Of a stretch of DNA of 32,406 nt, positions 1 to 32,406 are shown piece after piece. The position numbers were made by a program, and so were the translations under genes. This DNA is from Lachnospiraceae bacterium (lineage in GTDB: Bacteria; Bacillota; Clostridia; Lachnospirales; Lachnospiraceae), in NCBI GenBank assembly GCA_017442585.1, contig JAFRZM010000012.1, positions 1-32,406 of the forward strand, given 5' to 3'. Each line of letters begins with the position of its first letter. Within the stretch, counting starts at the first letter, position 1. The notes below the pieces were generated by a model. The model saw only the letters and a list, made by a program, of their open reading frames with translations. It made no database searches and was not told the DNA's origin.

Positions 1-599
1 ACTGGAATTATGCTGAAAAGAAAGGGTATTCCGGAGTTGCGGTATTTAGTAAAATAAAGCCTTTAAATGTTACATATGGCCTGGGAATAGAAGAGCATGA
101 CAAAGAAGGGCGTGTCATAACCTGTGAGTATGAGCGCTTTTTCCTGGTATCGGTATATGTACCAAATTCAAAGCAGGAACTTGAAAGATTGTCCTACAGA
201 ATGGAGTGGGAGGATGCGTTTCTTTCCTATGTGGATGGATTGAGAAAGAAAAAACCGGTAGTTTTCTGTGGAGATTTGAATGTCGCGCATGAAGAGATAG
301 ATCTTAAGAATCCTAAGACAAACCATAAGAATGCAGGATTTACCGACGAGGAAAGAGAAAAGTTTTCTGTGATGCTTTCACATGGATATATTGATACTTT
401 CAGATTCTTTTATCCGGATTTGAAGGATGCGTACAGCTGGTGGTCATATAGATTCCATGCCCGTGAGAAAAACGCAGGATGGAGAATTGATTATTTTGTT
501 GTAAGTGATGAACTTAAAGATAACTTAAAGGAGGCCCGTATACATAGTGATATACTGGGCTCCGATCATTGCCCGGTAGAACTTATTCTTGATATATAA
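1..599 (+). CDS. xth: Exodeoxyribonuclease III, 3' part (5' end outside window)
   Basis: Exonuclease III / AP endonuclease of the endonuclease-exonuclease-phosphatase fold, which cuts DNA 5' to abasic sites and degrades 3' ends in base excision repair. The frame is open from base 3 with no start in the window, so about the last 199 residues are present. An internal ATG near 207 is not the start because homologous sequence ([19 protein letters not shown]) lies upstream of it. Family motifs seen: GDLNVAH, the [16 protein letters not shown] loop, [11 protein letters not shown], and the C-terminal SDHCPVEL that carries the catalytic histidine. The protein ends normally with a TAA at 597-599. A hairpin with a T-run lies at 721-748, so transcription probably stops before the next gene. 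Confidence 0.93.
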
Positions 600-720
600 A
601 ATATCAAAGAAAAGTTTTAAATTTATTTACGAATCGGACAACATGCTGAAATATATTTTATATATACTCTATTTATCGCTTGAACAAAGTGATATAAACT
701 TTTTCATAAACCTTCTTCTT

Positions 721-750
721 AAACCGCATGCGTAAGCCTGCGGTTTTTGA
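721..750 (+). terminator. Intrinsic terminator downstream of exonuclease III
   Basis: An 8-bp perfect stem (AAACCGCA 721-728 with TGCGGTTT 739-746) with a 10-nt loop is followed by further T residues. In the 600-922 gap this and the promoter at 805-833 are the only signals seen; the rest is AT-rich sequence without a credible ORF. Confidence 0.7.
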
Positions 751-804
751 CATTTATACGGACTTTTTCTGCTTACAGTCTATTAATATCATTGTTGTAA
801 TTCC

Positions 805-833
805 TTGATAAAAACTTTAAAATGTGTTAAAAT
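805..833 (+). promoter_or_regulatory. Sigma-A promoter for the methyltransferase / c-di-GMP operon
   Basis: TTGATA (805-810), a 17-bp spacer, then TAAAAT (828-833). Transcription would begin near 840, giving a leader of roughly 80 nt before the ATG at 923. No recognised riboswitch was seen in that leader. Confidence 0.65.
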
Positions 834-922
834 TGTAATGTTGTGTAGACGGTAATTACATGCGGTTAACTTATCTATTGTAGCATAAGGCGTACATACA
901 TTATACGGGTGAACGGTATTAT

Positions 923-2413
923 ATGATAGATTCATTAATAAAAGATTTGCAAAACGGCGTTGATGTCCGTTCAAATTTGATAAAACTTCGTGATCTTATG
1001 AAAGAAGACGACGGTAAGGCATTTTCGCTTTTGAACGACGAGGCAAAGGCTCTTATTGCGTCTTTCTTGGAAGACGAAGATTCGAAGTGCCGTCGTGCGG
1101 CAGGCGCGATACTTTCATATTCACATGATTATAAGTATGCACGTTTGATTTTTGACAGATATTTAAAAGAAAACGTTCTTATGATTAAGGCGGATTATCT
1201 GGAAAGTATTAAGAAATTGCCATATGAATTGCTTTTGCCTGATATTCATGACAGGATTGAAGCGGTTTTGAAGGAATCTCATAAAGAAGATGAATATGTT
1301 CATGTAATAAAAGAGATAAGGATGCTTTATACGCTTGTATTTGAAAAAGAGGGTATGCATCCACATGAGTTTAAAGGCTTAAAAGATACGCACGAAGTGA
1401 TGCTTACGGTTAAGTCGGGCCTTGAGAAGGAACTTGCAAAATCTGTTCACGGCATGCCTAAAAGATGCGTTCATGCCGGTATTATGGTCAAAACACATGA
1501 CTATGACGGGCTTTTTAAAATGCGATTCTTTGAGAATGCATTAATTTATATCGGAGAAGCTAAAAGTGATAATGCAAGTGATGCCGGTGCAATACTGTGT
1601 GATGATATAAAGGGCCTTATCGGTGAGATATATAAAGGCAAAGGACCGTTCTTTTTCAGAAGTAGTGTAGACGGCGCTATATCATTGGATGAGGGCAAAG
1701 ATTATATAAAGAAATTTTCAAATCTCCTCCAGAAGGCATCAAAGAATGAATTAATCAATCTTCCGTCAGATTATGAGATTGAGTTTTTGATACGATTTGA
1801 TAAAGAGGGTTCGGTAAAGCTTTATTTAAGACCTTCTTCGTATAATGATAAAAGGTTTGACTATAGGGCAGGGTATGTTTCGCAATCAATTAAACCGTAT
1901 ATGGCGGCGACAATTGTGGAACTTGCAAAACCATATTTGAAGAAAGATGCAAGAATATTAGATCCTTTCTGCGGAGTCGGTACGATGCTTTTGGAAAGAC
2001 GTCTTCAGGTGTCGACTGATGCTGCGTATGGCGTAGATTATTTTGCAGATGCGATAAAAGCTGCAAAAGATAATTCAGCTATGATAGGACCGGATATTCA
2101 CTATGTACAGCGCGACTTTAAGGATTTTACGCATGAGTACAGGTTTGATGAGATAATAACCGATATGCCCGTTAAGTCGCAAAATACAGGGATAGAAGAG
2201 ATACGTGATATATATGACAACTTATTTATAAAGGCTGATGAGCTTTTAAATGAGAATGGCGTAATGATCATATACGGGGCAGAGAGTAATCTTATAAAGA
2301 AGAATCTAAGGCTTCATAAGAAGACTTTTAGACTTGAGCGGGACTTCATTTTTAATGAAAGACAAGACCGACACTTATTTATTATTATAAAGAATTACGG
2401 AGTAGCAAAGTAA
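923..2413 (+). CDS. HEAT-repeat / THUMP-like SAM-dependent RNA methyltransferase
   Basis: Predicted SAM-dependent methyltransferase, 496 residues, most like the TrmN/RlmL group that methylates guanine N2 in tRNA or rRNA. Residues about 1-130 are helical and HEAT-like (LIASFLEDEDSKCRRAAGAIL). The middle (about 150-320) resembles a THUMP module (TVKSGLEKEL, then YRAGYVSQSIKPYMAATI, equivalent to the KRGYR/APL segment before the catalytic domain). The Rossmann part begins with DPFCGVGTM at 347-355. Motif IV is TDMPV (D414-M415-P416) rather than the usual (N/D)PPY/F, so the target base is uncertain. The ATG at 923 has only a weak ribosome binding site. The stop lies 3 bp before the next gene, indicating an operon. 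Substrate is inference; the methyltransferase fold is clear. Confidence 0.8.
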   Translation: MIDSLIKDLQNGVDVRSNLIKLRDLMKEDDGKAFSLLNDEAKALIASFLEDEDSKCRRAAGAILSYSHDYKYARLIFDRYLKENVLMIKADYLESIKKLPYELLLPDIHDRIEAVLKESHKEDEYVHVIKEIRMLYTLVFEKEGMHPHEFKGLKDTHEVMLTVKSGLEKELAKSVHGMPKRCVHAGIMVKTHDYDGLFKMRFFENALIYIGEAKSDNASDAGAILCDDIKGLIGEIYKGKGPFFFRSSVDGAISLDEGKDYIKKFSNLLQKASKNELINLPSDYEIEFLIRFDKEGSVKLYLRPSSYNDKRFDYRAGYVSQSIKPYMAATIVELAKPYLKKDARILDPFCGVGTMLLERRLQVSTDAAYGVDYFADAIKAAKDNSAMIGPDIHYVQRDFKDFTHEYRFDEIITDMPVKSQNTGIEEIRDIYDNLFIKADELLNENGVMIIYGAESNLIKKNLRLHKKTFRLERDFIFNERQDRHLFIIIKNYGVAK

Positions 2414-2416
2414 CAC

Positions 2417-5056
2417 ATGGATTTAGAAAGTAACAAAATAGTGAAAGACGCAAGGCAGTCATTTGACCTTGGAGGGGCGTTTATCCCGGCATTGGCTCGG
2501 TTTATGTATGAAGTAAATGATGTTTATGCCGTGACATTTTCTACGGACGGTAAGCTTGTAGCAGATTATACAGTAACGGACGAAGAAGAAAGAAAGTTTA
2601 TTTATTCGCTTTTGCCTGAAGCGAAGTTAAAGGAGATCGCAGCAAGCGTTGAGAATAACTTCGTAGAAGATTTAATATCGATAGCAACGGGACATGAAAA
2701 TGTTGTGAGTGAGGCGATAGTTTTAAGACACGACGGAGTTCCGAAGGGAGTAACGATAGTAACCGGAGTGCTGGGAGAGGAAATCGGAGAAGGTACCGTA
2801 CCGGTTGATATAAAAGTAACAGATATAGAAAATTACGAAAGAGTCGTGGAGCTTACAGTTAAGCTTCTTGATGAATACATTACTTCAAGTGCAAACGAAC
2901 AAAAGGCATTGACGCTTCTTACTAAGATGCAGAAAGATTCTTCGAAACTTGAAGCGGATTATATCAGATCTTCGCTTATCACAGATATAGTGCAGATGCT
3001 TGAATCCGAAAAGGATATAGTCAAGATTGTGGAAGATATCTTTAAGATGGTTTGCGAATACCTTGACATTGATGTTGCAGACCTTTATAGGATTAATTCC
3101 GATGGCGTGACAGTATCAATCATTAGCGAATATGCATCAAATCCTTCCTTTGCGGTAATTGATTCGGAACAAGATGTGCAGCTTACAAATTATCCGTTCT
3201 TTAAAGGAGAGAATTATATAATCTCATCCAATACCGCACTTAAGAGCGAACAGCGTGAGTTCCTTGATAAAAACGGTATAAAGGCATACATAGTATTCCC
3301 TATTGTCTTAAAGGGTGAAGTGATAATGTATCTTGCCTTTAAGTGCATGAATGATGAGAGAATATTTAAAATGGAGACGGTAAGATTTATCTCCGATGTG
3401 AGAAAAATCTTACAGAGCATCATTACCAAAAGAGTTGCGCAAAACTCGCTTACAAGTTCTTTGACCTCGCTTGAAGATATCTTAAGCAGTATGGAGTGCG
3501 CGATCTACGTAATAGATCCGATAACAAGGGAACTTTTATTTTCGAATGATGTATTTGATGAGTCACTTAAAAATGCGCTTTCAAACATTAGACTCGTTGA
3601 TCTTTTCGCTGATGGCAGAAAGGTGACTGAGTACGAGGTCAAAGCGTTAAAGAAGTGGCTTGAGATAAGTCAGAAGGCTATCAACTGGGTCGACGGAAGG
3701 CCGGTTGAATTATATACAATATACGATATAACAAAGAATAAGATGTACGAATACAGCATCGAGAAATCAAATAACAGTGATTTCTTGACAGGTCTTTTTA
3801 ACAGAAGCAGATGCGAACAGGATTTGGAAGTATATCTTAATCTTATGAAGGATACAAATGAGAACGGTGCCTTCATTTTCATGGATATGGATGATTTTAA
3901 GCATATTAATGACGGTCTCGGTCATCAATACGGTGATATTCTTCTTAAAGCAATTGCTACGAATATAAGGCATGTACGTGGCATCGAAAATACTTGCTAC
4001 AGAGTGGGCGGAGATGAATTCGTATGTATAGTTCCGAGCTTTGCCTACGGTAATCTTGATACCATTGTAAATACTCTGGTTGATATTTTCTCGCATCCTT
4101 GGTTTTTAAAGGGTGGAGAGTATTACTGTACGATGAGTATGGGTATATGTAAGTTTCCACATGACGCGAATACTGTGGAAGATGTCATAAGGAAGGCTGA
4201 TATAGCCCTTACGGAAGCAAAGCGTAACGGTAAGAACCAGTTTAGATACTATAATGAGCAAACTACCACAAATGAGGTAAAACGCCTCGATATGGAAAAA
4301 TACCTCCGTATAGCATGTGCACATCCTGAAGAAGAATTTGAAGTGTATTATCAGCCGATAATAAATGTTTTGGATGGTAATGATGAGTGCGTTGGAGCAG
4401 AAGCTTTGGTTAGATGGAATTCAAAAGAACTTGGACGACTTAAACCGGGAGACTTTATTCCTTTGGCAGAAAGCTTAGGACTTATATCAAGTATCGGAGA
4501 TTTCGTATTAAGAGAAGCATGTAAGGCTTGTAAACACTGGAATGAGATGGGCCATCCGGACTTTAAGGTTAATGTTAACTTCTCGGTAGTTCAGCTTTTA
4601 CAGACCGATATGAAGGATAAGATTAAGCAGGTGCTTGACGAAACGGGACTTACACCGAAGAATCTTACTCTTGAAGTAACGGAAAGCCTTGCGATAAATG
4701 ATATTTCATATATGAAGAAGCTTTTAAAGAGCATCAGAGAATATGGAGTGCGTGTAGCGTTAGATGATTTTGGTACGGGGTATTCTTCACTTAATCATAT
4801 TCATGAAATGCCTATTGATATAATCAAGGTTGACAGGTGCTTCGTTCGAGATATCGGCAAGGACGAATACTCACAGACCTTTGTAAAGATGGTAACGGAA
4901 CTTGCGAAGGTGATGGATATGAATGTATGTGTGGAGGGCGTCGAAGAAGAAAACCAGCTCGACAAAGTTCGAAAGAACAAGGTCGATATGATTCAGGGAT
5001 TCTACTTTGCAGAGCCTATGCCGTTTGATGAGTTTGAAATGAAATTTGTTAGTTAA
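2417..5056 (+). CDS. GAF-PAS-GGDEF-EAL cyclic-di-GMP turnover protein
   Basis: Bifunctional c-di-GMP enzyme of 879 residues, apparently cytoplasmic (no signal peptide or membrane segment). Order: an unassigned N-terminal sensor (about 1-160), a helical linker, a GAF-like domain (about 195-330), a PAS-like stretch (about 345-430), GGDEF (about 445-610) and EAL (about 620-870). The cyclase motif GGDEF is intact at 531-535. The inhibitory I-site is not canonical: the four residues at the RxxD position read GIEN. EAL residues look complete: EALVRW at 662, VNVNFS, LEVTES, DDFGTGYSS from 783, IKVDRCF, VEGVEE and QGFYFAEP. Both synthesis and hydrolysis are therefore plausible, and the GAF/PAS part presumably sets the balance (inference). 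The ATG lies 3 bp after the methyltransferase stop, with GGAG at 2399-2402. Confidence 0.93.
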   Translation: MDLESNKIVKDARQSFDLGGAFIPALARFMYEVNDVYAVTFSTDGKLVADYTVTDEEERKFIYSLLPEAKLKEIAASVENNFVEDLISIATGHENVVSEAIVLRHDGVPKGVTIVTGVLGEEIGEGTVPVDIKVTDIENYERVVELTVKLLDEYITSSANEQKALTLLTKMQKDSSKLEADYIRSSLITDIVQMLESEKDIVKIVEDIFKMVCEYLDIDVADLYRINSDGVTVSIISEYASNPSFAVIDSEQDVQLTNYPFFKGENYIISSNTALKSEQREFLDKNGIKAYIVFPIVLKGEVIMYLAFKCMNDERIFKMETVRFISDVRKILQSIITKRVAQNSLTSSLTSLEDILSSMECAIYVIDPITRELLFSNDVFDESLKNALSNIRLVDLFADGRKVTEYEVKALKKWLEISQKAINWVDGRPVELYTIYDITKNKMYEYSIEKSNNSDFLTGLFNRSRCEQDLEVYLNLMKDTNENGAFIFMDMDDFKHINDGLGHQYGDILLKAIATNIRHVRGIENTCYRVGGDEFVCIVPSFAYGNLDTIVNTLVDIFSHPWFLKGGEYYCTMSMGICKFPHDANTVEDVIRKADIALTEAKRNGKNQFRYYNEQTTTNEVKRLDMEKYLRIACAHPEEEFEVYYQPIINVLDGNDECVGAEALVRWNSKELGRLKPGDFIPLAESLGLISSIGDFVLREACKACKHWNEMGHPDFKVNVNFSVVQLLQTDMKDKIKQVLDETGLTPKNLTLEVTESLAINDISYMKKLLKSIREYGVRVALDDFGTGYSSLNHIHEMPIDIIKVDRCFVRDIGKDEYSQTFVKMVTELAKVMDMNVCVEGVEEENQLDKVRKNKVDMIQGFYFAEPMPFDEFEMKFVS

Positions 5057-5108
5057 CGACTGAATTTATTGAATCAGGGTGCACACCCAAGAAAGGGTTT
5101 AGCTAGGC

Positions 5109-6764
5109 ATGAATAATAAAGAGAGAGGCAAAAAATATAAAACAGCGTTACAGAAGCGTGTTGATATATTGACGCAACTTGTCGATACTGACAGAAATCA
5201 GGCCAAAAGAGAGTTCAGACAGCTTTTAAAGGAAGGTAAGGAGGAGAATAATCCGGTTCTTATCGGTGTGGCCAATTATTATATAGGACTCTTGAATTTT
5301 AAAGATGGTTTAAGAGCAAATTTCTTGGCTTATGCATTAAAGGCAACGGCTATGCTTTCGGCAACGAAGGATTATGAGATGCTTGCAAGAAGCTATAATC
5401 TTTTGGGAATTGCATATGCGGGAATGGAAGATTATCAGATGGCGCTCACGCAGTATTCTGCGGCACTTGAGATAATGAAAAGGCATAAGATTTCCACTAC
5501 GACGATAACGAGAGAGACCGTTATGAATAATGCTGCGGAAGTGTATTATGAGCTCGGAGATATTAAAAAGGCAATAAGAGTAGCAGAGGTATGCCTTAAT
5601 AAAGTGTTGGCAAAAAAGTCTGTTGATGATGAACTTGTGATTATTCTTGCAGGCAATCTTTCTGAGTATTATGAAATACTTGAAGATTATGAAAGAGCTT
5701 CGGAGTCCTTAAGAATGGTTAAAAAGCTTTTAAAGAAGCTGGATGATGAATTTAATTATTTGACATATTACGCAAGAAAAACTTCTATTGAATACGCCAG
5801 GGGTAATATAAAGAAGGGTAACGAATGCGCAGATAAGACTATTGAACTTATTTCAAGCGGATGCGATTCATATATGCTTCATCGCGATTATGAAAGAATA
5901 GCGCATGCTCAGATAGAAATCGGTGAGTATGACAGAGCGGATAAGCTTGCAACTTTTCTTTGGGATTATGCAAAACTTACGAATCTATTTATTGATAAGA
6001 TTGTAGCCAATCGTATACAGGCACACTATTATTACGTAACAAAAGATGAAAAGCGTGCTTTAGGATTTTATAAGAATCTTGATTTCTATTATATCGAAAG
6101 AGATAAGGAACAGCGTGCGGCACAGCTTGAAGTACAAAAGAAGACGGAAGCAATGAACCGTGAAGTTAAGGCTTTCATGCGCGAACTTAAAAAGCAGGAG
6201 AAGCTTATAGACAGAGATCCGATGACGAAGCTTTACAATCGTAATGCGCTTCCTAAGATAATGAATGAGTTTATCGATACTGCAGCAATAAAGAATAAAA
6301 GAGTCGGAGCCATATTCGTTGACATTGATTATTTTAAGCAGTATAACGACACATATGGACATGCAAAGGGCGATGACATAATAAGGAGTGTATCAGACGT
6401 ATGTCTTGACGAAGAGTGCAGTACGGTCAAATTTGCGCGTTATGGCGGTGATGAATTCTTTGGTGTGTTACTCGGATATTCAGACGATCAGATTTCCGAG
6501 ATTGCGAGACGCATAGCAAGAACTATAAGAGATATGTACCTTAAGCATTCAAAGAATCCTAACGGAGAGCGAATTACCTTATCTATGGGTCTTGTAAATG
6601 TCGTAATGAAGGATACTACAAGAACGATTCTTGATATTGTAAACTATGCGGATAAGGCGGCATATCATGCAAAGAATAACGGAAAGAATTCTATTTGGGC
6701 ATATGATCTGGAGTATTCAAACAAAGAAAAAGGTGATGAGAGATATGTAAAGATAGAATTCTAA
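5109..6764 (+). CDS. TPR-GGDEF diguanylate cyclase
   Basis: Diguanylate cyclase, 551 residues, soluble. Residues about 40-340 are tetratricopeptide-like helical pairs (ARSYNLLGIAYAGMEDYQMALTQYSAALEI and several similar). A charged coiled coil follows (about 340-385) and then a GGDEF domain from DPMTKLYNR to the C-terminus. The active-site motif GGDEF is intact at 446-450 (FARYGGDEFFG), and the Mg-binding VDIDYFKQYND is present. No RxxD inhibitory site is seen at the usual place. The TPR region probably binds a partner protein or peptide and gates the cyclase (inference from family). The gene lies 52 bp after the GGDEF-EAL gene with no convincing terminator between, so it is probably the third gene of the operon. 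AAAGGG at 5092-5097 is the likely ribosome binding site. Confidence 0.92.
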   Translation: MNNKERGKKYKTALQKRVDILTQLVDTDRNQAKREFRQLLKEGKEENNPVLIGVANYYIGLLNFKDGLRANFLAYALKATAMLSATKDYEMLARSYNLLGIAYAGMEDYQMALTQYSAALEIMKRHKISTTTITRETVMNNAAEVYYELGDIKKAIRVAEVCLNKVLAKKSVDDELVIILAGNLSEYYEILEDYERASESLRMVKKLLKKLDDEFNYLTYYARKTSIEYARGNIKKGNECADKTIELISSGCDSYMLHRDYERIAHAQIEIGEYDRADKLATFLWDYAKLTNLFIDKIVANRIQAHYYYVTKDEKRALGFYKNLDFYYIERDKEQRAAQLEVQKKTEAMNREVKAFMRELKKQEKLIDRDPMTKLYNRNALPKIMNEFIDTAAIKNKRVGAIFVDIDYFKQYNDTYGHAKGDDIIRSVSDVCLDEECSTVKFARYGGDEFFGVLLGYSDDQISEIARRIARTIRDMYLKHSKNPNGERITLSMGLVNVVMKDTTRTILDIVNYADKAAYHAKNNGKNSIWAYDLEYSNKEKGDERYVKIEF

Positions 6765-6827
6765 ATGCGTTGTTTTAGTGGATTTGAAATAAAATAATAA
6801 TTTATATGATTTTAATTGAAATAAGGG

Positions 6828-6859
6828 TTGACTTTTAGTTTAATCTTTGATATTATAAT
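6828..6859 (+). promoter_or_regulatory. Promoter of tRNA-Leu(AAG)
   Basis: TTGACT at 6828-6833, then TATTAT at 6851-6856 (17-bp spacer), overlapping a TATAAT at 6854-6859. The start point would fall just before the tRNA at 6880. Confidence 0.75.
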
Positions 6860-6879
6860 CAAGTCGCGTGTAGCGAAAT

Positions 6880-6963
6880 GCGGAAGTGCTGGAATTGGCA
6901 GACAGGCAAGACTAAGGATCTTGTGTTTGTATAGACGTGTGGGTTCAAGTCCCATCTTCCGCA
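6880..6963 (+). tRNA. tRNA-Leu (anticodon AAG)
   Basis: An 84-nt class II tRNA. Acceptor stem GCGGAAG (6880-6886) pairs with CTTCCGC (6956-6962), with discriminator A 6963; CCA is not encoded. The D-loop is leucine-like (GGAATTGGCAGA). The anticodon stem CAAGA/TCTTG encloses loop CTAAGGA, giving anticodon AAG at 6914-6916. A variable arm and a T-arm (GTGGG TTCAAGT CCCAT) follow. An A at position 34 in a leucine tRNA is uncommon in bacteria; if not an error it implies an I34 or unmodified-A decoder of CUN codons. The 3' 20 nt recur at 8810-8829 and shorter parts at 7110 and 7182, so this tRNA is an integration target. Confidence 0.95.
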
Positions 6964-7030
6964 TAAAGAGGAGAGAATCAGGAATTCCTGGTTCTCTTTT
7001 TTTATGTTTTCTCTCCTCTTTATGCGGAAG
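6956..7030. repeat. Perfect 22-bp inverted repeat that includes the tRNA acceptor strand
   Basis: Bases 6956-6977 are exactly complementary to 7009-7030, with the tRNA terminator in the loop. The left arm begins with CTTCCGC, the 3' acceptor strand of the tRNA. The right arm ends with GCGGAAG, a copy of the 5' acceptor strand that could compete for pairing if transcription reads through. Confidence 0.85.
6971..7005 (+). terminator. Terminator after tRNA-Leu(AAG)
   Basis: GAGAGAA, a mismatch, and CAGG-AATT-CCTG form a long hairpin ending in CTCTTTTTTT. It sits inside a larger inverted repeat (6956-6977 with 7009-7030). Confidence 0.8.
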
Positions 7031-7119
7031 GAGACCCGAACCCAGTGGGTTCAGGTCTCGCCTTCGGCTCGGTCGTTGCTAAACGCGTGCCACCGGCACG
7101 CAGCAACCCATCTTCCGCA
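7024..7119 (+). repeat. GC-rich structured unit 1 with tRNA-like closing stem
   Basis: The unit starts with GCGGAAG (7024-7030) and ends with CTTCCGC (7112-7118) plus A, the same closing stem as the tRNA. Inside are three hairpins. GAGACC/GGTCTC with GAACCC/GGGTTC encloses loop AGT (7031-7059). GCC-TTC-GGC lies at 7060-7068. GTTGCT(7075)..AGCAAC(7107) encloses GCGTGCC-ACC-GGCACGC. It is much richer in GC than its neighbours. The ORFs that run through it are artefacts of the stems. Function unknown; a palindromic mobile repeat is the simplest reading. Confidence 0.7.
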
Positions 7120-7192
7120 GGTCCATTCTCCGCTTCGCTCCGGTCGGCGCAAATCCAAGGTCCACCGGACCTCGTGCGCCACATCTTCCGCA
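7120..7192 (+). repeat. GC-rich structured unit 2, homologous in plan to unit 1
   Basis: It repeats the second half of unit 1 with changed stems. A CTC..CTTCG..GGTC block lies at 7128-7145. Outer stem GGCGCA (7146-7151) pairs with TGCGCC (7175-7180). Inner stem AGGTCC (7158-7163) pairs with GGACCT (7167-7172) around the same ACC loop. CATCTTCCGCA follows, as in unit 1. Loops and flanks are kept while paired bases change together. Confidence 0.65.
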
Positions 7193-7195
7193 TAA
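7182..7195 (+). repeat. Partial copy of tRNA-Leu 3' end (att-like site)
   Basis: These 14 bases (CATCTTCCGCATAA) equal 6953-6966, the tRNA 3' end and its first downstream bases. A terminator-like hairpin and a decayed integrase tail follow, so this looks like the left boundary of an old integrated element. Confidence 0.6.
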
Positions 7196-7201
7196 GTATG
7201 T

Positions 7202-7249
7202 AAAAAGGCTAAGAAACTTTGTAATATCAAGGTTCAAGGCCTTTTTCTT
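7202..7249 (+). terminator. Terminator-like hairpin after the second tRNA 3'-end copy
   Basis: AAAAAGG (7202-7208) pairs with CCTTTTT (7240-7246), with an inner GAAACTTTG/CAAGGTTC stem and a T-rich tail. Elements that insert in tRNA genes often carry a replacement 3' end plus terminator; this fits that pattern. Confidence 0.5.
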
Positions 7250-7295
7250 TCCAACGAAAAATCAACGTTTTTTTTAGGTGCTTGGGTTGCTGGTG
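7203..7295 (-). pseudogene. Decayed 3' end of a tyrosine integrase (remnant 1)
   Basis: Read on the minus strand, this stretch aligns by eye with the end of the integrase remnant at 8844-9035. Both have a CACC..CACC block, then an AAAACG-TT-ATTT-CG-like block, then AAAGAAAA-GGCCTTGAA-like sequence. Its translation contains KEKGLEP against KEKSLET in the other copy. Stop codons interrupt the frame. It points toward the tRNA 3'-end copy at 7182-7195, as integrase genes usually do relative to their att site. The call rests on this single pairwise similarity. Confidence 0.4.
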
Positions 7296-7314
7296 GGTTG
7301 TTGTAACAAAGCAC

Positions 7315-7348
7315 TTTAGAAAAACGGTAAGAGTACCGAAAAACTAAA
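7315..7348. promoter_or_regulatory. Upstream dyad operator candidate (copy 1) of the ATPase gene
   Basis: TTTAG-AAAAA-CGGTA-AGAG-TACCG-AAAAA-CTAAA: inner arms CGGTA/TACCG and outer arms TTTAG/CTAAA are perfect inverted repeats, separated by A-tracts on both sides. It lies just upstream of the -35 box at 7355 and recurs in degenerate form at 7383-7416. Confidence 0.55.
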
Positions 7349-7354
7349 ATGATG

Positions 7355-7383
7355 TTGCAAATTAAGTAGAACAGTATTATACT
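7355..7383 (+). promoter_or_regulatory. Promoter of the DUF4143 ATPase gene
   Basis: TTGCAA (7355-7360), a 17-bp spacer, TATACT (7378-7383). The last base of the -10 is the first base of the second dyad core. Confidence 0.65.
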
Positions 7384-7416
7384 TTAGAAAAACGGTACAG
7401 ATACCAAAAAATTAAA
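7383..7416. promoter_or_regulatory. Dyad operator candidate (copy 2) over the ATPase transcription start
   Basis: TTTAG-AAAAA-CGGTA-CAGA-TACC-AAAAAA-TTAAA. The first 16 bases of the longer direct repeat (7313-7328 and 7381-7396) are identical; the right half has drifted. It covers the expected start point, a position suited to repression. Confidence 0.5.
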
Positions 7417-7429
7417 GCGGAGAATGCGA

Positions 7430-8719
7430 ATGGTAATAAAAAGAGATAAATACCTAAATCAATTGATAAATCGTATGAATAATGGATTAATAAAGGTAGT
7501 TACAGGAATTAGAAGGTGCGGGAAGTCATACCTTTTATTTGAGCTTTTTTATAATTATCTTTTAGAATCGGGGATTGATAAGAAGAATATTATTGCAATT
7601 CCATTAGATGATGAGGAATATGCGGCTTATTGTAATCCTCATGAATTATCCGAGTATATAAAAAGCAGAATAATCGATGATAGCGAGAAGTATTATGTTT
7701 TTATAGATGAGGCACAGTACGCAATCACAAGGGAAGAATTGAAGAATCCAGATATACCTATAAGATTGTATGGCGTATTAAATGGGCTTCTAAGAAGAAA
7801 AAACGTAGATGTATATATTACCGGCAGTAATTCAAAGTTCTTATCATCGGATATTATGACGGAATTCAGAGGAAGAGGAGATGAGATTCATGTTGCGCCG
7901 CTTTCTTTTTCAGAGTACTTACCTGCGTCAGGAAAGAATAAGTTTGAAGCTTGGGAAGATTATATTTACTATGGTGGACTTCCACATATTTTAGCTGAAG
8001 TAGACGAACAATCGAAAGTAGCATATTTAGATAGGCTTAATGGCGAGATCTATCTTCGCGATATGTGTGAAAGACATGATATTAGTGATGAAGCTGGGAT
8101 GGAAGAGCTTATGAAACTACTTGCTTCTGCTATTGGGTCATTGACTAATCCGCAGAAAATATTTGATACATTCCGTAGCTCCGGGCGTAAAGGTGTTTCA
8201 ATGCCGACAATTACTAATTATATGAGATATCTTCAGGAAAGCTACTTGATACAGAAAGCCGAAAGATATGATATTAAGGGAAGAAAATATATTAGTACAC
8301 CGTCAAAATACTATTATACGGATATTGGACTTCGAAATGCATTATTAAATTTCAGACAGCATGAAGAAACTCATATCATGGAAAATGTGATATATAATGA
8401 ATTGATTTATCGTGGTTTTAACGTAGATGTGGGAATTGTTGAAATAAGAGCTGATGAGAATGGTAAGAGAGTACGAAAACAACTTGAAGTGGATTTTGTA
8501 ATAAATAAGGGAAGCAAGAGATATTATATTCAGTCAGCATATGCATTACCGGATAAGGACAAAATGGCTCAAGAACAAGCGTCGCTTGTTAAGATTGCAG
8601 ATTCATTTAAGAAAATAATAATAGTCAATGGTAATTCAAAGATATGGAGAAATGAGCAGGGAATTACTATAATGAGTTTATTTGAGTTTCTTCTTAATGA
8701 GGATAGTCTGGATTTATAA
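7430..8719 (+). CDS. AAA+ ATPase with C-terminal DUF4143 domain
   Basis: Predicted ATPase of the AAA/DUF4143 family, 429 residues from the ATG at 7430. That start is preferred over the ATG at 7424 because GGAG (7419-7422) is then 7 nt away, and the resulting MVIKRDKYLNQLI matches the usual family N-terminus. Motifs: Walker A GIRRCGKS near residue 27, Walker B YVFIDEAQ, the sensor-like YITGSNS, and FRGRG followed by PLSFSEYL. The C-terminal DUF4143 part has EVDFVI and YYIQSAY, then KIADSFKKIII. The family is common, scattered by horizontal transfer, and without a settled function. Here it is the only intact gene between two tRNA-end repeats, so it is probably island cargo. Two dyads around its promoter suggest tight control. 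Confidence 0.88.
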   Translation: MVIKRDKYLNQLINRMNNGLIKVVTGIRRCGKSYLLFELFYNYLLESGIDKKNIIAIPLDDEEYAAYCNPHELSEYIKSRIIDDSEKYYVFIDEAQYAITREELKNPDIPIRLYGVLNGLLRRKNVDVYITGSNSKFLSSDIMTEFRGRGDEIHVAPLSFSEYLPASGKNKFEAWEDYIYYGGLPHILAEVDEQSKVAYLDRLNGEIYLRDMCERHDISDEAGMEELMKLLASAIGSLTNPQKIFDTFRSSGRKGVSMPTITNYMRYLQESYLIQKAERYDIKGRKYISTPSKYYYTDIGLRNALLNFRQHEETHIMENVIYNELIYRGFNVDVGIVEIRADENGKRVRKQLEVDFVINKGSKRYYIQSAYALPDKDKMAQEQASLVKIADSFKKIIIVNGNSKIWRNEQGITIMSLFEFLLNEDSLDL

Positions 8720-8809
8720 AAATGGATTTTGCGTGGGTTTTCTCTTGGGTTGAAGATGAAAGCGATGCCGGAAGACCTCCTTTCTGCGTTATTCTATAAA
8801 TATCTCATC

Positions 8810-8829
8810 TTCAAGTCCCATCTTCCGCA
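8810..8829 (+). repeat. 20-bp exact copy of the tRNA-Leu 3' end (att site)
   Basis: Identical to 6944-6963 (T-loop through discriminator base of the tRNA). With the copies at 6944 and 7182 it brackets the ATPase gene as direct repeats, the pattern left by tyrosine-integrase insertion into a tRNA gene. The same 20 bases also end tRNA-Leu(CAG) at 21273-21292. Confidence 0.85.
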
Positions 8830-8843
8830 CTAGGAAAATTTTG

Positions 8844-9035
8844 TTAAAGAGCTTTGAAATTAGCGGTTTCAAGGCTCTTTTCTTTTTCGAAATTAACGAT
8901 TTTAAGGTGAGACCTTGGTGAGACCTCGCCGTTATCGTTAAACAAATCAACCAAATCATCCATATCGTCTTTTGTGGCGTAAGTATAATACATCATGTTA
9001 GTTTCTACGCTATGACCCAAAGGCTCTTTTAACAT
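8844..9035 (-). pseudogene. C-terminal remnant of a tyrosine-family integrase (remnant 2)
   Basis: The 63-residue open frame contains LGHSVETNMMYYTYAT, the conserved LGHS...Y box of tyrosine recombinases with the catalytic tyrosine at the expected spacing after the histidine. The R-H-x-x-R region and everything N-terminal are missing. Immediately upstream the sequence is already the terminator of the chemoreceptor gene, so the rest was deleted. It ends 14 bp from the 20-bp tRNA-end repeat, pointing at it, as in intact tRNA-targeting elements. Not functional. Confidence 0.75.
8846..8888 (+). terminator. Terminator after the ATPase / third tRNA 3'-end copy
   Basis: A 14-bp stem with one G-T pair, AAAGAGCTTTGAAA (8846-8859) with TTTCAAGGCTCTTT (8867-8880), has a 7-nt loop and the tail TTCTTTTT. 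It overlaps the 3' end of the integrase remnant on the other strand. Confidence 0.75.
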
Positions 9036-9050
9036 AATGGTTTTAAAAGA

Positions 9051-9086
9051 AAAAAAGAGACATCAAAATGATGCCTCTTTTATATA
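9051..9086 (-). terminator. Terminator of the chemoreceptor gene
   Basis: On the minus strand AAAAGAGGCATCA..TGATGTCTCTTTT forms a hairpin with one mismatch and a 3-4 nt loop, followed by a long T-run. It lies 10 bp after the receptor stop codon. Confidence 0.75.
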
Positions 9087-9095
9087 AACATATGC

Positions 9096-10574
9096 TTATG
9101 CATTTTTAAGTTGATCAAGCTCTGCACTTATATCTTTCATGATCTTCGAGAACCGTCTTACCATCTCGACATTCTCATTACTATTGGCAGCTACTTCCTG
9201 CGTACTTGCTGACATTTCTTCGGAGCCAGATGAAAGAGTACTTACGGAATCTACAATCTCCTTATTATTTACAAGGAGTTCGCTCATAAGATTCTCCATA
9301 TCCGTCATGCCTTCATTAAGAGTAGATATGGTTCTCTTAATATCAACGAACTTCTCATTTGTATTTTTTGCAAGTTCACGCTGCGAATTGGAAATACTGA
9401 CACTCTCATCAACCTTTCCGGCCACATCATTGGCATCTTCTGCAAGCTGATCGAGAATCTCCGTAATCTGCTCGGTTGCACCCTTGGTCTGTTCGGCAAG
9501 CTTTCTTATCTCATCAGCTACCACTGCGAATCCACGTCCGGCATCTCCTGCACGTGCAGCTTCTATAGACGCATTAAGTGCAAGAAGGTTGGTCTGAGAA
9601 GATATATTAAGAATCATATCCGTAATCTCACGAACTGATTCCGAACGCTTCTGAAGATTCTCTGCAGAAACCTTCATGTTATTACCTGATTCAATTGCCT
9701 GGCCTACATGTTTTGTAAGCTCTGACATCGCCGTTCTTCCGGAATTGACACTCTCTTCAACTTCACGTGTTGCATCTATTATGGCACGCGCTTTGTCATT
9801 GGTATCTTCTATAATCTTGGCGATTGCATTGGTTCTCTCCGTCTGGTGTGCTATTGCTTTGGCATTATCCGCAATACCATCTGATATTCCATGCAACGAG
9901 AGATTCATGGCACCTGTTGCTTCCTCAATTCGCCCGATTGCTTCATTAACCGTACTCATCTTGGATTCCACGCTGCCTGCTACCGTTCTTATCTTGACCG
10001 CTACTTCATCTGTCTTAATTGCATTATCATTGGCATCTCTTACAGAACTTGTTACATACTCGCTTAAAATAATTACTCCACGAAATACCGCAATTGTCGT
10101 AAGCACAGAGATAATAACCTCTATCATAATCTGCTCACCGGCTACCTCAAATCCATCCTGCGCCAACATCATACCGGCTTTAATAAGGTTAAGGCACATA
10201 AATGCGATTGCTATAACCTTAGTGGTAAAAAGATCCATGGTTATCATGATTCCTAAAAGCAACGGGATAAGATAAGGGTATGTACCATTACCTCCCCCGA
10301 CCAATAATGTAAGCGCATATACAGCACTAAAACCATATGCCACAAATCTCGAATACAGAAGTTGTCCTCTGTATTTTATAAATAATACTATTGCAACTGA
10401 AAGCACGATTACTCCTGCCACGCTCGGAACTATACTTCGATATGGTTCAAGTTCTGCAAAATGCATCTGAGATATGCAGCCTACTATAAGGAAAAATGTA
10501 GTAAACACATGGCCCCAGAACAATAAATGATGCGCCTTGGAATAAAGTTTTTGTGCGAGTCTGTTTTCTTCCAT
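9096..10574 (-). CDS. Methyl-accepting chemotaxis protein without periplasmic sensor
   Basis: Chemoreceptor, 492 residues, signalling to CheA/CheW. The N-terminal about 170 residues form five or six hydrophobic segments with short loops (for example [19 protein letters not shown]), so sensing must be by the membrane part or inside the cell. A long helical signalling domain follows without an obvious HAMP domain. The conserved hairpin tip [29 protein letters not shown] surrounds E338. No CheR-binding pentapeptide is seen at the C-terminus (ELDQLKNA). AGGAGG lies 8 bp before the ATG. It is a single-gene unit with its own terminator, next to the decayed island boundary. Confidence 0.93.
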
Positions 10575-10620
10575 AAGATTAACCTCCTGAAACTGCCCGT
10601 ATTAAATCACGTTTGAACTA

Positions 10621-10649
10621 ATATTACCACCATTACGCGTTTTTTTCCA
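10621..10649 (-). promoter_or_regulatory. Possible promoter of the chemoreceptor gene
   Basis: On the minus strand TGGAAA (10644-10649), a 17-bp spacer and TAATAT (10621-10626), preceded by TGG as an extended -10. Both boxes are imperfect. No good flagellar sigma-28 match was found here. Confidence 0.35.
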
Positions 10650-10752
10650 GCGAACATTCGGTGAATTTATATACTTATTCGATAAGCTGTGATAGAATGG
10701 TAATGCCTTACCGGCATAATGCAAAGAGGTAATCAAATGATTAAAATAATAA

Positions 10753-11016
10753 AAAAAGAGCCTATGTGATATGTACCCTCTTTACTGGACAACCAGTAAG
10801 GAGGGTATAGCAGATATGCTGGGCTATGGTAAAAAGACAAAGAATCTTTCAGTTACAAATCTTACACGACTGGATATTCCGGATATGTATGGGGAGTTTA
10901 AGGTTGATTTCTTCTCGTTTATACCTCCGGTTGTGTCGTATGGTAAGAATATTGTTGGAGTTTCTACACTTGGAGATTGTACGGTCATAGTACTGCATAG
11001 AACGAAAATGGTGTAA
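10753..11016 (+). pseudogene. C-terminal fragment of a condensation-like acyltransferase
   Basis: An open frame of 82-88 residues without a ribosome binding site. Its text (KTKNLSVTNLTRLDIPDMYG, then VSYGKNIVGVSTLGDCTVIVLHRT) resembles the end of the condensation / alcohol acetyltransferase-like fold, where a SNLG-type strand, a dIP segment and a final sheet occur in this order. No catalytic HHxxxD region is present. In another frame a short start (MIKIIKKEPM, ATG at 10737) ends at a TGA just upstream, which could be the leftover N-terminus of the same gene after an internal deletion. Family assignment is tentative. Confidence 0.45.
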
Positions 11017-11044
11017 GTGGTTTGCGACTTAGGGAGTTAATGTT

Positions 11045-11755
11045 TTGCGAGTTTGTTGTGTGGAAGACGAGGTCGCACAGGGAGAGTTTCTTAAGAAGAG
11101 AATTTTAACCTGGGGCGAAGCAAATAACGTACAAATTAATATAGATTTATATAAAAGCGCAAACGAGTACCTGTTTAATGCGGGTAAGTATTCGTATGAC
11201 CTTATATTCCTTGATATCCGTATGGATGACATTAATGGTATGGAACTTGCGAAGAAGATTAGGGAAGAAGATAAGGATGTGCTTTTGGTATTTGTCACAT
11301 CGGAACGTGGCTTTGTATTTGAGGGATACGAGGTTGATGCCTATCGATATATATTAAAACCCATAAGCGATGAGAAATTAAGCGATGTCCTAAATTATGC
11401 CGTTAAAAACGCGGTTCGTGATGAGGGAAGCATAATCTTAAAAGTCGATAACGAGATGACGAGAATCAAGCGAAGTGATATTATCTTTATCGAGGTAAAA
11501 GGTCATTATGTCGACATTCATACGAATGAAGGCGTTATTACCACTAAGATGAGTTTCGAAGAGGCCCTTGCTTCTTTAAATGAAAATAACGAGCTTTTTA
11601 TTAAATCACATAGAAGTTATGCCGTAAACCTTGATAAGATATTAAAAATCGGAAGGACGGAGCTTACACTCACAAATAGGGATGTGATTCCTGTAAGTAA
11701 GTCTATGTATGAAGCGGTAAATAAGGCATTTATCAATTATAATTTAAAGCAATAA
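11045..11755 (+). CDS. LytTR-family response regulator
   Basis: Response regulator of the AgrA/LytR type, 236 residues. The receiver domain (1-120) has the acidic pair near the N-terminus (VEDE), phospho-acceptor D57 (LIFLDIRMDD), T in FVTSERG and K in YILKPIS. The LytTR DNA-binding domain (about 135-232) includes IIFIEVKGHYVDIHT, FIKSHRSYAVNLDKI and IPVSKSMYEAV. The start is TTG at 11045 with AGGGAG 7-8 nt upstream; the ATG at 11040 is out of frame. The kinase gene follows 11 bp later. LytTR proteins bind tandem direct repeats spaced about two helical turns apart, and such a pair lies at 12511-12551, upstream of the ABC exporter. Confidence 0.93.
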   Translation: MRVCCVEDEVAQGEFLKKRILTWGEANNVQINIDLYKSANEYLFNAGKYSYDLIFLDIRMDDINGMELAKKIREEDKDVLLVFVTSERGFVFEGYEVDAYRYILKPISDEKLSDVLNYAVKNAVRDEGSIILKVDNEMTRIKRSDIIFIEVKGHYVDIHTNEGVITTKMSFEEALASLNENNELFIKSHRSYAVNLDKILKIGRTELTLTNRDVIPVSKSMYEAVNKAFINYNLKQ

Positions 11756-11772
11756 TTGTAAAAGGGATGGAA

Positions 11773-12501
11773 ATGGAAAAGGTTTATATAGGGATATTTA
11801 TAGTTCTTGCGATAGTGCTTATAGTAGCGGTAATTCTACTTAGCCGTAAAGCAATTCTTAAATTCTATGAGAGAAGTACTGCAAGATATCAAGATAAGCT
11901 TATTAAGAATCAGATTGAAGAAGTTAATAACGTGTATCTTACGATGCGTGGCTGGAGACATGATTATCATAATCATATGCAGTCGTTAAAGGCATATCTT
12001 GAGATGGATAATATAAAAGAGGCTCGTGAGTATCTTGATAATCTTGAAACGGATCTTGATGATATAAATCTTTTGTTTGATACCGGAAATATTGGAGTAG
12101 ACGCAATTCTTAATTCAAAGATATCTTTGGCTATAAATAATGGTATAAAAGTAGATTATAAAGCAACAGTCCCCGTAAAGACTACTGTGTCGGATATAGA
12201 TCTTTGTGTAGTTCTTGGTAATTTGATAGATAACGCAGTTGAGGCATGTGAAAAGGTTGAAAGCGATAAAAGATTCATCCGCCTTTACATAGGTCAATTC
12301 AAGGGACAGTTATACATTTCCGTATCCAATGCGACTGCGGAGACGGTGCGAAAACTTGATGAAGAATACATAACAAATAAACGTGGAAATCATGGCCACG
12401 GATTAAAGAGAATAAACCTTGTTGTTGAAAAATATGAGGGCTTCATTAACAGAAAAAATGAAGCGGGTGTATTTGTGACGGAAATAATGCTTCCGTTATA
12501 G
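11773..12501 (+). CDS. GHKL sensor histidine kinase (HPK10 / AgrC-like, single membrane anchor)
   Basis: Histidine kinase partner of the LytTR regulator, 242 residues from the ATG at 11773, where AAAGGGA gives a proper spacer; an ATG at 11767 would add two residues. One N-terminal membrane helix (IGIFIVLAIVLIVAVILL), a short helical linker, the H-box WRHDYHNHMQSL (H63), N-box VVLGNLIDNAVEACE, and G-box GHGLKRINLVVEKY. The large polytopic sensor typical of AgrC is absent, so the stimulus must be sensed through a single helix or by a partner protein such as the neighbouring transporter (inference). Confidence 0.9.
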   Translation: MEKVYIGIFIVLAIVLIVAVILLSRKAILKFYERSTARYQDKLIKNQIEEVNNVYLTMRGWRHDYHNHMQSLKAYLEMDNIKEAREYLDNLETDLDDINLLFDTGNIGVDAILNSKISLAINNGIKVDYKATVPVKTTVSDIDLCVVLGNLIDNAVEACEKVESDKRFIRLYIGQFKGQLYISVSNATAETVRKLDEEYITNKRGNHGHGLKRINLVVEKYEGFINRKNEAGVFVTEIMLPL

Positions 12502-12510
12502 TAAATAAAG

Positions 12511-12551
12511 AATAATCCATTCGTGCACGAAAATAATCCATTCGTGCACGA
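12511..12551. promoter_or_regulatory. Tandem 20-bp repeats at 21-bp period: probable LytTR operator
   Basis: AATAATCCATTCGTGCACGA occurs exactly at 12511-12530 and 12532-12551. The period is 21 bp, two helical turns, as for LytTR binding sites. Each copy also contains the palindrome TCGTGCACGA. A TAAAAT -10 candidate (12566-12571) has no good -35, and the second repeat covers that place, as expected for an activator site. Confidence 0.65.
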
Positions 12552-12616
12552 TTTTAATATCAGAGTAAAATATATGATAGGATAAGCTCATCAAAGAAAT
12601 GAGAGGAGAAAGTTTT

Positions 12617-14416
12617 ATGAAAAAGCATTCAATTGTAAGTAATTACATTTATTTACATAAACCGCTGTTTAAAGAGGAAAAAGTTTATATAGCGGGGCGA
12701 TATTTAAAAGTCTTATTGTCGGTAGTGGTGCCGTTAATAGGAACGATGTTATCGGCATTTATCGTATGGCTTCTTGGAGTTGAAAATAATATTTTTAGTA
12801 TAGCAGGTGGAATAATCGCAGTTTTCTTGGGATATGCGTTTGTATCATTTGCAAAAGTGTTTGTTATTGAAGCAAATAATTTACATCACATACCTATAAG
12901 GTGCCAGAGATTTCTTTTGCCGATTATGAAAAAGGATATGATAATACCTTTGGAAAAATTTGAAGATCCTGATATGGCAACTGAGATTCAGAAAGCAGGT
13001 AATGCCTGCGGATCAAATATGTGGGGAATAGAAGGCTTCTTCAGATATTTGGATATGGTTGCATCAGGCGTAATAGGTCTTATGATTTACCTTTTTATAA
13101 TGGGAACAGTAAATCCTCTTGTAATGCTTTTACTTACTGTTTTAGCAGTCATGAGCGCAACATTTAATTACCTTCCGGTAAGGTACCGTAAGAAGATTCG
13201 TGATAAACTGGCTAAAAATGAAGTCACTATGGACTATATAGATGAAAGAATAGCCGGAAACACCGCGGCAGGAAAGGATATAAGAGCATATGGGCTTATA
13301 GACTATATCATAGGTGAATATGATAAAGCCGTTAAGTCGGAGCGTAAGTATTATAGAAATCTCCACGCGTTTTTTGCTGCTGGTTCTATAGTTGATATTT
13401 CGATAAGCGCCCTGAGAGATCTTGTCTGTTATATCTATCTGATAAGCTGCCTTAAAAATGGAATGAGTATAGCCGAGTTCGTCTTTTATCTTGGTATAAT
13501 CGGAGGGCTTTCGGGTTGGCTTAATGAACTTACAAGTAATATAACCAGGCTTCTGGCCAGAAATGACGAAGTATCTTGTTACAGAAATTATATGGAAGCC
13601 GAAGAAGGAAAAAGAGCCGATATACTTCCGGAAAAGGGTTTTGATAATATTGATATAGTATTTGAGCATGTATTTTATAGATATAAAGGCGCCGACAGAA
13701 ATGTGCTTGATGATGTATCGTTCCATATCGCACCGGGAGAGCATATGGCACTTGTAGGTCTTAACGGAGCAGGTAAAAGCACGATAGTTAAGCTTCTTAG
13801 CGGACTTTATATGCCGACTGAAGGTAATATATATGTTAACGGTATAAATACAAGGGATATCGATTTAAAAGAGTATTATTCGCATGAGGCGGCTGTATTC
13901 CAAGAACCATTTATTAGCTCATATACTATTGCGGAAAACGTGGCGCTTAGTTTGGACTATGATGAAAAAAATGTTATAGATGCATTGGAGCGTGCGGGAT
14001 TAAAGGAAAAGTTGGATGGCCTTAGTAATGGTATAAATACTTATCTCGGTAAAGATATAGATGATAGCGGAATAAGTCTTTCGGGTGGTGAAACTCAGAA
14101 ACTTCTTCTTGCAAGGGCACTTTATAGGAATCCGTCACTTATGCTCCTTGATGAGCCGACTGCAGCACTTGATGCGTTGGCTGAGAAAGAAATATACGAG
14201 ATTTATAATACAGTACTTTCGGATGTTACCTCGCTCTTTATATCACATCGACTTGCTTCTACAAGATTTTGTAAGAATATCATTTTGCTTGAAAACGGTA
14301 AGATAGTTGAAGAAGGTGATCATGAGGCACTCATGGAAAAGAACGGCAGATACTTTGAGCTATTTAAAGTGCAGAGCAAGTATTATGAAGAGGAGGGCAA
14401 AGGCAATGTCGCTTAA
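12617..14416 (+). CDS. ABC exporter half-transporter, first subunit
   Basis: Exporter-type ABC protein with fused membrane and ATPase domains, 599 residues from the ATG at 12617, chosen because AGGAG (12604-12608) is 8 nt away. An in-frame ATG at 12599 lies upstream of that site. About six membrane helices (residues 20-310) precede an ATPase with Walker A GLNGAGKST (381-389), Q-loop AVFQEPF, signature LSGGETQ (488-494), Walker B LMLLDEPTAALD and H-loop LFISHRL. It overlaps the second subunit by 11 bp, so the two probably form a heterodimer. The substrate is not evident; association with a LytTR system suggests a peptide or antimicrobial (inference). No C39 peptidase domain is present. Confidence 0.92.
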   Translation: MKKHSIVSNYIYLHKPLFKEEKVYIAGRYLKVLLSVVVPLIGTMLSAFIVWLLGVENNIFSIAGGIIAVFLGYAFVSFAKVFVIEANNLHHIPIRCQRFLLPIMKKDMIIPLEKFEDPDMATEIQKAGNACGSNMWGIEGFFRYLDMVASGVIGLMIYLFIMGTVNPLVMLLLTVLAVMSATFNYLPVRYRKKIRDKLAKNEVTMDYIDERIAGNTAAGKDIRAYGLIDYIIGEYDKAVKSERKYYRNLHAFFAAGSIVDISISALRDLVCYIYLISCLKNGMSIAEFVFYLGIIGGLSGWLNELTSNITRLLARNDEVSCYRNYMEAEEGKRADILPEKGFDNIDIVFEHVFYRYKGADRNVLDDVSFHIAPGEHMALVGLNGAGKSTIVKLLSGLYMPTEGNIYVNGINTRDIDLKEYYSHEAAVFQEPFISSYTIAENVALSLDYDEKNVIDALERAGLKEKLDGLSNGINTYLGKDIDDSGISLSGGETQKLLLARALYRNPSLMLLDEPTAALDALAEKEIYEIYNTVLSDVTSLFISHRLASTRFCKNIILLENGKIVEEGDHEALMEKNGRYFELFKVQSKYYEEEGKGNVA

Positions 14417-16217
14417 ACAAATGTGGGAATATGTGCTTTTTCAGTCAAACGGCTATAAGTTGGCAGCACTCTTTGTTATTGTCGGTACGGTATGCGGCGC
14501 GGGATATGCGTATGTAAATAGTATCCTGTATGCGAGAATACTGGATATTCTTATTATTGAAAACTATGACAGAGCAATTTATATGGTTGTAATAATGATT
14601 GTGGCAGTGTGGATATTAATGGTTTTGGAAGCACTTTCTAAGATTGTGGTAGATACATGGATGGATTCGAGCGATTATGAAACAAAAAAACGTACTGCTA
14701 AAAAAGTTTTTACTATGCAATATGAAAAAGTGGAACGTGAAGAAACTTTAAGTGCTTTACGAAAGGTAAGAATGGGAGAGCTTTCTGAAGGAGGAATAGC
14801 AGTTCAACTTGATGCTATATATTCGTTTTTTACTTATATTGTAAAGACTGTTTTTTCCACGGCATTTTTGGTTACGTTAATTATAAAAGCTTCGTTCGGC
14901 GGAAATGTAAATGTATTAAAAATATTGATTTTAACATTGCTTTTGGCAGGATTCATGGCATTAATAGCTTATCTTTCTGTAGTTATAGCATGGAAACTTG
15001 GAGAAAAAGGAAATGAGATGAGCGAGAAAAACGTTCGCGGTAACAGTGAGTTTAACTATCTTACAAGCTTTATGTTTTCTGATGCGGCGGCGCTTAACAT
15101 AAGATTATATGACTGCAGTGATTATATAATTAAGAAGTGTAAGCTTATAATAGATTCAATGAAAATATGGATTGAATATGGCAGGTATAAAGGAATACGT
15201 AACGGAATACTTGGTATTATAATGCAACTACTGGCAGCCTATATTTATATATATATGGCAGTTGTGGCTCTTGGTGGTATTGTAACAACAGGTGAAGTGC
15301 TTATGTATGCAGGGGCCGCGATAACTATGGTTGCATCAATTCAAGGAATGCTCGGATTATACAATTCCATAGTGTTTAGAAATAAATTCCTTAAGACATA
15401 CGAAGAATTTATAGAAGATGAGAACATGAGTTACGACGGCACGCTTCCGATAGAAAAACGCGATGATAATAGATACGAGCTTGCATTTAAGGGCGTATCG
15501 TTTAAGTATCCCGGATGCGACGAGTATATTTTGAAAAATGTGTCCATAAAGTTTAATATTGGAGAGAGAATAGCACTCGTGGGGCTTAACGGAGCCGGAA
15601 AAACTACGCTTATCAAACTTTTAATGCGTTTTTATGAGCCAACTGAAGGAGAGATAACTTTAAATGGTATAGATATCAGAAAGTATGATTATAACGAGTA
15701 TGTAAGTATTTTTGCCCCGGTATTCCAGGACTTTGCACTATTTGATTTCCCAATAGATGAAAATATTGCCGGATCGATTGATGTTAATGAGGTAAGACTT
15801 AAGAGGGCGATAAAAGATGCACAGATAGAAGATGTAATAGAAAAACTTCCCGATAAAGTACATACGAGACTTGGACATCATAACGGAGAAGGAACCGGAC
15901 TTTCCGGTGGAGAAAAGCAAAAGGTTGCCATAGCCCGAGCACTTTATAAGGATGCGCCGTTTGTTATCATAGATGAGCCTACGGCGGCGCTTGATCCTGT
16001 TGCGGAAGCAGAGGTCTACGAGAATTTTGATAAGCTTGTCGGAAATAAGACATCAATCTATATCTCCCATAGAATGAGCAGTTGTAAATTCTGCGACAGA
16101 ATCGTAGTTTTAGACGGAGGTAAAATCGCCGAGGAAGGTAATCATAAGGAGTTACTCGCACAAGACGGAATCTATGCAAAGTTATATAATACACAGGCAG
16201 AGTATTATACAGCATAA
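14406..16217 (+). CDS. ABC exporter half-transporter, second subunit
   Basis: Partner of the preceding gene, 603 residues from the ATG at 14406. AGGAGGG at 14391-14397 supports this start; a longer frame reaching 14307 would run far into the upstream gene. About six membrane helices lie in residues 15-340. The ATPase domain has Walker A GLNGAGKTT (393-401), Q-loop PVFQDFALF, signature LSGGEKQ, Walker B FVIIDEPTAALD and H-loop YISHRM. Catalytic residues look intact in both subunits, so neither ATP site is obviously degenerate, unlike many heterodimeric exporters. A strong hairpin terminator follows 13 bp after the stop. Confidence 0.92.
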   Translation: MSLKQMWEYVLFQSNGYKLAALFVIVGTVCGAGYAYVNSILYARILDILIIENYDRAIYMVVIMIVAVWILMVLEALSKIVVDTWMDSSDYETKKRTAKKVFTMQYEKVEREETLSALRKVRMGELSEGGIAVQLDAIYSFFTYIVKTVFSTAFLVTLIIKASFGGNVNVLKILILTLLLAGFMALIAYLSVVIAWKLGEKGNEMSEKNVRGNSEFNYLTSFMFSDAAALNIRLYDCSDYIIKKCKLIIDSMKIWIEYGRYKGIRNGILGIIMQLLAAYIYIYMAVVALGGIVTTGEVLMYAGAAITMVASIQGMLGLYNSIVFRNKFLKTYEEFIEDENMSYDGTLPIEKRDDNRYELAFKGVSFKYPGCDEYILKNVSIKFNIGERIALVGLNGAGKTTLIKLLMRFYEPTEGEITLNGIDIRKYDYNEYVSIFAPVFQDFALFDFPIDENIAGSIDVNEVRLKRAIKDAQIEDVIEKLPDKVHTRLGHHNGEGTGLSGGEKQKVAIARALYKDAPFVIIDEPTAALDPVAEAEVYENFDKLVGNKTSIYISHRMSSCKFCDRIVVLDGGKIAEEGNHKELLAQDGIYAKLYNTQAEYYTA

Positions 16218-16230
16218 AACCAGATGCGAA

Positions 16231-16266
16231 ATAGAAAAAGCCGCAGGAAACTGCGGCTTTTTCTAT
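16231..16266. terminator. Strong hairpin terminator of the exporter operon
   Basis: A 16-bp perfect stem (16231-16246 with 16251-16266) has a GAAA tetraloop, with A-run and T-run arms that could stop transcription from either side. Confidence 0.88.
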
Positions 16267-16322
16267 GCCTATTTGCAGAGAAAAAAGCTTCCGGAAAAAG
16301 ATAAAAATATTATTATAAATGC

Positions 16323-16350
16323 TAATGTCACTCATTTAAAATTCCGAAAT
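16323..16350 (+). promoter_or_regulatory. Candidate sigma-28 (flagellar) promoter of the flagellin gene
   Basis: TAAT (16323-16326), 16 bp, then TCCGAAAT (16343-16350), close to the flagellar consensus TAAA-N15-GCCGATAT. It lies about 50 bp before the flagellin start. Match is by eye. Confidence 0.4.
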
Positions 16351-16398
16351 ATGATATGTACTATAGTAGTGTGCATGAGCTCCATGGAGGGAAGACTT

Positions 16399-19257
16399 AT
16401 GATGATTGTACAGCATAACATGGTCGCGATGTTTGCACAGAATAACCTTAAGATTACGAACAGCAAGCAAGCGAAGAATATGGAGAAGCTTTCTTCTGGA
16501 TACCGGATCAATCGCTCTGCGGATGATGCGGCAGGTCTTAAGATATCCGAAAAAATGCGTTCGCAGATACGCGGTCTTGACAGGGCCGGTGAAAATATAG
16601 AAGACGGTATAAGTTTTATTCAGACCGGTGAAGGTGCGTTAGGTGAAGTACATTCTATGCTTCACCGTATTCGTGTGCTTGCGGTTCAGGCAAGTAACGA
16701 TACGAATAACATAGAAGACAGAGAAGCAATAGACCAGGAAGTTCAGCAGATTAAGCGTGAAATGAACCGTGTCTACAGAACGACTGAGTTTAATAAGATG
16801 AATATCTTTAAGGCACCTGATTCAATAGAGCCTGAAATCGACGGCGAGCCTAATGATGTCGAGTTCTTTAACGCGGCAGACGGTGTTAAAACTGCAGGTG
16901 TTATAGTTAACGGAAAGCGTTATACATACGGTGAAATCGGTGTATCGTATGAGCTTTTACCTGAAGAGGATTTTTACAGAACGATAACAGACCCTGATAA
17001 CCCGGACGAACTAATAAGATTCCATCTTAAAGCAGGAGAAACACCTGATAAACTTCGTCGTATCTATGAGATTAAGATAGATGAGGAAGGCGTCCTTATT
17101 AACGATTTGTATGCCGGAAAATGGAATGACGGCAGTATTAAAAAGAGCGGAGATTATTATACAGTTAATTTCCACGGAATGGATCTTTCATTTGAAGCGG
17201 ATGATGAGGTTTTGGAAGCCTTTAAAAAGAACGATGAAGTACTTTGTACGTTTGAATCATTTCTTTCCGGTGGAGTAAGTAATAACAGCGCTGTTTCTTC
17301 GACAAGAGATACCATGATTTTAAACGTAACCAACAGTAATAAAGATACTATTGAAAACTTTGCGTATCAAATCAAGGCAGATAACACCGGTGTGGCATTG
17401 GTACAGACTACAGGTAATGATGGAATAACCCATTCAAAAACAAATTGGGGTGATTTTACCAATACAGACAGCGGTGAAGAGTCCTATCCGATATCTGATT
17501 GGGGTGTTACATTTGAAGGCAATAACCCTGTGACATTAAACAGCGAGGCAACATATAAATATACAGATTCCGGAACTGCCGGATATTATACCAATAATAT
17601 GTCTTTCAAGTTCAATTTCAACGAAAATGAAGTTTCGAGAGACCAGGCAATAAGTGCCCTTACGCAAAATCTTTCCGGAAGTTCCGTAAGTTCACCGATA
17701 GCAAGTGTTACGGTAAACGATGGAGTGACGCTTACAAGTTATTCTACATCCGCCTTATCAAACTTCCATTTCCAGCGTGATAAGTTATTACGTGACTTTG
17801 GAAGTTCAGGTTCAAGTGCGGCCATGAACGTAACTGTAGAGCGTACGCTTGTTAATAACGGAGCCGTAACAGATCATGAATTGAGAAAAGAATTGACGCA
17901 GGCTTATGTTAAGCGTACCGATACTTATCGTGAAAAAACAACCGAAGTTGCAGGTGAGGTGACGGGAAAGGTATTTTATGTTAACGGCATTGAGTACGAT
18001 GAAGATTTTGTCACAGCAAACTATAGGGTTGGTGATTTGGAAGAATATCATACCGAAACATGGGGAGCAACCACGGATAAGACGACATATCACTTGGATA
18101 ACGGTACTTACGGTGTGGGCGATGCATCGATTGCAAAGTCAACAACGACAGGTTCGATAATAAGTGATGTTAATATATATGATGAAAACGATAATGTTGT
18201 CGGAAGAGCATATATAAGCCGTAGCACGACAAAAACGGTTACCGATGAGCGTATTGCATCAAATTACGATACTGATGCATACGGAAGAAAGAAAGCATAT
18301 GTGCAAAACGGCGGATCATATACATATGTATCAGATCCTTCAAGATATATAATGAGTTCGGGTGACGGATTGCCGCTTGATACAAGTGGAAATAAATACA
18401 GCGAACTTACAGATTTAAGTGCTTTGGCAGGTACGCAGCGATATGTAGAGACAGGTGCGGCATGGATTGCAACCGATACATACGATCTTGATTATTATAC
18501 ATATTCAGGTAAAAACTCTGCAGGCACTGAGATCTTGAGTAAGAGTACAGGTACACCTCAATTCTTGAATGTAGGAACAAGTGGTGTAACTTCAATAGGT
18601 ATTCATGACGAGAATGGTGTATTGCATACATACAAGACCGAGAATCATAGTGATGTATTAAATACTACAATATCCTCGAACGATTCATACGGTATAAACT
18701 TTGGCCTGAACTACACTACGGGTATCGGGAATCGTTCAAATACGATAACTGTAACACCAAGCACAGTTGCTACAAGAACGTTTACTAAGGCTGCAAAATC
18801 TGCCGGAACAGCTTCTGATACAAAGCTTAATACCGAGATAATAAAGCCGGTCTACCCTGATAAGTTAATACATATTCAGGCAGGTGCCAATGTATATCAG
18901 AGTATAGATATTACATATCCTGTTCTTTCGAATTCGATAGTTGGTATATCCGGTGCAAAGACGACTACATATGATACAAGTCAGGCGACTATAGCGATGG
19001 CAGATACTGCTATAAACTTTATTTCCGAGGTAAGAAGTAAGCTCGGTGCATATCAAAACCGTTTGGAGCATGCGTATAACATAGCGAAGAATGTTGAAGA
19101 GAATACTCAGGCAGCAGAATCCATAATACGAGATACGGATATGGCAAAAGAAATGATGGACTTCGCAAAGAATAATATTTTGGAACAGGCAGGAACTGCA
19201 ATGGTTGCAAATGCAAATCAGCAGACGCAGGGAGTGCTTAATCTCCTCAGGGGCTAA
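16399..19257 (+). CDS. fliC: Giant flagellin
   Basis: Filament subunit, about 952 residues against roughly 270-500 for most flagellins. The N-terminal D0/D1 region is canonical ([15 protein letters not shown], then [25 protein letters not shown] and [13 protein letters not shown], to about residue 140). The C-terminal about 97 residues are canonical ([22 protein letters not shown] ... [17 protein letters not shown]). Between them lie about 700 Thr/Ser/Asn/Tyr-rich, beta-like residues, presumably surface-exposed D2/D3 domains. No HExxH motif is present, so it is not a flagellinolysin. GGAGGG (16386-16391) fits the ATG at 16399 or the one at 16402; earlier in-frame starts lie in the terminator and are rejected. 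No chaperone or cap genes adjoin it. Confidence 0.93.
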
Positions 19258-19261
19258 TAGA

Positions 19262-20167
19262 ATGAAGATTACTAAGAAATTACTGGCAATATTAATATTG
19301 AGTATTATGGTATTCGTTACTGCATGCGGAAACGGTGACGGAATCCTAAGCATTGATGATATAGAAAGTGCCTTTTCAAGTTCCGGAAATGCCGATAAAA
19401 CTAATAATAAATCAGCTGATAATGCAAAAAACGGTGAAAAGGACTATACGGAAGGCGATTACGATAAGAAAGATGTCGAAGATTCAATATGTTATATAGC
19501 AACAAAGTATTTAAGTAAAGATGAGATTAAAACTAACGGCTATGTGATCTGTATCGATGCCGGACATCAAAAGCATGCGAATACCGAGCGCGAGCCTATA
19601 GGCCCGGGAGCGTCTGAAACTAAGCCTAAGGTGGCAGCAGGTACTCATGGAGTTGTAAGCGGACTTAATGAATATGAGCTTACTCTAATGGTTGCACTTA
19701 AACTTCAGGCGGAGCTTGAAAATCGTGGATACACCGTGATAATGGTAAGGACGACGCATGATGTTAATATCAGTAATTCTAAAAGAGCGGCAATAGCAAA
19801 TAATGCCGGAGCAGATGCTTTTATAAGAATTCATGCGAACGGATTAGACAGCGCTTCCGCACATGGTGCAATGACAATATGTCAGACCAAGAACAATCCT
19901 TATAATGCAAGCTTACATGATAAAAGCTATAGTCTTTCCAAGAACGTACTCGATTATCTTGTTGATTCAACAGGATGCAGACGCGAGCGCGTCTGGGAGA
20001 CAGATACAATGTGCGGTATAAACTGGTGCCAGGTCCCTGTGACAATTGTGGAAATGGGATACATGACAAATCCTGATGAAGATGCTAAAATGGCTACTGA
20101 GGATTATCAGGACTTGATTGTACAGGGAATAGCAAACGGATTGGATGCATATTTCGGAATCAGGTAA
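19262..20167 (+). CDS. Lipoprotein N-acetylmuramoyl-L-alanine amidase (Amidase_3)
   Basis: Peptidoglycan amidase, 301 residues, cleaving between MurNAc and L-alanine. The start at 19262, 4 bp after the flagellin stop, gives a lipoprotein signal ([22 protein letters not shown] with lipobox VTAC). A longer frame would begin inside flagellin. An acidic, low-complexity tether of about 70 residues follows. The catalytic domain shows the zinc ligands in IDAGHQ, a GLNEYELTL glutamate and IRIHAN, and the catalytic glutamate in VEMGYMTN. No SH3 or SPOR domain. The very short gap and lack of a terminator suggest co-transcription with flagellin. Confidence 0.9.
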
Positions 20168-20196
20168 TCAAATTAAATTTAAGACAGGAATAATAT

Positions 20197-21138
20197 ATGC
20201 TTGAGAACTTTAACGTAGCGGCAACGGCGGTTGTTCCATTTATAGTATATGTTCTTTTGGGAGCAATTGCCAAAAGAAGAAAGATAGTATCGGAAGAATA
20301 TCTTAAAGAACTAAACGGAATAGTATTTAAGGTTTTCTTTCCGTTCATCATGTTTGCAAATCTTTATGATGTGGATTTTAATACCTTTAACGGTGGAAGT
20401 TATGTGCTTGTCACAATGGTGGCAACACTTATATTACTCATATTGTTATTGGTATTTGTTCCAATCTTTGTAAAAGAGAATTCCCGTCGCGGAGTTATAA
20501 TTCAGGCGATTTTACGCAGTAATTCGGTTCTTTACGCAATTCCGCTTGTTGAAAGTGTATTTGGTGATGAAGGAGCATTAAAAGCAAGTATTTTGGTGGC
20601 TTTTATAGTGCCGTTCTATAACGTATGTTGCGTTGCAATATTAGAGTATTACAGGGGTGGAAAGGTTAAGCCTCTTGTTATAATTAAGAATATTTTTAAA
20701 AACCCGATAATAATCGGTGCAATTTGCGGTATGATATTTAATATTTTACCGATTACAATGCCACATGCACTTGTAAAGCCGATAGATCAGCTATCCGCGA
20801 TGGCAACACCGTTATCGCTTTTTGTACTCGGCGGAACGCTTCATATAGCAAGTATAAGAAAGAATGCTTTACCGCTTGCTATAGGAACAACGTTAAAACT
20901 TGTTATCATTCCAAGCATAATGATGTTTGTTATGTATAATTTCGGCATTAAGGATGCGGAGCTTTTCGCTGCATTTTCTGCTTTTGCGACTCCGGTTGCA
21001 GTATCGTCTTATCCTATGGCTCAGAGTATGGGCGGAGATGGCGATCTGGCAGGGGAGTTTGTGGCGGTTACGACAATTCTTTCAATAGGAACGATATTTA
21101 TCTGGATAGTTGTATTAAAAACGATTGGAATGATATAG
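20197..21138 (+). CDS. AEC-family (auxin efflux carrier-like) membrane transporter
   Basis: Polytopic transporter of 313 residues in the AEC family (bacterial members move small carboxylates such as malate or malonate). About ten hydrophobic segments fall in two halves of five separated by a cytoplasmic stretch. Typical features are VFFPFIMFANL in helix 2, AILRSNSVLYAIPL in helix 4-5 and the C-terminal SYPMAQSMGGDGDLAGEFV. AGGAA lies 6 bp before the ATG. It follows the amidase by 29 bp without a terminator. Substrate cannot be read from sequence. Confidence 0.87.
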   Translation: MLENFNVAATAVVPFIVYVLLGAIAKRRKIVSEEYLKELNGIVFKVFFPFIMFANLYDVDFNTFNGGSYVLVTMVATLILLILLLVFVPIFVKENSRRGVIIQAILRSNSVLYAIPLVESVFGDEGALKASILVAFIVPFYNVCCVAILEYYRGGKVKPLVIIKNIFKNPIIIGAICGMIFNILPITMPHALVKPIDQLSAMATPLSLFVLGGTLHIASIRKNALPLAIGTTLKLVIIPSIMMFVMYNFGIKDAELFAAFSAFATPVAVSSYPMAQSMGGDGDLAGEFVAVTTILSIGTIFIWIVVLKTIGMI

Positions 21139-21155
21139 TTTTAGGTTCTTTTTCC

Positions 21156-21184
21156 TTGCGTTATTAAATTAAAAATAGTATAAT
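21156..21184 (+). promoter_or_regulatory. Promoter of tRNA-Leu(CAG)
   Basis: TTGCGT (21156-21161), a 17-bp spacer, TATAAT (21179-21184), with the tRNA starting at 21209. Confidence 0.75.
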
Positions 21185-21208
21185 CTTTCTTGTGCGAATC
21201 ACAAGTGA

Positions 21209-21292
21209 GCGGAAGTGGCGGAATTGGCAGACGCGCAGGCTTCAGGTGCCTGTGGTAGCAATATCGTGTGGGTTCAAGTCCCATCTTCCGCA
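21209..21292 (+). tRNA. tRNA-Leu (anticodon CAG)
   Basis: 84 nt, class II. Acceptor GCGGAAG (21209-21215) pairs with CTTCCGC (21285-21291), discriminator A 21292, no encoded CCA. Anticodon stem CAGGC/GCCTG with loop TTCAGGT gives CAG at 21243-21245. Its last 28 nt equal those of tRNA-Leu(AAG), so it is a second possible target for the same integrase. No terminator follows before rho. Confidence 0.95.
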
Positions 21293-21393
21293 GTTGATCT
21301 TTAAATGATACTTTTTAAAGAGTAGTCGTTTCATAAATCATTTCGGTAACGATCCCTGAGATTGAGAGAAGATAATATCAAAGGAGGAACAAC

Positions 21394-22938
21394 ATGGGAA
21401 TGCGAGAAAAATACGAGAGTTTATCAAAAGGTGCACTCAAAGATTTAGCTGAATACCGTGGAATAGATACAACAGGAATGCTTAAGAAAGATCTTGTTGA
21501 AGCAATGGTTGAACTTGATGAAAGAGAAGCAGCAAAAGGTGCCGCAGCAGAAGAGAAGGCTAAAGAAGAAGCAACAAAGAAGGTAAAGACTGTATCAAGA
21601 GCTTCAAAGGAAGTTACTGAAGATAAGCCGGTTAAGTCTGCACCTCGTAACGAAGAGTCGGAAGAGAATGCAAAGATTACACCGGGAAGATACGAGCCTC
21701 CTAGAAAGCCGGGACAGGTAAAGCTTACAGAAGATGAGAAGCAGTTTGATGTAAGAATCAGAGCTTCAATACCGGATGAGACTATAGCTATGGATAGCGG
21801 CGAGCTTGTAGCGGGTATCTTAGAAGTAACGGATAACGGATACGGATTTATCAGAAGTGCAAACTTCCTTCCGGGTGAAGATGATGTATATGTTGCAACA
21901 GGCATGATAAGAAAGTATCACCTTAAGACGGGTGATTATTTGAAGGGAAGCAAGAAAGCCAGGGAAAAGGACGAGAACGATAATTACAAAGAAAAGTTCA
22001 GTGCTTTATTGTATGTGATTTCTGTCAATGGTGAGGCACCGGAGAGAGCAACTACGCGTCGCCCGTTTGAAGATCTTACACCTATATTCCCTCAGGAGCG
22101 AATTCACCTTGAGTATCCGGGATGTACGATAGCGCAGCGAATCGTTGATATCATTGCTCCTATAGGTAAGGGACAGCGTGGTATGATCGTTTCACCGCCT
22201 AAAGCGGGTAAGACAACTCTTTTAAAGCAGGTGGCAACATCTGTATTAAAGAATAATCCGGAAATGCATTTGATTATATTGCTTATAGACGAACGTCCGG
22301 AGGAAGTTACGGATATAAGAGAGGCAATATGTGGACCGCAGGTTGAGGTAATTTATTCAACGTTTGATGAACTTCCGGATCATCATAAACGTGTTGCGGA
22401 AATGGTACTTGAGCGTGGCAAGAGACTTGTAGAGCATGGACAGGATGTTATAGTACTTCTTGATTCTATTACAAGACTTGCAAGAGCATATAATCTTACG
22501 GTTCCGCCGAGTGGCAGAACATTAACCGGTGGTCTTGATCCTGCAGCGCTTCATATGCCTAAGAAGTTCTTCGGTGCCGCAAGAAAGATGAGAGAAGGCG
22601 GAAGCCTTACGGTTCTTGCAACTGCACTCGTTGATACGGGTTCTAAGATGGATGATGTTGTATTCGAAGAGTTCAAGGGTACAGGTAACATGGAACTTGT
22701 ACTTGACAGAAAGTTACAGGAGAAGAGAATCTTCCCTGCAGTTGATATTGTTAAATCCGGTACAAGAAGAGACGATCTCTTACTTTCTGCTGATGAGCAG
22801 CAGGCAATGGAAATTGCACGTCGCGGACTTAACGGTGCCAAACCTGAACTTGCGACAGAGACACTCCTTCGTATGTTCCAGGGAACAAGAACCAATAGAG
22901 ACTTAGTTTCGGAAATCAACAGGAAACGTATATTATAG
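21394..22938 (+). CDS. rho: Transcription termination factor Rho
   Basis: ATP-dependent RNA helicase that ends transcription. 514 residues, longer than the about 420 of E. coli Rho. The Rho_N helical module (about 1-45, LSKGALKDLAEYRGID) is followed by a charged insertion (about 45-120) before the RNA-binding cold-shock-like domain (GILEVTDNGYGFIRS, DDVYVATGMIRKYHL). The ATPase domain has SPPKAGKT (267-274), LIDERPEEVTD, VIVLLDSITRLARAYN and the Q-loop/R-loop region. AAAGGAGG lies 6 bp before the ATG. A tRNA-Leu gene lies just upstream with no terminator or clear promoter in the 100-bp gap. Confidence 0.97.
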   Translation: MGMREKYESLSKGALKDLAEYRGIDTTGMLKKDLVEAMVELDEREAAKGAAAEEKAKEEATKKVKTVSRASKEVTEDKPVKSAPRNEESEENAKITPGRYEPPRKPGQVKLTEDEKQFDVRIRASIPDETIAMDSGELVAGILEVTDNGYGFIRSANFLPGEDDVYVATGMIRKYHLKTGDYLKGSKKAREKDENDNYKEKFSALLYVISVNGEAPERATTRRPFEDLTPIFPQERIHLEYPGCTIAQRIVDIIAPIGKGQRGMIVSPPKAGKTTLLKQVATSVLKNNPEMHLIILLIDERPEEVTDIREAICGPQVEVIYSTFDELPDHHKRVAEMVLERGKRLVEHGQDVIVLLDSITRLARAYNLTVPPSGRTLTGGLDPAALHMPKKFFGAARKMREGGSLTVLATALVDTGSKMDDVVFEEFKGTGNMELVLDRKLQEKRIFPAVDIVKSGTRRDDLLLSADEQQAMEIARRGLNGAKPELATETLLRMFQGTRTNRDLVSEINRKRIL

Positions 22939-22941
22939 TTT

Positions 22942-22970
22942 TTAAGGGGGCAATTACTATTGCCCCTTAA
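22942..22970 (+). terminator. Hairpin downstream of rho
   Basis: TTAAGGGGGCAAT (22942-22954) pairs with ATTGCCCCTTAA with one bulge. The T-tail is weak, so read-through into the MFS gene is likely. Confidence 0.5.
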
Positions 22971-22985
22971 TTTCAAGGTGGAATT

Positions 22986-24203
22986 ATGGATATCAAGCCA
23001 ACAATTAAATTCAGTCTGTTACAAGGCATTTTTTGGATGACGTTCAGCCCGATTTTTGCATATGCCAGTGTATATCTTCTTGATAAGGGACTTACAAACT
23101 CAAAAGTGGGGGTTGTTCTCGGAGCGGGAAGCATAATAACGGTAATGGTGCAGCCTGTTATGGGAGGTTTGGCCGATAGAGCCAGGGGACTTATCCTTCA
23201 TAAAATGATTATAGCACTATCGATTCTGGAACTTATACTTTGTGCCATACTGTTATTAGTTCCGGGTAAGATTATTGTGGTGTCGGTGGTATATACCCTT
23301 ATAATAGCTTTTTCCTCAGTAATAACGCCGCTTACATATTCAATCGGTATATATTTCATGGATAGGGGTATTCCTATAAATTTCGGAGTGTGCCGCGGAA
23401 TCGGGTCTATAGCATATGCCATAATTTCTGCAGTGATTGGAGTACTGCTTACGCATCTTGATGTGAGCGTTATCATTATGGTTACAATGATGATATATGT
23501 TTTGTTAATCATTTCTGTGATGTGCTTCCATTTTGAAGGAATTGACGAAAAAGATAAGAGAACGAATCTGCCTTTAAAAGACAAGGGCAAATCGGCAAAT
23601 GAAGCCCCGGATTCGCTTGTATCTTTTATAGCTTCACATAGAAGATATTTAATAGTGTTATTTGGTAATGCAATTGCTTTTATAAGCCATAATATTGTGG
23701 GAAATTATACATTTCAGATTTTGCAGTACCACGGATACGGAAGTGTTGAAATGGGAAGAGCGGTATTTATATCGGCAGCGTGTGAATTACCGATGTTATT
23801 CGCTTTTTCCTTTATAATTAAAAGAATAAAGTCGGGAACGCTTTATAAGGTTGCACTGTTTTTCATGTTTGTAAAAACAATGTGCTTATATGAGGCACAC
23901 GGTCTTTTGATGATTTATATTGCGATGAGTTTGTCGCTTCTTGGATACGGACTCTTTGCGGCTGCCGGAGTTTATTATGTAAACGATACTATTGAGAATA
24001 GAAATCAGGTTCGCGGTCAGGCGCTTATGACAACGACGACTTCAGTGGGTTCTGTTATAGGAAGTTTTGCCGGAGGAATTATAATAGATAAGTGCGGCGT
24101 GCCGATGATGCTTTTAATATCAAGTATTATGGCATTTATAGGTGCCGTTGTTGTAATTTTCTCCGCAGAAAAAGGAAAAACAAGCGAAGTAAAAACGGCG
24201 TAA
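22986..24203 (+). CDS. MFS transporter (LacY/nucleoside-symporter-like)
   Basis: Major facilitator protein, 405 residues, about twelve membrane helices. The helix 2-3 loop carries GGLADRARGLILHK, a variant of the MFS signature G-x-x-x-D-R. The central cytoplasmic loop is charged (FEGIDEKDKRTNLPLKDKGKSANE). The overall pattern (F-W-M-T-F-S-P at helix 1, GYGLFAAAGVYYVND in the second half) is that of the MFS_1-like group, whose members take up sugars or nucleosides; the substrate here is unknown. AAGGTGGA precedes the ATG. Sits between rho and rpmE, which has its own promoter. Confidence 0.87.
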   Translation: MDIKPTIKFSLLQGIFWMTFSPIFAYASVYLLDKGLTNSKVGVVLGAGSIITVMVQPVMGGLADRARGLILHKMIIALSILELILCAILLLVPGKIIVVSVVYTLIIAFSSVITPLTYSIGIYFMDRGIPINFGVCRGIGSIAYAIISAVIGVLLTHLDVSVIIMVTMMIYVLLIISVMCFHFEGIDEKDKRTNLPLKDKGKSANEAPDSLVSFIASHRRYLIVLFGNAIAFISHNIVGNYTFQILQYHGYGSVEMGRAVFISAACELPMLFAFSFIIKRIKSGTLYKVALFFMFVKTMCLYEAHGLLMIYIAMSLSLLGYGLFAAAGVYYVNDTIENRNQVRGQALMTTTTSVGSVIGSFAGGIIIDKCGVPMMLLISSIMAFIGAVVVIFSAEKGKTSEVKTA

Positions 24204-24232
24204 GTTTAAGCAGAAAAGTATTGAAAAATCAC

Positions 24233-24261
24233 TTGCATACTGTTTTTAAGTATGTTATACT
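24233..24261 (+). promoter_or_regulatory. Promoter of rpmE
   Basis: TTGCAT (24233-24238), a 17-bp spacer, TATACT (24256-24261), preceded by TGT as an extended -10. Strong by inspection. Confidence 0.8.
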
Positions 24262-24267
24262 AATAAA

Positions 24268-24338
24268 GCTGTTTGCGGAAGCAGACACGTTCGGGATGAA
24301 ATTATTAATTATAAGATATATAGTGAGAGGTGAAAATC
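24268..24338 (+). promoter_or_regulatory. Possible ribosomal-protein leader upstream of rpmE
   Basis: The roughly 70-nt leader contains a hairpin GTTTGC-GGAA-GCAGAC (about 24272-24287). Ribosomal-protein leaders for L31 are known in Firmicutes; whether this one matches that family was not tested. Confidence 0.3.
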
Positions 24339-24545
24339 ATGAAAGAAGGAATCCATCCGGAGTATTATCAGGCAACAGTTACATGTAACTGCGGTAACAC
24401 ATTCGTAACAGGATCAACAAAGAAGGAGATCCACGTAGAAATCTGTTCAAAGTGTCATCCTTTCTATACAGGACAGCAGAAGGCAACTAAGGCCCGCGGT
24501 CGTATTGATCAGTTCAATAAGAAGTATGGTATTAAGGCTGAATAA
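24339..24545 (+). CDS. rpmE: 50S ribosomal protein L31, zinc-binding type
   Basis: 68 residues from the ATG at 24339, placed 8 nt after GAGAGG; a GTG three codons upstream overlaps that site and is rejected. Starts [21 protein letters not shown] and has the cysteine pairs CNC and CSKC, so this is the zinc-containing C+ form, followed by HPFYTGQQK and a basic tail. Component of the large subunit at the inter-subunit bridge. Followed by a terminator-like hairpin. Confidence 0.97.
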
Positions 24546-24559
24546 TTTTTGTACATTTC

Positions 24560-24592
24560 GGGTTGAGGATTCTTCCTCAACCCTATTTTACT
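24560..24592 (+). terminator. Terminator / attenuator after rpmE
   Basis: GGGTTGAGGA (24560-24569) pairs perfectly with TCCTCAACCC (24574-24583) around TTCT, with the tail TATTTTA. The next gene starts 12 bp later, so some read-through is expected. Confidence 0.7.
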
Positions 24593-24604
24593 ATTAGGAA
24601 GATT

Positions 24605-25525
24605 ATGAAAAACAGTAAGATCGGTGGTCAGGCAGTTATTGAAGGCGTAATGATGAGAAATTCGGATAAGTATGCCGTAGCGGTAAGAAAGCCGGATCAT
24701 GAAATAGAAGTTAAAACTTTTGATATAACGAATGATGATAAGGTAAGTAAGATACCGATAATACGAGGCATCGTAACTTTTGTACGTTCGCTTGCAATCG
24801 GAATGAAAGCGCTTACTTTTTCATCTGAATTTTTTGAAGAAGAGCCGGCAACAACGGCAGAAGATAAAAAGAAAAAGGAAAGAGAGACAAAGGTTGAATC
24901 CGTTTTTGTTGTTGCTTTTTCTATTCTTTTGGCAATAGCTATATTTATGGCAATTCCGTATTTGGTATCAAAGTTCTTTGTTAAATGGATAGATTCCAAT
25001 ATCCTTTTATCGCTTATTGAAGGTGCGATAAGAATAATATTCTTTTTTGTATATGTGATTGCAATTTCAAGAATGGATGATATTAAACGAGTTTTTTCCT
25101 ACCACGGAGCAGAGCATAAATGTATAAATTGCCTTGAAACCGGAAATGAGCTTACGGTAGAAAATGTAAGAAACGCTTCGAGATTTCATAAGCGTTGCGG
25201 AACATCGTTTTTATTCCTGGTAATGATTGTAAGTGTCATTTTTTATTGTTTCATAAATGTTGACGGAAGATTACTGCAGTTTTTAATTAGACTTGTGTTA
25301 ATTCCTGCGATAGCGGGCGTTTCGTATGAATTTGTACGTTTGGCCGGTTCATCGGAAGGAAAGCTTATAAATATCCTAAGTAAGCCGGGACTTTGGCTTC
25401 AGCACTTAACAACGAGGGAGCCTTCTGATGATATGATTGAAGTCGGCATTGCTTCGGTTGAGGCTGTTTTTGACTGGCAGGAGTTTTTGGATGAGTATTA
25501 TAGGGATGAAGAGGCTGAAAGCTGA
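24605..25525 (+). CDS. DUF1385 membrane protein (YqhQ-like)
   Basis: Conserved membrane protein of unknown function, 306 residues from ATG 24605; an open frame upstream runs through the rpmE terminator and is not coding. The N-terminus KIGGQAVIEGVMMRN is the family signature. A soluble N-terminal region is followed by four or five hydrophobic segments (for example VFVVAFSILLAIAIFMAIPYLV). Between them lies the conserved YHGAEHKCINCLE with His and Cys residues that could bind metal, and RFHKRCGTSFLF. The order rpmE - DUF1385 - prmC - prfA is common in Firmicutes. Confidence 0.9.
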   Translation: MKNSKIGGQAVIEGVMMRNSDKYAVAVRKPDHEIEVKTFDITNDDKVSKIPIIRGIVTFVRSLAIGMKALTFSSEFFEEEPATTAEDKKKKERETKVESVFVVAFSILLAIAIFMAIPYLVSKFFVKWIDSNILLSLIEGAIRIIFFFVYVIAISRMDDIKRVFSYHGAEHKCINCLETGNELTVENVRNASRFHKRCGTSFLFLVMIVSVIFYCFINVDGRLLQFLIRLVLIPAIAGVSYEFVRLAGSSEGKLINILSKPGLWLQHLTTREPSDDMIEVGIASVEAVFDWQEFLDEYYRDEEAES

Positions 25526-25569
25526 TTTATCGTTTTGATACAAAGGTTTATGAGTAAAGGGTTTAGGAC

Positions 25570-26409
25570 ATGACTTACAGAAAAGCATATGAAGTAGGTC
25601 GGTATATTCTTGAAGAAGCAAAGATTGATAACCCAAGCGGTGATGCGTTCACGCTTTTATCAATATGCTGTATGATAGATAGAACGTATTATCTTACACA
25701 TGAGGATACCGAGCTTACGGAAGAGCAGAAAACTCAATACAGAATTATGCTTACAAAGCGTGCTGAGCATATTCCGTTACAGTATATTACGGGAATTGCT
25801 CCTTTTATGGGGCTTATGCTCAAGGTTAATTCTTCGGTCTTAATTCCGCGTTTTGATACGGAGGTTGTTGTTGCCGAGGCAATTAAGCTTTTAAAGGGTG
25901 ATGAGCGCGTACTTGATCTTTGTACGGGATCCGGATGCATAGCGCTTGCTTTAAAGAATAAATTTCCTATGCTTAATGTGGTGGCGTCAGATATGTCAAA
26001 GGCTGCCCTTAATGTGGCAAAGGAAAATGCAAAATTATACAATATGGATATCGACTTTGTAAAAAGCGATATGTTTGACAAGGTAAAAGGATCGTTTGAT
26101 CTTATTATATCCAATCCTCCGTATATTAAATCGGATGTGATAAATACATTGACGCCGGAAGTGCGTGATTTTGAACCAAATGAAGCACTTGACGGAATGG
26201 ATGACGGATTATATTTTTACAGGATTATAGCCGGGAAATCAAAGAAATATCTTAAAAAGGGCGGTAAGCTCGTTCTCGAAATCGGGTATGATCAGGGAGA
26301 AGAGGTATCAGATATGTTATTTAAAAACGGATTCAGTCCGATATCGGTAATCAAGGATCTTGCACATTTAGATCGCGTTATCGTGGCAAGACATATGGGA
26401 GAGTCTTAG
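25570..26409 (+). CDS. prmC: Peptide chain release factor N5-glutamine methyltransferase
   Basis: Methylates the glutamine of the GGQ motif in release factors. 279 residues. The N-terminal helical domain (about 1-80) is followed by the Rossmann domain with SAM motif DLCTGSGCIALAL and the catalytic NPPY at 182-185, flanked as usual by SNPPYIKSD. The C-terminal VIKDLAHLDRVIVARH is family-typical (equivalent to DLxGxxRVV). Its substrate gene prfA follows 97 bp downstream. Confidence 0.96.
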   Translation: MTYRKAYEVGRYILEEAKIDNPSGDAFTLLSICCMIDRTYYLTHEDTELTEEQKTQYRIMLTKRAEHIPLQYITGIAPFMGLMLKVNSSVLIPRFDTEVVVAEAIKLLKGDERVLDLCTGSGCIALALKNKFPMLNVVASDMSKAALNVAKENAKLYNMDIDFVKSDMFDKVKGSFDLIISNPPYIKSDVINTLTPEVRDFEPNEALDGMDDGLYFYRIIAGKSKKYLKKGGKLVLEIGYDQGEEVSDMLFKNGFSPISVIKDLAHLDRVIVARHMGES

Positions 26410-26506
26410 CGGCCTTATATCAATTTGAGGTCAGGTTATAGGATGACCTTAGTATACAAGAGTTTTTATGGTAAATGTATATTTTTGATGATAAGGAGAA
26501 AGAGAA

Positions 26507-27583
26507 ATGTTTGATAAATTAGAAGATTTAATTGTAAGACTTGAGGAAATATTAAGAGATTTAAGTGAGCCTGATGTTGCAGGTGATTCAAAGAGATTTC
26601 AGAAGCTTATGAAGGAGCAGGCTGAAATCACACCGATAGTCGAGACATATAAGGAATATAAAAAGGCAGTTCAGGATGAAGAAGATTCACTCCTTCTTCT
26701 TGATGAAGAATCGGATCCTGAGATGAAAGAACTTGCAAAGGCAGAATTAAATGATGCCAAAGACAGAAAAGTAAAGCTTGAAAATGAGCTTAAGATTTTG
26801 CTTTTGCCTAAGGATCCTAACGATGACAAGAACGTTATCGTTGAGATTCGTGCAGGTGCGGGCGGAGATGAGGCAGCACTTTTTGCGGCTGAAATATATC
26901 GTATGTATACGCATTACGCTGAAAGCATGCATTGGAAAGTTGAGACGTTAAACTTTGAAGAAATCGGCATTGGCGGTATGAAGTCGGTAGACTTTATGCT
27001 TAGCGGTAATGGCGTATATTCAAAGATGAAATATGAGTCCGGTGTACACCGCGTACAGCGTGTGCCTGAGACAGAGTCAGGCGGAAGAATTCATACTTCA
27101 ACAATAACTGTTGCGGTAATGCCTGAAGCAGAAGATGTAGATGTAAAGATTGAGGATAAAGATATAAGAATCGACGTTATGCGTGCATCAGGTAACGGTG
27201 GACAGTGTGTCAACACGACTGACTCTGCGGTACGTCTTACACATTATCCTACAGGTATCGTTGTATATTCACAGACAGAGAAGTCGCAGCTCCAGAATAA
27301 GGAAAAAGCTTTCGCACTTCTTCGTTCAAAACTTTATGATTTAGAGCTTCAGAAGAAGCAGGCTGCGGAATCTGCGGCAAGAAAGAGCCAGGTTGGTACA
27401 GGTGATCGTTCCGAGAAGATAAGAACGTATAACTTCCCGCAGGGTCGTGTGACAGACCATCGTATTAATCTTACGCTTTACAGTTTGAATAAGATTATGA
27501 ATGGAGACATTCAAGAGATTGTCGATAGCCTTGTGGCTGCAGATCAAGCTGCGAAGCTCACGAACATGGAGAACGAGGAATAG
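26507..27583 (+). CDS. prfA: Peptide chain release factor 1
   Basis: Recognises UAA and UAG and releases the peptide on the ribosome. 358 residues. The stop-codon recognition tripeptide is PET (187-189, in [14 protein letters not shown]), the RF1-type PxT rather than RF2's SPF. The catalytic GGQ is at 231-233 ([17 protein letters not shown]), the target of PrmC. AAGGAG precedes the ATG. A symmetric hairpin ends the operon. Confidence 0.97.
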
Positions 27584-27636
27584 AAAACGAGCGTGTCACT
27601 AGCAAACCTGTATCCTTCGTATCATAATTAAGCATT

Positions 27637-27672
27637 AAATAAGCCCTCTCATATGAGAGGGCTTATTTATTT
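27637..27672. terminator. Bidirectional terminator between prfA and pepF
   Basis: A 32-bp perfect palindrome (27637-27652 with 27653-27668) with T-rich flanks on both strands. It serves the convergent prfA and pepF genes. Confidence 0.88.
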
Positions 27673-27676
27673 TACT

Positions 27677-29485
27677 CTATTTATCAAGTTCATCAGTTAA
27701 CGCGCAGATTTCATCAATTATGCCACTTATGTAATCGATTGTGTCGTTGAGTGGCTTGGATGTCGAAAGGTCAACTTTCGCAAGTGCTGCAAGTCCCATA
27801 GGATCAAGTGTACTACCGGCTTTAAGTACGTTCTTCCAATCTTCGACTGCAGGAGCACCTTCTTTTTCAATTCTTCTGGCAACGGAGGTTGCTACTGTAA
27901 GTCCTGCAGAATATGTGTATGAGTAAAGTCCCATGTAGTAATGTGGCTGTCTCATCCATGTAAGTTCCGCACCTTCGTTTATAACTACGTCATCGCCCCA
28001 GAATTTCTTTAATGAATCTTTGAAGATCTCTGATAAAGTATCTGCCTGAACGGAACCGCCGTTATCGATAATCTTATAAACTTCACGCTGATAGTAGCCT
28101 TCCATAAAGTGTGTTACGAAGTTATGGAAGTAAGTATTCTGAATCTGGCTTGAAAGTACCCAACGACGGAAACGCTTGTCATCGTTTGTTGTCTTTAAGT
28201 AGTTAGCCATTAAAAGCTCATTCATTGTTGAAGGTGCTTCAACAAAATATGTCGAAACTTCGGTATCAAGGATTGACTGAGCGTTGTTACAAGCCTTGAA
28301 GTGTCCTGCGTGTCCAAGTTCGTGTGCAAGTGTAAATACATCGCTCATCTCGCCGTGGAAGGAGAGAAGGATGTAGGAATTCTTACCGTAAGGTGATGCA
28401 CAAAAACCGCCGGTTGACTTACCGATATTCTGAGCGAAGTCAATCCATCTCTTATCAAAAGCTTCTTCAACCATCTTTACGTAGTCATCGCCTAAGATGG
28501 ATAAGCCTTTCATACAATAATCCTTGGCAGCTTTTATATCTACCTTAGGAGTGTATTCAGGGTCTACAGGAAGTTTAAGGTCTGCGAATGTAATTTCGTC
28601 GAGCTTATAAATCTTCTTTAAAAGACGGGCATATTTACGCATTGCAGGCGCAAGACGTTCCATTATCGTATCGAGCTGTCTGTCATACATCTCGCGTGTA
28701 ACCTTCTGACCGTGAAGAAGATAATCAAATACGTTGTCATATTTACGTACAACGGAATTAAGTTTGTCACGTGTAACGTTAGTCTGGTAATAAGTTGCCG
28801 TTGTGTTTTCGTATTCTTTAATCTTATCTGAAAATGCCTTAAAAGCAGCACGTCTTATATCTGTATTTGTTTCATACTCATAATGATCTTCGAAAAGTGA
28901 ATATCCGAGAGGATGTGACTCACCGTTTACAGTAAAGTCAGGGAACTGGATATCTGCCATCTTTGTTGTTTCGTATCCTGTATAAGGTGCATTCATAACA
29001 GGTGAAAAAGCAGCTAAGATTCGCTCTGTTTCTGCGTCAAGCATATGCGGTTTATCGCGTAAGATGTTCTTTAAGTAATTGGCTGCAGGTTTTGATTTGG
29101 AAATTGCCTCATCAAGTACTTCTTTTGAGCACTCTGAAATTTCAATTTCAATAAAGCTGATTTTTGAACTTGCATCGCTCATAATCATATCAGCCTTGTT
29201 GGATTCCTGTAAGAGTGCACTATCAGTATAATCAACGGATACGCCTAGAGATGTGTAGTTTCCGACTAAAGTCATTGCCTTTATAAGCGCGATAAAGTCG
29301 TCCATACATTTTACGATTGTATCGGCATTGTTAAGTTTGCCCTTGTAATCGTTTACAATCTTGTCGGATAAAGTCTTGATTTTCTCAAGGTCTTTATGCA
29401 TTTCATCATCTGTTTTGTAGATCAAAGATCTGTCCCAAGTGAGTTCTACAGGGACTTCACTTCTTTTAAGTAATTTTTCTGCCAT
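27677..29485 (-). CDS. pepF: Oligoendopeptidase F (M3B metallopeptidase)
   Basis: Cytoplasmic zinc endopeptidase that degrades oligopeptides. 602 residues, the normal length for PepF. Zinc-binding HELGH at 388-392 (TLAHELGHAGHFK), the third-ligand helix EVSTYFVEAPSTMNELLM, and SSQIQNTYFHNFVTHFMEGYYQ are all present, as is the Y..Y substrate loop near HYYMGLYSYTYSAG. GGAGG lies 5-6 bp before the ATG. Monocistronic, with its own promoter and a palindromic operator-like site in the leader. Confidence 0.96.
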   Translation of the reverse strand: MAEKLLKRSEVPVELTWDRSLIYKTDDEMHKDLEKIKTLSDKIVNDYKGKLNNADTIVKCMDDFIALIKAMTLVGNYTSLGVSVDYTDSALLQESNKADMIMSDASSKISFIEIEISECSKEVLDEAISKSKPAANYLKNILRDKPHMLDAETERILAAFSPVMNAPYTGYETTKMADIQFPDFTVNGESHPLGYSLFEDHYEYETNTDIRRAAFKAFSDKIKEYENTTATYYQTNVTRDKLNSVVRKYDNVFDYLLHGQKVTREMYDRQLDTIMERLAPAMRKYARLLKKIYKLDEITFADLKLPVDPEYTPKVDIKAAKDYCMKGLSILGDDYVKMVEEAFDKRWIDFAQNIGKSTGGFCASPYGKNSYILLSFHGEMSDVFTLAHELGHAGHFKACNNAQSILDTEVSTYFVEAPSTMNELLMANYLKTTNDDKRFRRWVLSSQIQNTYFHNFVTHFMEGYYQREVYKIIDNGGSVQADTLSEIFKDSLKKFWGDDVVINEGAELTWMRQPHYYMGLYSYTYSAGLTVATSVARRIEKEGAPAVEDWKNVLKAGSTLDPMGLAALAKVDLSTSKPLNDTIDYISGIIDEICALTDELDK

Positions 29486-29502
29486 AAAAGCCTCCTTGTC
29501 AT

Positions 29503-29517
29503 GGGAATTTAATTCCC
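29503..29517. promoter_or_regulatory. Palindrome in the pepF leader (operator candidate)
   Basis: GGGAATT-T-AATTCCC, a perfect 7-1-7 dyad located about 10-24 bp after the predicted pepF start point. It could be a repressor site or a small mRNA hairpin. Confidence 0.45.
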
Positions 29518-29533
29518 GAATTCGTATGGATTT

Positions 29534-29562
29534 AGTATAAATTAAAGCGATTTTTAAAGCAA
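29534..29562 (-). promoter_or_regulatory. Promoter of pepF
   Basis: On the minus strand TTGCTT (29557-29562), a 17-bp spacer, TATACT (29534-29539). Confidence 0.75.
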
Positions 29563-29592
29563 TAGAAATAGTAAAAATATAAGCGATAACAT

Positions 29593-29621
29593 TTGCCTTA
29601 AGATATTAAAAATGGTACACT
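29593..29621 (+). promoter_or_regulatory. Promoter of the amino acid ABC transporter operon
   Basis: TTGCCT (29593-29598), a 17-bp spacer, TACACT (29616-29621), about 30 bp before the permease gene. It diverges from the pepF promoter 31 bp away. Confidence 0.7.
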
Positions 29622-29653
29622 TATTAAGTATCAATTTATAATTTGGAGGCAAT

Positions 29654-30316
29654 ATGTCCGAACGCTTGATAGGGATTTTAACGGATTCCTTTACGAAAAT
29701 ATTAATACCGGGTGTTAAGGTTACAATACCGTTGACTATAATATCGTTTTCAATATCACTTGTGATTGCGGTGATAATGGCGATGGTGCAGTATGCAAAT
29801 GTTCCGGTGTTAAAGCAGTTTGCGAGATTTTATATATGGATAGTACGAGGTACGCCACTTTTGGTGCAGCTGTTTGTTATATTCTTCGGCTTGCCGAGTC
29901 TTGGGATATTGTTGAATCCGTTCCCTGCGGCTATAATCGTTTTTTCTTTAAATACAGGTGCTTACGATGCGGAAAATATCCGTGCGGCAATAGAAGCGGT
30001 TCCTAAAGGACAGATAGAAGCGGGATATTCCGTAGGCCTTAGCTATATGCAGATAATGTTTCATATAGTATTACCACAGGCGTTGCGTACGGCATTTCCA
30101 CCGTTATCGAATTCGCTCATATCACTTGTGAAAGACACGTCTCTTGCGGCCAACATTACGGTTGTGGAGATGTTTATGGCAACACAGCGAATCGTTGCAA
30201 GGACATATGAGCCGCTTTGGCTTTATATAGAAGTAGCGCTTATATATCTTATATTCTGCACTGTGCTTACAAAGGTACAGAGCGTCTGTGAGAAGCGCTT
30301 AAGAGCTTTAGATTAG
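29654..30316 (+). CDS. Polar amino acid ABC transporter permease (HisM family)
   Basis: Membrane subunit of an amino acid importer, 220 residues, about five helices. N-terminal TKILIPGVKVTIPLTIISFSIS is typical. The coupling (EAA) region EAVPKGQIEAGYSVGLSYMQIMFHIVLPQALRTAFPPL is complete, as is IVRGTPLLVQLF. A single permease gene suggests a homodimeric pore. GGAGG precedes the ATG, and the ATPase gene follows after 10 bp. Confidence 0.94.
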   Translation: MSERLIGILTDSFTKILIPGVKVTIPLTIISFSISLVIAVIMAMVQYANVPVLKQFARFYIWIVRGTPLLVQLFVIFFGLPSLGILLNPFPAAIIVFSLNTGAYDAENIRAAIEAVPKGQIEAGYSVGLSYMQIMFHIVLPQALRTAFPPLSNSLISLVKDTSLAANITVVEMFMATQRIVARTYEPLWLYIEVALIYLIFCTVLTKVQSVCEKRLRALD

Positions 30317-30326
30317 GAGGATTTGT

Positions 30327-31067
30327 ATGTTAAAAGTAACAGGTATAACCAAATCCTTCGGGGACACAAGTGTCTTAAAGGGTGTGGATATAGAAGTTCA
30401 TAAAGGTGACGTTATTGCGATATTAGGGTCGTCAGGATCAGGTAAAACCACTCTTTTAAGGTGTATGAATTTCCTTGAGAAGGCCGACGGAGGAGAGCTT
30501 GTCTTTGACAATGAGAGCTTCACTCTCTCGCATATGCGCCATAAGGATATCATAAGACTTAGGAAAAAGACCGGATTTGTTTTTCAAAACTATAATCTGT
30601 TCCGTAATAAGACGGCACTTGAAAACGTAACGATAGGACTTACGGTTGCCAGGAAAGAAGACAAGAAGAAAGCCGAAGAAATCGGATTAAAGATGCTTAA
30701 AAAGGTGGGACTTGAAGATAGAGCACACTTTTATCCGAACGAACTTTCCGGCGGTCAGCAACAGCGTGTTGCGATAGCACGTGCACTTGCGACAAATCCT
30801 GAGGTAATATTTTTTGACGAGCCGACATCGGCACTTGACCCTGAACTTATCGGCGAAGTGCTTGAGGTTATGAAGGAGCTTGCCAAAGAAGGAATGACGA
30901 TGGTAGTCGTAACACATGAACTTAATTTTGCAAAAAATGTTGCAAATACGATTGTGTTTATGGAAGACGGCAAGATATTGCAAAAGGCGTCTTCAAAAGA
31001 ATTTTTCACGGATCAGAAGAATGACCGGATTAAGGAATTTCTTAGGATGATAAATAATAATGACTAA
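30327..31067 (+). CDS. Polar amino acid ABC transporter ATP-binding protein (GlnQ family)
   Basis: ATPase subunit, 246 residues, full length for the family. Walker A GSSGSGKTT, Q-loop FVFQNYNLF, signature LSGGQQQRVAIARAL, Walker B VIFFDEPTSALD, D-loop and H-loop VVTHEL are all present. AGGAGG lies 7 bp before the ATG. It is flanked by the permease and the binding protein, the usual three-part importer. Confidence 0.96.
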   Translation: MLKVTGITKSFGDTSVLKGVDIEVHKGDVIAILGSSGSGKTTLLRCMNFLEKADGGELVFDNESFTLSHMRHKDIIRLRKKTGFVFQNYNLFRNKTALENVTIGLTVARKEDKKKAEEIGLKMLKKVGLEDRAHFYPNELSGGQQQRVAIARALATNPEVIFFDEPTSALDPELIGEVLEVMKELAKEGMTMVVVTHELNFAKNVANTIVFMEDGKILQKASSKEFFTDQKNDRIKEFLRMINNND

Positions 31068-31082
31068 TTGGAGGACTTAACA

Positions 31083-31895
31083 ATGAAAAAGAAAACAGCG
31101 TATTTATTAATTTTGGTACTTTTATTCTCGATGCTTTCAGCAGTTGCATGCGGAAAGGATAATTCCGCATCAGATGAGGATATGACACTTCTTGAAGAGG
31201 TTCAAAAGCGTGGAACAATAATCATTGCAACAGAAGGCACATGGGCACCTTGGACATTCCATGATGAGAATGATAAGCTTGTGGGTTTTGATATTGAAGT
31301 TGCCGAAGCTGTATGTGAGAAGATGGGCCTTAAGGCCGAGTTCGTCGAAGCTGAATGGGATGGAATCCTGGCAGGTGTTGAGTCAGGAAGATATGATATA
31401 GCGGCAAACGGCGTAGAAATCGATGAGGACAGACTTGAGAAGTATTTCTTCTGTGAGCCGTATGCTTATATTCACACAGCGCTTATCGTACAGGATTCAA
31501 ACGAAGAAATTAAGTCTTTCGAGGATCTTAACGGTAAGACAACAGCCAATACATTACAGTCTACATATGCGAAGCTTGCCGAAAGTTATGGTGCGACAGT
31601 TACAGGTGTAGATGACCTTGCACAGACTATAGAGCTTTTGCTTCAGGGAAGAATCGATGCGACACTTAACGCAGACGTATCTTATTATGACTATGTAAAA
31701 GAGCATCCGGAAGCAGCAATTAAGCTTGTGGCAACTACAGAAGACGCTTCAAGCGTAGCATTCCCTGTAAAGAAGACAGACAGAAATAAGACTTTCATCG
31801 AAGCAGTAAATAAGGCTTTGCAGGAGCTTATGGATGAGGGAAGAATTGCTGAAATATCAATAAAGTATTTCGGTTCTGATATTACAAGAAAATAA
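31083..31895 (+). CDS. Amino acid ABC transporter substrate-binding lipoprotein
   Basis: Extracellular binding protein, 270 residues from the ATG at 31083, 7 nt after GGAGGA (31070-31075). A TTG start at 31068 is rejected because it would bury that site. Signal peptide MKKKTAYLLILVLLFSMLSAVAC has lipobox AVAC, so it is lipid-anchored. The SBP family 3 domain shows GTIIIATEGTWAPWTFHDEN, LVGFDIEVAEAVCEKMG, WDGILAGVESGRYDIAANGVEI and the hinge IDATLNADVSYYDYVK. Ligand not determinable; the nucleosidase gene downstream hints at a sulfur amino acid such as cystine or methionine (weak inference). Confidence 0.94.
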   Translation: MKKKTAYLLILVLLFSMLSAVACGKDNSASDEDMTLLEEVQKRGTIIIATEGTWAPWTFHDENDKLVGFDIEVAEAVCEKMGLKAEFVEAEWDGILAGVESGRYDIAANGVEIDEDRLEKYFFCEPYAYIHTALIVQDSNEEIKSFEDLNGKTTANTLQSTYAKLAESYGATVTGVDDLAQTIELLLQGRIDATLNADVSYYDYVKEHPEAAIKLVATTEDASSVAFPVKKTDRNKTFIEAVNKALQELMDEGRIAEISIKYFGSDITRK

Positions 31896-31914
31896 TCAGT
31901 ACAGGAGTAATCTT

Positions 31915-32406
31915 ATGAAAATTGGTATAATCGGCGCGATGCAGGCCGAGGTCGAGGGATTAAAGAGCGAACTTACAGGTGAAAAAAAGGTAAAAGTTAT
32001 CGCCGGAAGAGAATTCGTAAGCGGCAAAATCGGTAATACCGATGTTATTGTATGCCAAAGTGGTGTAGGTAAGGTTAATATGGCCTTAACCACACAGAGT
32101 ATGATTGATGAGTTTAAGCCTGATTATGTATTAAACACAGGTATTGCGGGTTCTTTGGATGCAAAGATTGATATCGGTGATGTTGTGCTTGCAACGGAAG
32201 CGATAGAGCATGATATGACGGTTGAGGCTTTTGGATATAAGAAAGGCCAGGTTCCGGGAATGGATGTTTTTGCTTTTCCTTGCGATGAAAAGCTTCGTAA
32301 GATTGCAAAAGAATCCTGTGAAAAGGTCAATACAGATATCAAGGTATTTGAAGGAAGAATACTTACCGGGGATATGTTTGTTGCAGGGTCTGATGTAAAG
32401 GACGAG
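31915..32406 (+). CDS. mtnN: 5'-methylthioadenosine/S-adenosylhomocysteine nucleosidase, 5' part
   Basis: Splits MTA and SAH to adenine plus the thiosugar, recycling methylation and polyamine by-products. The first 164 residues are in the window; the 3' end lies beyond it. The start MKIGIIGAMQAEVEGL puts the catalytic glutamate at E12, and VCQSGVGKVNMA, VLNTGIAGSLD and GDVVLATEAIEHDM are family-typical. The C-terminal catalytic aspartate is not in the window. CAGGAG (31902-31907) precedes the ATG, which is 19 bp after the binding-protein stop, so it is probably in the same operon. Confidence 0.95.
   Translation, partial: MKIGIIGAMQAEVEGLKSELTGEKKVKVIAGREFVSGKIGNTDVIVCQSGVGKVNMALTTQSMIDEFKPDYVLNTGIAGSLDAKIDIGDVVLATEAIEHDMTVEAFGYKKGQVPGMDVFAFPCDEKLRKIAKESCEKVNTDIKVFEGRILTGDMFVAGSDVKDE

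Follow-up and report, generated by a model that had tools for sequence, protein, structure and literature searches.

What are the two GC-rich structured units that stand behind a tRNA-Leu gene in a Lachnospiraceae genome, and what put them there? The window, that is, the whole stretch of DNA analysed, comprises 32,406 nucleotides of contig JAFRZM010000012.1. From its letters alone, a preliminary description had singled out positions 7024-7192, where it saw two units with a common block, a bulged double stem and tRNA-Leu 3' ends, and had offered two interpretations, a mobile palindromic element making use of the tRNA end and a tRNA-mimicking RNA. All of these parts are indeed present there, and the interpretation was borne out in part: the mobile palindrome stood up to the analysis, whereas the tRNA mimic did not. 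The features of the locus are as follows.

6879..6964, plus strand: tRNA-Leu, anticodon AAG, the intact host gene (ARAGORN; Rfam RF00005 at 6880-6963, 50.4 bits)
6956..7030: 22-nt perfect inverted repeat (6956-6977 / 7009-7030) that runs from the tRNA 3' end through a terminator-like hairpin and back; the first Forward-Reverse junction
6966-7003: terminator-like hairpin behind tRNA-Leu
7023..7044, minus strand: Reverse piece, made of the inverted acceptor end (7023-7030), GAGACC resembling an inverted-block tail, and an inverted T-arm half
7031..7059: hairpin 1, T-arm-tipped, arms 7031-7044 / 7046-7059
7045..7053, plus strand: 5' half of the tRNA T-arm in a second forward copy, GTGGGTTCA, an exact 9-nt copy of tRNA nt 61-69
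7054..7108, plus strand: unit 1 core, in which block GGTCTCGCCTTCGGCTCGGTC (7054-7074) precedes bulged hairpin 2 (7075-7107); among the sequences used to train model R1, 66.9 bits
7107..7119, plus strand: displaced tRNA-Leu 3' end CCCATCTTCCGCA, which closes unit 1; exact 13-nt copy of tRNA nt 73-85
7125..7180, plus strand: unit 2 core, in which block 7125-7145 precedes bulged hairpin 7146-7180; among the sequences used to train model R1, 65.8 bits
7182..7195, plus strand: displaced tRNA-Leu 3' end CATCTTCCGCATAA, which closes unit 2; exact 14-nt copy of 6953-6966
7424-8719: AAA_14/DUF4143 gene (Pfam)
8810..8829, plus strand: third displaced tRNA-Leu 3' fragment (TTCAAGTCCCATCTTCCGCA), without a core; exact 20-nt repeat of 6944-6963

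Unit 1 carries CTTCGGCTCGGTC at 7062-7074, the outer stem GTTGCT/AGCAAC (7075-7080/7102-7107), the inner stem GCGTGCC/GGCACGC with an ACC loop, and CATCTTCCGCA at 7109-7119; the counterparts in unit 2 are CTTCGCTCCGGTC at 7133-7145, GGCGCA/TGCGCC (7146-7151/7175-7180), AGGTCC/GGACCT, again with an ACC loop, and CATCTTCCGCA at 7182-7192. As had been noticed, both the outer and the inner stems differ between the units yet stay paired, and tRNA-Leu (AAG) terminates with the same 11 letters as both units. The stem GCGGAAG/CTTCCGC, reported to close unit 1, is real as well and goes back to the tRNA 3' end, copied in inverted orientation. Two features were absent from the preliminary description, namely that the unit 2 closing copy extends beyond the end of tRNA-Leu, and the third 3' fragment at 8810-8829. 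The Reverse piece at 7023-7044 reached a score of 13 as an inverted T-arm plus block, compared with 0 of 300 shuffles. A promoter-like match upstream of tRNA-Leu was no stronger than in shuffles, and an Rfam scan of the window returned two tRNAs and no other match. The anticodon AAG is uncommon for tRNA-Leu in bacteria; a tRNA-Leu with this anticodon is also found in relatives and in Eubacterium ramulus.

Elsewhere in the same genome, two tRNA loci carry sequences 95% and 93% identical to the two unit cores, which excludes a chance origin of the units, and weaker copies were found at two further loci; these four loci adjoin tRNA-Pro, tRNA-Met, tRNA-Arg and tRNA-Gly genes. The unit 1 core shares 93% identity with the tRNA-Pro core across 55 nt, while the unit 2 core is 96% identical to one core of the genome G004 and 91% identical to the tRNA-Met core of its own genome. 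In total, the genome holds 8 full cores at 5 loci, each beside a different tRNA gene (Leu, Pro, Met, Arg, Gly). The core spans ~55 nt and consists of a mini-hairpin block (TCTC-NNC-TTC-GNN-CGGTC) followed by a bulged two-part hairpin. A covariance model, R1, which was trained on the 8 cores, so that their own matches are built in, and which represents only the inner stem, returned 8 full and 2 partial cores in this genome, all at the five tRNA loci, with the next matches at E 0.2 and above. The 24 tRNA genes with 300 nt on each side make up ~1% of the assembly.

At E<=0.01, R1 matched 28 of 60 genomes (own included), among them all 6 other members of the genus, with 27 matches in G031, 26 in G033 and 42, many of them partial, in G057. 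In a class-wide sample, 17 of 293 genomes matched at E<=1e-6, and among the same-family genomes listed the count was 7 of 13 (own included). A block-pattern scan of named genomes found at least 119 stretches, mostly from Lachnospiraceae and some from Oscillospiraceae; among the matches listed, those in other phyla were coding-looking chance matches. ARAGORN placed a tRNA within 260 nt of the match in 31 of the 119 listed stretches (20/80 and 11/39). Matches beside a tRNA occur in the isolates Butyrivibrio sp. NC2002, Eubacterium ramulus 21 and Lachnospiraceae bacterium C6A11, and a match with a tRNA-Leu-like end in the isolate Roseburia hominis An869, which speaks against an artefact of metagenome assembly. 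All searches required the GGTC tag beside the stem, and cores with other tags would have been missed. The preliminary description had suggested a covariance-model search and had tied its element reading to the existence of further copies; R1 finds such copies both in the same genome and in other Lachnospiraceae, and that reading is not refuted. The feature is real, occurs across the Lachnospiraceae and sporadically beyond, and is a tRNA- and tmRNA-dwelling REP-like element not previously described in the literature searched, where the best-ranked matches held no description of this tRNA-linked hairpin family and four 15-letter pieces of the block were found in no paper.

How closely is the element tied to tRNA genes? 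Among 20 loci of the genus, ARAGORN found a tRNA near the core in 14, a tmRNA in 1 and a partial tRNA at a contig edge in 1; by eye, the cores of three more (L068, L069, L082) lie in orphan tRNA pieces, and L071 is without a tRNA piece. Rfam matched only L073 (tmRNA) and L080 (partial tRNA) among 20 core loci without an ARAGORN tRNA, and among 20 named loci it placed one core, in L206, inside a Clostridiales-1 RNA. In a sample of 167 loci (5 from the own genome, two sets of 80, the second from the 119 listed stretches, and L294 and L301), restricted to cores with 10 or more of 13 Watson-Crick pairs, an ARAGORN tRNA stands within 300 nt of 44 of 111 distinct cores, and many of the others belong to the dispersed copies of core-rich genomes, G031 and G033 for example. 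Cores are dispersed without tRNA pieces in the examined loci of G031, G033, G234, G342 and partly G008. Targeting of tRNA genes is strong in the genus and in many relatives and is not universal in the family. In L122-L142, from G033 and G031, the core sits within longer dispersed, near-identical repeats that have flanking hairpins of their own and mostly no tRNA pieces.

The link extends to the identity of the tRNA. We compared unit flanks with the last 16 nt of the local tRNA at 36 loci, taking one unit per locus, collapsing identical ends and applying the same pairing filter (10 of 13), under which the own Gly locus dropped out. The longest matches summed to 373, compared with a mean of 183.5 (sd 13.3, maximum 247) under permutation, and 0 of 10,000 permutations reached 373. 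A tRNA-end copy of at least 9 nt was present at 24 of the 36 loci and lacking at 12. As a control within the own genome, three of the five tRNAs with a core (Leu, Arg, Gly) are followed by a direct copy of 9 nt or more from their last 16 nt, as are none of the 17 tRNAs without a core, two of which have only 34 and 114 nt downstream; two tRNA-Ser genes were set aside, as a loose block pattern (up to 3 errors) matched there while R1 found nothing at E<=10.

At most tRNA loci examined by eye, the layout, read in the sense of the tRNA, runs Forward (tRNA, terminator), Reverse, Forward. The Reverse segment is the inverted end, often with the inverted block tail and T-arm half; the second Forward segment consists of a T-arm half or anticodon arm, the core and the tRNA 3' end, and the host tRNA is intact. 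An inverted T-arm plus block upstream of the core was significant in 15 of 27 loci tested. The insert amounts to ~130-170 bp per unit at the loci examined and contains no gene. Insertion points were located between GCAGAGG and CGAGGG in tRNA-Ala, between GCAGAGG and CGCAGG in tRNA-Pro, and between GGGTTCG and CCTCTCACGCAC in tRNA-Arg; the points examined by eye had 1-4 host nucleotides replaced and no target duplication. Immediately 5' of the core stands a purine-G motif; in most cases this is the GG(G) of the T-stem, next to the T-loop and on one or the other strand of the tRNA or tmRNA gene, while other cores lie in the variable loop. Across 130 distinct contexts, only RG at -2/-1 before the core and C after it were conserved; since the flanks are otherwise unconserved, the core is the mobile part.

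Cores are mostly 3' of the tRNA, behind the terminator in examined loci, and occur in both orientations. Counting distinct blocks, a count in which several blocks per locus and related species enter more than once, the core follows the tRNA sense at Gly (31 to 1), Leu (6 to 1), Arg (5 to 0) and Lys (3 to 0), and opposes it at Pro (10 to 0, all ten with anticodon CGG), Met (8 to 0) and Ala (1 to 0); Gln, His and Val are represented by single cases. This rule held in 12 of 12 blocks from the 39 loci outside the set from which it was formed. These 39 further listed stretches, which stand outside the 167-locus sample, served for orientation, interruption cases and the pooled pair and context counts. 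A fixed orientation per tRNA type could reflect old insertions inherited vertically.

Some cores interrupt RNA genes themselves. In the own genome, the intact tRNA-Pro has upstream of it a near-complete pseudo-tRNA-Pro whose variable loop contains a core; in another family, a pseudo-tRNA-Lys has a core in its T-loop (L317); and in the isolate C6A11 (L276), a second tRNA-Pro copy has the core after the anticodon-loop sequence. In L271 (3463-3590), the core lies in the T-loop of a whole tRNA-Lys-CTT gene within a tRNA cluster, and no second or intact copy of that gene was found within the 4 kb examined. In L206 (7725-7948), it lies after GGG in the last hairpin of the Clostridiales-1 RNA (RF01699), a structured-RNA host of a third kind, and no second copy of this RNA was found within the 8 kb examined. 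These two direct interruptions show that duplication of the host is not obligatory for insertion; the host duplications may be part of the event, or may have been kept since they spare a needed gene.

Filled and empty sites were then compared within the genus. In G004, the tmRNA site is filled, and its Reverse and Forward pieces are specific to tmRNA; the site is empty in G000, G001 (~130 nt before the contig end), G002, G005 and G006; in G003, the end lies outside the sequence seen. The tRNA-Arg-ACG site is filled in G000 and G005, truncated in G003 and empty in G004. The Leu-AAG site is filled in G000 and empty in G005, and in G006 no core was found in the 112 nt before the contig end. In G002 (L294), the Leu-AAG site has the same layout of terminator, inverted T-arm, T-arm, block, bulged hairpin and CCCATCTTCCGC. 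No tRNA fragment was seen by eye at the empty sites. As far as genome comparison can tell, the core and the tRNA copy are thus shown to come or go together at the tRNA-Arg, tRNA-Leu and tmRNA sites, and it is possible that single filled or empty sites reflect loss rather than gain. Between hosts, the tmRNA core of G004 is identical to the tRNA-Met core at 55 of 55 nt, and the nearest of 24 other genus cores to unit 1 is the own tRNA-Pro core (93%), which differs mainly by paired changes in the outer stem. The L294 hairpin is different and longer, a second hairpin type at the same spot, and the sequence behind the tRNA-Leu-AAG terminator in G006 (L290), which is cut by the contig end, resembles what we take to be the start of a group II intron.

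The many copies at tRNA ends, the covarying stems and the filled and empty sites give good support to the palindromic mobile element that had been envisaged. We consider it fairly probable that the units are two copies of a non-autonomous, REP-like mobile hairpin that spreads among tRNA and tmRNA genes, presumably copied by template switching. Under this proposal, the core would insert 3' of a purine-G motif within tRNA or tmRNA genes, in the T-stem or the variable loop; the layout suggests that copying would proceed by replication template switching at hairpins, namely the terminator palindrome, the T-arm or the anticodon arm. The near-universal T-arm may provide the homology that passes the core between hosts, the duplicated tRNA part would let an insertion survive in a needed gene, and the stems could drift and still stay perfect if palindrome copying repairs one arm from the other. 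A bolder form of the proposal remains tentative, and we regard it as more doubtful than probable: that a protein-less hairpin spreads without a dedicated transposase among tRNA, tmRNA and other structured-RNA genes by template switching on stems such as the T-arm, is usually fixed with a terminator-primed inverted and a forward copy of the host 3' end, and is harmless inside essential RNA genes.

REP sequences of the GTAG- and CGTC-tagged types are described as short, repeated, non-autonomous palindromes whose stems differ within a family and which have a short unpaired tag beside the stem, the CGTC type being without a dedicated transposase (Di Nocera et al. 2013, PMC3733652). As far as that description goes, the present element resembles them in being a short repeated palindrome, with a hairpin of 33-35 nt against ~20-40 bp for REP, and in being non-autonomous, with varying stems and a short tag beside the stem. 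It differs in its tag, GGTC with a mini-hairpin block rather than GTAG or CGTC (also TGTC, CCTC), in its stem of 6+7 bp with a fixed asymmetric bulge, and in residing in tRNA and tmRNA genes with copies that bear the host's own end. The main text of that paper makes no mention of Clostridi-, Butyrivibrio, Roseburia, Eubacterium or Firmicutes. Mitochondrial GC clusters are likewise described as tiny hairpin elements, mobile or suspected to be so, that merge, shuffle and change quickly (PMC4478555), as are repetitive hairpin-forming elements including double hairpins, tiny and quick-changing too (PMC2800124). These reside in organelle genomes, and in contrast to the present element, duplication of a host tRNA 3' end is not among the features described in those accounts (PMC4478555, PMC2800124).

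The element may offer a bacterial parallel to the mitochondrial GC clusters, a selfish palindrome that colonises tRNA and tmRNA genes without breaking them. Its residence in tRNA, tmRNA and similar RNA genes, mostly in copies with the host's own end, is unusual for REP-like elements. Each insertion leaves its trace in ends specific to the host, so that the sequence reveals gain, loss and donor, and the spread of transposase-less palindromes becomes a directly testable question; in a large gut and rumen family, tRNA ends would be points of rearrangement.

Could the core instead be moved by a transposase supplied from elsewhere? The main rival explanation, which we judge rather unlikely, invokes HUH/Y1 (IS200/IS605- or RAYT-type) single-strand transposition in trans, with the core as a minimal MITE, one end of which is the hairpin and the other a mini-hairpin of the GCGAAGC type, and with tRNA duplications that would be secondary and persist under selection, since they spare the host gene. 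MITEs derived from IS200/IS605 have hairpins near their ends and insert in a fixed orientation after a short motif without target duplication. The element, too, has hairpins near its ends and may be inserted in an oriented manner after RG; at the insertion points examined, 1-4 host nucleotides were replaced and no target duplication was seen. Its hairpin is conserved with an asymmetric bulge, and the core-rich genomes G031 and G033 contain Y1_Tnp genes. Moreover, RNA genes are interrupted directly without duplication, and the insertions in L271 and L206 somewhat lower our confidence in the REP-like hairpin explanation and in its bolder form and give more weight to HUH transposition in trans. 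However, no Y1_Tnp (PF01797) match was found in 10 of 15 core-bearing genomes (7/7 of the genus, G008, G017 and G019), and none of the 23 Y1_Tnp loci in the other 5 genomes has a convincing core (best E 0.023). In both respects, the element departs from REP sequences with a RAYT, and its lack of a Y1 match in the genus also sets it apart from IS200/IS605 MITEs, as do the inverted tRNA piece and tRNA copy at most tRNA loci; HUH transposition by itself leaves the inverted tRNA pieces unexplained. For the genus, a RAYT/Y1 link was rejected, as 0 of 7 genomes have a Y1_Tnp match.

A second rival, which we hold to be improbable, regards the units as remnants of tRNA-targeting integrative elements, in which the 3' fragments are attachment-site scars and the cores small accretions between them. 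In genomic islands that target tRNA genes, an intact tRNA is accompanied by a displaced 3' fragment, and the element, too, has a displaced 3' fragment behind an intact tRNA (though not in L271). Besides these displaced ends, the tandem unit arrays of L215 and L099 are in keeping with such remnants, as is the AAA_14/DUF4143 gene, which is bracketed by the tRNA-Leu ends 7182-7195 and 8810-8829. The segment 7118-8827 of the window is 96% identical in G004, with both limits at tRNA ends in the window, and the same G004 contig holds two further DUF4143 genes with two cores beside the group. The tRNA ends thus appear to act also as limits of a small genomic islet. Nevertheless, inverted tRNA pieces would not be expected of scars, nor would copies whose start lies upstream of the T-loop, as at tmRNA, Ala and Pro, and the part shared between hosts is the core. 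The insert of each unit, ~130-170 bp long and devoid of genes, combines a shared core hairpin with a tRNA piece in inverted orientation and is also unlike an island; no integrase gene was found in the inserts at the examined loci, which are too short for a gene. Finally, the phage and plasmid collections are nearly empty of the element. Carriage on plasmids was rejected after blastn of 7020-7195 returned 0 plasmid records, as was carriage on phages, the same query returning 1 record, MT837213, an unverified scaffold whose match lies behind a tRNA and so may be chromosomal. In IMG/VR, the exact block pattern occurs in 4 stretches only, and ARAGORN found no tRNA in the parts examined.

Do the stems evolve as DNA or as RNA? 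Watson-Crick pairs occupied 505 of 520 cells in 40 class A hairpins and 876 of 910 cells in 70 class B hairpins, and double changes were seen at 10 of 13 and 11 of 13 stem pairs, respectively; slid pairings, used as a control, fell to 19-28%. Within the stems, G.T (13/1,430 cells) and A.C (15/1,430) were equally rare, compared with 25/504 and 3/504 in the tRNA acceptor stems of the examined loci. Only cores that had passed a pairing filter entered these counts. The filter raises the pairing percentage, but as it accepted G.T as a pair, it works in favour of G.T. Paired substitutions without a G.U excess fit a DNA palindrome and argue against selection on an RNA fold; they would fit a palindrome that is kept perfect by copying of one arm from the other, or one that is recognised as single-stranded DNA. 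That selection on RNA folding maintains a conserved, tRNA-linked structured RNA, be it a tRNA mimic, a decoy or a processing element, is therefore very improbable, for although unit 1 has a cloverleaf-like outline and a strong fold (z -6.9; 0 of 200 shuffles as good) and the element recurs at the same tRNA types across genera, its stems show no G.T excess, both orientations to the tRNA occur, it is absent at orthologous tRNAs of sister species and, the two tRNAs aside, nothing in the window matches Rfam. Unit 2 by itself shows no such advantage over its shuffles (z -1.2; 22 of 200 as good). The tRNA-mimicking RNA of the preliminary description is accordingly unsupported, given the equal rarity of G.T and A.C, the two core orientations and the position of the cores mostly 3' of the tRNA.

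Units may also be repeated in a row. At tRNA-Gly, they follow each other in steps of ~149 nt in L215 and of 133 and 170 nt in L099, and in L178, where no tRNA was found, in ~97-nt steps. L303 and L086 each contain a head-to-tail pair of directly joined cores.
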